Below, in pieces: positions 1 through 64,000 of a DNA stretch of 64,000 bases. The translations under genes were made by a program, and so were the position numbers. Position 1 is the first letter of the stretch. Each line of letters begins with the position of its first letter. The notes below the pieces were generated by a model. The model was not told where the DNA came from. It did no database searches and was given only the letters and a program-made list of their open reading frames with translations. Origin of the DNA: Paeniglutamicibacter kerguelensis. GTDB lineage: Bacteria; Actinomycetota; Actinomycetes; Actinomycetales; Micrococcaceae. The DNA is taken from positions 248,001-312,000 of the forward strand of contig NZ_JAGIOF010000001.1 in NCBI RefSeq assembly GCF_017876535.1. Reading direction: 5' to 3'.

Positions 1-1247
1 GATGCCGATCGCGCGGCCGACAGCGCCCTGTTCAGGGCCGGGACATCGGGGCTCGGGGTGCTCGGGGTGCGGCGTATGTCCGCGACCGAGAGTTCCGGAG
101 GCGCGGCAAGCTTCGGCGGGGCCACGTGTTCGTCCGGGTCGTAGATGCCCAGCCCGGCGATCGAGGTGAAGCGCGGGCTGTAGAGCTTGATCGGGGCGAC
201 CAGCGTGCGCGAATGCAGGGCACGCGAGGACGCGACGGCGAGTTCGGCTGCACGCACGGCCTCGCGCAGCACGGCGGCTTCCTTGAATTCCTCGGATTGC
301 ACGTAGGCGTGCAGGGATTCCGAAAGCCTGCCGTAGGACTGGTGGACCTCGGAGGCTTGGCGGCGCAGCTCGCGCAGCAGGTTCGCCAGCGTGTGGCGTT
401 CCTGCGCGTCAAGGGAATCGACGAAGTCGCGTTCGAGCACCTCGTTGACAGCCTCGCGGAAGCGCACCTGCGCCTCCGGTGAGTTCAGGAACTCGGTGAA
501 GCCGCGGAAGGTCTCGCCCTGCGGGGTGCTGCGCAGCTGCTTGTCGCCCTCGAGCACCGCGCCGATGGCGACGCCCTTGACGGTCGAGGATTCCATGATT
601 TCCCCGCGCAGCGCGTGGAGCATTTCCTGCACGCCGTCGCGCATGCGCTTGAAGTCCGCGGGCAGGCCCGAAGCCATGTCCAGCACGGATCGGGTTGCCG
701 CAAGCGCGCCCTCCTTGGGCAGCACTGCGGGGGAGGTGCCGTCGCGCAGCGCGGTGATCTTTTCCTGACGTTGGGCGATTTCCGCTTCCAGAGCGCGGAT
801 ACGGGCGGCCGGGTCGGGGTCGGTTTCATGGGCCAGGGACTCGAGGGAAACCAGCAGGGTGTTCAGCCGCGAGGAGTTCAGGTTGGTGCGGTCACCTGAG
901 AAGTCCGCAAGGAACTTGAGCACGCGGGCCGTCTGCGCGGTGGGTTCGTAGACAAAGTGCCCGTCGACCAGGGGCCTGGCCAGAAACTGGTTTTTCACCC
1001 AGGCATCAGCATACTGCGCGGCCGTCATGGAGTCGTTGAAACCGGGGTCCTCGGCGCGCACCACCTTGAGGAACGCCTCGAGGGAGGCCTGGAAGACCTC
1101 CAGCCCGATCCGGGGCTTAGCGCTGGTGAATTCTGCACGCAGGAAGGCAACTGCCCACGGGGCGGTGGAGAGCAACTTCCAGGCCGCCGAGGACCTGAAT
1201 TGTTGCGTCTGACTCCACAGCGGGCTCGCTGGGTGGGTAGGTCGCAT
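1..1247 (-). CDS. jetA: DUF3375 protein, Wadjet JetA-like (3' end outside window)
   Basis: The minus-strand frame is open from an ATG at 1247 to the left edge (about 415 residues), preceded by an AAAGGA ribosome site. The protein opens with MRPTHPASPLW and contains long helical stretches (LEAEIAQRQEKITALRDG; MESSTVKGVAIGAVLEGD), which I recognise as DUF3375. In the Wadjet systems this family is JetA, the MukF/kleisin-like subunit that works with JetB (MukE-like), JetC (SMC-like ATPase) and JetD (topoisomerase VI-like nuclease) to cleave closed circular plasmids; related MksBEFG systems limit plasmids in corynebacteria and mycobacteria. JetA is normally first, so jetB-C-D would lie to the left, outside the window. 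Family assignment is from memory of the sequence pattern; the complete system is inferred, not seen. Confidence 0.72.
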   Translation of the reverse strand, partial: MRPTHPASPLWSQTQQFRSSAAWKLLSTAPWAVAFLRAEFTSAKPRIGLEVFQASLEAFLKVVRAEDPGFNDSMTAAQYADAWVKNQFLARPLVDGHFVYEPTAQTARVLKFLADFSGDRTNLNSSRLNTLLVSLESLAHETDPDPAARIRALEAEIAQRQEKITALRDGTSPAVLPKEGALAATRSVLDMASGLPADFKRMRDGVQEMLHALRGEIMESSTVKGVAIGAVLEGDKQLRSTPQGETFRGFTEFLNSPEAQVRFREAVNEVLERDFVDSLDAQERHTLANLLRELRRQASEVHQSYGRLSESLHAYVQSEEFKEAAVLREAVRAAELAVASSRALHSRTLVAPIKLYSPRFTSIAGLGIYDPDEHVAPPKLAAPPELSVADIRRTPSTPSPDVPALNRALSAARSA

Positions 1248-1391
1248 CACGGTCCTTTTGCGGGGGATTGAACCCAACAATCCTAGTCCATCGGCGCGCC
1301 GATTTAAGGTTCGCGTGCAGGAGGGTAAGGTCGGTTGCGCCGATCCAACGACCAATACACGGCATTGGCCGCGGAGAGGAAAAGGGAGAAG

Positions 1392-2737
1392 GTGCTTCAA
1401 CGCACTCGCCTGGCCGCAGCCGTGGTGGCTGCCGCGGCACTGGTACTTGCAAGCTGTACGCCTGGGTCCCCGGGCGCGGCCGCACCAAGCAAGCAGGCTG
1501 CAACAGTATCCATCCCGGCACCGGCACCGGCTCCGGCAACCGACCCCCCCCACAACCCAAACCCCCGCAACCCAAACCCCCGTGACACACGCAACAGGGG
1601 AACCGGCCGCACCCACTGAAGCCGAGCTCCTCGGCAGGGCCCGGACCTTGGCCGCCGGCTACGACTACGATGCCGCGGCCAAGGCGCTGGCGGGGCTCAC
1701 AGGCGAGGAAGCCGAGGCTGCGCGAACCGGGATCGCCAAGGCCGGCGCCATGGAGTGGAAAGACAATTCGAAGATCTCGCACCTGTTCTTCCACCCGCTC
1801 ATCGTCGATCCGAAGCGTGCCTTCGACGGGGATAGCCGCCAGCGGGGATACCCGGACTACATGGTGACCATGAAGGAATTCGGCAAGATCAATGACGAGC
1901 TCCACAATCGCGGTTTTGTGTTGGTGAACCCCTCCGACATTGCGGGCTTGGACAAGAACGGCAAGATGGCCTACCGGAGGTCCTCCTGCCCAAGGGCAAG
2001 ACGCCGATCGTCCTGTCCGAGGACGACGTGAGCTACTACGAATACATGGACGGCGACGGCTTCCCTTCCAAGGTCCTGATCGATGACCACGGACAGGTCA
2101 AGAGCGAATACCCCGATGCCCACGGCAAGACGAGCATCGGCGCCTACGACGTGGTCCCGCTCATCGACGAGTACGTCCGGAAGCACCCGGACTTCTCCTC
2201 CCGCGGGTCCAAGGGCCCCGTCGCAATGACCGGCTACAACGGGGTGCGGGGGTACAGGACCTCCAAGAGCGAATACCCCAAGAGCAAGACCATGGCCAAG
2301 GACACCGAGACCGCCACGCAGGTGGCCGATGCCATGAAGGCCAACGGCTGGGTCTTTGCCTCGCACTCCTGGGGGCACATCGACATGGGCAAGACCCCCA
2401 TGCCGAGGTTCGCGAGGGACATGAAGCTGTGGGATGCGGAGGTCCGTCCGATCATCGGGGACACCGACCAGCTCATCTACCCCTTCGGCGCCGACATTGC
2501 CCGTGTGGAGAGGTACGGAGCGCCAGGTACGACGCGCTCAGGAAGGACGGATTCGACTTCTTCTACGGGGTCGACGGAACCACGGCCGCCTGGGAGCAGA
2601 AGGGCGATTCCTACCTGCGCCAGGCCCGCATCAACCTCGACGGACTGCAATTCGCCAAGGAAAGGCGCGGGGACCGGCCGGTGCTGAAGACCTTCTTCGA
2701 CGTGAAGAAGGTCGTGGACCCGGCCAGGCCCGAGTAG
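1392..2737 (+). pseudogene. Lipoprotein polysaccharide deacetylase (NodB-type), three frameshifts
   Basis: Read in one piece the product has a lipoprotein signal (VLQRTRLAAAVV...LASC), a Pro-rich linker, a pre-domain, then a NodB-type deacetylase domain: LSEDDVSYYEY (acidic metal motif), FASHSWGH (His-x3-His metal ligands) and LIYPFGAD. It would remove acetyl groups from a cell-wall or capsular polysaccharide outside the membrane. The frame changes three times: at an 8-C tract (1544-1551, one base extra), near 1975 (one base missing before GTCCTCCTG) and near 2516 (one base missing in GTACGGAGCG). Each break joins two otherwise sensible protein segments. Start GTG 1392 lies after an AGAGGAAAAGGGAG stretch. 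All neighbouring long genes are intact, so this looks like a decaying gene, but local sequencing error at G/C runs is not excluded. Confidence 0.75.
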
Positions 2738-2825
2738 GGTCCCGACGCGGTGGACGCTGGAGGGGTGAGCGGTCCGGGTCCTTTCAGCGCCGGCGCGCAG
2801 GGGCCCGATCATCACCGGTGAGTTT

Positions 2826-2869
2826 GATCCGGGTAGGGATCCTCATTCGCTGGGACCGCTACCCGGATC
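2826..2869. terminator. Inverted repeat between convergent genes
   Basis: GATCCGGGTAG (2826-2836) and its exact complement CTACCCGGATC (2859-2869) form an 11-bp stem with a 22-nt loop, between the end of the deacetylase pseudogene and the end of cynS. It has no T-tract. It may be a bidirectional terminator or a protein site. The rest of 2738-2913 holds nothing recognisable. Confidence 0.4.
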
Positions 2870-2913
2870 GCCGTCAGTGACGTCCAGTGGGACTGTCCCC
2901 GCAGGAGGACTGC

Positions 2914-3384
2914 TTAGAACGGTTTGGTCGGAAGGTACTTTCCGTCCAGGGTGATGACTGCCCGGGAGCCTCCCTCCGGGTCGTCAACCTTCTTGATATC
3001 CAGTTTGAAATTGATGGCGCTGATGATTCCGTCGCCGAATTGCTCGTGCACCAACGCCTTCAACGTGGAGCCATAAACCTGCAGCATTTCGTAGAAGCGG
3101 TAGATGGTGGGGTCCGTTGGAATACCGCCGGGGATGCTCCCGCGCAGGGGAATGGTCTGCAGGAGTCGAACTGCTTCTTGGTCCAGCTCAAGCCGGTTGC
3201 CGACCGCTTCCGCGGCGTCGGCCGGGAGTGGATGCTGGCCGAGCAGGGCTGCCGTCACATAGGCGAGGCTGAGTCCGGTGCCGTCCGCAAGTTCCTGCCA
3301 TGAGAGGTCCTTGCGGGTCTTTGTATCGATGATGACAGCGGTGAGTTCCTCGCGGGGTGTCTGTGAGAACTGGGAATGAATCAT
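2914..3384 (-). CDS. cynS: Cyanate hydratase (cyanase)
   Basis: A 156-residue protein, the usual cyanase length. Cyanase decomposes cyanate with bicarbonate to ammonia and CO2 as a cytoplasmic decamer. The N-terminal half is a helix-turn-helix-like domain. The C-terminal half carries the catalytic residues at the same numbers as in E. coli: Arg96 and Glu99 in YRFYE, and Ser122 in GIISAINF. Start ATG 3384 follows GAAAGGA at good spacing; a longer upstream open frame lacks homology. The gene lies 43 nt downstream of the carbonic anhydrase gene in the same direction, so both are probably one transcript controlled by the divergent cynR. It supplies nitrogen and detoxifies cyanate. Confidence 0.97.
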
Positions 3385-3427
3385 GGTGTTTCCTTTCGGG
3401 GCTTGGGTTTTTGGGAAGTGGGAGAGG

Positions 3428-4087
3428 TCAGGCGGCCGGAGCGCATCCGGCAGGCGTGTTTCCTGCGTGCGGGTGGTCGGCCAGGCTGACGAAAAGACCG
3501 GAGGAATCGTCCAGCGTGTCAATCGAGCCGGATTCGATGTCATATACCCAGCCATGAAGGTTCAAGGCCTTCTGATCCAGTGCGAGCGCCACCGACGGAT
3601 GAGTCTTGATGTTGTTCAGCTGTGCGACGACATTCCCGCGAACCATCGATGCCAGTCGTTCCGGGTCTGACGCGTGGGCATGAGCGGCGTTCACGGCCTT
3701 GGCCGCATTGGCATGGGCAAGCCAGCTAGCGACGGCCGGCAAGTGCCCAAGGTCCATTCCTGTCGAAATGGCAGTCATTGCACCGCAGTCGGAATGGCCG
3801 CAGATGACGATGTCCTTAACGCCCAGGACCGCAACGGCGTACTCGACGGTGGCGGTGACTCCGCCAGGTTCAGGGCCGTAGGCCGGAACGATATTGCCGG
3901 CATTGCGCAAGACGAATAGATCGCCTGGCTCCCTTTGAGTAAGGAGCTCTGGCACCACCCGGCTGTCCGAGCAAGTGATAAACAATGCTCCCGGGTTTTG
4001 GCTGGTGGCAAGGCGACTGAATAGTCCTGAGCGTTCAGGGAAGGCTTCTCGTTGGAACTTCAGAAAGCCATCGATGATGTCTTGCAT
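3428..4087 (-). CDS. cynT: Beta-class carbonic anhydrase
   Basis: A 219-residue beta-carbonic anhydrase. The zinc ligands are visible: Cys39 and Asp41 in CSDSRV, His98 and Cys101 in CGHSDCGA, with Arg43 completing the Asp-Arg dyad. It interconverts CO2 and bicarbonate in the cytoplasm. Beside cyanase its known role is to recycle the CO2 released from cyanate, so that bicarbonate is not lost by diffusion. Start ATG 4087 follows AAGGAG. It is first in the cynT-cynS pair and divergent from cynR, the same arrangement as in E. coli, although no cynX transporter gene follows here. Confidence 0.95.
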
Positions 4088-4197
4088 GGGCGGGTCTCCT
4101 TGCCGTGGGTTGTATTTCAAGGATGACCGCCTTTAGCTATAGTGTCCAAGACCTGTTTTCGATCAAATCAATAGAACTTTCCTATAGTCTGAATGGC
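4088..4197. promoter_or_regulatory. Divergent cynT/cynR promoter region
   Basis: This 110-bp gap carries two copies of CTATAGT (4137-4143 and 4182-4188), 45 bp apart. The second contains a TATAGT -10-like box that would start cynR transcription almost at its ATG, so cynR may be leaderless. Tandem sites of this kind are compatible with CynR binding, but no LysR footprint can be proven from sequence. Confidence 0.45.
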
Positions 4198-5073
4198 ATG
4201 ATGCTGCGCCATGTCCGTTACCTGTCCGCCGTCGCCGAACACGGGAATTTCACCCGCGCTGCGGAAGCGTTGTTCATTTCGCAGCCGACCCTTTCGCAGC
4301 AGATCAAACAGCTGGAGAAGTCGCTGCAGGTCCAGCTGCTGGACAGAACGGGACGGACGGTGCGGCTGACCGACGCGGGCGAGGCCTACCTGCACTATGC
4401 GAAGCTCGCCGTGCGGGATTTGGATGCCGGTGAACGTGCCATTCACGACGTCAAGGATCTGAGCCGTGGCTCGCTTCGGTTGGCAATGACGCCCACATTC
4501 ACCGCGTATTTGATCGGTCCGCTGCTTGAGCGATTCAACTCATTGCATCCGGGCATAGCAATCAGTGTGCAGGAAATGACGCAGGACCGGATTGAGGCGG
4601 CCTTGGCGGAGGATCGACTTGATCTCGGCATCGCATTTTCCGGGGTTCGGTCGTTGGAGATTGAATCCCAATCGCTGTTTGTGGAAACGCTCAGCATGGT
4701 CCGCGGCGAGGCCCATCCACGGGCGGGCCGGAAAGGAGCGGTGACATCGAAGGAGCTGGGGCAAGAGGACTTGGTGCTTCTGAGCCGTGATTTTGCGACG
4801 AGGATCCATATCGATAACTACTGCCAGGATCACGGCATTGGGCCACGCATTGCTATCGAGGCCAACTCGATCAGTGCAATCGTTGAAACCGTTCGCCGCG
4901 GGCGGCTCGCAACCATTTTGCCCGAGGCAATTGCCCGTGAATACGAGGGGCTTGAGTCGATTGCAATAGTGCCAGAGATTCCCTCGCGCACGGCTTCCTT
5001 GCTCCGGAGGAAGGGAGCCTATCGGAACGCAGCCAGCCAGGCCTTCACTGAATTGATTTCAAATTGGAATTAG
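4198..5073 (+). CDS. cynR: LysR-family regulator of the cyanate operon
   Basis: A 291-residue LysR regulator that follows E. coli CynR closely over its whole length: the N-terminal HTH (AVAEHGNFTRAAEAL, ISQPTLSQQIKQLE), then RAIHDVKDLSRGSLRLAMTPTF and NSISAIVETVRRGRLATILP in the co-inducer domain. CynR activates cynTS when cyanate is bound and represses its own gene. I start it at ATG 4198 (ATG 4201 is equally possible), because CynR proteins begin just before the (R)H..YL motif and because a TATAGT box lies directly upstream. The open frame extends further upstream without homology. No Shine-Dalgarno sequence is visible. It is divergent from cynTS. The 180 bp downstream (5074-5253) hold nothing I recognise. 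Confidence 0.93.
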   Translation: MMLRHVRYLSAVAEHGNFTRAAEALFISQPTLSQQIKQLEKSLQVQLLDRTGRTVRLTDAGEAYLHYAKLAVRDLDAGERAIHDVKDLSRGSLRLAMTPTFTAYLIGPLLERFNSLHPGIAISVQEMTQDRIEAALAEDRLDLGIAFSGVRSLEIESQSLFVETLSMVRGEAHPRAGRKGAVTSKELGQEDLVLLSRDFATRIHIDNYCQDHGIGPRIAIEANSISAIVETVRRGRLATILPEAIAREYEGLESIAIVPEIPSRTASLLRRKGAYRNAASQAFTELISNWN

Positions 5074-5253
5074 CAGGGAGTCCCGTTTACAGGGGTGTAA
5101 TGCCAACTCGTAAATAGTTGCTCCGCACTTGATGCCCGGCACCCAATGATGTGATTGATTCACCGAAGCATGTGGGCCCGGTGCGATTCCGGCCATGCAG
5201 GGACAAAGCACACAAAGTTTGTTCTGGTGCTCCGCCCCTGCCAAGGCGGCCGG

Positions 5254-6252
5254 CTAGAACTCTTCGCTCTCCACGGTCGTCTGCTGGTGGGAGTTGTACC
5301 TGCTGCCGTGGATCGTCTCGTTGTTGATGAGGGCGTTGAGTTGGGCCAGCTTGTCCCGGTCCAGCTCGACGTCCAGTGCGCCCATGTTTTCGGCAAGATG
5401 CTCGGACTTGGTTGTCCCGGGAATGGCGTGGACATGCTCTCCCTGCGCCAGCACCCAGGCCAGCGACAGGGCCGCCGCGGTGGTTCCCCACTGCGCGGCC
5501 AGCTGCTTCAGTCGGTCGACCAGCACCAGGTTCTGCGGGTAGTTTTCGGCGCGGAATCGCGGCATGAAGTGGCGGATGTCCTTCTCCGGCAGGGACTCGA
5601 TGTCCCGCAGATTGCCCGACAGGTAGCCGCGATACAGCGGGCTGAAGGCCACGAATGCGGTTCCCAGTTCGGCGCAGGCATCCAGCATGGCGATTTCCGG
5701 GTTGCGGGTCGCCAGCGAGTATTCGTTCTGCACGGCGTCGATCGGGTACACCGCGTGGGCCTTGCGCAGCGTTGCGGCCGAGATTTCCGACAGGCCGATG
5801 CCGCCGATCTTTCCGGCGGCCACCGCCTGCGCCAAGGCGCCAACCGATTCCTCCACCGGGACCTTCGGATCGAGCCGGTGCAGGTAGTACAGGTCGATGC
5901 GGTCGGTCTGTAGTTGCTGCAACGACGCATCGACCTGGGCGAGCAGCAGCTCGGGGCGGCCGTCAATGGCGCTGCGCCCGTCGATCAGGGACAACCCGCC
6001 CTTGGAGGCCAGGAAGTATTCGTCGCGGCGGTGCTTCAGGTGTTCACCGATGAGTTCTTCGCTGCGCCGGCCGCCGTAGAGGGTTGCCGTGTCGATGTGG
6101 TTGACGCCCGCGTCGAGGACCTCGTTAAGCAGGCGCCCGGTTGCCTCCGGAGTCGGGAAGTTGGAGTAGCCGTGAACGATGTTCATGGCCCCGTATCCGA
6201 GGGCGTTTACTTTTTGGCCGGCTAGCACACGTGAAGTCATAGCTTTATTCAT
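5254..6252 (-). CDS. Aldo/keto reductase
   Basis: A 332-residue NAD(P)H-dependent oxidoreductase of the aldo/keto reductase superfamily. The catalytic tetrad is in place: Asp54 and Tyr59 (HIDTATLYGG), Lys84 (LASKGG) and His125 (YYLHRLD). The C-terminal cofactor-binding part contains AIPGTTKSEHLAEN. It reduces aldehydes or ketones in the cytoplasm; the substrate cannot be told. Start ATG 6252 overlaps the end of the upstream nuclease/helicase gene (ATGAATAA), which suggests translational coupling; MTSR at 6240 is an alternative. The functional link to the helicase is unclear and the coupling may be incidental. Confidence 0.9.
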   Translation of the reverse strand: MNKAMTSRVLAGQKVNALGYGAMNIVHGYSNFPTPEATGRLLNEVLDAGVNHIDTATLYGGRRSEELIGEHLKHRRDEYFLASKGGLSLIDGRSAIDGRPELLLAQVDASLQQLQTDRIDLYYLHRLDPKVPVEESVGALAQAVAAGKIGGIGLSEISAATLRKAHAVYPIDAVQNEYSLATRNPEIAMLDACAELGTAFVAFSPLYRGYLSGNLRDIESLPEKDIRHFMPRFRAENYPQNLVLVDRLKQLAAQWGTTAAALSLAWVLAQGEHVHAIPGTTKSEHLAENMGALDVELDRDKLAQLNALINNETIHGSRYNSHQQTTVESEEF

Positions 6253-9200
6253 AACATGCCCCGAGCGCCAGGAAGGCCCCGAGCTCCGCAAACGAGGCGG
6301 GGTTGGGCGGCAAGAAATGGGTGAGCCTGGGGGAGCGCACGATCACCGCGCGCCACTGCCCGCGCGAGACTGCGACGTTGATCCGGTTCCGGTTGAGCAG
6401 GAACTCGATGCCGCGCGCCGCGTCCTCGGCAGAGGAACACGCCATGGACACGATGACCACCGGCGCCTCCTGGCCCTGGAACTTGTCGACGGTCCCGACC
6501 TTGACGTCCTCAAGGCCCGCATCGTCCAGCTCCGCGCGCAACAGGTTCACCTGCGCGTTGTAGGCGGCAACCACCAGGATGTCCCCGGCCAGCAATTCCC
6601 GCGGGGCCGAATCGGTGCCGCCGACCCAGCTCAGGCCCGTGTGGGCCCGCACCTGGTTGATGATCTCGTGCGCTTCTTCGACGGATTGCGTGGTGTTGCC
6701 GTGGTGCTCGACCAGGACCGTGGCAACGCCGGCGGGCACGCCGGAGAGTGAGCGGGTGGCGGCCGCGGCCGCCGAATGCAGCTTGGATTCGTAGCTCAGC
6801 GCCGAGACCTTTTCGCAGAGTTCCGGGTGCATGCGCCAGGAGTCGGCAAGGAAGTAACCAAGTTCGTCCGGCAACGTCGGGTGCCCGGCGCTGAGCCACC
6901 CCAGCGCCGACTCGTCGACGGGTTGCGGGTGGGACCCCTGAGTGACCTGCGGCAATTGCTGGGGGTCGCCGAGCAGCAACAGGCGCTTGGCGGCGCGGGA
7001 CACCGCCAGCGTGTTGGCCAGCGAATACTGCCCAGCCTCGTCGATGACCAGCAGGTCCAGCGATCCCTCGGGCACCCGCTTGCCGGTCATGGTCCAGGCC
7101 GTACCGCCGATCAGCGCACCCTCGTCGCCGTTGAGCAGCCTTTCGATCGCATCATCGGTGGTCCCGTCCCATGGAACCTGGGTCTTGTCGCCGGCCTTCT
7201 GCTTCTTGGCCACCTGTTCGGGGTGCACTCCGGCCCCGGTGATGGCCTTGGCCAGGACGTTGTCGACCACGGCGTGGGACTGCGCGACGACCCCGACCTT
7301 CCAGCCCTGCTTCACCAGGGCCGCAATGACGTGGGAAGCCACGAAGGTCTTGCCCGTGCCCGGAGGCCCCTGCACCGCAAGGTAGGAATTGTCGAGGTCG
7401 TTCAGGGCCTCGACAATCGCGGGCACGAAGTTCTTCAGCCCGTTGACCTCCTGCGGCACCGGCGGCCCGGAGAGCGTGGAGAAACGCGGGGCGGCCTTGC
7501 GCAGGATGTCGATGCCGGGGTGCTTGGGCAGCGACGGCAGGGAACCGCCCACGGTGCGGGCGAGCTCGGCCAGCGAATCACGCAGGGACGTGGTGTTGAT
7601 CGGCTGGTCGGGGGTCAGCGCGACGGGCAGGGCCCCGAAGGGCGGGACCTTGGTGTTGGATTTTTCGGTGATGACAAAACGCTCGTCGTTTTCGCTCACC
7701 GTGGCATTGAACAGCCCGGCCCGGTCGGCGTTGCTGGGTTCCAGTTCCGGAGGCAACGGCTGCCCATACATGGCGAACCAGCCGCTGCCGACCTTGAAGT
7801 CCGAGCCCTCGGCCATGGTGCCGCGCAGCTCGGTGACCCTGGATTCGACCCTGGCCCGCGCGCTTGCCTTGTGCCAGTCCTCAACGACCTCGGCATCGTC
7901 GACGATGAACACGTTGCGGGTTTCGGCCCATGAATCGAAGGGCTGGTCGAGCCTGTCGAAGTGCTCCCACCAGAACTGCTTGGCCTCGCGGCGGTGATAG
8001 CCGGTGGCCGCGGCAACCATGGCGATGGCGCGCTCGTCGTCGGTCAACGCCCGGTTTTGTGGCAGCGATTCGAGGTAGGCGCGCAGCGCCAGTTCCTCGG
8101 CGCTGGGTTCGACCTCGTCGATGTCGGGCAGCGGGGTTTCCTCGACCCATTCCGTGCGCGGTTCGTGCGGGACCAGGCCCAGCAGCCAGTCGCGAAGCCG
8201 CAGCGTGGAGAGGCAGTCGTACTCGTTGTAGTCGCTGATGGATTCCAGGATCCTTGCGGCGGCAGCGGTGTCGTTCTCCAGCGCGTCGCAGTACTTGGCG
8301 TAGGCGACCACCGAGGCCCCCGCGTCCTTCACGTCCCCGCCGCGCAGGTTCTCGCCCATGTAGAGGGGTTCGAGTTTCTTGATGGAGTAGGAGCGTTCGG
8401 AGATCAACAGCGAGTGCCGGACGGTGTCGTAGAGGTCGACCAGCAGGCCGTCGCGCAGCCACTGATCGATGGCGTCCTCTGCAACCACGTGGCGCAGCGA
8501 CAGGTTCCGCAGGGCGCTCTTCTCATACGGGGCATAGTGGTAGACCTTCATGTCCGGGTAGGTTTCCCGGCGGTTCTCGAGATAGGCGACGAAGTCGGTG
8601 AAGGCCTTGCGTTCCTGTGCCCTCGAATGGGCCCAGAACGGCTTGAAGACGGGTGCTTCGGTGTCGATTTCGATGACGCCGAAGAGGTATTCCAGACCCC
8701 ATGATTCGTCGAAGGGGTCCTGCCAGAGCGGGTCGCCCTCGAAATCGAAGAAGATGTCCCCGGGGTTGGGCTCGGGCAGCCGGGAAATCGTCTGGTTGCC
8801 TGAGACCTTGTAGGCGACGCCTCCGACGATGCCGTCGCTGCCGCCCAGACCGACTTGCATGCGGGCCTGTTCCGCCAGCTTGAAGTGGGTGTCCCGGGAC
8901 CCGGTGTTGCTTTGCGCCAGCTCGTCGATGGTGGCGATGCCCGATTCCATGAGCTTCTTGCGCTTGGAGGTGCTCATTCCCGCGACCAGAAGGAGGTCGC
9001 GGTGGTTGGCGACCTGCTCGGAGCAGTAGTCGCAGCGCCCGCACGCGCTGATGCCGGGCTGGCCCCAGGCCACGGTCTGCTCTTGGTCTTGGTGGGCTTC
9101 AACCAGCGACTTGAAGCGGTTCCGACGGTCCCTGAAGACCGGCAGTAGCTCATGCATCCGGTGCACCGAATGCGAGTTGTCGCCCAGCACCAGGGTGGTG

Positions 9201-9718
9201 TGTGGCGCAACCTCGACGCCCGCGGCCAGAAGCTGGTCGCCGTAGGCGGCAAGCTGCAACAGTGCCGTGACGCGCGGGTGGCGCGCCAATTTGGTGTCCC
9301 ACACCGCGTAGGCGCCGTTGTCCTCGCGAATCAGGAAATCGGCGAAGCCAACGAATTCCCCGTCAAAGAACGTTGCCTGGAAGACAACGTCCGCGCCCAT
9401 GCGCAAGGCATCCAGTGTTTCTTGGTGTGCCTGTTCCAACGAGGTGCGGTCCCCGCGGACACCCGCCTGCAGCATCTTGACGCCGCGGCCAGACGAAGAA
9501 TCGTATTCGCCGAATTTTTCCAGCAGGTCGCCCAGCACCTTGTGTTCGTGGGTGTCCCCGAGCTTCGCCGTGCGTTCGAGCATTTCGTCGGCTTCGGATT
9601 TCGCTGCCTTGCTGCGGCCCAGCTTTTCATCGAGTTTGCTCAGCGAGGTGAATTCGCAGCTTGCTGCGGTTACAAGGTCGCTGGCGGAATAGATCAGGTC
9701 TTGTTCGAGGAAAAACAC
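6245..9718 (-). CDS. TM0106-type RecB-like nuclease fused to a superfamily 1 helicase
   Basis: A 1157-residue multidomain protein. In order: a RecB/Cas4-like PD-(D/E)xK nuclease (about 100-190, FADFLIR and VWDTK near 140); a cysteine cluster ACGRCDYC near 226 that could hold an Fe-S cluster or zinc; a helix-hairpin-helix-like stretch near 250; an RNase H-like exonuclease region beginning IFFDFEGDP near 324; and an SF1 UPF1/DNA2-type helicase with GPPGTGKT (about 783), VIDEAGQ (about 892), GDPQQLPQ, DKFQGQE (about 1079) and NVAVSR. It should unwind and trim nucleic acid in an ATP-dependent way, in repair or defence; no function is established that I know of. Start GTG 9718 follows GAAGGAG. An inverted repeat brackets this start. 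It overlaps the downstream aldo/keto reductase gene by 8 nt. Confidence 0.88.
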   Translation of the reverse strand: MFFLEQDLIYSASDLVTAASCEFTSLSKLDEKLGRSKAAKSEADEMLERTAKLGDTHEHKVLGDLLEKFGEYDSSSGRGVKMLQAGVRGDRTSLEQAHQETLDALRMGADVVFQATFFDGEFVGFADFLIREDNGAYAVWDTKLARHPRVTALLQLAAYGDQLLAAGVEVAPHTTLVLGDNSHSVHRMHELLPVFRDRRNRFKSLVEAHQDQEQTVAWGQPGISACGRCDYCSEQVANHRDLLLVAGMSTSKRKKLMESGIATIDELAQSNTGSRDTHFKLAEQARMQVGLGGSDGIVGGVAYKVSGNQTISRLPEPNPGDIFFDFEGDPLWQDPFDESWGLEYLFGVIEIDTEAPVFKPFWAHSRAQERKAFTDFVAYLENRRETYPDMKVYHYAPYEKSALRNLSLRHVVAEDAIDQWLRDGLLVDLYDTVRHSLLISERSYSIKKLEPLYMGENLRGGDVKDAGASVVAYAKYCDALENDTAAAARILESISDYNEYDCLSTLRLRDWLLGLVPHEPRTEWVEETPLPDIDEVEPSAEELALRAYLESLPQNRALTDDERAIAMVAAATGYHRREAKQFWWEHFDRLDQPFDSWAETRNVFIVDDAEVVEDWHKASARARVESRVTELRGTMAEGSDFKVGSGWFAMYGQPLPPELEPSNADRAGLFNATVSENDERFVITEKSNTKVPPFGALPVALTPDQPINTTSLRDSLAELARTVGGSLPSLPKHPGIDILRKAAPRFSTLSGPPVPQEVNGLKNFVPAIVEALNDLDNSYLAVQGPPGTGKTFVASHVIAALVKQGWKVGVVAQSHAVVDNVLAKAITGAGVHPEQVAKKQKAGDKTQVPWDGTTDDAIERLLNGDEGALIGGTAWTMTGKRVPEGSLDLLVIDEAGQYSLANTLAVSRAAKRLLLLGDPQQLPQVTQGSHPQPVDESALGWLSAGHPTLPDELGYFLADSWRMHPELCEKVSALSYESKLHSAAAAATRSLSGVPAGVATVLVEHHGNTTQSVEEAHEIINQVRAHTGLSWVGGTDSAPRELLAGDILVVAAYNAQVNLLRAELDDAGLEDVKVGTVDKFQGQEAPVVIVSMACSSAEDAARGIEFLLNRNRINVAVSRGQWRAVIVRSPRLTHFLPPNPASFAELGAFLALGACYE

Positions 9719-9776
9719 GAGGCGGGCGCTCCTTCAAGGCTTGGCTTAGCTTCGAAACTAGCATCCGCCCGCCTCG
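9718..9776 (-). promoter_or_regulatory. Inverted repeat enclosing the ribosome site of the nuclease/helicase gene
   Basis: CGAGGCGGGCG (9718-9728) and its exact complement at 9766-9776 could pair in the mRNA over 11 bp. The left arm touches the GTG start codon and the GAAGGAG ribosome site falls in the loop, so the fold could damp translation. This is inference from sequence only. Confidence 0.35.
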
Positions 9777-10087
9777 TTTTGGCCATCGGGCCAATGCCGA
9801 CCGAACCCCGGGCCAATGCGATCGAAGACCAAATAAGGCTTGATTCATGGCCGGAACCATGCGAAGCAACGGAGCCCAAGCCCAAGCCCGGCGTCCGGCG
9901 CCGTGGTCACCCGTCCGGAAATCGGCAAGGCAGGCTGACAGACCCAACGACGGACAGGCAAGAAGACATCGGAAGATTGCGGTCCTATCAAACGTGCCGT
10001 GACCTGAAAGCCCAAGGGATCGTCCGGTTCCAGGTTTTTCCGCGTCTGGGATCCGCCCCTGCCAATGCGGCCCCGGAGGGGTCATTG
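9777..10087. other. Gene-free interval
   Basis: No plausible gene, hairpin terminator or repeat was recognised here, apart from being the likely promoter region of the nuclease/helicase gene and the 3' flank of the efflux pump gene. Confidence 0.5.
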
Positions 10088-11332
10088 CTAGGGGGTTGGT
10101 ACGGCCTCGGGGTGCACTTCCTGAAGTTCGGTACCAGTGGTTGTTGCCGCGCCTCGAGTCAGGGCAATCATGCTCAGCAGGGCGATGATTCCGCCTGCAA
10201 GCATGACAAGAGCCATGGGTACTGCATTGTCTTCGCCGGCCAGGCCAACCAACGGAGAAGCGACGGCTGCCAAGGTGAACTGCAATGCGCCAATGATTGC
10301 CGATCCGCTGCCGGCATGCTCCTTGACCTGGTCGGTGGCCAGGGCTGTGGCGTTTCCAAAGACGAAGCCCAAGGAAGCCAGTGCAAGGAAGACCAGCGCC
10401 AAGGTCGGAATGAGTGGGGTCTCACCAAGCGCTATGACGGCCAACAGTCCGGCGCTGAAGACAGTGAGGCCAGTGACGCCGATGTACGTCATGCGCAGGG
10501 GGCCCACGCGGTCGACCAGCTTCATGGCAATGATGCTGGTGATGGTCAATCCCAAGGCATTGAGTGCAAAGACCAACGAGAATGCGGTGGTCCCAAGCCC
10601 CAGAATGTTCTGGAAGACGAAGGGCGAGGCTGCGATGTAGCCGAACATCGCGGCCATCGAGAAGGCGAACGCGAAGGTGAACCCGAGGAAGGCCTTGTTG
10701 CGCAGTACGCCGCCTGCGTTCGAGGCGAGTGCCTTGATGCCGCCCTTGCTGCGGCCTTCCTTGGGCAGCGTTTCCTTCACCAGGTATACGGAACCAATGA
10801 CCATGATGACGTTCAGGATCGCCAGGGCCCAGAACACGCCGCGCCAACCAGTGAAGGCAATTACCGAGCTTCCGGCCAGTGGCGAAAGAATCGGTGCAAT
10901 GCCGCCGACGGTCATCATGATGGAGAACATCTTGGCTGACTGTGGGCCACGGGCCGAATCCGAGACGATGGCACGGGCCAATACGACCCCTGCCGCGCCC
11001 GCGAAGCCCTGCAGGAAACGCATGCCGATCAGGATTTCAACGTTGGGCGCAACGGCACAAAGAACGCTGGCGGCCATGCAGGCAATCGCACCCATGAGCA
11101 GCGGCTTGCGACGGCCGAACTGGTCCGAAAGCGGACCGATAACGAGTTGGCCAAGTGCCATGCCAAGCATGAAGGCGGTGAGCGTCAGCTGAACGGTTGC
11201 GGCGCTTGTACCTAGGTTCGACATCATCTGCGGAAAAGCCGGCAGGTACATGTCGATGGCAAAGGGGCCAATGGCGCTCAACAACGCCAACATGGCAATC
11301 AGAGACGCTGAGGTTTTTGAAGACTGAGTCAT
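10088..11332 (-). CDS. MFS multidrug efflux pump, Bcr/CflA type
   Basis: A 414-residue, 12-helix drug:H+ antiporter of the DHA1 family. Typical marks are FAIDMYLPAFPQM in helix 1, GPLSDQFGRRKPLL (motif A) between helices 2 and 3, and RFLQGFAGAAG (motif B) in helix 4. It should export drugs or metabolites across the cytoplasmic membrane. I start at MTQSSKTS (ATG 11332), since the 21 preceding residues of open frame look non-coding and overlap the operator region. It is divergent from a marR gene with a strong palindrome between them, the usual layout of a MarR-repressed pump. Substrate unknown. Confidence 0.9.
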   Translation of the reverse strand: MTQSSKTSASLIAMLALLSAIGPFAIDMYLPAFPQMMSNLGTSAATVQLTLTAFMLGMALGQLVIGPLSDQFGRRKPLLMGAIACMAASVLCAVAPNVEILIGMRFLQGFAGAAGVVLARAIVSDSARGPQSAKMFSIMMTVGGIAPILSPLAGSSVIAFTGWRGVFWALAILNVIMVIGSVYLVKETLPKEGRSKGGIKALASNAGGVLRNKAFLGFTFAFAFSMAAMFGYIAASPFVFQNILGLGTTAFSLVFALNALGLTITSIIAMKLVDRVGPLRMTYIGVTGLTVFSAGLLAVIALGETPLIPTLALVFLALASLGFVFGNATALATDQVKEHAGSGSAIIGALQFTLAAVASPLVGLAGEDNAVPMALVMLAGGIIALLSMIALTRGAATTTGTELQEVHPEAVPTP

Positions 11333-11362
11333 GGGGTGGACCGCTTCGCTTTCATCCTGGAC

Positions 11363-11403
11363 AACATTCTTATGGAAACATAAGTATGTTGACATGATAA
11401 TGT
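11363..11403. promoter_or_regulatory. MarR operator/promoter between pump and regulator
   Basis: Arms AACATTCTTATG (11363-11374) and CATAAGTATGTT (11379-11390) match in 11 of 12 positions around a GAAA spacer; the core CTTATG-GAAA-CATAAG is perfect. A second smaller repeat ACAT-GATA-ATGT follows at 11392-11403. A TTGACA box (11389-11394) lies inside. The size and symmetry fit a MarR dimer site. Confidence 0.7.
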
Positions 11404-11423
11404 TGGCATCGCAAAATGAAGGT

Positions 11424-11861
11424 ATGGAAAAAGTTCATGAAGCAGCCAAGGCCCTCTTTCAATTGACTTGGTGGCTTCAGAGGAAGGGTCCGCTACGTGC
11501 AGGCCTGGAGCCGCTCCCCGCCACCGAGGTTGCGATCCTTGGGTACGTCGAAGACCACGAGGGGGTCGGCGTGACGGAAGTCGGGATCGCGTTGAACATG
11601 AAGGCGCCAAATGTTTCCGCGGCCGTGCGGGCGCTGGTCGAGCGGGGTCTGCTGGAAAAGGTTGCCGATCAGCATGACAAGCGAAAAGCGCTGCTCTTCA
11701 TTACGGAGTTGACCCGGAGAAACCGAAAAAGCATCGATCGGGCGGTGACCGGTTCTCTTGAAGAGGTCTTGGAGGGGCTGTCGCCCGAGCATCGGGAGTC
11801 CCTCTTTGCTTCCCTGGCGGCTTTGAGCGAAGTGGCCGAACGCCTGCGCTCCCACGGGTAG
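11424..11861 (+). CDS. MarR-family transcriptional regulator
   Basis: A 145-residue winged-helix repressor of MarR type: VTEVGIALNMKAPNVSAAV is the recognition helix region, followed by the wing (EKVADQHDKRKALLFI). It most likely represses itself and the divergent efflux pump gene through the palindrome at 11363-11390, with release by a small aromatic or drug ligand. Start ATG 11424 follows GAAGG with tight spacing; ATG 11394 and 11400 are possible but fall within the operator. Helix-rich N- and C-termini suit dimerisation. Confidence 0.88.
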   Translation: MEKVHEAAKALFQLTWWLQRKGPLRAGLEPLPATEVAILGYVEDHEGVGVTEVGIALNMKAPNVSAAVRALVERGLLEKVADQHDKRKALLFITELTRRNRKSIDRAVTGSLEEVLEGLSPEHRESLFASLAALSEVAERLRSHG

Positions 11862-12011
11862 GGCCGGTCGGATGCCGGCCGAAGTCTCGGTGCCAGGTTC
11901 GGGGTGGCAACCAATTCCCGGTCCCTGGTTGCGGCCGTGCCGGGCAGCGGACTGGAATTTTTCAGGCAACGGTTGCGGTCAATGCGTGTGATGGACGTAC
12001 GCATGCCAACG

Positions 12012-12058
12012 GCCAAAGGGTCGGAGCGACATTTGGAATGTCGCCCCGACCCTTTGGC
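12012..12058. terminator. Strong bidirectional hairpin
   Basis: A 13-bp perfect outer stem (GCCAAAGGGTCGG at 12012-12024 with 12046-12058) continues, after a 2-nt internal loop, into a 7-bp inner stem (CGACATT/AATGTCG) closed by a 3-nt loop. It lies between the convergent marR and permease genes. The outer arm resembles that of the hairpin at 38104-38145. Confidence 0.75.
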
Positions 12059-12160
12059 GTTCGGCAATGCCATATGTTGTTGCCGCAGCAACTGTCCGGA
12101 TTCGCCGGCGGCGGCTGGTGGTCGCTGCGCCGCCCGGAGAATTTCGCTTTCATGTCCCTA

Positions 12161-13654
12161 CTACGAGGACTTGGCGTGCACCCCGCGCAGCCGTTCGGCC
12201 ACCTCGATGGCATCCCCGGTGGGGGCGTCCGACTTCTTGTCGGGCTGGGCGATGAAGAGATAGAGGGCGCCGGAACCGGCGACGATCGCCAGGCCGATGA
12301 GCACCACCCAGTCGGCGAAGAAGTCGCCCGAGGTGCCGGGCTTCGCCAGCAGGTACATGGCAAACAAGCCGTAGGCCAAGGCCAGCACGTTGATGATGAA
12401 GCCTGCCGAGCCCAGGGAGAACGGACCCGCCGGCTTCCAGCCCTTCAGGCGCTGGCGCAAGGACGCGAGCACCACGGCCTGGAACGAAACATAGATGCCC
12501 AGGATGGCGAAGCTTGTCACCTGGGTCAGCAGCTGTTCGGAGCCGAAGTAGATCAAGATGCAGATCAGCAGCGGGATCGAGCAGGCAACGATCAGTGCGT
12601 TGGTCGGCACCTTGGTGGTCGGCGAAACCTTAGACAGCCAGCGGTGGCCCGGGATCATGCCGTCGCGGGCGAACGAGTACATCAACCGCGAGGCCGCGGC
12701 CTGCAGCGAAAGCACGCAGGACAGGAACGCTGTCAGTGCGATGACCAGGAAGATCTTTGCGCCGACCGGCCCTAGCGCGGACTCGAGGATCGCGGGGATC
12801 GGGTCGGTGTCCTCGCCGTTGACGATCGACTGCAGGTCCGGGGCGGCCAGGACGTAACCGCCGAAGGAGAGTAGCGCCGAGACCCCGCCGACCAGGATGG
12901 TCATCATCATGGCGGTGGGGATGCGGCGAGCCGGATTGCTGACCTCTTCGGCGACGTCCCCGCAGGCCTCGAAGCCGTAGAAGAGGAACAGGCCGGCCAG
13001 CGCTGCGCCCATGAAGGCGGCCGAGTAGCTTCCCTCGCCCTCAACGCCCATGGAATCAAGGAAGATGCTGAAGGGCTGCTTGCGGTCGAAGATCAACAAG
13101 TACAGGCCGACGGCGATCACGCCGATGAGTTCCGCGGCCAGGCCGATGCGGGCCACGCGCGCCAGAGTCTTGGTTCCCGTGAAGTTCAGGACCAAGGCAA
13201 CCAGCAGCAGTGCCACGGAGAACAGCAGCGTACTGCCCCGGGTGAGTTCGACGCCGAAGGTGCTGGCCACGAAGCCCGAACCGAACTGGGCCACGGCGGT
13301 GATCGTGACGATCATCGCCCAGATGTAGATCCAGGCCGCCATCCAGGCGTAGCGCTTGCCCCAGAGCCGCCGGGTCCACGGGTAGATGCCGCCGTGGATG
13401 GGGTACTGGGAGACGACCTCGCCGAAGACCAGTGAGACCAGGAACTGGCCGCCGGCAACGATGAAGATCCAGAAGATGGATGGCGGTCCGCCGGTTGCCA
13501 TGGCGATGGCAAAGAGCGAGTACACGCCCACCAGGGGCGAAAGGTAGGTGAAGCCGAGGGCAAAGTTTGCCCAGAGTGACATCGAGCGGTCGAAGGACTG
13601 CTCGTATCCCAGGACGGCGAGGTGGTTGCCGTCTTCGATGCTTTGGTTGCTCAT
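12161..13654 (-). CDS. APC-family amino acid permease
   Basis: A 497-residue integral membrane transporter of the amino acid-polyamine-organocation superfamily with about 12 helices. Helix 1 region ALGFTYLSPLVGVYSLF, GGIYPWTRRLWG, and the conserved FYGFEACGDVAEEVSNP support the assignment. It imports an amino acid or amine with protons or by exchange. Start ATG 13654 follows AAAAGG; the longer open frame upstream is unsupported. Upstream on the same strand lie a cache-domain sensor and a GntR regulator, so its substrate may be the ligand they sense. A perfect palindrome at 13760-13779 sits in its promoter region. Confidence 0.9.
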   Translation of the reverse strand: MSNQSIEDGNHLAVLGYEQSFDRSMSLWANFALGFTYLSPLVGVYSLFAIAMATGGPPSIFWIFIVAGGQFLVSLVFGEVVSQYPIHGGIYPWTRRLWGKRYAWMAAWIYIWAMIVTITAVAQFGSGFVASTFGVELTRGSTLLFSVALLLVALVLNFTGTKTLARVARIGLAAELIGVIAVGLYLLIFDRKQPFSIFLDSMGVEGEGSYSAAFMGAALAGLFLFYGFEACGDVAEEVSNPARRIPTAMMMTILVGGVSALLSFGGYVLAAPDLQSIVNGEDTDPIPAILESALGPVGAKIFLVIALTAFLSCVLSLQAAASRLMYSFARDGMIPGHRWLSKVSPTTKVPTNALIVACSIPLLICILIYFGSEQLLTQVTSFAILGIYVSFQAVVLASLRQRLKGWKPAGPFSLGSAGFIINVLALAYGLFAMYLLAKPGTSGDFFADWVVLIGLAIVAGSGALYLFIAQPDKKSDAPTGDAIEVAERLRGVHAKSS

Positions 13655-13759
13655 GATGTGTGGGCCTTTTCGGTGCGAGCGAAAATTGGGTCCGGGCCAT
13701 CGTGTGCGCAACACCTTGACCCGCTCGTGACCGTCGTCACATGGACAGGCTACACCTTT

Positions 13760-13779
13760 ATCATTCTAAATAGAATGAT
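13760..13779. promoter_or_regulatory. Palindromic operator candidate before the permease gene
   Basis: ATCATTCTA and TAGAATGAT form 9-bp perfect arms around AA. The site is AT-rich in a GC-rich setting, about 105 bp upstream of the permease start and touching the stop codon of the cache gene. It suits a dimeric regulator, perhaps the GntR protein encoded nearby. Confidence 0.55.
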
Positions 13780-14459
13780 TAGTTCGGAATCGTGGCCACC
13801 AGCAGGCTGGTGCCTGGAACGGGGACTCCTTCGTGGTCCTGGAGGCCGGCCCCCAATTCCCAGTTCGCCGAGGTCGAGGCGATGATCCGCCCGGTGGAAC
13901 TCAGCAACGCGGCGGCGCCTTGGAGTGAACGCAGCAGGCGCAGGATGCCCGGCTCGATTTGCCGGACCAGGACGTCCAGGCCCACCACGCCGACCGCGGG
14001 GGAGCCGACGGGCGAGGTGAGCGTGAGCATGTAATCGCAGGTGCACAGGTGGTCGACATAGGGGCCCGTGATGTGCCGATCCCCGGTGGATTCGGGCACC
14101 GAGTACCATTCCATGGTCGTAAAGTCCCTGAGGTAATCGGCGTACTCGCGCGCGGCAAGATCCAGCCGGGTCACCTCCGTGGTGGTGCCAAGGAGCGGGT
14201 TGTCTTCCAGTGGGCCAAGCCACCAAGCGAAATGGAGCGATTCCCCGGCGGTGCTGCCGGGGCCGCCGATGAACCCCGCGCCAACGACCGTGGCGGCGGG
14301 ATCCAACAGGCGGGGCCCCACAAAGTCGAAAATCAGCTGGTCGATCCCAGCCCCGCGCGCCAGCCCCGCTTCGACAACCATGCGGAGCTCGTTCAGCGTG
14401 GAAAAGTACCCGTCAAAAACCTCGCCGAGCTGGTCAGCCACCTCTTGCAATCGGCTCAT
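13779..14459 (-). CDS. Soluble cache-domain protein
   Basis: A 226-residue protein with no signal peptide or membrane helix. The middle and C-terminal parts (MEWYSVPESTGDRHITGPY, DYMLTLTSPV, VGVVGLDVLV) have the typical pattern of a cache/PAS-like ligand domain, normally found outside the membrane in chemoreceptors and kinases. A cytoplasmic stand-alone version beside a GntR gene suggests a small-molecule sensor that helps the regulator. Start ATG 14459 overlaps the stop codon of the GntR gene by 4 nt (ATGA), so the two are translationally coupled. Family by pattern; the function is inferred. Confidence 0.75.
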   Translation of the reverse strand: MSRLQEVADQLGEVFDGYFSTLNELRMVVEAGLARGAGIDQLIFDFVGPRLLDPAATVVGAGFIGGPGSTAGESLHFAWWLGPLEDNPLLGTTTEVTRLDLAAREYADYLRDFTTMEWYSVPESTGDRHITGPYVDHLCTCDYMLTLTSPVGSPAVGVVGLDVLVRQIEPGILRLLRSLQGAAALLSSTGRIIASTSANWELGAGLQDHEGVPVPGTSLLVATIPN

Positions 14460-15208
14460 GCCGCGGCCTCCAGCCGTTCCTTGGTCATCAACAGCCATGT
14501 GGTCAGGATCTTCAGTTCGGCTCGGACGACCGCCCGGGCACGCCCGGCGTCGCCGGCACCAATGGCCTGGACGATTTCCGAGTTCAGCGCCGAAACCTTT
14601 TCCCGGACCCCGCACTCACCCAGGCCCAGCCAGAGTAGCTGGCCGAATTCCGCCTGGAAGCGGATTTGTTCACGCACCAGGCGCGGTGATTGCGAGGCAA
14701 CGGAAATTTCCAGCAGCAGGCCGCCCTGGTTTCGGGCCGCGCTTTGCGCCGAAGAGAAGTCGGCCCCCTCCCACCAGGTCGCCAGCCTTGCGGCCTCCTC
14801 GGGCGAAGCCAACTCGGCCGCGCGTTCTGCCGCGCCGGCGCACAGCGTCGCCTCGTAGGTGCCGACGTCGGCCAGTTCGATGCGGGATATTGAGCGCAGG
14901 CGCGCCATGAGGACCTGCTCCGGGGTGTCCTCCGAAGCCAGCACAAAGGACCCTCCGTCGCGGCCGCGCCTGGTTTCGACAAGCCCGGCCTCGCGGATTT
15001 CGCTCAGTGCCTCACGGGCGGTAACAAGCGCAACCCCGAACCGCTTGGCGAGCTCGGCCTCGGTGGGCAGGCGCTCGCCGGGCTTTATGACACCCAGGAG
15101 TATGGCGTCGGTGAGCCGCTGCGCCACCTGCATGGAGCGTGCCGCTCCGCCCAGGGGTGCGAACACGGCGCTGCGCGGCCCTCTGCCAGGGGGTGCATGC
15201 TGTGTCAT
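14456..15208 (-). CDS. GntR-family regulator, FadR subfamily
   Basis: About 250 residues: N-terminal GntR winged helix (LLGVIKPGERLPTEAELAKR, VTAREALSEIREAGLVETRR, then the GGSFV wing) and a helical C-terminal FadR/FCD-type effector domain. It should repress or activate genes for uptake or breakdown of a carboxylate or amino acid, here probably the downstream APC permease. I use ATG 15208 (MTQHAPPGRG); an upstream in-frame start at 15259 has no better ribosome site. It is coupled to the cache gene (4-nt overlap) and divergent from the next marR gene. Confidence 0.87.
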   Translation of the reverse strand: MTQHAPPGRGPRSAVFAPLGGAARSMQVAQRLTDAILLGVIKPGERLPTEAELAKRFGVALVTAREALSEIREAGLVETRRGRDGGSFVLASEDTPEQVLMARLRSISRIELADVGTYEATLCAGAAERAAELASPEEAARLATWWEGADFSSAQSAARNQGGLLLEISVASQSPRLVREQIRFQAEFGQLLWLGLGECGVREKVSALNSEIVQAIGAGDAGRARAVVRAELKILTTWLLMTKERLEAAA

Positions 15209-15267
15209 GGCTGTAACTCTAGCTGGTGGCGTCGGGGCGGCTGTCGGGCCCGGGTGCACAAAGCACT

Positions 15268-15291
15268 TAACTTGGTTATATAACTAAGTTA
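15268..15291. promoter_or_regulatory. Near-palindromic MarR operator over a -10 box
   Basis: AACTT.GTTATATAAC.AAGTT reads symmetrically except for one unpaired position in each half, and one further base pair extends it to 15268-15291. It contains TATAAC (15279-15284), a likely -10 box, just upstream of the marR start at 15302. Repressor binding would block this promoter, and perhaps the divergent GntR promoter. Confidence 0.65.
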
Positions 15292-15301
15292 TGCTCCGCG
15301 T

Positions 15302-15742
15302 ATGACCACCGATCTAGGAACCACTCTCACCAGGCTTTTGGCAGCGACGCATCGGCTCTCGCGCAGCGCCACGATTCGACTTGAGCACGGATACTCGGCC
15401 TCGTACTATCGAACCCTTGGAATCCTGGCCGACGGAACGCCCCTGCGCATTGGCCAGCTGGCGGAATACAACAAGATCTCACAGCCCGGCATGACCAAGA
15501 TGCTGGCGTCCCTAGAAAGCCGGGACCTTGTGCAGCGAATCCAGGACCCCACCGATTCACGGGCATGGCTGATCGACATCACCGCAACCGGGCGCGAGGC
15601 GCTCGTCCAGCGGCGCCTCGAGCTGGCGATGGTCTTGGAGCAAGACTTCGTCTCCCTCTCTGCCCGGGAAATCGCCGTGCTCGCCGAAGCCGCGGAGATC
15701 CTCGAATCCCGCAGCACGCCGGCCCCCGGGGGGAACCCATGA
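15302..15742 (+). CDS. MarR-family transcriptional regulator
   Basis: A 146-residue MarR protein with the winged helix RIGQLAEYNKISQPGMTKML and wing RIQDPTDSRAWLIDIT. Its stop codon overlaps the start of the following MFS transporter by 4 nt (ATGA), so regulator and pump form one operon. It probably autorepresses the operon through the palindrome immediately upstream. The promoter's -10 lies so close to the start codon that the mRNA leader is very short and lacks a ribosome site. Confidence 0.9.
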   Translation: MTTDLGTTLTRLLAATHRLSRSATIRLEHGYSASYYRTLGILADGTPLRIGQLAEYNKISQPGMTKMLASLESRDLVQRIQDPTDSRAWLIDITATGREALVQRRLELAMVLEQDFVSLSAREIAVLAEAAEILESRSTPAPGGNP

Positions 15743-16965
15743 CCAAGCAACCAAAGGCCGTCTGGGCAGTGGCCTTTTCCTCGATGATTGCCTTCATGGG
15801 CATCGGGCTTGTCTCGCCGATCCTGCCCGCCATCACCGAGCAGCTCGGTGCAACCGCCACGCAAACCTCACTCCTGTTCACCTCCTACCTGGTGATCACG
15901 GGCGTGGCGATGTTTTTCACGTCCTTCATTTCATCGCGCATCGGCGCACGCAGGACCCTGATGACCGGACTGGCCATCATCGTCGTCGCATCCTTCGGGG
16001 CCGGGGCATCGGGGACCATTGAAGGCATCATCGCATTCCGCGCCGTGTGGGGTCTGGGCAATGCAATGTTCATTTCCACGGCCCTGTCGACCATCATTTC
16101 CGAATCCCGGGGGAGCACCGGTGCGGCGGTCATTCTCTATGAGGCGGCCCTGGGCCTCGGGATTGCGGTCGGGCCGCTGGTCGGCGGGCTGCTCGGTTCG
16201 ATCGCCTGGCAAGCGCCGTTCTATGGCGCCTCGACGCTCATGGCTCTTGCCTTCATCCTGTTGGCGGTGATGATGCGCGGGCCCGAAGCGCGGAACGCGG
16301 CCACCTCGCTGCCTGCACCCTTCAAGGCCCTGGCCAATCCGACGCTGCTGGCCGTGGCCATGGTCGCGCTGTTCTACAACATCGGCTTCTTTGTGATCAT
16401 GTCCTTCACCGCCTACCCGCTGCACTTCACGGCCATGGGAATCGGCCTGGTCTTCACCGGTTGGGGACTGGGCCTGGCGATCACCTCGGTTTTTGGTGCG
16501 CCGATGCTCACCCGCCGTTTCAAGCGCACGCACGTGCTCGTCGGCGCCCTGACACTGCTGAGCCTCACGCTTGTCGGGTTTGCCCTGCTCATCAATTCGC
16601 CGGGCGCATTGGTGGCCATGATGGTTCTTGCCGGGCTCGAGCTGGGCATCATGAACACGGTGCTCACCGAGGTGGTCATGGACGCCACGGACCTGCCGCG
16701 ATCGGTGGCCTCAAGCAGCTACTCCGGCATCCGTTTCCTGGGCGGCGCGATCTCCCCGCCCCTTGCGGCAGCCCTTGCCTCGGCGTTCACCATGGCCACG
16801 CCGTACCTGATGGGGGCCGCGTCCGTCGCCGTTGCCGCGGTGCTCCTGGCATCCTGCTCGCGCCTGCTGGCACACGCCAACGAACACCGTCCTGAGCCCG
16901 TGGCCGGGTTCGAGGTCGAAGCCGAGGCCGAACCGGTCAGCGCAGGGGATGACCGGAATCCTTGA
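15739..16965 (+). CDS. MFS transporter (drug efflux type)
   Basis: A 408-residue, 12-helix major facilitator. IGLVSPILPAITEQL in helix 1, SRIGARRTLMTG as loop motif A, and AAVILYEAALGLGIAVGPL (motif C region) indicate a DHA-type proton-driven exporter. The C-terminus is a short acidic hydrophilic tail. Start ATG 15739 is coupled to marR. The 3' end overlaps the convergent glutaminase gene by 29 nt, with no terminator between them. Substrate unknown. Confidence 0.88.
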   Translation: MTKQPKAVWAVAFSSMIAFMGIGLVSPILPAITEQLGATATQTSLLFTSYLVITGVAMFFTSFISSRIGARRTLMTGLAIIVVASFGAGASGTIEGIIAFRAVWGLGNAMFISTALSTIISESRGSTGAAVILYEAALGLGIAVGPLVGGLLGSIAWQAPFYGASTLMALAFILLAVMMRGPEARNAATSLPAPFKALANPTLLAVAMVALFYNIGFFVIMSFTAYPLHFTAMGIGLVFTGWGLGLAITSVFGAPMLTRRFKRTHVLVGALTLLSLTLVGFALLINSPGALVAMMVLAGLELGIMNTVLTEVVMDATDLPRSVASSSYSGIRFLGGAISPPLAAALASAFTMATPYLMGAASVAVAAVLLASCSRLLAHANEHRPEPVAGFEVEAEAEPVSAGDDRNP

Positions 16966-18724
16966 GGTAGGCCTCCACCCGGGTGTAGGCGTCGCGCGCG
17001 ATGGCCTTCCAAAAACGCAAGGCCAACTCCGGGTGCTCGGCCTCCAGCGCCGTGATGGCCTCGGCGCTCAGCACCTTCAGGTGGACCCGGCCGAGCGCCG
17101 TCACCCGGGTGGTCTGGTCTCCCTCGCCGCCGAGCGCGATCTCGCCGAAGGTCATGCCGGCGGACAGCGTGGCGTGCCGGGTGGGGCTTCCGCCCCGGTG
17201 CGTGGAGGTGACGACCTTGCCGTCGAGGATGAAATACACGCCCCCGAATTCCTGTCCGACGCGGCGGATGACCTGGGCGTCGGCGATCTCGCTCTCCACC
17301 ATGCGGGATTCCAGCAGCGCGACGTCTTCCGGGGACAACGGCGCGAGTGCCGCGAAATCGGCAATGGCAACCCTTTGCGGCATCAGTTCCGGGCTGCCGT
17401 GGCGCAGCAGTATGGTGGTCTCCGCCCATTCGACGGCGTCATTGCGGTTGGAGAAGAACTTGACCTCCTCCAGCGGCGCGAACAGCTGGTTCTGGACCAG
17501 AGCGAGGGTGCGGCCCTCCGTGGCCAGGCCCCGGTTCAGGTCCCCGATCATCCGTATGGCAATCTTGTCGATCTCGTCAACGCGGCGCAGGTCAAGGATC
17601 ACCAGTTCCACGGTCGACGGCAGTTCGCTGACCTCGCGCACAACCGATTCGGTTCCGGCGAAGAGCAGGTCGCCGGCGAGCTCCAGGATGTGCGCGCGGT
17701 GTCCGTAGTCGGCCAGCAGCTTTTCCGCGTCCTCGGTGTGCCGGGTGGCCGAGGGTACCTGGGTGATGTCGTAGTGGTCGCGGATCACCGAGCGGCCGAT
17801 GCGTGCGGCGCGGACAAAGTGCAGGCCCATGTCCCGGCTGATGCGCTCGCTGGCGGCAAGGCCGCGGACCGAGGAACCGTGGGCGTCCAACGCCGGGGAA
17901 TACACGGCCAGGCCCAGCTGCCCGGGGAGCACAGCTATCAGTCCGCCGCCCACCCCCGACTTCGCGGGAAGCCCGACGGCGCTGATCCAGGCACCTGCAT
18001 CGTCGTACATGCCGCAGGTTGTCATGACCGAGAGCACCCGCTGGACGGCCTCGGGACTCATGACCTGGACACCCGTGGACGGTTGCGTGCCGCCGTTGGC
18101 AAGCGTCGCCGCCATCATCGCCAGGTCCTCGGTGTTGACCATGACCGAACACGCCTTGAAGTAGTCCTCGAGCACCGGTGTCGGGTCGGTTTCGATGATG
18201 CCGAACGAACGCAACAGGTAGGCGAGCGCCCGGTTGCGGTGGCCGGTGAGTGCCTCGGAGGCGTAAATGGTTTCGCTCAGGTGCAGCTCGCGGCCCGCGC
18301 AGAGCGAAAACTGCTCCAGGATCCGCGCGAAGCGCGGTGTTTCGGCGTCCTTGACCAGCGACACCGTGGCGATGGCCCCGGCATTGATCATGGCATTGGC
18401 CGGACGCCCGGTTTCGCGGGCCAGCGAGATCTCGTTGAACGCATCGCCGCTGGGCTCGACGTCGATCTTTGCATCGACGGCTGCCAGCCCCTGGTCATCC
18501 AGCGCCAGCCCGTAGGAAAACGGCTTGGAGATGGACTGGATCGAGAACTCAAGGCCGGCGTCGCCCACCTTGTAGACGTGGCCGTCGACCGTGGCCAGCG
18601 CGATGGCAAACTTGGAGGTGTCCGCCCCCGCCATCGCCGGGATGCCTTGGTATGGCCTGCCCGCGGTGAGTTTGAGCAGGTCGCCATGCAATTGGCTGAG
18701 GTAGTCGGCAATCGGGGAACGCAT
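16937..18724 (-). CDS. glsA: Glutaminase fused to STAS and cyclic-nucleotide-binding domains
   Basis: A 595-residue fusion. Residues 1-310 are a serine-dependent beta-lactamase-fold glutaminase, which hydrolyses glutamine to glutamate and ammonia: Ser64 and Lys67 in SISK, INAGAIATVSL, and KSGVGGGLIAVLPG. About 345-450 is a STAS domain (VELVILDLRRVDEIDK). About 465-590 is a CAP_ED cyclic-nucleotide domain (GGVYFILDGKVV, GMTFGEIALGGEG). Plain GlsA is about 310 residues, so the extra domains suggest allosteric control by a nucleotide or protein partner. Such fusions are known in actinobacteria. Start ATG 18724 lies 9 nt downstream of the SGNH hydrolase gene on the same strand. Confidence 0.92.
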   Translation of the reverse strand: MRSPIADYLSQLHGDLLKLTAGRPYQGIPAMAGADTSKFAIALATVDGHVYKVGDAGLEFSIQSISKPFSYGLALDDQGLAAVDAKIDVEPSGDAFNEISLARETGRPANAMINAGAIATVSLVKDAETPRFARILEQFSLCAGRELHLSETIYASEALTGHRNRALAYLLRSFGIIETDPTPVLEDYFKACSVMVNTEDLAMMAATLANGGTQPSTGVQVMSPEAVQRVLSVMTTCGMYDDAGAWISAVGLPAKSGVGGGLIAVLPGQLGLAVYSPALDAHGSSVRGLAASERISRDMGLHFVRAARIGRSVIRDHYDITQVPSATRHTEDAEKLLADYGHRAHILELAGDLLFAGTESVVREVSELPSTVELVILDLRRVDEIDKIAIRMIGDLNRGLATEGRTLALVQNQLFAPLEEVKFFSNRNDAVEWAETTILLRHGSPELMPQRVAIADFAALAPLSPEDVALLESRMVESEIADAQVIRRVGQEFGGVYFILDGKVVTSTHRGGSPTRHATLSAGMTFGEIALGGEGDQTTRVTALGRVHLKVLSAEAITALEAEHPELALRFWKAIARDAYTRVEAYLKDSGHPLR

Positions 18725-18733
18725 GCTCCCAGC

Positions 18734-19456
18734 CTAGGGGGTCGCAGGCTGGATCGGACCGCCGGCGAGCAACCGAATGCCGGCCAGGGCTTGGCCGATG
18801 GCGTGGCCCAGGACCGCCGCGCCCGCGACGTTGGGGTGCACCCCGTCGTCGCTGAGGCCCGGCCTGAACTTGCCCTCGGCGGTGCGCAGACCTGCCGCGG
18901 CATCCACAAAGACCCAGCCGTGCCTGGCGGCCAGGGCCTGCAGGAAGCCGTTGTACTCCCGGGTGGCATCGGTTGCGTTGTCGCGCGGGGGAACACTGGA
19001 AATGATGACTGTGTCGGATGAGACGATCAGCACGATCCGCTCGATGTTCCGCCCGGTGATTTCATGGGGGATCCGGTGGGCCACGTCGTTGGTGCCGGCC
19101 AGGACAACCAGCGCATTGGCGTTTCGGTAGCGCAGGGCCCGGGCCATGTCGCCGGTTTGCGCCCCGCCGAGGGCCCAGCCACCACGCCAGCCGACCCGGG
19201 TGCCGCCGGATCCCGTGGGATCGACGAAGTTGATCCACGAGGCTTCCCCGAGCTTGCCTGCCCACACAGCCTCGCTTCCGGCCGCGGTGATTGAATCGCC
19301 GGCGACGACGAATGTCGTGGCGTTCGGGTTGAGCTGGGCATCGAAGGCCGTGGGTGAGGGCAAAAACGTGCCTGGTGAACCTTCCAGGCCGAGCAGTGCC
19401 CCAAGGACTGCAACAAGTGCCAGCGAATGCAACGGCCGATGGGATTTCATGGCCAT
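18734..19456 (-). CDS. Secreted SGNH/GDSL-type hydrolase
   Basis: A 240-residue protein with an N-terminal signal peptide (MAMKSHRPLHSLALVAVLGA). SGNH blocks are clear: block I VVAGDSITAAG, block III GTNDVAH and block V DGVHPN with the catalytic His. Enzymes of this fold are extracellular esterases, lipases or carbohydrate O-deacetylases; the actual substrate cannot be told. Start ATG 19456 follows an AAAGGGGGG stretch. It lies 45 nt after the acyl-CoA synthetase gene and 9 nt before glsA. Confidence 0.88.
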   Translation of the reverse strand: MAMKSHRPLHSLALVAVLGALLGLEGSPGTFLPSPTAFDAQLNPNATTFVVAGDSITAAGSEAVWAGKLGEASWINFVDPTGSGGTRVGWRGGWALGGAQTGDMARALRYRNANALVVLAGTNDVAHRIPHEITGRNIERIVLIVSSDTVIISSVPPRDNATDATREYNGFLQALAARHGWVFVDAAAGLRTAEGKFRPGLSDDGVHPNVAGAAVLGHAIGQALAGIRLLAGGPIQPATP

Positions 19457-19501
19457 CCCCCCTTTGCCCCAGCATAGGACTCCGGGGCGGGGGATTGGGA
19501 C

Positions 19502-21073
19502 TCAATCCCGCAACGATTCGGCTTCCCGCAACACGTAGCGCTGCAGCTTGCCCGAGGGGGTCTTGGGCAGTTCGGCGACATAGGTGATGCGGCGCGGGTA
19601 GGCGTGGGCCGCGTACTGCGTCTTGACCAGGTTTTGCAGTTCGGCGGTCATTTCGTCGCTGCCCTCGAGCCCCTTGCGCAGCACCACATAGGCGATGAGG
19701 ACCTCGCCGCGAAGCTCGTCCGGCACACCGATGACCGCCGATTCAAGGACGTCCGGGTGTGCGGCCAGCACCGATTCGACCTCGAACGGGCCGATCCGGT
19801 ATCCGGCCATGATGATCACGTCGTCGTCGCGCGAGGAGAAGAAGATATAGCCGTCCTCGTCCATGCTGCCCGCGTCCCCGGTGTAGTACCACCGGCCGTC
19901 GGCCGAGTAGCGCGCCGCCGTGCGTTGCGGATCCCCGGAATAGCCGTTGAACCACATCATCGGCGACGTGGGGATGTTGATTGCCACGCGTCCGCGGGTT
20001 CCCGTCGGCGCGTAGTCGTCGTTGTCCTCTTGCAACACGCAGGCCGAGTAGCCAGGCATGGGGCGGCCCATGGATCCGGGCTTGATGTCATCGATGATTT
20101 CGGGCGCCCAACCGTTGACGATGCACATGCCCATCTCGGTCTGCCCGTAGTGGTCGCGGACGGGCACGCCCAGAACGGATTCGGACCAGGCGATCGTCGT
20201 GGCATCGAGCGGTTCGCCCGCCGAGGAAGCCCTGAGGATCTTCAGGCCCGGTACGCCCTCGGGTTTGGCCGCCCGCATCGAGCGCACGATCGTCGGGGCC
20301 GCGGCAATGTTCGTGACCGAGAACTTGGCCAGCACCTCCCAGCAGGTATCGGCGTTGAACCCCGTGGTCAACAAGAGGTTGCGGCGTCCGGCATACAGGG
20401 GCGCCAGAATGCCGTAGTACAGGCCGTAGGCCCACCCGGGATCCGCCATATTCCAGAAAACATCGTCCTGGCGCACGTCAAGGCCGTAGCTGAAGTAGAC
20501 GTGGAACGCCTCAAGCGCACGCACCGGCACCGGCACACCCTTGGGTGTGCCGGTGGTTCCGGAGGTGAAGATCTCGACCAGCGGGTCGTTCAGTGAACGG
20601 GTGCACGCCACGAAGCCGGTCGGCTGCTCCTCGAGCATGGCCTCGAGTTCCGCGGTGGGAAGCACAGGGTAGTCCAGGACGTCGAGTTTGTGCAGCTGGG
20701 ATTCGTCGGCCACGATCAGCTTCGCGTTGGCTCCCGCCACGCGGACCTCGATGGCCGGGGTGGCGAAGGCCGTGAAGAGCGGCACGTGGACGGCGCCCAG
20801 ACGCCACAGGCCCAAGAGGGCATAAACCAGTTCGGCGCTCTTGGACATCAGTGTTGCCACGCGGTCCCCGGGCTTAATGCCCATGGAAGCGAAGAGCGCG
20901 GCCGCCCGCTCCGACCGGTCCCTCAGCTGCGCATAGCTCAGGTCCACCGAGTCAAGGTTCGAATCGATCACCGTGAACGCGATGTCCTGCGCCGGATGCC
21001 TGTCGCACAGCAACACTGCTGGTTTGACTGCGGCAGGCATCCTTGATGCAACTTGGATGTTAAACGCTTGCAT
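19502..21073 (-). CDS. AMP-dependent acyl-CoA synthetase
   Basis: A 523-residue ANL-superfamily enzyme that activates a carboxylic acid (acetate, propionate or a medium-chain acid) through an acyl-adenylate to acyl-CoA. The P-loop FTSGTTGTPKGV, HYGQTEMGM (A5 motif), YYTGDAGSMDEDGY (A7), the hinge SSRDDDVIIMAGYRIGPFEVE (A8, in part) and the catalytic Lys in TPSGKLQRYVLR are visible. I start at ATG 21073 (MQAFNIQ), 11 nt after AAGGTGG; GTG 21088 is the alternative. It is first of an ACS-SGNH-glsA run on the minus strand. Confidence 0.9.
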   Translation of the reverse strand: MQAFNIQVASRMPAAVKPAVLLCDRHPAQDIAFTVIDSNLDSVDLSYAQLRDRSERAAALFASMGIKPGDRVATLMSKSAELVYALLGLWRLGAVHVPLFTAFATPAIEVRVAGANAKLIVADESQLHKLDVLDYPVLPTAELEAMLEEQPTGFVACTRSLNDPLVEIFTSGTTGTPKGVPVPVRALEAFHVYFSYGLDVRQDDVFWNMADPGWAYGLYYGILAPLYAGRRNLLLTTGFNADTCWEVLAKFSVTNIAAAPTIVRSMRAAKPEGVPGLKILRASSAGEPLDATTIAWSESVLGVPVRDHYGQTEMGMCIVNGWAPEIIDDIKPGSMGRPMPGYSACVLQEDNDDYAPTGTRGRVAINIPTSPMMWFNGYSGDPQRTAARYSADGRWYYTGDAGSMDEDGYIFFSSRDDDVIIMAGYRIGPFEVESVLAAHPDVLESAVIGVPDELRGEVLIAYVVLRKGLEGSDEMTAELQNLVKTQYAAHAYPRRITYVAELPKTPSGKLQRYVLREAESLRD

Positions 21074-21163
21074 GACCCGGATGACCACCTTGGGAGATCG
21101 CTTGAAATTGCTTTTCTGGAGTCAAGCTACCAGCCCGGCAGCCGTTTGCCGGAGAGGGTTAAG

Positions 21164-21460
21164 CTATCGGCGTCGGCCGACAACCAGCGAGGCCAGGACC
21201 ACGACCGCGGTCACCGTGTTGACGGCAGGCCATGCCCCGATCTTCTTGGCCAGCGGGTGCGAGGCACCAAACGCGGCCAGGTAAAGCGCGCTCAGCGCGG
21301 CGGCCCGGGGCGTTCCCGCATTGGACTTCCACAGCAGGAAGGCACCAGTCCCGGCGGCGGCCAGGACCGCGCCGCCCAGCGGGCGGTTCTTGGTGGATCG
21401 GGCCGTGGCGAAGCCGCCGATCAATCCTGTTCCCGCCAAAGCGGAGGGCAATAGTGACAT
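21164..21460 (-). CDS. Small membrane protein
   Basis: A 98-residue hydrophobic protein with about three or four short helices and a basic end (GRRR). A strong AAGGAGAAGG ribosome site precedes ATG 21460. It lies 24 nt after the DUF3105 gene on the same strand, so it is probably the last gene of that operon. I do not recognise a family. Confidence 0.65.
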   Translation of the reverse strand: MSLLPSALAGTGLIGGFATARSTKNRPLGGAVLAAAGTGAFLLWKSNAGTPRAAALSALYLAAFGASHPLAKKIGAWPAVNTVTAVVVLASLVVGRRR

Positions 21461-21484
21461 GTTCCTTCTCCTTTTTCTTTTAGC

Positions 21485-22087
21485 CTAGATGCCGCCGGTG
21501 CATGCCGCACCCGGTTCGGGGGTCTGCGGGCCCTGGCGGTACTTCTTGATGAAGGCCTCTATGCGCGGATCCGTCGGGGAATCCACGCTCAGCTGCTCAC
21601 CCCAGGCGCTGAGCTTGATCTTGGCTTCCTGGCCCGGGAACGGGCTGAGCAGAAGGTAGGTGCGGTCGCCGACAACAGCGTCGAGAGCCTTGACGTCGGC
21701 GTCACTGATGCCGTCATAGGTGATCCAGACTGCGCCGTGCTCCATCGAATGGACGCCGGCGGTTTCTTGGACGGGCTTCGTGTAAATGCCGCAATTGGCC
21801 CAGACCGGGAAATGGTCCCCGCCCACGCCGGGTTTCTGCTCGTATTTCACCGGCGCCTGGGTGTGGTTTGCCGTTCCGATCTTGAAGGTTTGCACGCCCT
21901 CGATGGGGGCAGCTGCGGCGGAAGCGATTGCGGCCTTGTCTTGTGCTGCGCCACTAAGCACTACGGCTGTGGGCACGGCAATGGCCAGCACTGCGGCGGC
22001 TGCAATGGAGATGGTGAGGATCTTTGTCCGTTTTTCCTTGGCCTTTGTCTTGGCGATGACGGCTTGGGCTTCTTCACGTTTGTTCAT
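21485..22087 (-). CDS. DUF3105 membrane-anchored protein
   Basis: A 200-residue protein: a charged cytoplasmic start (MNKREEAQAVIAKTKAKEKR), one membrane helix at about 24-46, then an extracytoplasmic DUF3105 domain with GDHFPVWANCGIYTKP, HSMEHGAVWITY and a C-terminal Cys. The conserved Cys and His residues suggest metal binding. Function is not established. It follows the DUF305 gene by 12 nt, a pairing common in actinobacteria. Confidence 0.85.
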   Translation of the reverse strand: MNKREEAQAVIAKTKAKEKRTKILTISIAAAAVLAIAVPTAVVLSGAAQDKAAIASAAAAPIEGVQTFKIGTANHTQAPVKYEQKPGVGGDHFPVWANCGIYTKPVQETAGVHSMEHGAVWITYDGISDADVKALDAVVGDRTYLLLSPFPGQEAKIKLSAWGEQLSVDSPTDPRIEAFIKKYRQGPQTPEPGAACTGGI

Positions 22088-22099
22088 GATTGGAATCCT

Positions 22100-22744
22100 T
22101 TAGTCCAGTTGATTCAACAGCTGGGTCAGGGCCGTAATTTCGGCTTCTTGGGTCATAACGATTTTTTGGGCGAACGTGCGCACCATGGCGTTGTGTCCAC
22201 GGTCCAGGTATGCCTGGGCCATTTCCACACCGCCCATGTGGTGCGCGATCATCAGGGTGAGGAATTGCCGGTCGGCTTCGGCGCCACGGACATCGGTGAG
22301 TGCCTTAATTTGCTCCTGGGTGGCCATGCCCATTGATGCCATGGTGTGGGCCTTGTCCGAAGTCGGGGTCCCGTGGCTGGCATGGGAGGGGTCCTCGGAG
22401 AGCAGGTCGTTCATCCAGGTCATGGATTCACCAGTTTGAGGCAGTCCCCAAAGTTCAATCCATGCGTACATTTGGCCTGATTGCTGCTGTTGGGTCAGGG
22501 CAATGTCATAGGCGAACGAGCGTACCGCGGCGTTGGTTGAGTTGTCCCTGATAATCATGGAGAGCTGGACGGCCTGTTGATGATGCGTCTGCATGTCCCG
22601 GGCGAATCCGGCCTCCGGTGATGCGTCTGAGGGGAAGGTGCTGTGTGGGTTTGTTGTTCCCAGCATCCAGCCGCCGAAACCCACGGCAATGACAAGTGCC
22701 GCCAAGGCAATGATCAGGGAACGCGACGTTTTTGAATCGGACAT
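22100..22744 (-). CDS. DUF305 family membrane-anchored protein
   Basis: A 214-residue protein with an N-terminal signal anchor and a four-helix DUF305 domain (ferritin-like). The paired motifs ARDMQTHHQQAVQLSMII and LTLMIAHHMGGVEMAQAYL carry the conserved His-His residues; Met-rich stretches (MTWMND, MASMGM) fit a copper-related role proposed for some members. It is exposed outside the membrane. ATG 22744 follows AAGGA. It lies between a small secreted His/Cys protein and DUF3105 in one operon. Confidence 0.88.
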   Translation of the reverse strand: MSDSKTSRSLIIALAALVIAVGFGGWMLGTTNPHSTFPSDASPEAGFARDMQTHHQQAVQLSMIIRDNSTNAAVRSFAYDIALTQQQQSGQMYAWIELWGLPQTGESMTWMNDLLSEDPSHASHGTPTSDKAHTMASMGMATQEQIKALTDVRGAEADRQFLTLMIAHHMGGVEMAQAYLDRGHNAMVRTFAQKIVMTQEAEITALTQLLNQLD

Positions 22745-22818
22745 TAAGTTGGTCCTTGGGTACACGTAGTGAATGTGCGCAGGAATAACCGTGCGCGGAA
22801 ACAGCAGGAGCGGGCTGT

Positions 22819-23136
22819 CTATCTGCGTGTGATTGAAAGCTGATACAGATCAGGGGCGGGGGAATCCTGCGCCCGGGGAAGCCTCGCGATGTCGGCAGCG
22901 ACAGCGGGAGAAGCCCCGAACAGTTCGTTCGAGTCCGGCCTTGGTGCAATCTGCGAGATGTTTGGGACCGGGTCCGCAGCAGGCGCGCAGGAATGATGAT
23001 CTGGCATGTCCACCGGGCAATGCGTTTCGCCGGCAACCACTACGTCTTGGCTGTTTGCGCCCGACATCGCTCCGTGGGACAGACACAGTGGCAACAGGAG
23101 GGCCAGGGCAAGTAGCAAGCCGGATAGTCGCTTCAA
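22819..23136 (-). CDS. Small secreted His/Cys protein
   Basis: About 105 residues with a signal peptide (LKRLSGLLLALALLLPLC) and a mature part containing ETHCPVDMPDHHSCAP, a cluster of His, Cys and Asp that could bind metal. TTG 23136 is chosen because an AAGGAGG ribosome site lies 8 nt upstream. It is first in the DUF305-DUF3105 operon, 74 nt before the DUF305 gene. I do not recognise the family; a role in periplasmic-side copper or other metal handling is a guess from residues and neighbours. Confidence 0.6.
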   Translation of the reverse strand: MKRLSGLLLALALLLPLCLSHGAMSGANSQDVVVAGETHCPVDMPDHHSCAPAADPVPNISQIAPRPDSNELFGASPAVAADIARLPRAQDSPAPDLYQLSITRR

Positions 23137-23162
23137 TACAAGGGCCTCCTTCGACAAAAGTT

Positions 23163-23194
23163 AGTTGAGCAGTCAACTTTACGAATGAAAGTTG
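23163..23194. promoter_or_regulatory. Overlapping inverted repeats upstream of the DUF305 operon
   Basis: AGTTGA-GCAG-TCAACT (23163-23178) is perfect; its right half also pairs with AAAGTTG (CAACTTT at 23174-23180 with 23188-23194, 7-nt spacer). Three half-sites in alternating orientation, 27 nt before the TTG start, suggest an operator. The remainder of the 343-bp gap to 23479 is less GC-rich and holds no gene I can see. Confidence 0.5.
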
Positions 23195-23479
23195 TGTGGA
23201 TGCTGTGAAAATGTCCGGCATGGGGGGCGCATTTCCCGTCGATATTGCGTCCGGTCGCGGACTGGATATCCGAGTGCCGGAGTTGGCCGGCCTTGGCTTT
23301 TCCGCAAATCCCTCGATTTTCGAACCCCAAATTCTTACCTGTAAAATCTTCGAACATACATTCATTAGATCTTTAGTTCTCCGGAAACAAGGAACGTCTT
23401 CGGAAGCGCGAAAATCAGTCCGCACTCATGTCGATCCGAGTCTCAACTTGTCCACAGAGTGCACCAGTAGGGTTGGCAA

Positions 23480-24214
23480 ATGCAGATACTAGACACGTGG
23501 TGGCAGGCGGTCCTTCAAGGATTCGTTCGAACCGAACCGCTGAGCTTCACGTTGTTCCCCATCTTGGCAATCATTGCCATCTGCATTCTGCTTACGGTTC
23601 CCAGGGCCACCTGGAGATATTTCGGCCTCTACGTGACCTTTGTCCACGAACTCGGGCACGCTTTTGCGGCTCTCATGACCGGGCGCTTTGTCCATGGGCT
23701 CAAGATCGGGCTCGACCACTCCGGCGAGCTGGTCAGTAGCGGAAAGCCGGGCTTCTCCGCGGCGTGGAGCGGGTTCTGGGGATACCCGGTGCCGGCGCTC
23801 GTGGGAACGGTCTTGATTGGTTCAACGTATTACGGCTACGGATCCGCGGCATTGTCGGTTGGGGCCCTGATCTTACTTGTATCCCTGATTTTCTTGCGCA
23901 ACTGGGTGGGGATATTGGTGGCACTGGCCTCGGCGGCGATCGCGCAATTGCTGGTGGTGTTCACTCCAAAGTACGCGATCGCATGGGTAGTCCTGTCGCT
24001 GGGACTCATGCTCCTGATCGGAGGGGTCCGTGATTTGTTCAAAATCCTGGGTGTCCACGTCAGTCGAAGGGAACTCCTCGCGTCCTCCGATGCCTATTTG
24101 CTGGCAACCCGAAGCTGGCTGCCGGCATGGGTTTGGCTGCTGGGGTTCATCGTGGCTGTGAGTGCGTGCGTCGTGGTTTCAACAATGATGCTGGCCCTGA
24201 TGCTCCGGGGTTAG
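23480..24214 (+). CDS. M50-family membrane metallopeptidase
   Basis: A 244-residue protein with about six membrane helices. The zinc motif HELGH (56-60) sits in a hydrophobic segment (YVTFVHELGHAFAALMTG), as in M50B-like proteases. It may cleave membrane-embedded substrates; many short members like this are uncharacterised and may not be site-2 proteases in the strict sense. ATG 23480 is preceded by GTAGGGTTGG. It stands alone on the plus strand, divergent from the DUF305 operon. Confidence 0.8.
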   Translation: MQILDTWWQAVLQGFVRTEPLSFTLFPILAIIAICILLTVPRATWRYFGLYVTFVHELGHAFAALMTGRFVHGLKIGLDHSGELVSSGKPGFSAAWSGFWGYPVPALVGTVLIGSTYYGYGSAALSVGALILLVSLIFLRNWVGILVALASAAIAQLLVVFTPKYAIAWVVLSLGLMLLIGGVRDLFKILGVHVSRRELLASSDAYLLATRSWLPAWVWLLGFIVAVSACVVVSTMMLALMLRG

Positions 24215-24474
24215 CCGACCGTGAGGCGCCCAAGCCTGAACCGACTCGTCGCAGGATCAAGTTGTGACACTCCTGGTCATGTTTGACGGGTTCGATTAGA
24301 AGCCCCAACGAAAAGGGCTAGGTCAAAAGGGCAATGGATTACACAGTAGTCAGCAAGAATGCGGTTTCCCGTCAAGCGTTGGCCAATTAGCCGATGAATT
24401 GGAGACTGGCTCGGGTAAGTTAGAGCCACAGTCACACGATTCCGGTTCCAGTGCAGCGACGGAGGGAGCAGACC

Positions 24475-26223
24475 ATGGGCGTACAAAGTTGGAAGTTCTC
24501 CGGACAAGAACTGGCGCTCCATCTCATGCAGCCCCGTCGGTTGCACTCCATCATCGTTACACGCAGCCTGCGGCGTGACTGCGCCGACTTCGACACCGAA
24601 ACAATCTATGACGAGGTCAAGGATTGGGCAGAAGTCATTGAAGTGCCTTCGGGCAGGATCACCTATGAACTACGCGACAATCTCCCACGGGGCTGGGACG
24701 TGTTCGGGACGGCAGCACGCGTGTACCCGATCGGCATCAGCGAGGACGGCATTCCGCCTGGCAAGCCACATATCGTCCGTCCAGGGGATTCCGTTGAACA
24801 GATCACGAATGAAGTCATTGACGAAGTTCTGTTCCTGCCCAACCCAAGAACGTTGGTGGTGCCCACTGCGCCAACGCCTGGGCCTGGCCGCCGTGCTGCC
24901 GAGCCCGTCCGCACCATCGCTTCCCCCGGTTCGATCTCGACTGCGACAGGTAGCCACACGGCCCTGGTGTCGGGAATCGTCACAGGTTTTCGGGACAACG
25001 GGTTCACTGCCGACGTCGCATTGGACACCGGGAAGACTGCTGAGCTCAAGAGCGAAGACGTCTATGCCGATGCGCCGCTTACTTGGGTTTTCAGCGAAGG
25101 GAGCAGGCTTAGCGGTATCTACGATCCGAAGAAAAAACAGTTGTCCCTTCGCGACTCGTTGACCCATCCGCGCCTGTTGCAACACTATTCCTGGAACCAA
25201 GTGGTCCTCTGCCTGGTTTTGGAGGCAAGCGCGGAGTTTGCCGTGCTGACTCCGATGCCCGGGGAAAAGATCACGGTCTGGCGCGAAGATGTCTCCTCCA
25301 ACGAACTTGACGATGTCGATTCCTTGTTGGCCCCGGGGCAAGTCGTCGTGGCCCGCCTGGTGAACGCCGCCGGGGTTCGGAAACTGGTTCTGGTTGACGT
25401 GGATGATGACGAACCGGTGGCCACTGCCCCCTCGTTGATTCGCGGCGGGATTCCATGGTTGGCCCTGGACCGGGATTATGTTCCGGAACTTTCCGAGTCC
25501 GAGCAAGCCGCCGTGACGCTGGGCATTCCGGCAATTCCGACGGCGGAGAAACAGGGCGATGCCTTGCGGCAGGCGTTGCTGAAAATCGATGCCCTCAAAT
25601 CCCAATTGGCTGTTTTGCGTCGCCAGGAGGCCAGCGGTTCAATCGATGAACTTGCATTGGCCTTGGAACAGGTCGCGCACTATCGGGACGAGGCAAACAA
25701 GCTCCGCACTCTTTTGAAGAGCAAATCGGAGGCGTTGAACGAGGCGCATAAAGCGGCACGGAAGAAGGCCCGCTCCCATGACGTCGTCGTTGTCTCCAAT
25801 GCGCGTGAGAAGTTCCTCGATGATGAATTGGCCTTGCGGCACGAGCTGTACATGGAATGGGTGGAACGGGTGCCGGCGAATGAAAAGTCGGAATACCCCT
25901 GGAACGAAAACTACAAGGTCGGACCCAAGTTCGCGGCTTCCTTCTACACCCACGACGCTGCCTTGCGGGCCAAGACGCTGAAGGCATTGACCCAACTGCT
26001 GACGGGCCGCGCGGATCGGATGAAGGCGCGTGAAGTGCACCCGAAGCGCATCGGCATGGGCGGGGACGATCCGCAGATGGTCCGCGATGAAGACGGGGCA
26101 ACCTGTTGGAGGATGAGCGTTGAAAGCGGTGTCGCCGCGGCACGCCGAGTTCATTACTGGAAGTTGCCGGACGGACGTATCGAACTCCACGAACTGGTGG
26201 CTCACGACACCTTCGTGCTCTAG
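24475..26223 (+). CDS. Uncharacterised multidomain protein: OB-like repeats, coiled coil, RelE-like C-terminus
   Basis: A 582-residue protein I cannot name. Residues 1-125 form a domain with DWAEVIEVPSGRITYEL and VFGTAARVYPIG, a pattern I recall from other actinobacterial proteins of unknown role. About 159-225 and 241-310 look like two beta-rich OB/S1-type repeats (LVSGIVTGFRDNGFTADV; VVLCLVLEASAEFAVLT). About 355-435 is a strongly charged coiled coil. The last 145 residues end in DGATCWRMSVES, ARRVHYWKLPDGR and IELHELVAHD, resembling the strand order of RelE/HigB-type toxins. A nucleic-acid role is plausible. ATG 24475 follows GGAGGGAGCAGACC. It is monocistronic, with 260 bp before it. Domain calls are by eye. 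Confidence 0.7.
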   Translation: MGVQSWKFSGQELALHLMQPRRLHSIIVTRSLRRDCADFDTETIYDEVKDWAEVIEVPSGRITYELRDNLPRGWDVFGTAARVYPIGISEDGIPPGKPHIVRPGDSVEQITNEVIDEVLFLPNPRTLVVPTAPTPGPGRRAAEPVRTIASPGSISTATGSHTALVSGIVTGFRDNGFTADVALDTGKTAELKSEDVYADAPLTWVFSEGSRLSGIYDPKKKQLSLRDSLTHPRLLQHYSWNQVVLCLVLEASAEFAVLTPMPGEKITVWREDVSSNELDDVDSLLAPGQVVVARLVNAAGVRKLVLVDVDDDEPVATAPSLIRGGIPWLALDRDYVPELSESEQAAVTLGIPAIPTAEKQGDALRQALLKIDALKSQLAVLRRQEASGSIDELALALEQVAHYRDEANKLRTLLKSKSEALNEAHKAARKKARSHDVVVVSNAREKFLDDELALRHELYMEWVERVPANEKSEYPWNENYKVGPKFAASFYTHDAALRAKTLKALTQLLTGRADRMKAREVHPKRIGMGGDDPQMVRDEDGATCWRMSVESGVAAARRVHYWKLPDGRIELHELVAHDTFVL

Positions 26224-26400
26224 AAGATCTCCCGCGCGTCAGCCACTGGACGACGCCTCGACGCGGGAACGGGCATGAGGAATTCCGCATGCGTGCCAGC
26301 CCAGGCTTCATGGCCGGCCATTCCCACCGTCCCGGATTCCGGGTTGAGATGGAACGAAAGATCCCGCGAATCCTGGGATTCCAGGGCTCCCGCAATGATG

Positions 26401-26553
26401 CTAGGCGGCGGACTTTCGCCACATGAAATGGAGTGCAAGGGCACTGCGAATGCTGGCTTCACTGACCCCATAGGTTTCCGAAATTTGTTGCAGTGTCCAC
26501 CCCGCGGTGCGCAGCTCCATCAAGGTGGCGTACGCGGGCATCCCGGTTGTCAT
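26401..26553 (-). CDS. 50-residue helix-turn-helix protein
   Basis: A very short gene: ATG 26553 follows GAAGGGAG and the frame ends with TAG at 26401. The product starts MTTGMPAYATLMELRTAG, then WTLQQISETYGVSEASIR, a clear helix-turn-helix of the Hin/sigma-70 region 4 kind, and ends in MWRKSAA. It has no room for a second domain, so it is either a small DNA-binding protein or a partner or remnant of a larger regulator. The codons and ribosome site support real expression. It lies convergent to the 582-residue protein gene and divergent from the epimerase gene. Confidence 0.65.
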   Translation of the reverse strand: MTTGMPAYATLMELRTAGWTLQQISETYGVSEASIRSALALHFMWRKSAA

Positions 26554-26708
26554 CTTCGGCTCCCTTCAGCTTGCGCCGATATGACAATTACACCCCGACG
26601 CTCCGACGTTTTGGACTCGGGAACCGGAAAAGTATTTGCGACCCGTCCCGGTGCACATGAAGGCGATTCGCCTAGGCTTGGTGATACGTGGATTGAAGGG
26701 TGCGAACA

Positions 26709-28199
26709 ATGGCGATCTTTGAGTACAACACAAGTCTGCCGTTTGACCGTGACGAGGTCTTCGCCTGGTTCGAACGCCCGGGCGCATTGCCCCGGCTCTC
26801 TGCGCCCTTCATGGGCACGATCCGGCAGGAACCCGACCGTGGCCTCAACGTCGGTTCGCGCGCAATCTTGGACGTGGCCGCACCCGGAACGATGGGCATG
26901 GGATTGACTGCAGCCGTTGCGACAGGTGCACGGACACTGGGATTGCCCGGCCGGGTGCGTGCCGAAATCCCCTGGAAGGCCAAGCACATTTCCTTGGACC
27001 GGGGACACCGCTTCACGGACATCATGGAATCCGGCCCGCTGTCCCGGTGGGAACACCAACATTTCTTTTCGGACTTCATGGTGGACGGGAAACCCGGCAC
27101 GCTCATGCGCGACGTCGTCGAATTCGAGCTGCCGGTCGTGGGAAAGCTGCCGTGGCACCAGCCCCGGGTGCTCAGCGAGAAGGCATTTGCACGCGAACTC
27201 ACCCAGGTCTTCCGCTATCGCGAACGTACGTTGCGCGCCGACCTCAAGTTCCATGCCCACTACGCCTCAAAGCCTCTGACGATCGCGGTGAGCGGCGCTT
27301 CGGGAACGATCGGCACCCAGCTTTGCGGCCTGCTCGGCGGCGGGGGACACCGTGTCAAGCGGCTGGTCCGGAACCGGGATGCCGCCAACGGGGTTGATCG
27401 CATCTTTTGGAATCCAGAACTGGGCATTCTGGACCCGGAAGAGCTTGCCGACGTCGACGCAGTGGTCAACCTGGCCGGCCACACCATTGGCGGACGCTTT
27501 ACGGAAGGGACCAAGGACAAGATCATGTCGTCCCGGGTGGACGGAACCAAGCTCCTGGCAAAGACCCTCGCGACGCTTGCCGCAGACGGGAAACAGCGCA
27601 GTCTTGTTTGTGCCTCCGCGATCGGCATCTATGGTGCCTCGCCGCATGGAGGGTCCGCGGCACTGCCGTTAACCGAGGAATCCCACCCGGGAAACGACTT
27701 TCTTGCCAGGGTCTGCCTTGCATGGGAGGAAGCGTGCGCCCCGGCGCTGGAAGCCGGCGTCCGTGTGGTGAACATTCGGACCGGCCTGGTGCAGTCGCCG
27801 TCCGGGGGGGCGTTGCAGCAACTGCTGCCGCTCTATGCGCTGGGGATCGGCGGCCCGCTGGGAGCGGAGGCTTGGCAGTCCTGGGTGGGCATCGACGACA
27901 TGGCCGGAATCTACGCCCACGCCCTTTTCACGCCGGAGATCACGGGCCCGGTCAATGCCGTGGCGCCGAACCCGGTCCAAGCCAAACAGTATGCGCAGAT
28001 ACTGGGCAAGGTCCTGCGCCGGCCGGCAAGGCTTCCGGTTCCGAAGTTCGGCCCCAGGCTCCTGCTGGGTGAGGAAGGTGCATCCGAACTGGCGTTTGCC
28101 GACCAGCGGGTTTCGAGCGAAAAGCTCGTCGCCAGCGGCTATGAATTCAGGCACGCGGACCTTGAATCTGTACTTCGGCACAACCTCGGCCACTCGTAG
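26709..28199 (+). CDS. SRPBCC domain fused to TIGR01777-type SDR epimerase
   Basis: A 496-residue two-domain protein. The first about 190 residues resemble a SRPBCC/cyclase-like ligand pocket (FEYNTSLPFDRDEVFAWFERPGALPRL and onward). The second part is an NAD(P)-binding epimerase of the TIGR01777/YfcH group: VSGASGTIGTQLCGLL, WNPELGILDPEEL, VVNLAGHTIGGRF, and the C-terminal DUF1731-like LGEEGASELAFADQRV. Such fusions are common in actinobacteria; the substrate is unknown. ATG 26709 follows GAAGGG; an in-frame GTG at 26700 is less well placed. Confidence 0.9.
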   Translation: MAIFEYNTSLPFDRDEVFAWFERPGALPRLSAPFMGTIRQEPDRGLNVGSRAILDVAAPGTMGMGLTAAVATGARTLGLPGRVRAEIPWKAKHISLDRGHRFTDIMESGPLSRWEHQHFFSDFMVDGKPGTLMRDVVEFELPVVGKLPWHQPRVLSEKAFARELTQVFRYRERTLRADLKFHAHYASKPLTIAVSGASGTIGTQLCGLLGGGGHRVKRLVRNRDAANGVDRIFWNPELGILDPEELADVDAVVNLAGHTIGGRFTEGTKDKIMSSRVDGTKLLAKTLATLAADGKQRSLVCASAIGIYGASPHGGSAALPLTEESHPGNDFLARVCLAWEEACAPALEAGVRVVNIRTGLVQSPSGGALQQLLPLYALGIGGPLGAEAWQSWVGIDDMAGIYAHALFTPEITGPVNAVAPNPVQAKQYAQILGKVLRRPARLPVPKFGPRLLLGEEGASELAFADQRVSSEKLVASGYEFRHADLESVLRHNLGHS

Positions 28200-28241
28200 T
28201 TTCCGCTGCCGCTGACCGGAAGGAAACCGCGAGCCGGCCGC

Positions 28242-29102
28242 CTAGCGCAATGACCGGGTCGAGCGGAACCCGTCAAGGGCCAGGACGGACAGGGCCAAAA
28301 TGATGGGTGCGTAGGTGAACGCATCCCGGAGGAAGAGCTGCTCACCCATGGCCACCGCCGCAAGCAGGAGCAGTACCGGCTCCACATAGCTCAAAAGGCC
28401 GAAGATCGAGAGGGACAGCAACGACGCGGCACCCAGGTACAGGAACATGGCCACCGCCCCCAAAATGCCGATGGCAAACACCGGAACCAGGGATGAACCC
28501 GGTTCGCGGACACCGGCGAAGATGAAGTACACGGCCAGCGGGGTCAGGAAAAGTATCTCCAGGGTGAACGCGGCGTTGGATTCAAAGCGTGCCCTGCGCC
28601 TGGCCGCAAAGTAGACAGGGTATCCCAGGCAGATCAGGAGGGTTGGCCAGGCCAGCCCGCCCGCAAAGACCAACTGGTGGCCGACGCCCACGGCAGCCAG
28701 CACTACGGCGATCTTTTGCCACCGGGAGAGCTTTTCGGCAAAAAACACGCGTCCGACGACGACCATGACCAGGGGCAGCAGGAAGTAGCCGAGCGAGGTG
28801 GCCAGCGCGAACCCGTTCATTGGTGCGTACATGAACAGCCACAGCTGGACTCCCACCAGGGAACTGGCGATCGCACCGTAGAAAAGCAGTCCGGGGCGCG
28901 CCTTGATGCGCCCGAGCAGGGCCAGCATCTCTGCCCGTCTCCCCGGGACCAGTCCGTACACCGGAACCAGGATTAACAATGTCAGCACTATCCGCCAGCC
29001 GTAGACCTCATTCGGCCCGATGCCGCTCAGGGAACCTGATATGAGGAAAATGGTTGCGAATAGTGCCGAGGCAATGATGGAGGCAAGAACGCCGCGATTC
29101 AC
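28242..29102 (-). CDS. rarD: EamA/RarD-type permease
   Basis: A 286-residue drug/metabolite transporter with ten predicted helices. FLISGSLSGIGPNEVYGWRI, MNGFALATSLGYFLLPL and SYVEPVLLLLAAV are typical of RarD proteins. Family members export or import small metabolites; RarD itself is linked to chloramphenicol sensitivity but has no proven substrate. GTG 29102 follows GGAG at 8 nt; the frame stays open far upstream into the phosphonate permease region in a non-coding way. It is the last gene on this strand before the phosphonate operon, with a 71-bp gap. Confidence 0.85.
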   Translation of the reverse strand: MNRGVLASIIASALFATIFLISGSLSGIGPNEVYGWRIVLTLLILVPVYGLVPGRRAEMLALLGRIKARPGLLFYGAIASSLVGVQLWLFMYAPMNGFALATSLGYFLLPLVMVVVGRVFFAEKLSRWQKIAVVLAAVGVGHQLVFAGGLAWPTLLICLGYPVYFAARRRARFESNAAFTLEILFLTPLAVYFIFAGVREPGSSLVPVFAIGILGAVAMFLYLGAASLLSLSIFGLLSYVEPVLLLLAAVAMGEQLFLRDAFTYAPIILALSVLALDGFRSTRSLR

Positions 29103-29173
29103 CGAAGACGCTCCGTCTCTATGGGTTTGTACTGGGACCTTCAGTCTAATTGACCGTTTGCCGAAGGCCTTGA

Positions 29174-29992
29174 TCAGACCTCCAATTTGCGCCTGATGAA
29201 GGAGGAAAGCTGGTCGACGAGGATGATCAGGACCAGGACCACGAGGATCTGGGTGAGCATCGCATCGAAGCGGAAGGACTTGATGGACTGGTTGATCAGC
29301 AGGCCGATGCCGCCCGCGCCGACGAGCCCAAGCACCAGGGAGGAGCGGACATTCACGTCGAAGCGGTAGAGCAGCAGGCCGACGAACTGGCCGAGCACCA
29401 TGGGCAGCGCGGCGTGGGTGACCTGCTGGAACCGGGAGGCTCCGGCGGTGGAGAGCGCCTGCTGCGGACCGGAATCGGTTTCCTCCATGGACTCGGCCCA
29501 GAGCTTGCCCATCACGCCGGTGTTGTGGCAGATCAAGGCGAGCACGCCGGCGAAGGGGCCGAGGCCGACCGCCGTCACGAAGATGAGGGCGAAGACGATG
29601 TCTGGCACCGCGCGGAAGAAGGACAGGATCGCCCGGGAGAGCTGGTACACCCACGGGTGGGGCGTGGTGGTGCGGGAAGCGAAAACCGCCAGCAGCAATG
29701 CGCTGGGGATGGAGAGGGTGGTGCCGAGCAACCCGATCCACAGCGTTACGGTCGTTGCCTTCAACGCGGGTGCCACCACCTTGTCCCAGTCAAGGTCGGG
29801 CGGGAATGCGTCGGCCAGGAAGGAAGCCATTCCTTCGGCCCCGCTGACTAGTGCCGAGAGCTGGAAGTCTGTGCCGCGCAACGCAAAGACGTGAAACACG
29901 ATGAACACCGCAATGGCAGTGAGTATGGAGGTCATCCGCCAACCGGCATTGGGGACCTTTGGTACTGAGAGGGTTGCTACCGGCGTGCTCAT
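29174..29992 (-). CDS. phnE: Phosphonate ABC transporter permease
   Basis: A 272-residue permease with about six helices. VTLWIGLLGTTLSIPSALLL, FFRAVPDIVFALIFV, and ALPMVLGQFVGLLLYRFDVN with GLVGAGGIGLLI (the EAA loop region) are typical of PhnE. It forms the membrane channel of the PhnCDE uptake system for organophosphonates. Its start overlaps the phnC stop by 4 nt (ATGA). It closes the FAD oxidoreductase-phnD-phnC-phnE operon. Confidence 0.95.
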   Translation of the reverse strand: MSTPVATLSVPKVPNAGWRMTSILTAIAVFIVFHVFALRGTDFQLSALVSGAEGMASFLADAFPPDLDWDKVVAPALKATTVTLWIGLLGTTLSIPSALLLAVFASRTTTPHPWVYQLSRAILSFFRAVPDIVFALIFVTAVGLGPFAGVLALICHNTGVMGKLWAESMEETDSGPQQALSTAGASRFQQVTHAALPMVLGQFVGLLLYRFDVNVRSSLVLGLVGAGGIGLLINQSIKSFRFDAMLTQILVVLVLIILVDQLSSFIRRKLEV

Positions 29993-30798
29993 GCCGCGAC
30001 TCGATTCGGGGTGTAAAGGCGGGACAGCATGGAGGCATCAAGGCCGGAAATCTCGCCGGAGTACTCGATGCGGCCGTTGATCAGTCCAATGACGTGGTCG
30101 GCATGGCGCATGGCCAGGTCCGGTTGGTGCAGCACGGCCGCGACGGCGAGGTTTTCCTCGTGCGCCAGTTCGGCAAGCAGGGCCATGACTTCCTCGGCCG
30201 CACGGGGGTCCAATGCGGATACGGGTTCGTCGGCGAGCAGGACGCTGGCACGCTGGCACAGGGCCCGGGCCACGGCCACGCGCTGTGCCTGGCCGCCGGA
30301 GAGCCGGCCTGCCTTTTCGTGGGCGCGGTCCGCAAGACCCACCCGGGCCAGGGCGGCCATCGCTTCTTCCTTGAGTTCACGGGGGAAGAACATGGGGCTG
30401 ACCGACGCCGGGCCGCTGATCCGTCCAAGGGCCCCGGCACATACGTTTTCCAGGGCGGTGCGCCGGGGCACCAGATGGATCTTCTGGAAGACCATGGCAA
30501 CCGATGCCCGGGCGCGGGTCAGTTCGCCGCCGCGCAGGTTGGACAGCTCGGTGCCGTCCAATTGGATGGAACCGGCTTCGGGGGTTTCCAAGCCCATGAC
30601 GCACTTGAGGGTGGTGGATTTCCCCGACCCGTTGGCGCCCAGGAATGCGACGACGGATCCGCGGTGCAGCGTGAAGTCCACGCCGTCCAGGACCGTGCGG
30701 CCGCCGAATGACTTGGTCAGGTTCGATACCCGCAAGATCGGCTCGTCGGCGGGGGGAGCGGGCAATGCCAGCGGCGTGGGCAGGTTCAGCGTTGTCAT
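29989..30798 (-). CDS. phnC: Phosphonate ABC transporter ATPase
   Basis: A 269-residue ABC ATPase: Walker A GANGSGKST, Q-loop VFQKIHLVPRRTALENV, signature LSGGQAQRVAVARAL, Walker B VLLADEPVSALD, and the switch His in VLHQPDLAMRHADH. The LVPRRTALENV and PDLA stretches are characteristic of PhnC. It powers phosphonate import. The ATG shares bases with the phnD stop (TAATG), and its end overlaps phnE, so the three are tightly coupled. Confidence 0.95.
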   Translation of the reverse strand: MTTLNLPTPLALPAPPADEPILRVSNLTKSFGGRTVLDGVDFTLHRGSVVAFLGANGSGKSTTLKCVMGLETPEAGSIQLDGTELSNLRGGELTRARASVAMVFQKIHLVPRRTALENVCAGALGRISGPASVSPMFFPRELKEEAMAALARVGLADRAHEKAGRLSGGQAQRVAVARALCQRASVLLADEPVSALDPRAAEEVMALLAELAHEENLAVAAVLHQPDLAMRHADHVIGLINGRIEYSGEISGLDASMLSRLYTPNRVAA

Positions 30799-31718
30799 TA
30801 GATGTCGTCCTCGGTCAGGCCCATGGTGGATGCAAGGTCGAAGAGCGGGGAGTACGTTTCCTTGGAGACCTCGACCATGCCGCCGGCGGGGGAGACGTCC
30901 AGGAACTTGCCCACTGCCTCGATGTCGGCCGGTGCCAGGTTGAGCAGGGCGTCCTTCACCGCTGACTTGAAGGCCGGATTGGCGTCTGCGGAAACGGTGA
31001 TCGGGTCGTTCGGGATCGCTTCGCTCTCCCAGACCTGGCGGAAGTTCGCCGGATCGAAGTTTCCGGCTTCCTGGGCGCTGGCCAAGGTCTGCGAGTTGAT
31101 TTGTGCGGCATCCACGGTGCCCTTGGTCAGGGCGATCAGGGCCTCCGGGTGGCCGCCGGCGTAGTTCATGTTCAGCTCGTCCTCGGCAATGCCGGCCTTC
31201 TTCAAGCCGAAGCGGGGAAGCACGTCGCCGCTGGTTGAACCGACCGAGCCAAGGGCCAGGTCCTTGCCGCGCAGGTCGTCGATGCTCTTGATCGGGGAGT
31301 CCTTGGGGACCCAGATGCCTGCGGTGTAGGAGGAAAGCTTGCCGTCGGCGGTGCCGAAGGAAACCAGCGGTTCGGCGTTTGCCTTGGTGGAGGCGAAGAC
31401 GTAGCCCATGGGACCGAATTGGCCGATGTCCAGCTTGCCGTTGCGCATCGAAAGCACCTCGGCGGCGTAGTCCTCAACGACCTGGACCTCGACCTTGCAG
31501 TTCAATTCCTTGCCCAGCGCCGCGGCAAGGACGTTGTAGGCGGGTTCGAGCTTGGAGGGATCCTCGAAGGGCTCGATGCCGAACTTCAGCTCGCCGTTAG
31601 GGCAGAAGCTGCTGGCCTGGGCGTCTGCCTTGGCCGGGGTCTCGGCGGAGGAGCAACCAACCATGGTGAAGGCCGCGAGGGTGGCCAGGGACAGTGCGAG
31701 TGTGCGGGAGAGTCTCAT
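30798..31718 (-). CDS. phnD: Phosphonate-binding lipoprotein
   Basis: A 306-residue substrate-binding protein with a lipoprotein signal (LATLAAFTMVGC). The mature part has the PhnD/SsuA-like pattern: LKFGIEPFEDPSKLEPAYNVLA, DIGQFGPMGYVFAS, VGSTSGDVLPRFGLKKAG and the C-terminal AIPNDPITVSA. It captures a phosphonate outside the membrane and delivers it to PhnE. ATG 31718 lies 14 nt after the oxidoreductase gene, with AAGGA upstream. The neighbouring catabolic genes make 2-aminoethylphosphonate or its N-methyl form a likely ligand, which is inference. Confidence 0.95.
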   Translation of the reverse strand: MRLSRTLALSLATLAAFTMVGCSSAETPAKADAQASSFCPNGELKFGIEPFEDPSKLEPAYNVLAAALGKELNCKVEVQVVEDYAAEVLSMRNGKLDIGQFGPMGYVFASTKANAEPLVSFGTADGKLSSYTAGIWVPKDSPIKSIDDLRGKDLALGSVGSTSGDVLPRFGLKKAGIAEDELNMNYAGGHPEALIALTKGTVDAAQINSQTLASAQEAGNFDPANFRQVWESEAIPNDPITVSADANPAFKSAVKDALLNLAPADIEAVGKFLDVSPAGGMVEVSKETYSPLFDLASTMGLTEDDI

Positions 31719-31732
31719 GGTGGTCTGGGTCC

Positions 31733-32935
31733 TTAGCGTGCAGTGGTGCGTGCGAGTGGGGAGGAAAGAAATGCGTTGAGGTTTGCCTCGGCCAGGCCGA
31801 AGGAGAGGGTCATGCCGATCCCGCTGGTGACGGAGACCAGGGTGATGGAGTCGGAGATGTTGCGTACCAACACCGGTGCCACGTCGGATGAGGCGTAGAC
31901 GCCCTGCCAGCGTTCGGTGGGGTGGATCGCTTCCACGTCCAGCACCTGGGCGGCGGCCTGCAGCAAGAGGTCGGAGGTGGACTCGGTGAGGAACGGTGGC
32001 TGGGTCAGTGCGTATGAATGGGAGTCCCCGAGGAGCAGCGTGCCGTCGGGTCGCTGGGTGAACATCACGTTGGCGCCGATGTCCAACAAGTCGGGGCGGG
32101 CCGCCTTGACCTGTTCGCGCAGTGCGCTCGCCGAGGGCATCTGCGTGAAGGCGTCGTAGCGCAGCATCGAGGTTGCCGTCAGCACCGCCGGAATGATGGA
32201 GGTGCTCTCCGGGGCGGGAGCCGCAGTCATCTGAAGTGCGCAACGCTTGATTTGGTGTTCGGCCGCGATCTCCGGGAACAGGTAGTCGACATCGTGGCCG
32301 ACGCAGATGAAGACCTGATCGGCCTCGTAGGCACCCCTGCTGGTGGCAACGCGGGCCCGGCGTTCGGTTCCCTCGCCAAAGCCCAACGCCGCGGTGTTGA
32401 AATGTACTGCGGCGTTCTCTTGCTTGTTCAGCCACGATGCCAAGGTGCCAACGGTGGTCCGGGGGTCCACGCGCAGGTCGTCCGCCAGGAATGCGCCGCC
32501 GCGGATGCCGTTGGTGTTCTCCCGGCCGAGCTTGGCCCGGACCTCTTCCGCATTCAACACGGTGACCTGGCCGGGCGGCCGGGAATCCGAGAATTCGCGC
32601 AGCAGCTGCAGCTCGGTTTCGGTCGCGGCAACTACCAGGGCGCCGGCTTCGGCAGCCCAGAATCCGGCCTTGTCGGCAAAGCCAAGCCAGTGTCGTCGTC
32701 CTGCTTGGGCGAGGTCGTAGAGTTCGCCGTGCTGCGCGGTGATGCAGGCATGGCCAAAGTTGCGGATCGAGGCGCCGACGGCGCGGTGGTCGCGGTCGAT
32801 GACGGTGACGCTCAGGCCCGCTTGGTGGGCCAGGCCAGCATGGGCGAGACCGATAATGCCTGCCCCGATGATCAGTACGTCGCTGCTCGCCACCGGTTCT
32901 TGGATGGCCGTGGAATTCATATTGGAGATGTTCAC
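31733..32935 (-). CDS. TIGR03364-type FAD-dependent oxidoreductase, phosphonate pathway
   Basis: A 400-residue DAO-type flavoenzyme: the FAD-binding VLIIGAGIIGLAHAGLAHQAG, the second-strand VIDRD, AVGASIRNFGHACIT, and C-terminal VSVTSGIGMTLSFGLAEANL. The RNFGH and SGIGMT blocks fit the TIGR03364 group, which is found with phosphonate genes and is thought to oxidise aminophosphonates (releasing an amine) to phosphonoacetaldehyde. It is first in the phnDCE operon and divergent from a GntR gene. GTG 32935 or ATG 32920 may be the start; neither has a clear ribosome site. Confidence 0.85.
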   Translation of the reverse strand: MNISNMNSTAIQEPVASSDVLIIGAGIIGLAHAGLAHQAGLSVTVIDRDHRAVGASIRNFGHACITAQHGELYDLAQAGRRHWLGFADKAGFWAAEAGALVVAATETELQLLREFSDSRPPGQVTVLNAEEVRAKLGRENTNGIRGGAFLADDLRVDPRTTVGTLASWLNKQENAAVHFNTAALGFGEGTERRARVATSRGAYEADQVFICVGHDVDYLFPEIAAEHQIKRCALQMTAAPAPESTSIIPAVLTATSMLRYDAFTQMPSASALREQVKAARPDLLDIGANVMFTQRPDGTLLLGDSHSYALTQPPFLTESTSDLLLQAAAQVLDVEAIHPTERWQGVYASSDVAPVLVRNISDSITLVSVTSGIGMTLSFGLAEANLNAFLSSPLARTTAR

Positions 32936-32983
32936 GGCATTGATATTTGCTGATCGAACTGGCCCGTTTCAAGCTGAAATGGC

Positions 32984-33092
32984 ACTTGTTCAGACAAGTT
33001 CACCAACGGTTCATTTTGGTCGTCAAGCGGCCACGATCTGTTCACTTGTCGTTTGCCAAATACCCCGAAATCGCGCCATTTTCACTTGTATG
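32984..33092. promoter_or_regulatory. GntR operator cluster in the divergent phosphonate promoter
   Basis: ACTTGT-TCAG-ACAAGT (32984-32999) is a perfect palindrome. The half-site CACTTGT recurs at 33043-33049 and 33083-33089; the last is partly mirrored by CTCAAG. ACTTGT...ACAAGT is the kind of site bound by HutC-type GntR regulators. Three sites over about 100 bp suggest cooperative repression of both directions. Confidence 0.7.
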
Positions 33093-33860
33093 CTCAAGAT
33101 TGTGTTGCCGATAGCAGATGAACCCATGCACCAGCGTCTCAGCGAACTTTTCCGCCAACGGATTTCATCCGGGGCCTGGAAAGAGGGCCAGGGACTTCCC
33201 AGCGAGGCCGAGCTCTGCGGTGCCCACGAGGTCTCTCGCGGAACCATCAGACAGGCCTTGGCCACCTTGCGCAGCGAGGGCCTGATCACCGGGGGGCGAG
33301 GCAAACCGCCGGTGGTGGCACATGCCGTGCCTTCTCAGCCATTTGCCACGTTTATGTCCTTTACCGAGTGGGCGCATTCCATGGGCAGGGTGCCAGGGCA
33401 AAAAACCTTGGAGATCGCCCGCCGCGGGGCCGATGAGTACCTGGCGGGTCAAATGAACCTTGAGCCCGGAGATCCGGTGGTGCAGATACTGCGCTTGAGA
33501 TTGCTTGACGGGGTTCCGACCATGGTGGAGCGCGGCAACTTTGTTCCGGAAGCCGGCAACGCGCTTTTCGATTTCGATACCGATAGCGGATCGATTTTTG
33601 GATACCTGACCTCGCAGGGGATTGATCTTTCCCGGGGCAAGCACTTGATAGATGCGGTGAGTGCCGACGAGGTGGATGCTTCCCTGTTGAACGTACCGCC
33701 GGGTGCCGCATTGTTGCGTGAGCGCCGGCTGACCTTCGGACAGGACGGAAGTGTTTTGGAATGTTCCGACGACAGGTATTTGCCTCATTTGGCGAACTTC
33801 GTCATTGAAAATACGAGGCAAACAAGGGCTGCGTTGGTGCGCATTCCCTTGGTTGCCTAA
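33090..33860 (+). CDS. GntR-family regulator, HutC/PhnF type
   Basis: About 256 residues: a winged helix (SSGAWKEGQGLPSEAELCGAH, VSRGTIRQALATLRSEGLI, GGRGKPPVV) and a C-terminal UTRA effector domain (LDGVPTMVERGNFVP, GIDLSRGKHLIDAVSA, LLRERRLTF). It should sense a phosphonate or its degradation product and control both the divergent oxidoreductase-phnDCE operon and its own operon with the phosphatase-like gene. ATG 33090 lies inside the last operator half-site and would be leaderless; ATG 33126 is an alternative. Confidence 0.85.
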   Translation: MLKIVLPIADEPMHQRLSELFRQRISSGAWKEGQGLPSEAELCGAHEVSRGTIRQALATLRSEGLITGGRGKPPVVAHAVPSQPFATFMSFTEWAHSMGRVPGQKTLEIARRGADEYLAGQMNLEPGDPVVQILRLRLLDGVPTMVERGNFVPEAGNALFDFDTDSGSIFGYLTSQGIDLSRGKHLIDAVSADEVDASLLNVPPGAALLRERRLTFGQDGSVLECSDDRYLPHLANFVIENTRQTRAALVRIPLVA

Positions 33861-33884
33861 AACGATAAAAATAAGGAAAGAAAA

Positions 33885-34574
33885 ATGATTGAACTTGTAG
33901 TTTTGGACATGGCCGGCACCACCGTGGATGAGCACGGGGATGTTTACCGCGCGTTGGAGGAATCTGTCACGGCAACTGGTGCCACGGTAAGCGCGGATGA
34001 CCTGCAGACGTGGATGGGCGCCGACAAGACCGAGGCCATCGCGGCCCTGATGGAGCTGGGCGGGGTTGCCGCAGACCCTGCCGTCGTTGCCCGCCAATTT
34101 GGTGAGTTCCGTGCATTGCTGGCGCAGTTCTATGCTGCGAACCCGCCGGTGGCATTGCCTGGTGTCGAAGATGCCCTGCGCGAGTTGAAAGCACGTGGCA
34201 TTAAGGTGGGGCTGACCACTGGTTTCTCCCGCGATGTGGCCGCGCCAATTCTGGAAACGCTTGGATGGGGCATCGGTGAGGGTGAATTGCTGGATGCCGT
34301 GGTGACCAGCGACGAGGTGGCTGCGGGACGACCTGCACCATACTTGATCCACCATGTCATGGAAGCCACCGGAGTGCACAACGTTCGAAATGTGATTGCC
34401 GGTGGCGACACTGTTGTTGACCTCTATGCGGCCCACAACGCCGGCGTCCGGCCGCTGGGTGTGCTTACCGGTGCATTGAATCGTGAGCAGCTTGAAGCGC
34501 ACCCCCACGAATGGGTGCTTGAGGGCGTCCGGCACCTTCCGAATGTCGTTGCAACAGCACTAGTCAGCAAGTAA
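33885..34574 (+). CDS. Phosphonatase-like HAD hydrolase (TIGR03351-like)
   Basis: A 229-residue HAD hydrolase: motif I VLDMAGTTVDE with Asp8 as nucleophile, motif II GLTTGFSRD, and motif IV GGDTVVDLYAA. Lys48 in MGADKTEAI stands where phosphonoacetaldehyde hydrolase (PhnX) has its Schiff-base lysine, so C-P bond cleavage of phosphonoacetaldehyde to acetaldehyde and phosphate is plausible. The TIGR03351 group is known from phosphonate loci but, to my knowledge, less well characterised than PhnX. ATG 33885 follows AAGGA, 24 nt after the GntR gene. A strong terminator follows. Confidence 0.88.
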   Translation: MIELVVLDMAGTTVDEHGDVYRALEESVTATGATVSADDLQTWMGADKTEAIAALMELGGVAADPAVVARQFGEFRALLAQFYAANPPVALPGVEDALRELKARGIKVGLTTGFSRDVAAPILETLGWGIGEGELLDAVVTSDEVAAGRPAPYLIHHVMEATGVHNVRNVIAGGDTVVDLYAAHNAGVRPLGVLTGALNREQLEAHPHEWVLEGVRHLPNVVATALVSK

Positions 34575-34591
34575 AAAATCTCGACTCGGTA

Positions 34592-34634
34592 ACGGTGCTC
34601 CGGTGGCCAATAGGGCCACCGGAGCACCGTTTTC
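34592..34634 (+). terminator. Rho-independent terminator
   Basis: A 17-bp perfect stem (arms 34592-34608 and 34614-34630, beginning ACGGTGCTCCGG) with a 5-nt loop, followed by TTTC. It ends the GntR-phosphatase operon and separates it from rpf. Confidence 0.9.
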
Positions 34635-34742
34635 TGTGAAAAAACTTTTTTATGGACGCTGACTAGTGCAAACGCAGCATTTGCGATGGGCGGGCTTGAC
34701 TCGGGGCGGGGGGTGTATCGTACGGTCGTTTAGTAACGTTTC

Positions 34743-34748
34743 TATAAC
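34743..34748 (+). promoter_or_regulatory. Candidate -10 box of the rpf gene
   Basis: TATAAC, which would place the mRNA start near 34755, just where the structured leader begins. No good -35 is visible, so the start point is tentative. A TTGACT at 34696 is too far away to belong to it. Confidence 0.35.
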
Positions 34749-34753
34749 AGCAG

Positions 34754-34868
34754 GTTGCGGAACACGATACAACTACTGCCGGATATCCTCCGTTGTCCAA
34801 CGCGGCAGTAGCCACCCAGACGTCGAATGCGACGCCGGACAACGACGCCACAATGGTCGGGGACGACC
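34754..34868 (+). ncRNA. Structured 5' leader of the rpf gene (candidate cis-regulatory RNA)
   Basis: Stem 1: CTACTGCCG (34773-34781) with CGGCAGTAG (34803-34811), 9 bp. In its loop, CGTTGTCC (34791-34798) is complementary over 8 nt to GGACAACG (34837-34844), which would make an H-type pseudoknot. Between them CGTCG-AATG-CGACG (34821-34834) is a small hairpin, and GGTCG-GGGA-CGACC (34855-34868) is a second one with a GNRA-type loop, 17 nt before the ribosome site. It does not show the conserved blocks of the ydaO (c-di-AMP) riboswitch known upstream of some rpf genes. Confidence 0.45.
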
Positions 34869-34893
34869 TATGCGGGGATGGCACTGGAGAACC

Positions 34894-35640
34894 ATGATCC
34901 AGCAAAACACCAAGAAGAAAAACATTCGCCGCGGCGCCGCAACGCTCGCCGCAGTGGCTCTGGCCGGTGGTGCGATGGCAATGTCCGTTGCGCCGGCCTC
35001 CGCGGCCGGGACCAGCACCTGGGACTCACTGGCACAGTGTGAATCCGGCGGAAACTGGGGCATCAACACCGGCAACGGCTTCAAGGGCGGCCTGCAGTTC
35101 ACCAACTCGACGTGGAAGGCCTACGGCGGCACCGGAAGCGCGCACAACGCCTCGAAGTCAGAGCAGATCCGCGTGGCCGAAAAGGTCAAGGCCGGCCAGG
35201 GCTGGGGCGCATGGCCCGCATGCTCTGCCAAATTGGGTCTTTCCGGCGGGAAGGGTTCCGTCTCGAAGAGCTACGCGAGCCCCGCCAAGAAGGCCACCAC
35301 GCAGAAGAAGTCCTCCAAGAGCTACTACGCCTCGACTTCAAGCAAATCGGCCGGGGCTTCGTATGAGCGGACCGCATACAAGACCAAGTCGGTTCCGGCC
35401 AAGAGCTTCGCATCCAGTGGCAAGCGTGTGGCCGCGCCTGTCGCCAAGGCCCCCGCGGTGAACGTGAACGTCAAGGATTCGGGCAAGAACTACACCGTCA
35501 AGTCCGGTGACACCCTGTTCAAGATTGCCAAATCGCAGGGTCTGAACAACTGGCAGGACCTATTCTCGCTGAACCAGGATGTTCTTCCGAGCGCAAACCT
35601 TATCTTCGTCGGCCAGTCCTTGGACCTGCCGACCAAGTAA
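34894..35640 (+). CDS. Resuscitation-promoting factor-like muralytic protein with LysM
   Basis: A 248-residue secreted protein. Signal peptide about 1-38 (VAPASAAG); Rpf transglycosylase domain about 39-115 with catalytic Glu50 in QCESGGNW, GGLQFTNSTWKAYGG, and the disulfide pair Cys49 and the Cys in WPACSAK; a Lys/Ser/Ala-rich linker; and a C-terminal LysM domain (YTVKSGDTLFKIAKSQG). It cleaves peptidoglycan at the cell surface and may promote growth or wake resting cells. ATG 34894 follows CTGGAGA; an upstream frame is open but runs through the structured leader. It is monocistronic. Confidence 0.95.
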   Translation: MIQQNTKKKNIRRGAATLAAVALAGGAMAMSVAPASAAGTSTWDSLAQCESGGNWGINTGNGFKGGLQFTNSTWKAYGGTGSAHNASKSEQIRVAEKVKAGQGWGAWPACSAKLGLSGGKGSVSKSYASPAKKATTQKKSSKSYYASTSSKSAGASYERTAYKTKSVPAKSFASSGKRVAAPVAKAPAVNVNVKDSGKNYTVKSGDTLFKIAKSQGLNNWQDLFSLNQDVLPSANLIFVGQSLDLPTK

Positions 35641-35755
35641 TCCGCCAACCTTTCGGGGAACGGATCAAGAAGGGCTGTCCAACGGCTCCCGCATCGCGGG
35701 CCGGCGGGCGGCCCTTTTGCGTTTGGGGAAGCAATCGGCAACGGCAAAAGGGGCA

Positions 35756-35787
35756 GGGCCCGCCTCCATGCTGAATGGGGCGGGCCC
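35756..35787. terminator. GC-rich hairpin between rpf and tmm
   Basis: GGGCCCGCC (35756-35764) pairs with GGCGGGCCC (35779-35787), 9 bp, between the convergent rpf and tmm genes. No T-tract. Confidence 0.6.
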
Positions 35788-35815
35788 GATGCGAGTGCCT
35801 GGGCGAATGTCTGTG

Positions 35816-37225
35816 TTACTTGTGGCCGGCGAGTCGACCCTCGACATCAAGCGTTGCCATGGCATTGGTGTTCACGTTCTCCGAGGGGCCGTTTAGATAC
35901 CGTTCCAGGGAATCGTCCATGGCGTTGATCCAACGCGTATGGTGCGGTTCCGACATCGTGCCGGTGATCGCCGAGCGATGTGTCTGGTCGCGGTACCCCA
36001 AGATGTCTTCGCTCTTGTGGCGCATCCAGTCCTTGAAAAGCGCGTTGACGGAGTCAAGATCGAATTCCGGGTAGTCGGTGGCGTTAATGAGCTCCCGCAC
36101 GTAGTCTGTCTGGAAATCGGACTCCTCGTCGTGGCCCTTCAGGGCGTTTTGGCGTTCGAGCCAGCGACTGATGTCGGCAGACCGATCTTCCGCGGTCGGA
36201 ATCTCGATCTTGCCAACCATGACATCCCTGGCAAACCAGGCTTGGGCATCAAACATGTTGAAGGTGTAGTACTGGTCTTGGGCGCCCAGATAGAACAGGT
36301 TGGTGTTTTGCTGCCACACAACACCCTTGTACAGGTTGCCCGGGTACAGCACGTTGGAAGAGCTGATGGTCATGGTGGACGGCAGGAACGGGTACTTGTG
36401 AAGGTAGCCGGTGCACAGGATCACTGCATCGAACTCGCCGCTGGTGCCGTCGGAGAATTGGGCGGTACGCCCTTCGAAGAGGGTGACCAAAGGGCGTTCC
36501 ACGGTGCTCGACGGCCAGTCGTAGCCCATGGGGGAGGACCTGTAGCTCAGGGTCACCGAGGCGGCACCCATCTTGTGGGCCTGCATGCCGATGTCTTCCG
36601 CCGAATACGACGAGCCAATCATCAACAGGTCCTTGCCAGCGAACCGCTCGGCGCCACGGAAGTCATGTGCGTGCATGATCTCGCCGGGAAAGGTGTTGAT
36701 CCCCTCGAATTCCGGGATGTTGGGTACGGAGAAGTGTCCGGTCGAAACCACCAGCTTGTCGAAGACGTGGGTTTCACTTGCCCCGGTTTTCACATTCTGG
36801 CTCTCAACCGTGAACACCTCGGTCGCTTCGTCGTAGTTGACCCAGCGCACCGCGGTGTTGAAGCGGACGTACTTGCGCACGTCTGATTTTTCGACGCGAC
36901 CGCTGATGTAGTCGAACAGGACGGCGCGTGGCGGGAATGAGGAAATGGGGCGACCGAAGTGTTCGTCAAAGGTGTAGTCGGCAAACTCGAGGCACTCCTT
37001 GGGGCCGTTCGACCATAGGTGGCGGTACATCGAGGAATGAGCTGATTCGCCGGCCCCGTCGATGCCCGTGTGCCATGAGTAGTTCCACTGTCCGCCCCAG
37101 TCCGACTGCTTTTCGAAGCAAGTGATTTCGGGCATGGCGGCGCCTTGCTTGCGTGCTGCCTCAAATGCTCGCAACTGCGCCATTCCGCTCGGTCCGGCAC
37201 CAATGATTCCGACTCGAATGCTCAT
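35816..37225 (-). CDS. tmm: Trimethylamine monooxygenase (flavin-containing monooxygenase)
   Basis: A 469-residue class B flavin monooxygenase that closely follows bacterial Tmm along its length: GIIGAGPSGMAQLRAF (FAD), CFEKQSDWGGQWNYSW, SSMYRHLWSNGPKECLEF, FPPRAVLFDYI, the NADPH motif MIGSSYSAEDIG, ILCTGYLHKYPF, and DQYYTFNMFDAQAWFARD. Tmm oxidises trimethylamine to its N-oxide with NADPH and O2; it can also oxygenate other soft nucleophiles. ATG 37225 follows GAGGAGAAAG. It is monocistronic with a 900-bp upstream gap. No TMAO demethylase or transporter gene is nearby, so the N-oxide's fate is open. Confidence 0.9.
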   Translation of the reverse strand: MSIRVGIIGAGPSGMAQLRAFEAARKQGAAMPEITCFEKQSDWGGQWNYSWHTGIDGAGESAHSSMYRHLWSNGPKECLEFADYTFDEHFGRPISSFPPRAVLFDYISGRVEKSDVRKYVRFNTAVRWVNYDEATEVFTVESQNVKTGASETHVFDKLVVSTGHFSVPNIPEFEGINTFPGEIMHAHDFRGAERFAGKDLLMIGSSYSAEDIGMQAHKMGAASVTLSYRSSPMGYDWPSSTVERPLVTLFEGRTAQFSDGTSGEFDAVILCTGYLHKYPFLPSTMTISSSNVLYPGNLYKGVVWQQNTNLFYLGAQDQYYTFNMFDAQAWFARDVMVGKIEIPTAEDRSADISRWLERQNALKGHDEESDFQTDYVRELINATDYPEFDLDSVNALFKDWMRHKSEDILGYRDQTHRSAITGTMSEPHHTRWINAMDDSLERYLNGPSENVNTNAMATLDVEGRLAGHK

Positions 37226-38103
37226 GCTTTCTCCTCATTTCTCAAACCGATTAGTTACCCATGGATTCGGGTATATCGGAACCGCGCCATAGGGAAATCG
37301 CGGTTGGAGATGCGACCTAGTGGAGGAACCCTTTCGAGTTCCCCTGCATCAGGTGCGGCGTACTTCGCGCCGCAATGGCAATATGCTCCATGGCCTCAAT
37401 CCCGGCAAGGGGAGAGGCGCCGCAATGATAGAAATGACCGGAATGTAGCGGTCTGTGCGGTTCCGAGTGAGCCAGGCATCGGTTCGACAATGGCAACTGG
37501 CTCCCTTCCATGGCAACAGGAGTGGATGGCCAAGTCAAATTGGCTGGATCAATTCAATGCATGTTACCGGAGGAAATGCGCTCGATTCAAATTGTTATAT
37601 TTCATCAAATATCGCGAAATCAAGGGAGTGAATGTGCCCTGAAATCAGTGAATACGTACACCGCCGGCAGGGGACGCAACAGTGAAATTGACTTGCGGAA
37701 ATTTGCTGATACCCGAATATTTATCCGCAAATTTCGTTTTTGGTTCCCTCGTCCAGGCGGAGACGGGAACCGCAGGATGCGTGGCCGGGCGCTCAATTGC
37801 GAGCTTGGGTGAGCATGGCCTAACCGGCTTGGAATCGTTTGGGAGCCGATGCCAACTACCCGGTCAGGATGGGCACCACTAGGGATCCGAATTGGCGCAA
37901 GACGCTGTGGGCCGAGAAACCCCGCCGGCAAGGGCTGGCCGGTTCGCTTTGGATGGCAACTACTTGAGGGAGGGACGGCAACCGGTCCCCGTGGGTGGAT
38001 TTGAACCGGCTTTTCGGAACTGCCGGGTTGTCGATCGAAGGCATGTCCTGACGGGGTCGTGCCGGGCCGGGTGCGCTCTTCGGGGTTCGGTGGGCACCCG
38101 CTG
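37226..38103. other. Long gene-free region upstream of tmm
   Basis: About 880 bp with lower GC around 37550-37740 and no reading frame that looks like a gene. It contains an AT-rich inverted repeat (GAAATTTGC at 37698-37706, GCAAATTTC at 37727-37735) whose outer bases TTGCGG/CCGCAA also match, which may be a regulatory site. It may be a decayed gene or a long promoter region. Confidence 0.5.
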
Positions 38104-38145
38104 CCAAACGGTCGGGGCGCAATCCGTTGCGCCCCGACCGTTTGG
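38104..38145. terminator. Perfect 19-bp hairpin
   Basis: CCAAACGGTCGGGGCGCAA (38104-38122) and its exact complement (38127-38145) flank a TCCG loop, just after the SRPBCC gene on the minus strand. Its outer arm is 11/12 identical to that of the hairpin at 12012. Confidence 0.85.
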
Positions 38146-38149
38146 GTTC

Positions 38150-38623
38150 CTAGCGGTCGCCGAGCAGGGTTTCCAGCCGGACATAACCCTCCGACATTCC
38201 CTGTTCCATGCCTGAGGCGGCCATTCCGTCGCGTGCCTCTTGGGTCGGATACACCGAATGGCCAACAAGCCTGCACCTGTTGCCCTCCAGTGGCTCGAAG
38301 CGCATGTAGTCCATGGCGACAATATCCGGGTAACCGTCAAACTCGAAGGTCTGCAGGGCGAATTCATTCTCTCGCACAGTGTGGAACACGCCGGTGAATC
38401 CGTATTTTCCCGAGCCGTCGGAGTGGGTGTACTTGTAGGAACCGCCGGTGCGGAAATCGTAGTGGTCGATTTCCATTTTCATGCCGTTCGGTCCCAGCCA
38501 CTGGGCGACCAGCGCGGGGTCGCGGTGTGCTTCGAACACTGCGGCAACGGGAAAATCGAATTCACGGGTGAAGTCGATGAACGGTTGCCCGTCCGGGACG
38601 CTGAGTTTCAATGCGTTGCTCAT
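38150..38623 (-). CDS. SRPBCC (AHSA1-type) protein
   Basis: A 157-residue START-like protein: FTREFDFPVAAVFEAHRDPALVAQWLGP at the start and DGMAASGMEQGMSEGYVRLETLL at the end are typical of the AHSA1 group. These proteins bind hydrophobic small molecules; few have known functions. It follows an ArsR regulator by 18 nt, a pairing found often in actinobacteria, in which the ArsR protein represses both genes. ATG 38623. Confidence 0.9.
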   Translation of the reverse strand: MSNALKLSVPDGQPFIDFTREFDFPVAAVFEAHRDPALVAQWLGPNGMKMEIDHYDFRTGGSYKYTHSDGSGKYGFTGVFHTVRENEFALQTFEFDGYPDIVAMDYMRFEPLEGNRCRLVGHSVYPTQEARDGMAASGMEQGMSEGYVRLETLLGDR

Positions 38624-38641
38624 GATGCGGCTTTCGTTTGG

Positions 38642-38980
38642 TTATCCGTCGGATGCGGATCGATTCTTCAAAATGGCGTCGAGACGGCTGAACTTGCGTT
38701 CCGTAACCAGTCGATATTGGTCTATCCATCCGGTTAGCTCGGCCAGGAGGGCTGGATTCAGGTGGACCGGGCGGCGCTGTGCCTCGCGGGTGCGAGTGAC
38801 CAGCTGCGCCCTTTCCAACACCTGAATGTGCTTCGAAATAGCCTGTTTGGTCATTTCGAACGGTTCGGCAAGCTCGTTGAGGGTGGCCGGGCCACGGGAA
38901 AGCCGGGCTATGATTTGCCGTCTGGTGGGATCGGCAAGGGCCATGAAGGCCCGGTCAAGAGCGTGCTCATCGAACGACAC
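38642..38980 (-). CDS. ArsR-family regulator
   Basis: A 112-residue winged-helix repressor: FMALADPTRRQIIARLSRGPATLNELAEPF, then the recognition helix MTKQAISKHIQVLERAQLV and wing TREAQRRPVHL. It lacks the Cys-rich metal site of true ArsR, like SdpR-type members. GTG 38980 is chosen after a purine-rich stretch (AGAAAGAAG); the long upstream frame would run through its own operator. A perfect palindrome lies 18 bp upstream, so it probably autorepresses the pair. Confidence 0.88.
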   Translation of the reverse strand: MSFDEHALDRAFMALADPTRRQIIARLSRGPATLNELAEPFEMTKQAISKHIQVLERAQLVTRTREAQRRPVHLNPALLAELTGWIDQYRLVTERKFSRLDAILKNRSASDG

Positions 38981-38997
38981 GTATTCAACTTCTTTCT

Positions 38998-39019
38998 TTA
39001 TCAACCAATCGGTTGATAA
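38998..39019. promoter_or_regulatory. ArsR operator
   Basis: TTATCAACC-AATC-GGTTGATAA: perfect 9-bp arms, 4-nt spacer, directly upstream of the ArsR-SRPBCC operon. Confidence 0.75.
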
Positions 39020-39084
39020 CAGAATGCGCCGACCGCGTGCCACAGTCAAGAGGTGCAGGGATATTTCCCGCGGCCTTCCAGCTC

Positions 39085-39909
39085 CTACCGGAGTGCCTGG
39101 ACAAAGCCGCGTGCCGGGCCTGCATGGCTGGCCTGAATGCGCAGGAATAGTCCGGCGCTGTCGCGGCCGGGCCATTGCTCCGGCAGGCAACGCGGAGGCA
39201 GGCCGGGGTCAAGGTAGGGGATGGTCCGCCAGGAATCGATGGCACGCACATACGTTGCGAAACTTTCCGATGCCTCGGAGTCCTCGGCTTCGGGGACTGC
39301 ATGGTTCAGCGCGATAAATGCGTGGTGCAAGGCCGCCAATGACTCGAGATCCCACCAGGTCGAGGCTGCGCCTCGCATGTTTCCGGTCATCTCCGGGCTC
39401 TGTGAAACAAAGACCGTGGCGTGGTCCTCCAGTTCCAGTGCTTGCAGGATCTCCCAGAGTTCGGTCCGCAAGTATTCGGGGAAGATCCACAGTCCGGGGG
39501 CGACCAGGCCTCCGCCGATTCCATGGAGGTGCCGGCGGAGCTGGTGGCGTCTTTCGCGTTCCGCCTCGGGGACCGAATATGAGAGCAGGCACCAGGGATC
39601 CCCGGGTTCCATGGAGCGCGGCTCGAAGATCCGGCGGTCGCCTCGGGCAAGGATGCGTTCGCCGGCGTCGGTGAGTGCGAACCCGACCGCACCGTCCATG
39701 GTACGCGGCTCAAGGATTCCCTTCTTCTTGAGCCGCGTAATGGCAGTCCGGGTGACCTGGGCGCTGGTGCCCAGCGCATCCATGAGTGCAATGAGGTGCG
39801 TGGAGGAAATCCAGCCACCGAGCTCGCGGATGTACAAACCCACGATGGTGCGAACCAGCGAGGTGGTGCTGCCGGGGCGGGCGTCCAGGTCATCGAGTGC
39901 CGGGTTCAT
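39085..39909 (-). CDS. PaaX-like transcriptional regulator
   Basis: A 274-residue regulator of the PaaX family: an N-terminal winged helix (IVGLYIRELGGWISSTHLIALMDAL in part, TRTAITRLKKKGILEPR), a middle domain (PWCLLSYSVPEAERERRHQLR, GLWIFPEY) and a C-terminal helical domain. PaaX represses phenylacetate genes in E. coli; here it follows kynA by 12 nt, so tryptophan or a kynurenine-type metabolite is a more likely signal, which is inference. ATG 39909 has no evident ribosome site, so it may be coupled to kynA. Confidence 0.88.
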   Translation of the reverse strand: MNPALDDLDARPGSTTSLVRTIVGLYIRELGGWISSTHLIALMDALGTSAQVTRTAITRLKKKGILEPRTMDGAVGFALTDAGERILARGDRRIFEPRSMEPGDPWCLLSYSVPEAERERRHQLRRHLHGIGGGLVAPGLWIFPEYLRTELWEILQALELEDHATVFVSQSPEMTGNMRGAASTWWDLESLAALHHAFIALNHAVPEAEDSEASESFATYVRAIDSWRTIPYLDPGLPPRCLPEQWPGRDSAGLFLRIQASHAGPARGFVQALR

Positions 39910-39921
39910 GAGGTGCGGGGA

Positions 39922-40791
39922 CTACTTGCCGATTTCCGTGCGGACAGCAAAGAGTTCCGGGAAGAACGTGAGGTCCAGTGCGCGTTTGAGGAAGTCGACT
40001 CCCGAGGAGCCTCCGGTGCCCTTCTTGAAGCCGATGGTCCGCTGCACCACGCGCATGTGGCGGAAGCGCCAGGCCTGGAAATTGTCCTCGAGGTCCACCA
40101 GGTCTTCACACGCCTGGTAAAGGCTCCAGGCGGTGTCGTCGGATTCATAGATGTCCTTGAAAACGGGAACCAGCGCCTCGTGGAACACCCACGGCTTGGT
40201 GACGTCGCGGTTGAGGATCGCTTCGGGAATGGCGTAGCCGGCACGGGAAAGCGCATGAAGGAACGCATCGTAGACGGTGGGTTCGCGCAGCAACTTGGAC
40301 AGCAATTCGTGGGCGGCCGGATCGGATTCGAAGACCTTGAGCATGCCTTCGTGCTTGTTGCCCAGGATGAATTCAACGGCGCGGTACTGGAAGGACTGGA
40401 AGCCGGAGGAAGAGCCGAGGGAATCGCGGAACTGCGCGTACTCGCGGGGGGTCAGCGTAGCCAGGACCGACCACTGCTCGGTGAGTGTCTTTTGGATGTG
40501 CTTGACGCGCGCCAGACACTTCAATGCCTTGCCCATTTCGTCGTTGTCCATCAGTCGGCGGGACTCCACCAATTCATGCAGCATCAACTTGAGCCACAGT
40601 TCGCTGGTTTGGTGCTGGATGATAAAGAGCATTTCATCGTGGTGTTCCGGGACGCTGACCGGATGCTGCGCCGAAAGGATGCGCTCCAGGTCCAGGTAGC
40701 TTCCATACGACATGGTGTTGCGGAAGTCGGTGCGGACGGAGTCTTCAATTTCGCGGGCGCCTTCGGGCGTCTGTGCGTGCGGGCAAGCCAT
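39922..40791 (-). CDS. kynA: Tryptophan 2,3-dioxygenase
   Basis: A 289-residue haem dioxygenase that opens the indole ring of L-tryptophan to N-formylkynurenine, the first step of the kynurenine pathway. Typical blocks: SYGSYLDLERIL, DEMLFIIQHQTSELWLKLML, FQSFQYRAVEFILGNK, and the haem-ligand His near 245 in WRFRHMRVVQRTIG followed by KKGTGGSSGVDFL. It is complete. No kynU is seen in the window; a formamidase-like hydrolase lies at 45527-46288. There is no ribosome site before ATG 40791, and a near-palindrome touches the start, so a leaderless mRNA under direct operator control is likely. Confidence 0.96.
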   Translation of the reverse strand: MACPHAQTPEGAREIEDSVRTDFRNTMSYGSYLDLERILSAQHPVSVPEHHDEMLFIIQHQTSELWLKLMLHELVESRRLMDNDEMGKALKCLARVKHIQKTLTEQWSVLATLTPREYAQFRDSLGSSSGFQSFQYRAVEFILGNKHEGMLKVFESDPAAHELLSKLLREPTVYDAFLHALSRAGYAIPEAILNRDVTKPWVFHEALVPVFKDIYESDDTAWSLYQACEDLVDLEDNFQAWRFRHMRVVQRTIGFKKGTGGSSGVDFLKRALDLTFFPELFAVRTEIGK

Positions 40792-40794
40792 GAA

Positions 40795-40811
40795 GATAGC
40801 GTATCACTATC
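40795..40811. promoter_or_regulatory. Near-palindrome at the kynA start
   Basis: GATAGCGTATCACTATC is symmetric in 5 outer base pairs and one inner pair, 3 bp upstream of the kynA ATG. It may be the PaaX-like regulator's operator. Confidence 0.45.
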
Positions 40812-40953
40812 TCGACTAGCGTCAAGAGAGTGAAATGTATGGTTTTGGAGCGGCAAAACGAAAGGTCAAAAGAGGCGCTGGCAATGCAGTGGAGAGCCCT
40901 TGAGGTTCCGGGGGAAAGTCTCCAAGTGGATTCGTCGTGGTGAAGGTGGCTGC

Positions 40954-41035
40954 CGGTCCCTGCCGAAGCTTCGGAGGTTTCGGCAGGGACCGCCACTGTG
41001 CCCAGATCCTCTCGGACCTGGGCACAGTGGCGGTC
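40954..41035. terminator. Two overlapping terminator hairpins
   Basis: Hairpin A: 14-bp stem (40954-40967 with 40979-40992). Hairpin B: 18-bp perfect stem (40988-41005 with 41018-41035), arms beginning GACCGCCACTGTG. They share 40988-40992, so only one can form fully. They sit downstream of the MFS gene at 41072 and upstream of kynA (both minus strand). The rest of 40812-41071 is empty. Confidence 0.8.
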
Positions 41036-41071
41036 AATGTATTGATTTGGGCCTCATGTACTTGAAGCGGT

Positions 41072-42496
41072 TCAGCGAGCCGTGTTGGCATCCTCGGCTG
41101 CCTGCTTGCGCACCGCATAGATAGAAGTGAGCTCCAGGAGGCGGACCCGGGCGCGGGCGGGGTTCAACATGAGGCCGCCGATAACGGCGAAGACACAGAT
41201 GATGATGCCGACGATGAAGAACCCGTTGGAGTATCCCTCGGCGGGGGTTGCTGCATTCTCAACAATGAGCCCCAGTGCGTAGGGTGCGATCATTCCTGCC
41301 ACCGAGTATGCGGCGATGATGCAGCCAAAGAATGCAGCGCGCTGGTGGGCGGGCAGGAAGTCCGAGGCGCCAGCAAAACCAATCGCGAAGGCGACCGAAT
41401 TGATGGAGAAGGCTGCGACCACCAGCGCCAATTGCAGCGGACCCGCCGGGACCTGGGTGAAAGCGATCATGCAGACGCCGGCGAACAGAAGGCATGCTGC
41501 GGTGAGGAAGGAGCGCGCCACCCGGGAGGAGAATCCGCGCTTGAGCAGCCAGCCGGAGAGTGCTCCCGCACCGAGCAGGATCGCCATGGCGGCAACGTAC
41601 GGCACGGCGACCAGCATGCCGACGGTTTCCATCGAGTAGCCCAGGCCTTCGTTCATGAAGGCGGGCAGCCACGTGACCTTGAGCGAGGTGATCAGGTACC
41701 CGGCAAAGGAAAGCAGTGCCAGTCCCCAGAAGCTTGGGAGCAGCAACAATCGGTAGAAGGGAACAACGATGTCGCCGTTGGGATCGACCGTGGCTTGCTT
41801 CTCTTCGGCCGTTTCAATGCGCTTTCGGAAAGGAAGGCGGTCGGAGAAGAGGAACCACGCGGCGGTCCATGCCAGGCTGACGCCGATCAGGAAGATGAAC
41901 GAAGCGTGCCAGTCCCACGTCAGGATGATCCATGTCAGTATCGGGGCAGCGATCAGCGGGCCAAGCGATGTTCCGGCCGTGACCACGGCGCCGGCGGCGG
42001 CCCGCTTCTCGGCGGGGAAAAGGCTATGGACGATTGATTGGCACAAGGCATGTGCGGGGCCTTCGAAGAATCCGAGGGCGATGCGACTGGCCAGCAGGAC
42101 GCCAAACGTGGTTTGCGTGGTCAGCGGCAGCATCGTCAGGATCCAGGTGATCATGAGGATGCCAACGGCCCAGTTGTAGGAGATTTTCCGGAAAACCGCG
42201 GTCAACGCCACAGCTCCAATGGCAAAGAGCCAGAAGAATGCGCTGGAGAGCAACCCGTACTGGCTGGCGCTGAGATCCATGGTCTCTCGGATCGGCTTGC
42301 TGGCCAACCCGATCGCTGCCTTGTCGGCAAAGTTGAGCATGGAGAAAATCAAGAGCATGACAACAATGCCCCAGTTGCGTCGGCTGCTTGGCGTGCTGGC
42401 CTTGGTGAGGCTGCAGCCGATGGCCGTGGTAGTTGCCACGACGGTCTCCTCGCGGTTGAGATCGGATGAATATGAAGGGGGTGTGACTTGCGGCAC
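41072..42496 (-). CDS. MFS transporter (anion:cation symporter-like)
   Basis: A transporter of about 474 residues with 12 helices. FADKAAIGLASKPIRETMDLSASQYGLL, the motif around RIALGFFEGPAHAL, and FLPAHQRAAFFGCI resemble the ACS (organic anion) group of the major facilitators. It probably imports an organic acid; linkage to kynA just downstream suggests an aromatic acid, which is weak inference. Two starts have good ribosome sites: GTG 42496 (GGGAGG at 8 nt) and GTG 42439 (GAGGAG at 6 nt, giving 455 residues). I chose the longer. It ends before a pair of strong hairpins. Confidence 0.82.
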   Translation of the reverse strand: MPQVTPPSYSSDLNREETVVATTTAIGCSLTKASTPSSRRNWGIVVMLLIFSMLNFADKAAIGLASKPIRETMDLSASQYGLLSSAFFWLFAIGAVALTAVFRKISYNWAVGILMITWILTMLPLTTQTTFGVLLASRIALGFFEGPAHALCQSIVHSLFPAEKRAAAGAVVTAGTSLGPLIAAPILTWIILTWDWHASFIFLIGVSLAWTAAWFLFSDRLPFRKRIETAEEKQATVDPNGDIVVPFYRLLLLPSFWGLALLSFAGYLITSLKVTWLPAFMNEGLGYSMETVGMLVAVPYVAAMAILLGAGALSGWLLKRGFSSRVARSFLTAACLLFAGVCMIAFTQVPAGPLQLALVVAAFSINSVAFAIGFAGASDFLPAHQRAAFFGCIIAAYSVAGMIAPYALGLIVENAATPAEGYSNGFFIVGIIICVFAVIGGLMLNPARARVRLLELTSIYAVRKQAAEDANTAR

Positions 42497-43121
42497 ACCG
42501 TTTTCCTCCCTACAAGTAGAACCGGGGTCCTTTTCCCGATCAACGGCGAAGTGGCTATCGGACTGATCATTGAAATCGAATGGACAACTGGATCGCTTAC
42601 CCACCTGTCTCCGGGGGCTGGTTATAGGCCCCTCGGGCGGGTGCCCGAGGGTCTGGAAAGGACCTTCCCAGACCCGGTTCTCATCGTGGCCGGCAGGTGT
42701 TTGTCCCTGAATCACTGAAGGAATCGGCGGCGAAGGGGACGTGCGGTTTCTGCCGTGGATCCGTTCATTGGTTCATCAACAAAGCTCGGTTTGCACCTGC
42801 GTGACGTAACCATTGTCCACGTCTTGACTGATGGGGAACCAGACGGATGGAGAAATAAGAGGTCTCATTCCCGCCCTTGGGGAAGGCCGGTCACGATGGC
42901 TGAATGCTGACAGCGTCCTGGTTTTCCGGTCGTTCGCCTTCGTGAATGGAATTCAGCCAAACCGAACGGGTCCAAGAACCCCTTGTGGGCAGGGGATTCC
43001 CTACCTACCCCTGGATCTTTTCATTCATCCTTTGCAGCTGAGGATTCCATGCCGTGGAGGCTGTGGGCCCGGTGCCGACGGTTCCGCGGTTCGCATGGCG
43101 GCTCGGAGTTCAGCGGCCTGG
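42497..43121. other. Gene-free region upstream of the MFS gene
   Basis: About 620 bp without a credible gene on either strand. Open frames here have no homology I recognise and poor codon bias. It probably contains the MFS promoter and decayed DNA continuing from the remnant at 43122-43625. Confidence 0.45.
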
Positions 43122-43625
43122 CCTATAGCGCCCGATCAGCGGTGCGCAAGTGCTCCCACGGCGATGCCGCGCTTTGTCGAAGGGCGACTAGTCGGTTCCC
43201 TTTTAGATGACCCGAGGTGTTGAAGCCGTGTTCCTGGTGCCGGAGCTCGTGGAAGTGCTCGCTGAGGTTGGCGGGCTTGCCCGCGCCGAAACGCTCGCAG
43301 GCATTTGCCAGGTGTGCGGCAACTGTGAAAATCGCCTACGCGATGAGTGTGACGTCGATGTGTCGGGCGCTTTTGGTGAAGCAGATCGGGTCGAACCCCT
43401 GCGTCGGCATGCCGACGGACCAGCCGACACCCAGTGGGGATGAGCCGCATGGCGCCCATAGCGATGACGGGCCAGACGCGTGACTGAACCCGGCCGGCGC
43501 AATAGAAAGACAACGTTCGGACTTTGCGTCGAGTCTTCGAATGCCGATTTCGCCTTGGCGGTGGCCAGACCGAGCACCAAGGCCATCTGTTCGTCGACCG
43601 GGTGGATATGGTTTGATAAGGCCTT
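43122..43625 (-). pseudogene. Decayed coding remnant, family not recognised
   Basis: On the minus strand protein-like segments appear in different frames: HPVDEQMALVLGLATAKAKS, then VWPVIAMGAMRLIPTG, then MPTQGFDPICFTKSARHIDV, an in-frame TAG, and FTVAAHLANACERFGAGKPA, LSEHFHELRHQEHG, up to ASPWEHLRTADRAL. Each has normal codon use for this genome but no frame spans them. It appears to be one gene broken by several indels and a stop. I cannot name the family. Confidence 0.4.
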
Positions 43626-43674
43626 GTGAGCCTATTTATTGGGTGCTAGGAAACTGCACAGGAAATTGGGGAAA

Positions 43675-44274
43675 ATGAAGACTTTTGCTCGTTCGGTCAT
43701 GGCAGTCACTGCTTCGCTGTCGATTGCGTTGTCGGGAGTCGCGGTGGCTTCGGCCGCACCAGTGGCCCCGCCATCGGCGGTCAATGTTGTTGCGGCCACG
43801 AAGGCTCCTCCCGTTTCCATCAAGAGAATTCCGACCAAAGTCGTCAAGGGCCCAGCTCTGGCAACCATCAAGCCATTGGTGGGCGCAGCCAAGGGGGTCA
43901 AGGTCACATCGAAGGTCTTGACCGTGAAGCAGGGCAGGAAAACGCTCGTCAACAAGAGGACGTCTGCCACGTTGAGGGCCGGCACCTACGCGGTGACAAC
44001 TACTGTGAGATTCAAGGCGGGCAGCAAGTCCTTCACCGCTGCCAAGACCCAGACGTTGGTCGTCAAGAGGGCCTCCAGCAAGGGTGCCTGGCCCATGTCG
44101 AACGGCAACAGTTGCCCGACCGCATACCCGATCAAGGGAAACCGGACCGGCAGCAACTTGGTGTGGAAATACCATGTTCCCGGAGGCCGGTACTACAACA
44201 TCACGAACCCGGAAGAGTGCTTCAAGTCGGCTGCCGATGCCATCAAGGCCGGCTACCGGGCCTCAATGGAATAA
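43675..44274 (+). CDS. Secreted protein with C-terminal sunset domain
   Basis: A 199-residue protein. Signal peptide about 1-28 (SIALSGVAVASAAP); a basic, Val/Lys-rich beta region (SIKRIPTKVVKGPALATIKP, then AGTYAVTTTVRFKAG) that looks like an immunoglobulin-like repeat; and a C-terminal domain with CPTAYPIKGNRTGSN, YHVPGGRYYNITNPEECF and DAIKAGYRAS, which I recognise as the small sunset domain often found next to nuclease or Excalibur domains. ATG 43675 follows GGGGAAA. The HNH nuclease gene follows 109 nt later. A role at the cell surface in nucleic-acid processing is inferred. Confidence 0.72.
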   Translation: MKTFARSVMAVTASLSIALSGVAVASAAPVAPPSAVNVVAATKAPPVSIKRIPTKVVKGPALATIKPLVGAAKGVKVTSKVLTVKQGRKTLVNKRTSATLRAGTYAVTTTVRFKAGSKSFTAAKTQTLVVKRASSKGAWPMSNGNSCPTAYPIKGNRTGSNLVWKYHVPGGRYYNITNPEECFKSAADAIKAGYRASME

Positions 44275-44383
44275 CAGGGTTCAAAGTCAGGGCATCCGGG
44301 TGGCCGATGACCAAGTGGTGGGTCATCCGTGTTTTGATGGATCTTCGGCACCGCGCCTTGTTGATTCATCCTGAAAGAGCATT

Positions 44384-45328
44384 TTGAAATTCCTGACTTA
44401 CCTCATGCTGTCCGTTCTCATCACGACCGGTTCGCTGGTTGCGGATCCAGGCACCCTAAACACCATAAAAACGCCAGCGGTTTCCGGATCCGTGGCTTCC
44501 GCTGCAAGCAAGACGGTCGTGCCCGGCGCGAAGCTCAACGGGCCGAGCGCACTCTCCACCCTGAACTCGCTACCCGTCAAGGGCAAGGCCGCATCCACCG
44601 GATATGACCGCAACGCAAAATTCGGCAACGGGTGGAAAGACTCCGACGGCAACAAGTGCGATGAACGCCAAGACACGCTCACGCGCGACATGTACAAGGT
44701 GAAGTACAAGGACAGCAAGAATTGCCAGCTTGCGTCGGGCGTCCTGAAGGATTCCTACACCGGGACCACCATCAACTGGAAGGTCAACAGCGGTTCCGTC
44801 GATATCGACCATGTGGTTGCCCTGAAGAACGTTTGGATCTCCGGCGGGCAAAAATTGACTCAGGCGCAGCGTGTTGCTGTGGCGAACGACCCCTTGAACC
44901 TCATGGCTTCACAGGCCTCGGCCAACCGCTCAAAGGGCGACGACAATGCTGCCGAATGGCTGCCCACGAACAAGGCCTTCCGCTGCCAGTACGTAGCCAC
45001 GCAGGTCGGTGTAAAGAAGAAGTACGCGCTGTCCGTCACCGCGGCGGAGAAGGACGCCATGAAGCGCGTCCTGCAGGCTTGCCCAACGCAAAAAACCGCT
45101 GCCGTCACGCCGATCAAGCCGTCGGGCAAGACCCCCGCAGTGACGCCATCGACTACCAAGAACGCTCCGGCCAAGGCGCCATCGGCGAATGCGTCACAGG
45201 CCAAGCAGGTGTCTCCCGGCGCGTACTGTGCCAAGGCGGATGTCGGCGCAAAGGGCATTGGCAAGAAGAACGGCAAAACCTACACGTGCAAGGCAAGCAG
45301 CACGGAAGCACGCCTGCGCTGGCGCTAA
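44384..45328 (+). CDS. Secreted HNH nuclease (DUF1524/GmrSD C-terminal type)
   Basis: A 314-residue protein. An N-terminal signal peptide (MKFLTYLMLSVLITTGSLVA) is followed by a linker and an HNH domain at about 75-225: WKDSDGNKCDERQDTL, VDIDHVVALKNVWISGG (the DH of the metal site), NDPLNLMASQASANRSKGD (the N/H-type motif), and AAEWLP. A Pro/Lys/Ala-rich linker and a short C-terminal Cys pair (GAYCAKADVG, KTYTCKASS) complete it. It should cut extracellular DNA for nutrients or competition. TTG 44384 follows GAAAGAG. It is probably co-expressed with the sunset-domain gene. Confidence 0.85.
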   Translation: MKFLTYLMLSVLITTGSLVADPGTLNTIKTPAVSGSVASAASKTVVPGAKLNGPSALSTLNSLPVKGKAASTGYDRNAKFGNGWKDSDGNKCDERQDTLTRDMYKVKYKDSKNCQLASGVLKDSYTGTTINWKVNSGSVDIDHVVALKNVWISGGQKLTQAQRVAVANDPLNLMASQASANRSKGDDNAAEWLPTNKAFRCQYVATQVGVKKKYALSVTAAEKDAMKRVLQACPTQKTAAVTPIKPSGKTPAVTPSTTKNAPAKAPSANASQAKQVSPGAYCAKADVGAKGIGKKNGKTYTCKASSTEARLRWR

Positions 45329-45370
45329 ATTGGTAACCCCCAATTTGCTCACGGGGGCATGGCAAGACCA

Positions 45371-45410
45371 AACGATCGTCCGTCGGGAAGCTTCCCGCCG
45401 GACGATCGTT
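45371..45410. terminator. Bidirectional hairpin
   Basis: AACGATCGTCCG (45371-45382) pairs with 45399-45410, continuing after one mismatch into a 7-bp inner palindrome CGGGAAG/CTTCCCG. It lies after the nuclease gene and in front of the convergent hydrolase gene. Confidence 0.85.
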
Positions 45411-45526
45411 CATATGTCCGGCAGGTGCGCATTCGCAGGCACGCACCCGAAGCTGCCCCTTGCATTCCTTCCGGAGGGCTGGAAGGCCCCGGCGGCCAAG
45501 CATTCTTTACGGGCCGCCGCCAAACC

Positions 45527-46288
45527 CTATGCCTGTTCGCTCTTGGCCCCGTCGGATGCGGAAACCCCGGCAATCCAGGCGAGCACATCCGGCCAGTGGG
45601 CGGCCAGCGGATCGATGTCTTCCAGGTGGCTGAGTTCCTTGTATTCGCGCAGGAATACCGGCGAGCCGGCCGCCTGCGCCGCATGCACGTAGTCCCGCGA
45701 ATGCCCAATGGGTACGCGTGAGTCGTTGGCCCCGTGGATGAGAAGTGTCGGGGTGTGGATCGGCAGTTGCCGCACGGCCGATGCCTGCCGGTAGATCCCG
45801 GGTGTCTCGGCGGGGGAGGTCCCGAAATACTCCCGGGCGGCGTTCTCTCCCAAGGCCTCGTTGTAGGTCCGCTCTGCATCAGTGACGGGTGCCAGCGCCA
45901 CCACGGCATCGGCCAGGCCGGCGGTGAGAAGGGCCAACTGGCCGCCGACCGAATGGCCGATGCTGATGGCCGGGCCCTGAAGTCGGCGTTCCCGCACAAC
46001 TGCCTCAACCAGGCTGAGCGCCTGGCGGCAGTCTTCCAGGGGTGCGGGCCATGGGCCGGAGGCGCCGCGGCGGTACTCGATGTTGGCAACTGCCCATCCG
46101 TTCTCCAGCAGCGAGGCCGCCAGCGGCTCCATGAGCGACGCGTACAGGCTCGAGCGCCAGTAGCCGCCATGGATCAGCGCCACGACGCCGCGCGGGGATG
46201 CGACATTTGCGGGCCACGACAGCGACAGATGCTGCGCTTCATCGGTTCCGTAGAACAGGGACTCCGGGTTCAGGGTGTGGCCGTTCAA
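45527..46288 (-). CDS. Alpha/beta hydrolase, arylformamidase-like
   Basis: About 253 residues. VALIHGGYWRSSLYASLMEPLA has the HGGxW oxyanion motif of arylformamidases; the nucleophile Ser lies in ISIGHSVGGQLALL, the acid in HGANDSRVP and the His in ELSHLEDI. Kynurenine formamidase hydrolyses N-formylkynurenine, so it could act after kynA (39922-40791), but related carboxylesterases share these motifs. TTG 46288 is chosen because CAGGAG lies 6 nt upstream; the longer frame to 46354 would run over the terminator hairpin. Confidence 0.8.
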   Translation of the reverse strand: MNGHTLNPESLFYGTDEAQHLSLSWPANVASPRGVVALIHGGYWRSSLYASLMEPLAASLLENGWAVANIEYRRGASGPWPAPLEDCRQALSLVEAVVRERRLQGPAISIGHSVGGQLALLTAGLADAVVALAPVTDAERTYNEALGENAAREYFGTSPAETPGIYRQASAVRQLPIHTPTLLIHGANDSRVPIGHSRDYVHAAQAAGSPVFLREYKELSHLEDIDPLAAHWPDVLAWIAGVSASDGAKSEQA

Positions 46289-46312
46289 CTTCGACTCCTG
46301 GGCTGAAATGTT

Positions 46313-46356
46313 CGGTGGGGAGTGCCAACCGCAGCTGCGGCCGGAACTCCCCACCG
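46313..46356 (-). terminator. Hairpin between cupin and hydrolase genes
   Basis: CGGTGGGGAGT (46313-46323) pairs with ACTCCCCACCG (46346-46356); the loop contains the palindrome CCGCAGCTGCGG. It follows the cupin gene on the minus strand and may attenuate transcription into the hydrolase gene. Confidence 0.7.
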
Positions 46357-46369
46357 GGCGTAGGGGCTG

Positions 46370-46855
46370 CTAGGCTCCGGGGACGGAACCCGGCGGCAGG
46401 AAATTGACATCCCGGAGTGCCGAGAGGCGGACAACTTCCTCGGGATCGGTCAGGTCATGCAACTCGTCAAAGAGGGTGGAGAGCTGTCCTGCGGGGCTGA
46501 CCCAGAAGAGCGACTTTGCCGGTGTTTCATGCTTGTTGTAGTACGCGTGGGGAAGCCCCATGGGCAGGCGCACGGTGTCGCCCGGCCCCGCGGTTGTCCA
46601 CTCGCCATCGAGGTAGAGCGTGTAGATGCCTTCCATGATGTAGATGTGTTCGTCCTGGGCGGGGTGCACGTGCGGTGGAACGCCGGTGCCCGCTGGATCC
46701 AGGGACAGCCACGCAAAGCTTGAAGAGCTTTCCACCTTGGAGAGGTAGGTGTGCCCGAGCACGTTCCACGTCTTGTTTCCCATGGCTTCGCTGGCCAGGG
46801 TGATGCCCTTGGGCAAATCACCGAGGATAATTTCCTGTCCCTGCTGGATTTCCAT
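46370..46855 (-). CDS. Cupin-domain protein
   Basis: A 161-residue protein with a single cupin barrel: GTGVPPHVHPAQDEHIYIMEG holds the two His and Glu metal ligands, and GDTVRLPMGLPHAYYN the last His. Small cupins of this type include quercetin dioxygenase-like enzymes and metabolite binders. ATG 46855 is 5 nt after AAGGAG; an adjacent ATG at 46858 is too close to it. No partner is evident. Confidence 0.85.
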   Translation of the reverse strand: MEIQQGQEIILGDLPKGITLASEAMGNKTWNVLGHTYLSKVESSSSFAWLSLDPAGTGVPPHVHPAQDEHIYIMEGIYTLYLDGEWTTAGPGDTVRLPMGLPHAYYNKHETPAKSLFWVSPAGQLSTLFDELHDLTDPEEVVRLSALRDVNFLPPGSVPGA

Positions 46856-47065
46856 CATGTCTCCTTGCTGTGGGTTCCATTGATGGCCCCAGCCTGCCAG
46901 AAGACCCGCCGGGCCTGCAATAGGAATTGCGATCGTAAATTTCACTGCATATGGTTTGGGTCGTGCTTGAAGACGAGCGTCGCCGCAAGGCCAAGTCGCC
47001 GGCCGGCCACAAGATGTTTCCGAAAGCGCGCGTACCCGACAAGCCCGGTTCAATCGGAGGGATTG

Positions 47066-48214
47066 CTATCGAGCGGTGTTGCTCATGGTGAAGGTCCGTG
47101 CAACGGAGGCGGAGAACCGCTCGGAGGCAAACGCCCGCGATGCCAGGGCATCGCGCAAGGGAATGAAGGACGGGCCGAGCGGCCGTCCCAGGACCATGTT
47201 GATCCGGGCCTGACGGGCGGCCGTTCGTGCGGCAGCCATGCGGCGCGACGAGAACCGGTCAAGGATCCCGTTGAATTGTTCGCCGGGCAGCCGGCCGTTG
47301 ACGGCCAACGCAAGCAAGGGCGCCAGTTCTTCGGCATCAAGCAATCCAAGCGTCATGCCTTGACCTCCGATGGGGCTGATCTCATGGGCGGCATCGCCGA
47401 TGAGTACGATCCGACCATGGTTCATCCGGTCCACCAGGTAACTGGACGTGCGGAAGCGGCTATGCATTGAGTTGCTCGCGGGATCCAGTCGATGGCCGGT
47501 GCGCCGAGCCACGAGGACGGCGAGATCGCCGCGATCCTCTTTCCCCACCCGGGCCACCCATCTGCGTACACCGCCGGGCAGCGGAAACGACTCAACGATT
47601 CCCTCGGGGTGCAGGAAAAGCGCGGCGACCGGACCAAATCCCGTGGAGTCGAAATAGTCGCCCATGACGTAGTGGTCGGGATGGGTTTGTCCGGTACGCC
47701 GGATCCCCGCGGCTTCCCTGAGCGGTGAGTGGCTTCCGTCGGCGCCGATGAGAATTCGGCATTCAAGTTCCCGCGATTCTCCGTCCGCGCTGCAAGCCCA
47801 AACTCGATGGTGATCGGGACGGGAAGTGAAGCGCTGAAACTCCACGCCGCCCATGAGGGCCTCGCCGTCAACTTCGCACAACCGGTCCCTTAGCCTCTGA
47901 ACCGTCCGGTCCTGGGGCAGGGACAGCACAAATGGATGGAGAACCGGCAGAGACGAAAAATCAAGTTCCGCAATCACCCGCCGCCGGGACATCCCCACGC
48001 CACGGGATATCCGGATGCCCTGCTCCACCAGGTCCTGGCCGACGCCGAGCCGGTCAAGTACCGCGAGGCCCGGTGGATGGATGCCGATGGCACGCGAATG
48101 CCCGCCGACCTGGTTGCGGGCCTCAAGCACCCGGACAGCGAAGCCCGACCTCAGCAGCATCAACGCAAGTGCGAGCCCGCTCGGCCCGCCCCCGACAATG
48201 AGCACGTCGATCAA
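47066..48214 (-). CDS. FAD-dependent aromatic monooxygenase, SrsC-like
   Basis: A 382-residue group A flavoprotein hydroxylase: VLIVGGGPSGLALALMLLRS (FAD), RILIGADGSHSPLR (DG motif), and RIVLIGDAAHEISPIGGQGM (GD motif). In the srsABC operon of Streptomyces griseus the corresponding enzyme hydroxylates alkylresorcinols to give quinol/quinone lipids. TTG 48214 overlaps the methyltransferase stop codon (TTGA), so the genes are coupled; GTG 48205 is another possibility. It is third in a PKS-methyltransferase-monooxygenase operon. Confidence 0.87.
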   Translation of the reverse strand: MIDVLIVGGGPSGLALALMLLRSGFAVRVLEARNQVGGHSRAIGIHPPGLAVLDRLGVGQDLVEQGIRISRGVGMSRRRVIAELDFSSLPVLHPFVLSLPQDRTVQRLRDRLCEVDGEALMGGVEFQRFTSRPDHHRVWACSADGESRELECRILIGADGSHSPLREAAGIRRTGQTHPDHYVMGDYFDSTGFGPVAALFLHPEGIVESFPLPGGVRRWVARVGKEDRGDLAVLVARRTGHRLDPASNSMHSRFRTSSYLVDRMNHGRIVLIGDAAHEISPIGGQGMTLGLLDAEELAPLLALAVNGRLPGEQFNGILDRFSSRRMAAARTAARQARINMVLGRPLGPSFIPLRDALASRAFASERFSASVARTFTMSNTAR

Positions 48215-48918
48215 GGCAGCGCCGCCGGTGCATGCCAGACGGCCAGATTCCGGTACAAGCCGGGTGAATACACGTGCCATTCCGGGCGCACCACGCGCGA
48301 AAGCTCGTCCGCGGTGAAGCTGCGGCGGATCGAGGTGAGGCCGTCGCGGCGAATGTACGAGGACCGGTCCAACGGCAAGGTGGCCAGGCCGAAGAAAACC
48401 AGGGCGGAGCGCCTGCGGCGGATATCGCTGTGTATGGCCAGGGTGCGCGCGAGTCGTTCGGTGTCGGCGAACACCCCCGCCAACTCCACCGGGCCCAGAT
48501 GATGGAGCACGTGGTTGGAGACCACTACGTCGAATCGTTCCCCCCTGCTCACCAACTCGGAGCTGGCGGCCCTACGGAATTCCAGGAGGGTCGGGTCGAT
48601 TCCCGCCTTGGCTGCGGAGCGAACGGCATAGTCGTGGGCGCGTGCATCCGGGTCGATGCCCACGACCCTCACGTCAAACCCGTCGGCCGTGGCCCAGCGA
48701 AACAAGTTCCGGGTAATGTCCCCGCCGCCGCAGCCGATGTCCAGGATGGTGCCGGTGCGGTTGCGCGGAAGCGCCGGCCGGATCAGCGCCACATACACCT
48801 GCCGCCACCCGGAGACGAACCTGTTCACCAGGGGGAATTGGGCATAGGTCCGTTCCAACAGCAGCGGGTCGCAATCCGGCCTGTCCATCTCCTCAACCGC
48901 ATTGATGGCCCTTTGCAC
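48211..48918 (-). CDS. Class I SAM methyltransferase, SrsB-like
   Basis: A 235-residue methyltransferase. Motif I is LDIGCGGGD, the acidic end of strand 2 is VGIDPD, and post-motif VVVSNHVLHHLGP marks a Rossmann-fold SAM enzyme of the UbiE/Coq5-like kind. Between a type III polyketide synthase and a flavin hydroxylase it should methylate a phenolic hydroxyl of the polyketide lipid. GTG 48918 lies 9 nt after the PKS stop; ATG 48888 is possible but would sit directly on its ribosome site. Confidence 0.85.
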   Translation of the reverse strand: MQRAINAVEEMDRPDCDPLLLERTYAQFPLVNRFVSGWRQVYVALIRPALPRNRTGTILDIGCGGGDITRNLFRWATADGFDVRVVGIDPDARAHDYAVRSAAKAGIDPTLLEFRRAASSELVSRGERFDVVVSNHVLHHLGPVELAGVFADTERLARTLAIHSDIRRRRSALVFFGLATLPLDRSSYIRRDGLTSIRRSFTADELSRVVRPEWHVYSPGLYRNLAVWHAPAALP

Positions 48919-48927
48919 GGCAGCGGC

Positions 48928-50067
48928 TCAGCCCGCTCTTCCCGGCAGCAGGGTCATCAACGAAGTCTCCACCGTCAGCCCCGGCCCGAAAGCCATGGAA
49001 CACACGCGCTCGCCGGCCGGGGCCACACGTGGCAGGTTTTCCTCCATGATGTCCTTGAGCACGAACATCACGGTGGAACTGGACATGTTGCCATAGTCGT
49101 TGAGCACCCTGCGCGCCGGCATCAGCTGCTCCTCGCTGAGCTCCAGGCGTTTTTGCACCCGGTCCAGGATCGCCCGGCCGCCGGGATGGATTCCCCAGTG
49201 CGGAATGTTGGCATAGGTCGTATCCAAGGATCCATCCCGGGCAAGCAACGGGGCCAGCGCTCCGACAATATGATCGTCGATGATGTGGGGAACGTAGGTG
49301 CCCAGGACCATTTCGAATCCCTCATCCCCGATGTTCCAGGCCATTGCCTCTTCGCCGACGGGGGTGAGGACGGTTTCAAAGTGGTCCAGTTGCATTCCCG
49401 GCCCATGGTGGTCGCGTGCCGTGACGATGGCGGCTGCGGCCCCGTCGGCAAAGAGCGCGGAACCCATGATGGTGTCAGGATCATTCGAACTACGTACATG
49501 CAGGGAACAGAGCTCGGCGCACACCACCAGCACCACGGCGTTCGGGTCTGCGTCGCAGAAGCTCTTGGCAGCACGCAATGCGGGGAACGCCGCATAGCAG
49601 CCCATGAAACCAAGGTGGTATCGCTGGGTGGAAGGGCTCAGGCCCAGGGCCCTGACCAGTTGGTAGTCGGGCCCCGGATTGTAGAAACCAGTGCAGGAAA
49701 CGGTGATGACATGCGATACGTCGGCGGAAGTGAGATCCGGGCATGCACCAAGCGCCTTCTGTGCCGCTTCGATGTAGAGCCCCGGCGCGATCGAGGCAAA
49801 AAGCTCGTTGCGAACCTTGGTGCTGGGACTGAGCAAAAGCCCCGAATCGGCGTCGAAGAAGTCCGGGTTTTTGGCCACGGATTCGGTGGTGAATTCCTTG
49901 ACCGCCGTGTGCCTTGTGGAAATCTGGGCCGAATCGAAGGACGTGGCGATCAACCGCTGTCCCAGCCGGGTCAAGCCGGGCTGGGAGGCAAAGACGTCGC
50001 GTGCCTTGTCCTGATACAGGATCGTGGGGGGTACTGCTGTTTGGATGGTTCTCATCATCACCGACAT
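48928..50067 (-). CDS. Type III polyketide synthase, alkylresorcinol/alkylpyrone type
   Basis: A 379-residue chalcone synthase-like enzyme. The catalytic triad is Cys157 (GFMGCYAAFPAL), His294 (WGIHPGG) and Asn327 (LNDYGNMSS); the C-terminal GFGPGL-like loop reads MAFGPGLTVE. It condenses a fatty acyl starter with malonyl-CoA units to phenolic or pyrone lipids. The operon with a methyltransferase and an FAD hydroxylase parallels srsABC, which makes membrane phenolic lipids tied to beta-lactam tolerance. I start at ATG 50067; residues upstream of it look non-coding. Confidence 0.92.
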   Translation of the reverse strand: MSVMMRTIQTAVPPTILYQDKARDVFASQPGLTRLGQRLIATSFDSAQISTRHTAVKEFTTESVAKNPDFFDADSGLLLSPSTKVRNELFASIAPGLYIEAAQKALGACPDLTSADVSHVITVSCTGFYNPGPDYQLVRALGLSPSTQRYHLGFMGCYAAFPALRAAKSFCDADPNAVVLVVCAELCSLHVRSSNDPDTIMGSALFADGAAAAIVTARDHHGPGMQLDHFETVLTPVGEEAMAWNIGDEGFEMVLGTYVPHIIDDHIVGALAPLLARDGSLDTTYANIPHWGIHPGGRAILDRVQKRLELSEEQLMPARRVLNDYGNMSSSTVMFVLKDIMEENLPRVAPAGERVCSMAFGPGLTVETSLMTLLPGRAG

Positions 50068-50254
50068 GTCCCAGAGCCTATGTCTGCTCAGGTCGGAGGT
50101 AAAGAGCCATTGCCTGAACACCGGACGAAGAACACGCATGGCAAGCTTGCTGTCCGGGAAGGTCTAGCGCCGTCAAAGGGGCAAGCGTATCGTTCGTTTT
50201 GGGAGACCAACAGCGGTCAACAGCTATCCCAGCCAGATGGAGAGCAGGCATGTC

Positions 50255-50395
50255 ATGCCGGACAAGTCACCACATAAACACGAACACAAGAAACCACACG
50301 GCAAAACCATCAAGGAGCGGCGGGCCGAAAAGCGCTCGAAGAACGCTCCCGAGGCCGACACCGAACAGGTAACCCACATCAACAAGAAGCATTGA
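50255..50395 (+). CDS. Small basic protein (46 residues)
   Basis: MPDKSPHKHEHKKPHGKTI followed by KERRAEKRSKN and INKKH. It is very rich in Lys, His and Arg. I recall similar short Lys-rich proteins (MxDKSP...GKTIKEKRA) across Micrococcales, all of unknown role. AGCAGG lies 6 nt upstream and a perfect terminator hairpin follows, which supports a real transcript. It may bind RNA or DNA. Confidence 0.7.
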   Translation: MPDKSPHKHEHKKPHGKTIKERRAEKRSKNAPEADTEQVTHINKKH

Positions 50396-50423
50396 ACCCG
50401 TTGAGGGGAGAAACTGCAAAAAG

Positions 50424-50457
50424 AAAGTGGAGAAGAGAATACTCTTCTCCACTTTTC
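50424..50457 (+). terminator. Terminator of the small basic protein gene
   Basis: AAAGTGGAGAAGAG (50424-50437) and its exact complement (50442-50455) form a 14-bp stem with an AATA loop, followed by TCTGTG. Confidence 0.85.
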
Positions 50458-50540
50458 TGTGTGTACTGGCAGTGCGATCCCGGTGCCGCTGGATGCTTTC
50501 GGTAAAACCTGGCGCTACGAAAAGATTTTTTGAATTCTTC

Positions 50541-50568
50541 CAATCCGTGTTGCGCACCGCGCCGAATG
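50541..50568 (+). promoter_or_regulatory. SigK-type promoter of the FAS1 lipoprotein gene
   Basis: CAATCC (50541-50546), 16-nt spacer, CGAATG (50563-50568). The mycobacterial SigK consensus is CCATCC, 16-17 nt, CGAATA. The same arrangement occurs at 52981-53008. It predicts an mRNA start near 50575. Confidence 0.7.
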
Positions 50569-50641
50569 CTTCATGACAGCCCGCACCGCATGGTCGGGAA
50601 GGCGCGGCGGCCTAGAACTGCCGCATGGCAAGGAGAATGAC

Positions 50642-51337
50642 ATGAAGCGCATGAACAGCAAGTTTGCTGCAGCACTCGGATTGATCGCAGTTGCCACGGT
50701 AGGGCTGACCGCTTGCTCGTCGGGCACGGGGAGCACCACCACCGAGTCCATGGCACCTTCGGCCCCGATGGCCACCTCCAGCGCACCGGCAATGCCTAGC
50801 GGCTCCGCGATGGCCACTGAATCGGCAATGGATCCGGCAGCCAACTTGGTTGGTTCCGCCTGCGCAGCATATGCCAAGGCAGTTCCCAGCGGCGATGGAT
50901 CGGTGGCTGGAATGGCCAAGGATCCGGTGGCCGTGGCGGCCTCCAACAACCCGCTGCTCAAGACCCTGACGGCCGCAGTCTCGGGCAAGCTGAATCCCAA
51001 GGTCGACCTTGTCGACACGCTCAATGGTGGAGAGTTCACCGTTTTTGCCCCGGTTGATGAAGCCTTTGCCGCCATCCCGGAAAAGGACCTCAGCGCGGTG
51101 GTTGCCGATGCCGCAACCCTCAGCAGCATCCTGACCTACCACGTGGTCGCCGGCCAGATCGCACCGAGCGACATCGACGGGACTCACAAGACCGTCGAAG
51201 GCCAGGACGTGAAGGTCACCGGCAGCGGTGACGACATCATGGTCAATGAAGCCAAGGTGATTTGCGGTGGCGTTCAGACCGCCAATGCAACCGTCTACCT
51301 CATCGACACGGTGCTGATGCCGCCGGCAAAGAAGTAA
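50642..51337 (+). CDS. Fasciclin-domain lipoprotein (MPT70/MPT83-like)
   Basis: A 231-residue secreted lipoprotein: lipobox VGLTAC, a Ser/Ala/Met/Pro-rich linker with Met-rich repeats, then one FAS1 domain ([46 protein letters not shown], and [20 protein letters not shown]). It is the counterpart of mycobacterial MPT83/MPT70, which are controlled by SigK. ATG 50642 follows AAGGAG. A SigK-type promoter lies 74 bp upstream and sigK-rskA directly downstream. Surface adhesion or metal handling are suggested functions; neither is proven. Confidence 0.92.
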
Positions 51338-51371
51338 CTGCCTCGGTCGCCATCGCGACGCATTGGCCATC

Positions 51372-51420
51372 CAGGGGGTTGGCGTTCGACGAGCCAGGCT
51401 CGCCAAACGCCGGCCCCCTG
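51372..51420 (+). terminator. Terminator hairpin after the FAS1 gene
   Basis: CAGGGGGTTGGCGTT (51372-51386) pairs with 51406-51420 with two G-T wobbles, and a 6-bp inner hairpin CGAGCC-A-GGCTCG fills the loop. It separates the FAS1 transcript from sigK. Confidence 0.75.
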
Positions 51421-51506
51421 AATCGGATCTCCGCCAATCTCTTGGGGATGTACAGATATGACTTTTCTAGTCGCAGCACCACTGCCGAAAGTGGGTGGGG
51501 TTCGGA

Positions 51507-52109
51507 ATGCGTGAGACGCTTGAACACATGAGCTCACATCGACTTGGTGAAGCGGAACAGGTTTCAGTTCCCACACCCGAAGACTTGATGCTCCAGATCG
51601 CCACGGGCAATGAGAACGCTTTCGAAGAGCTCTATGACCGCTTGTCTTCCCAGGTCTTTGGTCTCATTCGACGCATTTTGAAGGATGAGGCGCAAAGCGA
51701 AGAAGTGACGCAAGAGGTATTCGTGGAGGCCTGGCAGCAAGCAACCCGTTTCGACGCGGCCAGAGGGAAAGCGATTACATGGCTGTTGACCTTGGCGCAC
51801 CGCAGAGCCGTTGACAGGGTTAGGGCAAGCCAGGCCAGCAAGGATCGTGACCTTCGCGAAGGCATCAAGGAATTCCAGGAAAGCTATGATGACGTTGAAG
51901 AAACGGCCATCCAACACGACGAAAGTCGTCGCGTCCTCCAAGCCCTTGAACGGCTCAGTGAAACACAGCGCGACGCCATCCAGCTGGCGTATTTCGGCGG
52001 CTACACACATATAGAAGTGGCCGAATTACTCAAGATCCCGGTGGGGACCGCAAAAACGCGAATACGCGATGGCATGAACAGACTTCGAGACCTGATGGGG
52101 GTGGCGTGA
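51507..52109 (+). CDS. sigK: ECF sigma factor SigK
   Basis: About 200 residues. Region 2: AFEELYDRLSSQVFGLIRRI, SEEVTQEVFVEAWQQATRFD, ITWLLTLAHRRAVDRVR. Region 4: LERLSETQRDAIQLAYFGG, VAELLKIPVGTAKTRIRDGMNRL. The AHRRAVDRVR block and the coupling to an RskA-type anti-sigma factor identify SigK. It should direct RNA polymerase to CAATCC/CGAAT promoters, two of which flank it. ATG 51507 follows GGTGGGG; ATG 51528 is possible. Its own promoter shows no SigK box that I can see. Confidence 0.92.
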   Translation: MRETLEHMSSHRLGEAEQVSVPTPEDLMLQIATGNENAFEELYDRLSSQVFGLIRRILKDEAQSEEVTQEVFVEAWQQATRFDAARGKAITWLLTLAHRRAVDRVRASQASKDRDLREGIKEFQESYDDVEETAIQHDESRRVLQALERLSETQRDAIQLAYFGGYTHIEVAELLKIPVGTAKTRIRDGMNRLRDLMGVA

Positions 52110-52951
52110 TGGAAGAGCACAAGAACGAGCTGACCGGCAGCTTTGCCCTAAACGCACTTGGCGATTCGGAGCGCGACGAAGTACTTCAGCAGGCAGAGGC
52201 ATCCGAAGCCGTCCGCGACGAAATCGATGCCCTGCAGGAAACCGCTGCACTCCTTGGGCTCTCTGCTGAACCCGTGGAACCTCCGGCCAGGGTCAAGGCA
52301 AACATCATGGCCGCCATCCGCAACACCCCTCAGCTTCCGCCCGTTCAAACGGAAGCGGGAGAGCCGGCCGAGCCTGTCGCGGAAACGCCGCCCGCCGAAC
52401 CGGCTGCCGAAGGTGCACCGGGGAACCCCCCATCCCAAAGCCACGAGCCAACGGCAACGGCACCCGCAGCGGGCAAAACGAGCCAGCGAATGTTCGCGTT
52501 GGCGGCCGGTGTCCTGTTGATCGCCTCCGGTGTCCTGACAGGGGTGGTGGTGAACCAAAATGCGCAGCAGGAACGGCTCGAGCAGCAGCTTTCCGCCTTG
52601 AACGACAAGCAGGCCGAATTGACCAAGATCCTGACGGCCACTGACGTGAAGTCCAAGACCCAGCGGATGGATGACGGAGCCCGGGTTACCCTGGCGTACT
52701 CGGCCGCCGAAGGGATGATGGCGGTGACCACGGAGGGCCTGCCGACGTTGCCCAGCGACAAGGGATATGAACTGTGGCTGATCTCGGATACCGGAGCGGT
52801 ATCCGCGGGCATGGTCGATGGAACGAATACCGACGGAATGGTCATGGTTTCCGGCCCGATGGAGGGTGTCACGCACTTCGGCATCACCGTGGAACCTGCC
52901 ACCGGCTCACCGGCTCCAACGACCGAACCGATCATGGTCCAAGCTCTCTGA
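52106..52951 (+). CDS. rskA: Anti-sigma-K factor RskA
   Basis: A 281-residue single-pass membrane protein. The cytoplasmic N-terminus (TGSFALNALGDSERDEV) is the RskA sigma-binding region, without a zinc-finger motif. A long Pro/Ala/Glu-rich linker, one membrane helix at about 133-152, a short coiled coil, and an extracellular beta domain (VTLAYSAAEGMMAVTTEGLP, KGYELWLISDTGAV) follow. It holds SigK inactive until regulated proteolysis; the redox or envelope signal is unknown here. GTG 52106 or ATG 52109 overlaps the sigK stop. Confidence 0.92.
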   Translation: MMEEHKNELTGSFALNALGDSERDEVLQQAEASEAVRDEIDALQETAALLGLSAEPVEPPARVKANIMAAIRNTPQLPPVQTEAGEPAEPVAETPPAEPAAEGAPGNPPSQSHEPTATAPAAGKTSQRMFALAAGVLLIASGVLTGVVVNQNAQQERLEQQLSALNDKQAELTKILTATDVKSKTQRMDDGARVTLAYSAAEGMMAVTTEGLPTLPSDKGYELWLISDTGAVSAGMVDGTNTDGMVMVSGPMEGVTHFGITVEPATGSPAPTTEPIMVQAL

Positions 52952-52980
52952 GTTCCGGCACAGAATTTGTGGCCGCCTAC

Positions 52981-53008
52981 CAATCCGGTGGTGGTAGCGT
53001 TCCGAATA
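52981..53008 (+). promoter_or_regulatory. SigK-type promoter of the molybdoenzyme gene
   Basis: CAATCC (52981-52986), 16-nt spacer, CGAATA (53003-53008). The -10 matches the SigK consensus exactly, and the -35 and spacing equal those of the promoter at 50541. Confidence 0.75.
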
Positions 53009-53075
53009 CGAAGTGATTGGTGCTCCCTGGATATGCCGGTGGAGACAAAACACAACGTACGGGGCAGGTGCACTC

Positions 53076-54641
53076 ATGAATGAGAGAACGGCAAGCAGAC
53101 TGCGTGACCTGGGAGCCTTCGGGCTCGCGGGTTTCGCGTCGGCGGCGGTGCTTTTTTCGGTGGCTCAGTTGGCTTCGGCCTTCTTCGCCACCTCTTCGGC
53201 ACCGCTGGTGGCGATGGGGGCGGTCTTCATTGACCTGACTCCGCCGTGGCTCAAGGACTTCGCCATCGCCACCTTTGGCACCAACGACAAATTGGCGCTT
53301 TTCGTTTCGATGGGCGTGATCGCCGCTGTCGCGTCCGTGATCGTTGGGTTGATTGCCAAGCGCAGTTTCGCCATCGCATCGGGATGCATCGTGGTTCTGG
53401 CGATGGCCATCGGCGGCGCAGTGCTTTCCCGCCCGGACACCGGTCTGGCCGACCTGACTCCGATCATCCTGGGAACCGTGGCTTCGCTGATCGTGCTGCG
53501 CTGGTTGACGCGATTGGCAGCCGCGGCCTGGGCCCACCGCCCGGACGGCGACTCGGGAGCCGTGTCCGGCGCCTCGCGCAGGAACTTCCTGCTCGGAACC
53601 GCACTTGCCTTGGTCGGTTCGGCGGTTGCCGCGGGGATCGGAAAGTCCTTGGCCACGGCCAGAAACGTGGCCGATGCCGCGCGCGCGGCGCTGGGCTTGC
53701 CCCCTGCCAAGGTGCTGGCGAAGCCCCTGCCGGGAGGTGTGCAGATCGATCTGGCCGGCATGCCGCCATTCGTGACGCCGAACAAGGATTTCTACCGCAT
53801 CGATACGGCGCTGTCGGTTCCCCGCCTCAACCCGGCCGACTGGTCCCTGCGTGTCCACGGGATGGTCGAGCACGAATTCACGCTCAGCTTTGAGGAACTG
53901 CTCAAGGAAGACCTGGTCGAAAGCTACCTCACACTGACCTGCGTATCGAACCCGGTGGGCGGACCGCTGATCGGCAACGCCAAGTGGTTGGGGTATCCGC
54001 TTCGGTTGATTTTGGAGCGGGCCGTCCCCAAGGCCGGTGCCGACATGGTGCTTTCAACCTCAATCGACGGGTTCAGCGCGTCCACGCCGCTGGAGGTGCT
54101 CACCGACGCCCGGATGGCCCTGCTGGCGATCGGCATGAATGACGAGCCACTACCCCTGGAGCACGGGTTCCCTGTCCGCATGGTCGTCCCGGGCCTCTAC
54201 GGATACGTTTCGGCCACCAAATGGGTCGTCGATCTCGAAGTGACACGGTTCCAAGACAAGGTCGCCTACTGGACCACTCGCGGATGGTCGGATCATGGCC
54301 CCATCAAGTTGTCTTCGCGGGTGGACGTTCCGCGTTCCTTTGCCAAGGTCCCGGCGGGCAATGTGGTCATGGGCGGAACAGCCTGGGCCCAGACCCGCGG
54401 GATTTCCGGGGTGCAGGTCCAGATCGACGACGGCGCGTGGGTTGACGCCGAGCTGGGTGCCGAGGCATCCCTTGATACCTGGCGGCAGTGGCGCTACGTC
54501 TGGGACGGCGGGACCTCGGGAAACCACACTGTCAGCGTTCGGGCGATCGACGGCCATGGCGTGGTGCAAAGCAGTGAGAAGGCCAATCCGGCACCCAACG
54601 GCGCCAGCGGGTGGCAACGGATCCAATTCTCCGTGCAGTAG
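53076..54641 (+). CDS. Membrane-bound molybdopterin oxidoreductase, sulfite oxidase type
   Basis: A 521-residue protein. The first about 150 residues contain about four membrane helices. A second hydrophobic stretch after SRRNFLLG (about 167) looks like an embedded Tat-like motif. The rest is a sulfite-oxidase-fold molybdenum domain (VTPNKDFYRIDTALSVPRL, DWSLRVHGMVEH, the Mo-ligand Cys near 289 in LTCVSNPVGG, PVRMVVPGLYGYVSATKWV) with a C-terminal dimerisation domain. It probably oxidises or reduces a small sulfur or oxygen compound, perhaps repairing methionine sulfoxide as MsrP does. ATG 53076. A SigK-type promoter lies upstream. Confidence 0.9.
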   Translation: MNERTASRLRDLGAFGLAGFASAAVLFSVAQLASAFFATSSAPLVAMGAVFIDLTPPWLKDFAIATFGTNDKLALFVSMGVIAAVASVIVGLIAKRSFAIASGCIVVLAMAIGGAVLSRPDTGLADLTPIILGTVASLIVLRWLTRLAAAAWAHRPDGDSGAVSGASRRNFLLGTALALVGSAVAAGIGKSLATARNVADAARAALGLPPAKVLAKPLPGGVQIDLAGMPPFVTPNKDFYRIDTALSVPRLNPADWSLRVHGMVEHEFTLSFEELLKEDLVESYLTLTCVSNPVGGPLIGNAKWLGYPLRLILERAVPKAGADMVLSTSIDGFSASTPLEVLTDARMALLAIGMNDEPLPLEHGFPVRMVVPGLYGYVSATKWVVDLEVTRFQDKVAYWTTRGWSDHGPIKLSSRVDVPRSFAKVPAGNVVMGGTAWAQTRGISGVQVQIDDGAWVDAELGAEASLDTWRQWRYVWDGGTSGNHTVSVRAIDGHGVVQSSEKANPAPNGASGWQRIQFSVQ

Positions 54642-54664
54642 CAACCAGCCCGGGGCGGGGTCGC

Positions 54665-55111
54665 TCAGGTGTACATCAACGAGCCGGGCGTGGTCAGCCG
54701 TTCACCCGTTTCCAGCCAGGTTTTCATGCCGGAGAGGATCATCGGCCAGCCGCCGTATAGCTCACCGTGTGCGCCTGCCTTCAACCGATCGTGGGTCACA
54801 GTCAGCAGGCACGTGTCCTCGAACTGGGTGATTTCGTAGGAGATGCGGCTTTCGCCCTCGGCCTGCACGGCCTCGCTCCACAGCGCAGTCATCGTCACGA
54901 CCAACTTTTGGTTTGGCTCGGCTTCAACAACGGTGCCCTCGCCCAGCGGTCCCGCCGCGTTGGGGTTGGTCGTGGTGAATGCGGAACCCGGCACCCAGTC
55001 GGTGATGTAGGAATTTCCGAAGTAGTAGATGGAGGTTTGCTCCGGATCGGTCATGGCCGCCCAGAGCTTCTCGGGCGTGGTCTTGATGTAGTACTCATAG
55101 ATTTTTTCCAT
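54665..55111 (-). CDS. SRPBCC (AHSA1-type) protein
   Basis: A 148-residue START-like protein: EKIYEYYIKTTPEKLWAAMT, NSYITDWVPGSAF and ISYEITQFEDTCLLTVTHD, ending in GWPMILSGMKTWLETGE, as in AHSA1-type lipid or ligand binders. ATG 55111 sits directly on a GGAG; an upstream in-frame TTG at 55117 is also possible. It is convergent to the molybdoenzyme gene. Ligand unknown. Confidence 0.88.
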   Translation of the reverse strand: MEKIYEYYIKTTPEKLWAAMTDPEQTSIYYFGNSYITDWVPGSAFTTTNPNAAGPLGEGTVVEAEPNQKLVVTMTALWSEAVQAEGESRISYEITQFEDTCLLTVTHDRLKAGAHGELYGGWPMILSGMKTWLETGERLTTPGSLMYT

Positions 55112-55326
55112 CTCCAAAGGCTAAACCCGGATTGTGCCCATACGCCCAAATTGGGCAACAATTCTTTGCGAACGGGAGGTTTCGTCGTCTTACCAAGAAC
55201 GCATTCGGCCTGTGGATTCGATGAAAGCGTGGGCGGCAACCGGGTTCGCGGCGGTACTTGATGCGGCCCCCATGCGGTGCATGCCGCTATCACTGCCAGC
55301 GCCAGCAATCCTTTGGGGTGAACGCC

Positions 55327-55509
55327 GTGCCACAAGAGCGGAACAACGGTAGATTGGCACCCGCACCTGGCTACGTGCCGTTGGCGATTCGGCGTTGGAA
55401 AGATGCTGCAGGATCCGCCGTGCCCGTGACCCGTGTCGACCTCGGATTCGCCAAGGTACATGTGGGCCGTGGTGGCGAACTGACGATAGCCGTTGCGGTG
55501 CCCGAGTAG
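55327..55509 (+). CDS. Possible small protein or fragment
   Basis: About 60 residues, VPQERNNGRLAPAPGYVPLA through VTRVDLGFAKVHVGRGG to TIAVAVPE. The last part resembles the edge of a beta-sandwich domain. The frame has normal codon bias but a weak start, so it could be the tail of a lost gene. I would not rely on it. Confidence 0.25.
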   Translation: MPQERNNGRLAPAPGYVPLAIRRWKDAAGSAVPVTRVDLGFAKVHVGRGGELTIAVAVPE

Positions 55510-55873
55510 TTCATACTGCTTTGGGCGCAACAGGTCTAAGCTTAAAATACGCCTCCGGAGAATCCGGCGGATACCCAAGAAATTGAAGTCAACATGGCAC
55601 GAAACGGCAACGAATCTTCTCGTTGGTCATATTGAAGTGACAGCATCTCGAGTAGGCTCCCATCCCCATGAACGCAGGGCGGGAGCCCCCGATCCCGTTG
55701 TCCGCGCCGAATCCATGAGCGCAACCTCGGATTCGGCAGTACAACTCCGACGAAATCGGCCCCAAGTATTTTTCCAGCCAAAAAGTACGGGGCACGACAT
55801 CGCATCCCAAAAATCTTGAGCCCAAAATTTCGGGGCACCTGTTGCACCAACGGGTGAAACCAAGGAGCACACC

Positions 55874-56050
55874 ATGAACGAGACCAAGGGTCCTCGGTCC
55901 AATGAAGCCGAAGCGGACGTCGCAAGTGAATCGGCAGGAAAACCCAAGTCCGCAGCGCGCAACGTGGATGACTTGCCGGATGGATCGGGCAACGATTCAA
56001 TCAAACATCGCCACGGGGACTCGGAAGAGGACCGGTACGATGCCGGGTGA
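55874..56050 (+). CDS. Small acidic hydrophilic protein (58 residues)
   Basis: MNETKGPRSNEAEADVASE and so on to HGDSEEDRYDAG: a charged protein with no hydrophobic core, probably disordered. AAGGAG lies 6 nt before ATG 55874. I recall no named family. It is monocistronic. Confidence 0.6.
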   Translation: MNETKGPRSNEAEADVASESAGKPKSAARNVDDLPDGSGNDSIKHRHGDSEEDRYDAG

Positions 56051-56461
56051 TCAACGGACTGTCATGTGACTCTGAGGGACGGGCCGCAGTTCCGTGGTTC
56101 TGTCGACGCACCATGTGCCAACCGGATGGACTTCGCGAGTTGTAACTGCTGCGAAACCTGGCCAGCTCGTAGCGTGCGCCGCTGCAATAAAATACCCCTA
56201 GCAAGCCCCGGGGGATAGGCGTAGCGTCGGAGATGGTTGGCCAGCAAAATGCCGGGCCAGCGAACCTCAAATATGAAATCTGGTGTCAACGAACAACTTC
56301 CGGGTGAGCGCTGGTGCGGAAGCAACCGAGCGGCGGCTTCACCGAGCAGCGGCTGATTGAACCCACGAATTCTCGTGACATTTCCGCTACGCATCGGGGA
56401 ATCGCAATCGACTCCGACTCAGCGTCGTGGCGCGGATTATTGTGGTTATCGGAGGCAACTC
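56051..56461. other. Gene-free interval
   Basis: No gene, strong hairpin or repeat is evident. The last 15 bases hold the ribosome site of the Cys-rich protein gene. Confidence 0.5.
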
Positions 56462-56698
56462 ATGGGAATTTGCGACGTTTGCGGAAATGAATACGACAAG
56501 ACGTTCATCATCACCCGTGGAACACAACAGCATGTGTTCGATTCATTCGAATGCGCAATTCACCTCATGGCGCCACGGTGCGCACGTTGCGGATGCGCCA
56601 TCATTGGCCATGGGACCCAGTCGGCCGCGGGCCAATTCTGTTGCGCATCGTGTGCGCGGCAGGCCGGAGAATTCAGACTAGTGGACAGAAAGGAATGA
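56462..56698 (+). CDS. Small Cys-rich metal-binding protein
   Basis: A 78-residue protein: MGICDVCGNEYDKTFIITRG, DSFECAIHLMAPRCARCGCAI, then GQFCCASCARQAG. Three CxxC or CxC knuckles and His residues indicate one or more zinc sites in a treble-clef or metallothionein-like fold; similar proteins are common in actinobacteria and some are annotated as metallothionein. GGAGGC precedes ATG 56462. A small membrane protein gene follows after 6 nt, so they probably form one transcript. Confidence 0.82.
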   Translation: MGICDVCGNEYDKTFIITRGTQQHVFDSFECAIHLMAPRCARCGCAIIGHGTQSAAGQFCCASCARQAGEFRLVDRKE

Positions 56699-56704
56699 TC
56701 TGTC

Positions 56705-56992
56705 ATGACACAAAATCCTCAAATCCCGGAACCCCGGGAAGAACCAACGCCTGAGCTGCGGGTGCCGCCCAAGCATCGCTCCAATGGATTGCTCATTGGA
56801 GGATCCTTCGTGGCTGCCCTCTTCCTGATCTTTATCATCACCAGCAACTCCACAATGGACGGGGCGATCAATCCGCTGTGGATCGGCTTCATTGTCGGAA
56901 TCCTGGTTGCCGGACTCGGTGTTTTCCGCATCATACGCGGACCCTCGGCCTTCGGGCTCGGGGATGTCGAGCACAAGCACCCAGAGCCATAG
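56705..56992 (+). CDS. Small membrane protein, two helices
   Basis: A 95-residue protein with a Pro/Glu-rich N-terminus (MTQNPQIPEPREEPTPEL), two membrane helices (about 27-47 and 56-76) and a short tail (GLGDVEHKHPEP). AAAGGA precedes ATG 56705. No family recognised. Probably co-transcribed with the Cys-rich protein gene. Confidence 0.75.
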   Translation: MTQNPQIPEPREEPTPELRVPPKHRSNGLLIGGSFVAALFLIFIITSNSTMDGAINPLWIGFIVGILVAGLGVFRIIRGPSAFGLGDVEHKHPEP

Positions 56993-57010
56993 CTGGCGGC
57001 AGGAAAAGAT

Positions 57011-57045
57011 CGGGGTCGCTTCCTCAAAACGAGGAGGCGGCCCCG
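57011..57045 (+). terminator. Terminator hairpin
   Basis: CGGGGTCGCTTCCTC (57011-57025) pairs with GAGGAGGCGGCCCCG (57031-57045) with two G-T wobbles and an AAAAC loop. It ends the two-gene transcript upstream. Confidence 0.75.
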
Positions 57046-57150
57046 AGGTCGTTCAAGCTGTGAAAAGTGCTTGTTCCAAAGTGTCACAGCGATGGTGCAG
57101 GAAGTGCGCAGAATAGGCTGTGGGGAGTATCGAGAAAAGGAAACCCCCAC

Positions 57151-57816
57151 ATGAGACGCACTTTGGCCTACCTTCTGCGCGTTGGTGGAAGCATTGCGAT
57201 CGTTGCCGCCATAGTGGCGCAGCTGCAGCATACAATCCGAAACGAAATGTCCGGCAAGGGCGAGGTGAGTTTCGTCGTACAGAACTTCTTTTCGTTCTTC
57301 ACGATTGAAGCCAATGTCTTAGCCGCCGCGGCCCTTTTTGTGGGTATCTTTACGCTTTCTTCCCGCGGCGCGGAAGCCCGCGGACTGACGATGTTCCGTG
57401 CCGCGGCCACCACCTATATGGCCACCACCGGCATCGTGTACAACTTGCTCTTGCGCGGAGTCGAACTGCCGCAGGGCACCACGGTGGGTTGGTCCAATGA
57501 AATTCTGCATGTCGTTGCGCCGGTCATCATGGTGCTTGATTGGCTCATTGCCCCGGGCAAGCGTCCGCTGAATTCCAAGACGCTGTGGGGCATTGTGACC
57601 TTTCCGATTCTCTGGGCAGGCTACACCTTGGTCCGGGGGGCGTTGGTGCTTGACCCCCGGACCGGGGATCCTTGGTACCCCTACCCCTTCTTGAACCCTC
57701 ATACGAGCCCAAACGGGTACTGGTCGGTTGCCTTCTACGTAGTTCTTATCGGTGTGCTCATTGGCGTGGTGGGGGCGGGCATCTTGCGCCTGACCCGGGT
57801 GAAGCGCCGGGCCTAG
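57151..57816 (+). CDS. Pr6Pr-family membrane protein
   Basis: A 221-residue protein with six membrane helices: FVVQNFFSFFTIEANVLAA, TGIVYNLLLRGVELPQG, WSNEILHVVAPVIMVLDWLI and YTLVRGALV with WYPYPFLNP match the FAR-17a/Pr6Pr family. Eukaryotic relatives hydrolyse fatty-acid esters, but the bacterial ones are uncharacterised. The conserved His in NEILHVVAP and a Thr or Asn near helix 2 could be catalytic. ATG 57151; GGAAA upstream. Confidence 0.85.
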   Translation: MRRTLAYLLRVGGSIAIVAAIVAQLQHTIRNEMSGKGEVSFVVQNFFSFFTIEANVLAAAALFVGIFTLSSRGAEARGLTMFRAAATTYMATTGIVYNLLLRGVELPQGTTVGWSNEILHVVAPVIMVLDWLIAPGKRPLNSKTLWGIVTFPILWAGYTLVRGALVLDPRTGDPWYPYPFLNPHTSPNGYWSVAFYVVLIGVLIGVVGAGILRLTRVKRRA

Positions 57817-57892
57817 TTGCGTGCTACCGTCCATATTCGGATACCCTTAGGGGTATTCAGGCAATGGGCCTGGGGGATGGGATGGCGAAGCT

Positions 57893-58105
57893 TTGGTTCG
57901 TGAGCGTGTGATCTGGGTATCGGTTGCCTTGGTGCTGGCGTCGATGGCAGCTTCCCTTTGGGAGCAGGCGATGGTCGCCGCGCTTGGCGCCGGGATTCTC
58001 TCGCTCTATGCGCTGGTTGCTGCGATCCGCGGGCGCTGCCTCGGAGGCGTCTGTGCGATGCCCGCGGGGTTCGCGGAGGGTGGCGATTGTCCGGCGGAGG
58101 ATTAG
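57893..58105 (+). CDS. Possible small membrane protein
   Basis: About 70 residues with two hydrophobic segments (VIWVSVALVLASMAASL; MVAALGAGILSLYALVAAI) and a Cys pair in GRCLGGVCAMPAG. TTG 57893 or GTG 57908 could start it; neither has a clear ribosome site. Codon bias is normal, so I list it with reserve. Confidence 0.45.
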   Translation: MVRERVIWVSVALVLASMAASLWEQAMVAALGAGILSLYALVAAIRGRCLGGVCAMPAGFAEGGDCPAED

Positions 58106-58200
58106 GGCTTGGAGCTGTATGCGATGGGCGGGAATGAATGGCGCCCCCCTTGCGTTTTATATGCAAACGCATTCAATCCTCGAGAGGAATTTCCCAGATC

Positions 58201-58878
58201 ATGAACCAGTCAATTGTTGTCGTTTCCGGCGGCCTCGGTACCCCGTCAACCTCGGGCTTGCTCGGGCGGCAACTTGCCGAATCGGCTGCCAGTGAGCTGG
58301 CATCCATGGGTTTCCAGGCCGAAGTCACCGTCCTCGAGCTCCGCGACTACGCCACCGACATCACCAACAACCTACTCACGGGCTACGCCCCGCCGCGACT
58401 CCAAGAAGCGATTGATTCTGTCGTTACGGCCGGTGCACTTGTCATGGTTTCTCCCGTTTTCACGGCCTCGGTCTCGGGACTGTTCAAGTCCTTCATTGAC
58501 GTGCTCGACCCGAAGTCGCTGGAGGAAAAGCCTGTCATCCTGGCTGCCACAGGCGGAAGCCCCCGCCACAATTTGGTCATCGACTATGCCATGCGGCCCA
58601 TCTTCAGCTACCTGCGCGCCAAAATCATGCCCACCAGCGTTTTTGCCTCGCCGGAAGACTGGGGCGCGGACCAGGGGCCTGGTGCCTTGGCCGATCGTGA
58701 ACGGCTTGCCGGGCGCGAACTGGCGTTGGCAATGACCCATGGAGGTGGGTTGCCCGTGGTTCAGGATTTGGGCGACACCCGCTCGATTGCCCCAAACGTC
58801 AGCGACACGGCGAACCCCCGAGACGCCATGAGCTCGTTGCCGTTTGAACAGCTGCTGGCAAACATCCAAGCCACCTAA
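58201..58878 (+). CDS. NADPH-dependent FMN reductase
   Basis: A 225-residue flavodoxin-fold protein: VVVSGGLGTPSTSGLLGRQL binds the FMN phosphate, VMVSPVFTASVSGLFKSFID and LAATGGSPRHNLVIDYAMRP complete the site. It resembles the CE1759-type reductase that supplies reduced FMN to a luciferase-like monooxygenase; no such partner is next to it here. ATG 58201; GAGAGGAA upstream. Confidence 0.9.
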   Translation: MNQSIVVVSGGLGTPSTSGLLGRQLAESAASELASMGFQAEVTVLELRDYATDITNNLLTGYAPPRLQEAIDSVVTAGALVMVSPVFTASVSGLFKSFIDVLDPKSLEEKPVILAATGGSPRHNLVIDYAMRPIFSYLRAKIMPTSVFASPEDWGADQGPGALADRERLAGRELALAMTHGGGLPVVQDLGDTRSIAPNVSDTANPRDAMSSLPFEQLLANIQAT

Positions 58879-58918
58879 CCGATCACCGCGTCGCATCTGG
58901 ACGAGCACCAGAGCCGGC

Positions 58919-59617
58919 TTACGCTGGACGGGGAGGCTCGGCCGTTGGACCACGGCGGTATCGAGGCCATGGCCCGGGCTGCAGTGGCAACTTCCTGATG
59001 GCCGCGCACACCAACAGCACCCAGCCGAGCACCCCGGCGAGGCAGACCCGCTCGGCGAGCCCCAGCAGATCCGGCCCAATCGCGGCGGTTAATCCCAGCG
59101 ACGCGAGCCCGACGGCAGTAATGGCCGCGAGAGTGAATGCCGCCGGGTAGGCCGTTGCCAGCTCCGTGCTGGAACGCATCCATCGGGTCAGCGTGAGAAT
59201 GCCGGCCAGCGCGGCCAGGAATCCCAAGCCGGCCACGTAGAGATGCACGATGCCCACCATCGTCGCTGCCGGTATGCCGGGACCTTCAGCAACATCGGTC
59301 GGGAAAAATGCCAGGATCGCCGAGCACAGGCCCCCGGCGGCCATCAGGACCGCTCCGGTCCGCCGGAGCCCGGTGACCGGACCGACCCGGTTGATGGCGG
59401 CGATGGCACACAGGGTGGTGACGGCCCGGCCGAGAAAGTTCAGGTTCATGATCCACCCGAACGGGCCTACTGCCAGGTTGCTTTCAGCGTCGCTGACCAC
59501 GCTGTAATGTGGTGGCAGGAATTGGAGCACGACGTCGACAAGGACGTAGATGGCGACACCGGCCATGGCTGCGGTGGCAAACCGTCGTCGGGCATTGTCC
59601 GGGGTCTGCGGCATCAT
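58919..59617 (-). CDS. DUF998 membrane protein
   Basis: A 232-residue protein with six membrane helices. AIYVLVDVVLQFLPPHYSVV, SDAESNLAVGPFGWIMNLNF and AILAFFPTDVAEGP are the conserved features of DUF998. Function unknown. ATG 59617. Confidence 0.88.
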   Translation of the reverse strand: MMPQTPDNARRRFATAAMAGVAIYVLVDVVLQFLPPHYSVVSDAESNLAVGPFGWIMNLNFLGRAVTTLCAIAAINRVGPVTGLRRTGAVLMAAGGLCSAILAFFPTDVAEGPGIPAATMVGIVHLYVAGLGFLAALAGILTLTRWMRSSTELATAYPAAFTLAAITAVGLASLGLTAAIGPDLLGLAERVCLAGVLGWVLLVCAAIRKLPLQPGPWPRYRRGPTAEPPRPA

Positions 59618-59764
59618 GGCTTTAGCTTTCCATATCGGCGTCCCGTCCGGCGCGCGGCGCCGATACTGGACGCCTCACAATTAGTTGATTGCACATCAAC
59701 GATGACTCGGATGCGATGACTGAAACCTCAGCCATCATTGCGAAGGCAGGCATATCCTCGGTTC

Positions 59765-60240
59765 AAGAACCGCTTCCGTATAGGCCTGCAGATTTACAAC
59801 AGCCGTCATGACGGTTTGGTGGGTTTGCGGACTTAGTTCGATTCGCCATGAAAATCGTGGCGGGGATGGGCAGAGCTGCCATTTTGGGGCCGGCGATCCT
59901 TGTATCGGTGGGGAAGACGTTGCGTCGAGTTCGAATTTCCAGGCGCATATCCGGTACCGATGGCCCCCGTCCGCACAGATCAGCAGCCTCTGCGCCCTTG
60001 GTAAGCGGTTTTGCCGAACCGGGGAAGCCAGCGGACGATGGTCTCCGCGGGAACGCGGCGGTTTCGTAATCAGTGACGACCACGGCCAAGCCCTTGTTGG
60101 GTCGCGATGTTGTGCACGCCGTGGGGGTGGCAATGCCGGACTCAGGGCCACGGCCTCGATCCCGCCACGGCCCAGCGACCGCGCCCAAACTCTGGCAACT
60201 ATGCCCCGAACTTCGCCCACAACGGCAAAGCCCCAAGCCT
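59765..60240 (-). pseudogene. Degraded ISAzo13-family transposase
   Basis: Broken pieces of an ISAzo13-type transposase occur in two minus-strand frames: GIATPTACTTS and NKGLAVVVTDYETAAF (compare the family's ...DHDTAAFAV), then LPRAQRLLICADGGHRYRIC with AWKFELDA (compare LLITADGGGSNGYRxRAWK), then FSWRIELSPQTHQTVMTAVV. The DDE-type acidic residues of the real enzyme are partly lost and no frame is continuous. It shows that an insertion sequence once sat here. Terminal repeats are not recognisable. The stretch 59618-59764 is otherwise empty. Confidence 0.6.
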
Positions 60241-60269
60241 GACACCGTGGGTTACTGACTAACGTGCCT

Positions 60270-61475
60270 TTAGCTGGCGAACTCCGGGTCGGTGGCATCA
60301 AACTTGTCGCACCCATCCACGGCCGCACCCATTCGGTGGATCATGCCGGCCAAAACGGGCCCGGGTGTGGCGAAATTGAGCCTGACAAACCCACTGCCTC
60401 CCTTGCCGCAAGCGTTCCCGCTGGTCAGGGCGACCTGCGCTTCGGTGAGGAAGAATTGTGCAGGATTGGGTTCCAGCGCCAAGCGCGAAAAATCCAGCCA
60501 GGCGAGGTAAGTTCCTTGCGGCGCCTGGTACTTGACTTGCGGCAGGTGTTCGGCGATCAGGCGTCCGAGCAAGATTCGCGAGGCATCAAGGTAATCGATG
60601 ACTCCGTCAAGCCACCCCGAACCCGTTCGATAGGCTGCAGTCGTGGCAGCCAGCCCCACATTCGCCGCTGCATGTTCGGGGACGTCGCCTACGCGGGACC
60701 AAACCGTCCGGTCAACATCATTGGTCAAGACCAATTGCGCACATTTGAGCCCCGGCAGGTTGAAGGCCTTTGACGCGGCGACAGCAGTAATCGAGTGGCC
60801 GGCGGCGATCGCGCTTATGGATGCGTACGGGACATGCGTGGATCCCGAATAGACCAAGGGGGCATGGATTTCGTCAGAGAAAACCCGCGATCCGGTGGCC
60901 TCAACCAGCAACGAGATTCGTTGCAGTTCCTCCCGGGAATAGACCTTCCCGATGGGATTGTGGGGATTCACCAGGACAAGCAACGCCCCGCCGCCCAGGG
61001 CTTGTTCAAGGGCCGTCCAATCCAGCTCCCACCCGGTCTCGGTTTGGAGCATGGCGACCTGCTTGGAAATTCTGCCAAATCGCGAAGCCGCTGAAATGAA
61101 CGGCATGTAGGCGGGAGTGAGCAGCACCAGCGGGGCGTCCGGGCGGCGCTTGGGTGAAAAATGCATGATTGCCGCGTCAAGGGCTGCCGCAACGCTGTTG
61201 ATGGGTCGAATGTGTTCGCTTTCGACCTTCCAGCCGAAGCGGGCATCGAGCCATTGCGAGGTGGACTGCTGCATGTCGCGGATCAGGGAAGTCGGCGCGT
61301 ATCCGGTCAGCCCGCTGGCCAGTGTTTGCTGCGCTGCCTCGATGATGCCCGGGGCCGTTCCAAAATCCATTTCCGCTACCCAGGCCCCCAAAGTTCCCGG
61401 GTACTCGGTCCACTTCAATGACCCGTTGTGGCGGAGCTGATCAACGGTGAGGAGGTCAAATGGGTGGGCGGTCAT
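60270..61475 (-). CDS. PatB/MalY-type PLP aminotransferase (C-S beta-lyase)
   Basis: A 401-residue fold-type I PLP enzyme: AWVAEMDFGTAPGI, LVNPHNPIGKVYSREEL, VFSDEIHAPLVY and the PLP Lys in AASKAFNLPGLKCAQ. These match the MalY/PatB group, which cleaves cystathionine or cysteine conjugates to a thiol, pyruvate and ammonia. ATG 61475 has a weak ribosome site. It stands alone. Confidence 0.9.
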   Translation of the reverse strand: MTAHPFDLLTVDQLRHNGSLKWTEYPGTLGAWVAEMDFGTAPGIIEAAQQTLASGLTGYAPTSLIRDMQQSTSQWLDARFGWKVESEHIRPINSVAAALDAAIMHFSPKRRPDAPLVLLTPAYMPFISAASRFGRISKQVAMLQTETGWELDWTALEQALGGGALLVLVNPHNPIGKVYSREELQRISLLVEATGSRVFSDEIHAPLVYSGSTHVPYASISAIAAGHSITAVAASKAFNLPGLKCAQLVLTNDVDRTVWSRVGDVPEHAAANVGLAATTAAYRTGSGWLDGVIDYLDASRILLGRLIAEHLPQVKYQAPQGTYLAWLDFSRLALEPNPAQFFLTEAQVALTSGNACGKGGSGFVRLNFATPGPVLAGMIHRMGAAVDGCDKFDATDPEFAS

Positions 61476-61627
61476 TTAGCCAGCTTAGACTCGTTCGACC
61501 CCGAGCGGTACAAATCCTTCCCCTTTTCTGACCCCATAAGTCCGCTGCTTTCGATAGGTTGATACTCAGCACCCAAACACGGGAAATTTTGGACCGTGCA
61601 ACTCGTGGACGCCGGGAGGATGATCCC

Positions 61628-62170
61628 ATGACGCAAGGCCGCAATGAGACAGTTGAAGAGCGGCTGGACAGGAATTGGAACGAACTGCTGCAGGAACTCC
61701 GGGTCATGCAGACCGGAGTCCAGATACTTGCGGCGTTTCTGGTGGTGCTGCCCTTCCAGTCAAGATTCACGATTCTCAATGCCGCCGATCGAGTCTTTTA
61801 CATGGTCTTGCTGGTTTTCTCGGCCCTGTTGATTGTCCTGATCGTCACCCCGGTGGCGGTCCACCGGCACTTGTTCGGCCACCGGGTCAAGGTCACCACC
61901 GTGCGAATGGGCCATGCAATTTCCAAGATCGTCATTCCCTCGGTCGGCATTCTGGTTGCGGGCTGCGTCTGGTTTGTGGTGCAGGTGCTTGACGGGTGGG
62001 TCAGCGGGGTGATTGTGGGAGGTGCCACCATGCTGGCGGTCTTCATCCTTTTGTTTGCGCTTCCGCGCATCATCAAACCCAGTCTTTCGCTGTCGGATCC
62101 CGCCGACGAACCGGGCGCCGACGAGCCGGGCGCCGACGTGCCGGGCACCGACGTGCCGGGCACCGGTTAA
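61628..62170 (+). CDS. DUF6328-type membrane protein
   Basis: A 180-residue protein: an acidic N-terminal helix (RNETVEERLDRNWNELLQEL), then about four membrane helices (LAAFLVVLPFQSRF, VFYMVLLVFSALLIVLIVTP and onward, VAVHRHLFGHRVKV loop). This matches the DUF6328 group of actinobacterial proteins of unknown function. The C-terminus carries a short tandem repeat. ATG 61628 is 8 nt after GGAGG. Confidence 0.8.
   Translation: MTQGRNETVEERLDRNWNELLQELRVMQTGVQILAAFLVVLPFQSRFTILNAADRVFYMVLLVFSALLIVLIVTPVAVHRHLFGHRVKVTTVRMGHAISKIVIPSVGILVAGCVWFVVQVLDGWVSGVIVGGATMLAVFILLFALPRIIKPSLSLSDPADEPGADEPGADVPGTDVPGTG
62105..62164 (+). repeat. Four tandem 15-bp repeats in the DUF6328 gene
   Basis: Four copies encode D-E/V-PG-A/T-D-type units: DEPGA, DEPGA, DVPGT, DVPGT. 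Copies 1-2 and 3-4 are near identical in DNA, as expected from slippage. Copy number may vary between strains. Confidence 0.85.
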
Positions 62171-62173
62171 ACA

Positions 62174-62222
62174 CCGGCGGGCGGTGCGATCCTCGTTTTT
62201 CGAGGGTCGCACCGCCCGCCGG
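62174..62222. terminator. Bidirectional terminator
   Basis: A 22-bp stem (62174-62195 with 62201-62222) with one G-T wobble and a TTTTT loop, between the convergent DUF6328 and ROK genes. Confidence 0.9.
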
Positions 62223-62244
62223 GCATGCCTGGCCTGGTTGAGTT

Positions 62245-63144
62245 TTAGAGCAACGAGTCGGCGAACTGCGAGGCGCCGATGGCCACAGCGTCGGTTCCCA
62301 GTTCGCTCCGGAGAACCTGGACGGGGTTTCCGGAAATGGGAGGGGTCCTGCGCAGGGAGGCGTCCATGGCCGGCTGCAAAAGATCCCACGCATGGGCCAC
62401 GCCGCCGCCGATGATGAGCGCCGAGACATCCAGGATCCCCGATATCATCAGCGCTGCCTTCGCCAGCCCCGCACCCGCGTCGGCAAACAGCCCCGCGGCG
62501 ATGTCGTCGCCCTCCCGGGCCAGCCGGGCCACGTCCTTGGTGCTGATGGAGTCACCCGTCGCCAGGGCATAAAGCGAGGCGATGGAGCGGCCAGCGGCGA
62601 TCGTCTCCAGGTGGCCCTTGCGGCCGCAGGTGCACAACCGGTCGCCGAAGCCGGGGATGTGGCCGATTTCCGCCGCGGCCCCGTTTTCCCCGGTATGCAG
62701 GTCGGAGTTCAGGACCAGCCCGCCGCCCACGCCCGTTCCCAGGGCGATGCCGAAGAAGTTCTCCAGCCCCCGGCCGGCGCCGAAGCGCTGCTCGCCGAGC
62801 ACGAAGGCGGCCACGTCGTTGCCGACGCTGACCGGCATGGACAGGCTCGCATTGAGCCTCTCGCCCAGTGGGTAGCCCTCCCAGCCCGTGAACGAATCAC
62901 TGGCGGCCAGCACCACCCCGTCGGCGTCGATGACACCGGCGGCGCCCACCCCGGCAACGCGCGGGACCAGGCCTGAACGCTCCGTGGCCAGGGTTGCCAC
63001 CCGGCGGCAGGCCGCCACCATGGCATCCCCGCCGTGCTCGGCGGGCGTGTCGGTGCAGGCCCGGCCCTTGACGCTTCCATCGACATCCAGCACGACGGCG
63101 GAAATGCCGGTGCCGCCGATATCAATTCCCAGTCTTGGATACAC
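62245..63144 (-). CDS. ROK-family sugar kinase
   Basis: A 299-residue ROK kinase: GIDIGGTGISAVVLDVDG (phosphate 1), SVGNDVAAFVLGEQRFGAG (catalytic Asp in VGND), GIALGTGVGGGLV, and EIGHIPGFGDRLCTCGRKGHLE, which is the zinc-binding ROK signature. It phosphorylates glucose or a related sugar (glucose, N-acetylglucosamine or mannose) with ATP. GTG 63144 begins 2 nt after the ABC ATPase gene, so both are one operon; the sugar kinase may act on something taken up by that transporter. Confidence 0.92.
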   Translation of the reverse strand: MYPRLGIDIGGTGISAVVLDVDGSVKGRACTDTPAEHGGDAMVAACRRVATLATERSGLVPRVAGVGAAGVIDADGVVLAASDSFTGWEGYPLGERLNASLSMPVSVGNDVAAFVLGEQRFGAGRGLENFFGIALGTGVGGGLVLNSDLHTGENGAAAEIGHIPGFGDRLCTCGRKGHLETIAAGRSIASLYALATGDSISTKDVARLAREGDDIAAGLFADAGAGLAKAALMISGILDVSALIIGGGVAHAWDLLQPAMDASLRRTPPISGNPVQVLRSELGTDAVAIGASQFADSLL

Positions 63145-63146
63145 CG

Positions 63147-64000
63147 CTAGGAACCCCGGGTGCCGGAGGACAACAACAATGCGGTGCGCGCCTCGCGGCG
63201 CTGCCTTTGCACGATGGGGTTGGGCGATGGAACCGATGCCAGCAGGTGGCGGGTGTACGGCGCCTCCGGGCGCTGGAGCACCTTGGAGGAAAGGCCTGAC
63301 TCGATCACGTTTCCGTGCTGCATGACGGTGACGCGCTGGGACACCGAGTGCACCACCGCGAGGTCGTGGCTGATGAACAGGCAGCCGAAGCCGTGTTCCT
63401 TCTGCAGGTCGAGCAACAGGGTTAGCACCTCGTCCTGCACCGAGACGTCCAAGGCGCTGGTCGGCTCGTCGGCGATGAGCAGTTCCGGGGCCAGGGCCAG
63501 GGCGCGGGCCAGGCCGATGCGCTGGCGCTGGCCCCCGGAGAGCTCGTGCGGGTAGCGGTTGGCGTTGGCTGCCGGGAGGCGGACCGCCTCGAGCAGTTCG
63601 CGCACGCGGGCGTCGCGTTCGGCACGGCCCGGGCGCTTGCCGTTGACCCCGTGCATGACCAGTGGCTCGGCGATCGAGTCGCCCACCGTCATGCGCGGGT
63701 CAAGGGATCCGCCCGGATCCTGGAAGATGATGCCGATGCGCGAGCGCAGCTTGCGGATCTCGCGGGTCGAGGCCTTCAGCACGTTCCCACCGAAGAGGGT
63801 GATTTCGCCGCCGGTCACCGGGACCAGGCCCAGCGGGGCGCGGCCCAGCGTGGACTTGCCGGAGCCGGACTCGCCCACCAGGCCGACGATTTCGCCGCGG
63901 TTGATGACCAGGCCGGCCTGGTTGACGGCGCGCAGCTTGCGTCCGCCGCTGGTGTAGTCGACGCAGACCTCGCGCATGTCCAGCACCGGATCGACCAGCG
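63147..64000 (-). CDS. Oligopeptide/dipeptide-type ABC transporter ATPase (5' end outside window)
   Basis: The frame is open to the right edge (LVDPVLDMREV...), so the start is outside. At least 284 residues of an OppF/DppF-type ATPase: Walker A GESGSGKSTL, Q-loop IIFQDPGGSLDPRMTVGDSI, signature LSGGQRQRIGLARAL, Walker B ELLIADEPTSALDVSVQ, switch FISHDLAVVHSVS and the C-terminal APYTRHLLASVPSPNP. It energises import of peptides or other solutes by a membrane complex that must be encoded to the right. It overlaps nothing and is followed at once by the ROK kinase gene. Confidence 0.93.
   Translation of the reverse strand, partial: LVDPVLDMREVCVDYTSGGRKLRAVNQAGLVINRGEIVGLVGESGSGKSTLGRAPLGLVPVTGGEITLFGGNVLKASTREIRKLRSRIGIIFQDPGGSLDPRMTVGDSIAEPLVMHGVNGKRPGRAERDARVRELLEAVRLPAANANRYPHELSGGQRQRIGLARALALAPELLIADEPTSALDVSVQDEVLTLLLDLQKEHGFGCLFISHDLAVVHSVSQRVTVMQHGNVIESGLSSKVLQRPEAPYTRHLLASVPSPNPIVQRQRREARTALLLSSGTRGS

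Follow-up and report, generated by a model that had tools for sequence, protein, structure and literature searches.

MPT70 and MPT83 are major antigens whose function, to our knowledge, is not settled. The mpt83-sigK-rskA cassette with a SigK site was already known; PMC7509140 describes it from Veyrier et al. 2008. According to PMC7509140, the conservation of SigK sites across actinobacteria is high, SigK orthologues recognise the tuberculosis mpt70 site, and the redox cysteines of SigK are conserved at 94% in ECF18 and at 56% in ECF19. Regarding membrane molybdoenzymes, PMC5449189 describes Sco3746 as a polytopic Sec/Tat molybdenum-cofactor protein whose two b haems are bound by conserved transmembrane (TM) histidines. 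The window analysed here is a stretch of 64,000 nucleotides from Paeniglutamicibacter, a soil bacterium related to Arthrobacter.

The SigK locus and its promoter-like sites

Four genes lie on the plus strand with short gaps, in the order FAS1, sigK, rskA and molybdoenzyme. The gene calls of the original prediction were correct according to the family-profile scores of all four. The first gene (50642..51337) encodes a fasciclin (FAS1) lipoprotein with a lipobox-like Cys25 (PF02469, 98.7 bits). It reaches 198.8 bits to MPT70, which agrees with the predicted relationship to MPT70/MPT83. The sigK gene (51507..52109) encodes an ECF sigma factor scoring 260.6 bits against the NF007228 cut-off of 226, and the best PDB match of its product is SigK 4nqw (169.5 bits). 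The start of rskA (52109..52951) overlaps the sigK stop, and its product is an anti-sigma-K factor with one TM helix (PF10099, 94 bits; NF052375, 142.9 bits against a cut-off of 100). The sigma factor is assigned to the SigK family by the NF007228 score and by the adjoining RskA. The last gene (53076..54641) encodes a membrane molybdoenzyme of the sulfite-oxidase family with five TM helices (PF00174, 142.3 bits). A stem-loop at 50424..50455, whose stem has 14 pairs and whose T tract is on the minus strand, may form a boundary that separates the SigK block from its upstream neighbours. It has the longest stem of the six terminator-like sites in the region. Their number is no more than expected by chance, as the shuffled mean is 5.4.

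Two SigK-type promoter-like sites, exact matches on the plus strand, were found where they had been predicted. P1 (CCAATCC-N16-CGAATG, 50540..50568) stands before FAS1, and P2 (CCAATCC-N16-CGAATA, 52980..53008) before the molybdoenzyme gene. Within the window, the pattern CAATCC-N15-17-CGAAT has these two matches and no third one. Shuffled sequences gave 0.10 on average, and at least two matches appeared in 1 of 100 shuffles. The whole-genome scan proposed with the original prediction gave seven matches to this pattern vs none in the reversed control. Without mismatch, CCAATCC-N16-CGAATR occurs three times in the genome, namely at the two window sites and before a gene for a DUF4383 membrane protein. 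When one mismatch was permitted, the number was eight vs two in the control. Five one-mismatch sites (L011, L012, L014, L015 and L013, the last being the same place as L004) have no evident target. Among the seven looser matches, L003, L004 and L006 are inside frames, and L007, with a spacing of 17, is about 50 bases upstream of a predicted membrane-protein frame.

As the yardstick for a SigK regulon we took, rather than the mycobacterial consensus, a SigK-type site standing ahead of a FAS1 gene of the MPT70/83 type, and such a site is present here. Adjacency and published SigK work suggest that SigK recognises the sites. We consider it very probable from the sequence that SigK, together with RskA, forms a regulon in which SigK transcribes FAS1, the molybdoenzyme gene and the distant DUF4383 gene through the matched sites.

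The encoded proteins

Cysteine is absent from the window SigK, from its 15 Micrococcaceae relatives (15/15) and from the Sinomonas SigK. In the alignment to 4nqw, A and L face the Cys residues, so that equivalents of C133 and C183 are missing. As these cysteines are not fully conserved in ECF18 and ECF19, their absence is still compatible with SigK identity. However, a SigK without cysteines cannot use the thiol (disulfide) switch reported for tuberculosis SigK.

The molybdoenzyme has about four hydrophobic helices, an RR pair at 168-169, a fifth helix at about 171-189 and a C-terminal beta domain. The helix count comes from a simple hydropathy plot and a moderate structure model (pLDDT 67.5, pTM 0.42), which was used only for the fold class and the helices. 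An even number of TM helices followed by RR, one TM helix and the cofactor domain is the topology of the Sco3746 kind, and the enzyme shows it. Cys289 in TCVSNPVGG is the Mo ligand by alignment, and both RR and this Cys are kept in 42 of 42 aligned copies. The first 200 residues hold a single His, at 154 after the fourth helix, and no His column before RR is common to 40% or more of the 42 copies. A MoaA C-terminal domain was found in 15/15 genomes of the genus.

The best Foldseek matches of the model are sulfite oxidase and SorA, while the MsrP match is weaker and shorter (1xdq/1xdy, E about 1e-7 to 1e-8). The NCBIfam scores are 98.0 bits for SorA against a cut-off of 600 and 53.4 bits for MsrP (NF003767) against 207. 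The aligned SorA reads CSGNSR where this enzyme has TCVSNPVGG, so the SorA Arg has no counterpart, and the enzyme does not qualify as SorA by either the family cut-off or this residue. The proposed repair of oxidised envelope proteins obtains no support from the family scores; as the enzyme is closer to sulfite oxidases than to MsrP, such a role is unproven.

A related alternative is that the FAS1 linker serves as a sacrificial Met store and that the enzyme reduces its methionine sulfoxide. The window linker holds 5 Met in 42 residues, and ECF systems with Met-rich proteins are known elsewhere. Azospira MrpX is a case of an ECF-controlled Met-rich peptide/YedY system. However, the linkers of 15 relatives hold 1-4 Met in 31-42 residues, and the relation to sulfite oxidase and SorA rather than MsrP also speaks against it. 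The Met-store reading was rejected as the lead because the relatives do not keep the number of Met in the linker, and it is regarded as improbable.

Recurrence of the sites and of the gene linkage

A scan of 15 genomes from the genus for the core CAATCCG-N14-CCGAAT gave 40 matches vs 0 for the reversed pattern. Assigned by position, spacing and spacer identity, 13 stand before FAS1, 14 before the molybdoenzyme gene, 10 before DUF4383 and 3 elsewhere. The DUF4383 gene with the exact site lies 3.14 Mb from the window sites on the same contig. Therefore, the regulon is not one block as had been proposed, given that DUF4383 is its likely third target. Within the genus, a SigK-type site precedes 10/10 DUF4383 orthologues vs 0/10 paralogues. 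In Sinomonas, DUF4383 comes after sigK-rskA, with CCAATCC-N17-CGAACT in the gap. Additional CCAATCC-N16-CGAATR sites in single genomes of the genus were also examined: L060 is within a coding frame, L074 (G011) is upstream of a secreted protein without a Pfam family, and L056, L062 and L063 have no clear target, the place of L063 being common to G010 and G014.

For more distant genomes, a score matrix trained on Micrococcaceae sites replaced fixed-string motifs, which missed most distant sites. Of the sampled genomes, 47 have both genes. In 18 of them, from nine families, the molybdoenzyme gene lies no more than 15 kb from sigK, where about 0.5 pair is expected; in the other 29 the two are not within this distance. 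At 18/18 sigK-molybdoenzyme places retrieved from outside the genus, the cluster includes a FAS1 gene and a matrix site precedes the molybdoenzyme gene (p 0.005-0.025). Among copies from outside the Micrococcaceae training set, a score of at least 6 was found before 24/29 FAS1-linked copies vs 3/32 copies without FAS1 seen beside them (Fisher 4e-9), the cut of 6 having been chosen after the scores were seen; at a cut of 10, the counts are 21/29 vs 1/32. Five FAS1-linked copies score below 6, with L152 at -11. In twelve genomes a linked copy was examined together with an unlinked one, and the cut does not separate the two in G059 and G060. The FAS1-linked label requires at least eight changes on the tree. 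At some distant loci the site is 11-32 bases upstream of the modelled start, which is close for a promoter unless the start is misplaced.

Footprint, out-of-sample and paralogue tests thus support the molybdoenzyme gene as a linked SigK target. Neither FAS1 nor the molybdoenzyme gene is within +/-1.5 kb in 28 of 30 SigK loci examined. Given these loci and the 29 unlinked genomes, the link is recurrent but not universal. From the sites and gene neighbourhoods, SigK control of the molybdoenzyme looks recurrent in actinobacteria, though many SigK loci are without it. No earlier mention of the link was found in the open-licence literature; Veyrier et al. 2008 may describe it. The idea that SigK targets DUF4383 throughout the class was rejected, because 25 of 30 copies examined score below 6 (30 of 50 places listed, one being the window genome's own).

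The sites could instead be served by a different ECF sigma factor of the genome with similar specificity, sigK being a bystander. ECF promoter elements overlap between groups, and further ECF genes are likely, as a loose NF007228 search gave 26 candidates in the genome, of which 24 were scored and one reached E <= 1e-30. On the other hand, the sites recur at sigK-molybdoenzyme clusters of nine families, and 19 of the 30 SigK loci examined have a site scoring at least 6 ahead of sigK itself. The conservation and cross-recognition of SigK sites stated in PMC7509140 also argue for SigK, and we judge the bystander reading to be quite unlikely.

In the window and 15 Micrococcaceae loci, CCAATCC-N16-CGAAT of P1 is exact in 16/16, with varying spacers. 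The P2 core is exact in 13/16, down to 73% SigK identity, again with varying spacers. In the alignment of these 13 loci the core is invariant by construction, so that 13/16 is the fair count. The window, genome and relatives' sites together uphold the predicted SigK-type promoters before both genes. The spacers of P1 and P2 differ from each other at all 16 loci, which shows that P2 is no fresh duplicate. That the molybdoenzyme gene is transcribed by rskA read-through or a housekeeping promoter, with P2 an idle copy of P1, is the least credible alternative: four genes on one strand with short gaps, and three loci (L027, L028, L038) keeping the gene with an altered -10 (CGAAAA), would fit it, but 0 of 40 adjacent upstream bases are invariant in the 13 loci chosen by their exact core, sites also precede FAS1-linked molybdoenzyme genes where the gene order is different, and a search of 50100-55300 for sigma-70-type sites, with a pattern that does not span all actinobacterial promoters, found none.

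Proposed mechanism and comparison with known systems

A strong stem-loop without a T tract occupies the gap between FAS1 and sigK (51366..51425, plus strand). A strong hairpin is found in this gap in 16/16 loci (z -3.2 to -7.0), and when 8 of these loci were aligned, 8 of 18 pairs showed changes on both sides. It may be a terminator/attenuator or an mRNA stabiliser. No SigK site stands directly before sigK in the 7 Micrococcaceae loci scored. Therefore, sigK-rskA would depend on P1 transcripts passing the hairpin, which would result in damped autoregulation. In the SigK/RskA regulon that we favour, the one-TM RskA would tether SigK to the membrane. When a signal arrives from outside, SigK would be released, probably by site-2 proteolysis (M50 protease genes are present in the genome), and would transcribe FAS1, the molybdoenzyme gene and DUF4383. 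The enzyme would most likely be inserted first by Sec and then by Tat, its active site facing outwards, and would work beside FAS1 in a redox reaction at the outer face. This cooperation is suggested by co-occurrence and by one published remark on fusions.

MPT70/MPT83 relatives beside a molybdoenzyme with a SigK site in several actinobacterial families offer a concrete and testable partner. The pairing points to an extracytoplasmic redox role and hints at the evolutionary function of MPT70/MPT83. More tentatively, FAS1 and the haem-less membrane molybdoenzyme may form a two-part redox system at the outer face, an old and repeatedly rebuilt SigK output in actinobacteria. The Micrococcaceae enzyme, with a different tree branch, gene order and its own SigK site, would be as if recruited anew, and tuberculosis MPT70/MPT83 would be the FAS1 half without its molybdenum partner. 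Moreover, the genus, which is not known to be pathogenic, has a small SigK regulon in which a naturally cysteine-less SigK stands beside a full-length RskA, and this would help to tell RskA-relayed signalling apart from the thiol switch.

The molybdoenzyme shares the PF00174 domain and the Mo-ligand Cys with the sulfite oxidase, SorA and SoxC family, has a C-terminal domain like theirs, and finds its best PDB sequence and fold matches there. In contrast, it is membrane-anchored and far under their NCBIfam cut-offs. MsrP (YedY), which uses the Tat route, belongs to the same superfamily, but the enzyme is below the NF003767 cut-off. With Sco3746, as PMC5449189 describes it, the enzyme shares five TM helices, RR just before the fifth and a MoCo domain outside, but not the conserved haem-ligating TM histidines. 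The locus itself is like the mpt83-sigK-rskA cassette, as PMC7509140 describes the latter, in the FAS1-sigK-rskA order, the SigK site before the FAS1 gene and the RskA adjoining SigK. It is unlike the cassette in having SigK-type sites also before the molybdoenzyme and DUF4383 genes, a hairpin after FAS1, and a cysteine-less SigK beside a full-length RskA.

The SigK block and its probable promoters

In the 4.8 Mb genome holding the window, whose SigK is 78–88% identical to those of named Paeniglutamicibacter species, the block begins with site P1 (50540–50568) before the FAS1 lipoprotein gene (50642–51337). A stem-loop (about 51366–51425) separates FAS1 from sigK (51507–52109), and the start of rskA (52109–52951) overlaps the sigK stop. 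Site P2 (52980–53008) precedes the molybdoenzyme gene (53076–54641). To the left of the block, genes for a type III polyketide synthase, a methyltransferase and an FAD-dependent oxygenase (Pfam) stand in a row on the minus strand (47066–50139), likely a small polyketide cluster. A short plus-strand frame (50255–50395), coding for a 46-residue His/Lys-rich basic peptide, lies directly ahead of a strong stem-loop. An AHSA1-type protein gene (PF08327; 54665–55117, minus strand) is convergent with the molybdoenzyme gene.

The SigK-type pattern has two matches in the window against 0.10 expected, and each of the 15 genus genomes has a pair of exact sites separated by about 2.4 kb. Across the whole genome CCAATCC-N16-CGAATR matches exactly three times; with one mismatch permitted there are eight matches, against two for the pattern read backwards. 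The core CAATCCG-N14-CCGAAT gave 40 matches in the 15 genus genomes and none when reversed. Assigned by position and spacer identity with known loci rather than by a fresh gene call per genome, 13 of these fall before FAS1, 14 before the molybdoenzyme and 10 before DUF4383 genes, with 3 elsewhere. The FAS1 site matches exactly at all 16 loci compared (the window plus 15 from Micrococcaceae), the molybdoenzyme site at 13; the other three (L027, L028, L038) carry CGAAAA, two of them also CAATCT. The spacer columns are variable (mean identity 0.67 for FAS1 and 0.74 for the molybdoenzyme; 14 distinct sites each). On this sequence evidence, both the SigK-type promoters named in the original prediction and shared control of their targets are very likely. 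In locus L074 (G011:C367), an exact CCAATCC-N16-CGAATG at 1303 has downstream of it a frame (1411–2187 of the reverse complement) for a secreted protein that is hydrophobic towards its C terminus and belongs to no Pfam family, possibly an extra target in one species. The same core site occurs apart from the three known targets in two genomes (L063/L253 in G014:C8; G010:C1:1004928). In the window's own genome, CAATCC-N17-CGAAT (L007, G000:C4:126815–126842, minus strand) stands about 50 bases ahead of a predicted membrane-protein frame.

A strong stem-loop is found in all 16 FAS1-sigK gaps (z –3.2 to –7.0), with letters differing between loci; in an alignment of eight of these gaps, 8 of 18 pairs are changed on both sides. 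It lacks a T tract. The hairpin may act by partial termination or mRNA protection, which would give much FAS1 and little SigK. None of seven Micrococcaceae loci scored has a SigK-type site right before sigK, so SigK feedback would run through P1. Thirty SigK loci were read with 1.5 kb on each side: 19 have a site of score ≥6 before sigK itself, and 28 hold neither FAS1 nor the enzyme in that stretch. SigK therefore seems in many cases to control itself, and in many to lack this output nearby.

DUF4383 as a probable distant target

The expectation of a regulon confined to one block did not hold, because the third exact site of the genome lies at a distance, before a DUF4383 gene. Orthologues of its protein (79–100% identity) were found in 10 of 15 genus genomes, all ten with [C/G]CAATCC-N16-CGAAT directly upstream. 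The ten paralogues found (56–65% identity) have no site within two changes just upstream. In Sinomonas, sigK-rskA is followed by DUF4383 with its own site, CCAATCC-N17-CGAACT. Most DUF4383 genes of the class sample are without a SigK-type site: 25 of the 30 read score below 6, and the five above include the window genome's own. At L226 (G035:C260), no more than about 1 kb separates DUF4383 from a SigK relative scoring below the cut-off, and a SigK-type site precedes DUF4383; at G131:C2:58643–66208 DUF4383 adjoins FAS1, some 7 kb from sigK.

The molybdoenzyme as a probable linked target in the class

Among 118 class genomes, SigK (over cut-off) was found in 59, the enzyme in 59 and both in 47. 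The two genes lie within 15 kb in 18 of these 47, in nine families, the window's genome included, where random placement would give about half a pair. From outside the genus we fetched 18 linked places, in 17 genomes, together with two SigK loci without a linked enzyme. Each of the 18 clusters includes a FAS1 gene, and 15 have the order enzyme-FAS1-sigK-rskA (exceptions L165, L166, L167). With a matrix built from 36 distinct Micrococcaceae sites, the 18 tested loci not used, a site was found before the enzyme in 18/18 (p 0.005–0.025 against shuffles); of random windows drawn from these loci with the true sites left in, 1.7% score 10 or more. L036, an Acidimicrobiales MAG locus (5423–9565), reads sigK-rskA-molybdoenzyme-FAS1-FAS1, the FAS1 genes in tandem.

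Enzyme copies were compared by presence of FAS1 in 61 of 78 listed places (one the window's), with L036 added. Outside the genus, 29 copies have FAS1 in the cluster (linked) and 32 have none seen in the stretch read, often just 1.5 kb per side, so that some unlinked labels may be wrong. The comparison omits Micrococcaceae loci and repeat readings of one place (L130–L134, L136, L140), and treats L174, with FAS1 3.1 kb away, as linked. Score ≥6, a cut picked after the scores were seen, is reached by 24/29 linked and 3/32 unlinked copies (Fisher 4e-9), and score ≥10 by 21/29 and 1/32. The 32 include L178, L180 and L193 (upstream cut or uncertain); without them the unlinked count is 3/29 (p 3e-8). 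Linked copies below the cut are L152 (–11.0) and L168, L172, L192 and L197 (1.3–2.6); unlinked copies above it are L138, L189 and L196. In 10 of 12 genomes with both kinds, one of which (G089) has its second copy cut by the contig end, the linked copy alone reaches 6; neither does in G059 (1.6 linked, 0.5 unlinked) and G060 (1.7, –14.0). The proposal of the molybdoenzyme as a linked target is supported by this contrast.

In a tree of 65 copies, L174 labelled unlinked, the linked label needs 10 changes, or at least eight if only well supported branches are counted, where shuffled labels need 21.9 on average. The enzymes of Micrococcaceae fall together with an unlinked copy (support 97/88) and outside the largest linked group, and they have another gene order. 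The pattern would fit renewed recruitment of the enzyme to SigK control or many linkage losses; the tree does not decide.

Comparison with known systems

The mpt83-sigK-rskA cassette is already known. In the open-licence literature searched, no account was found of the molybdoenzyme or DUF4383 as conserved SigK targets, of the hairpin or of the genus's Cys-less SigK. In the enzyme, some four helices are followed by RR168 and a fifth helix, then by a sulfite-oxidase-like domain and a C-terminal beta domain. Its Cys289 aligns with the Mo ligand; RR and Cys are kept in 42/42 aligned copies, among which no conserved membrane His was found. The same helix/RR layout was shown to need Sec and Tat in Sco3746 (PMC5449189), whose haem ligands the enzyme lacks. 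By family score, all below cut-off, it is closer to SorA and to sulfite oxidase than it is to MsrP; the Arg that SorA has beside its Mo-ligand stretch is missing. Certain secreted enzymes are reported (PMC1949818) to combine FAS1 and molybdopterin oxidoreductase domains, and this co-occurrence supports a shared task of FAS1 and the enzyme. MoaA C-terminal domains were found in 15/15 genus genomes.

SigK has no cysteine in the window, 15 relatives and Sinomonas. Two cysteines stand where expected in L031, L033 and L034, which are more distant. C133/C183 of tuberculosis SigK are conserved in 94% of ECF18 and 56% of ECF19, and RskA accompanies 85% of the SigK proteins that lack both cysteines, according to PMC7509140. 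M50 protease genes are present in the window's genome, consistent with the proteolysis that RskA of tuberculosis is described to undergo. PMC7509140 also describes in Nocardia an active Cys-less SigK with a short RskA, whereas the Cys-less SigK of the window stands beside a full-length RskA of 280 aa, itself without Cys.
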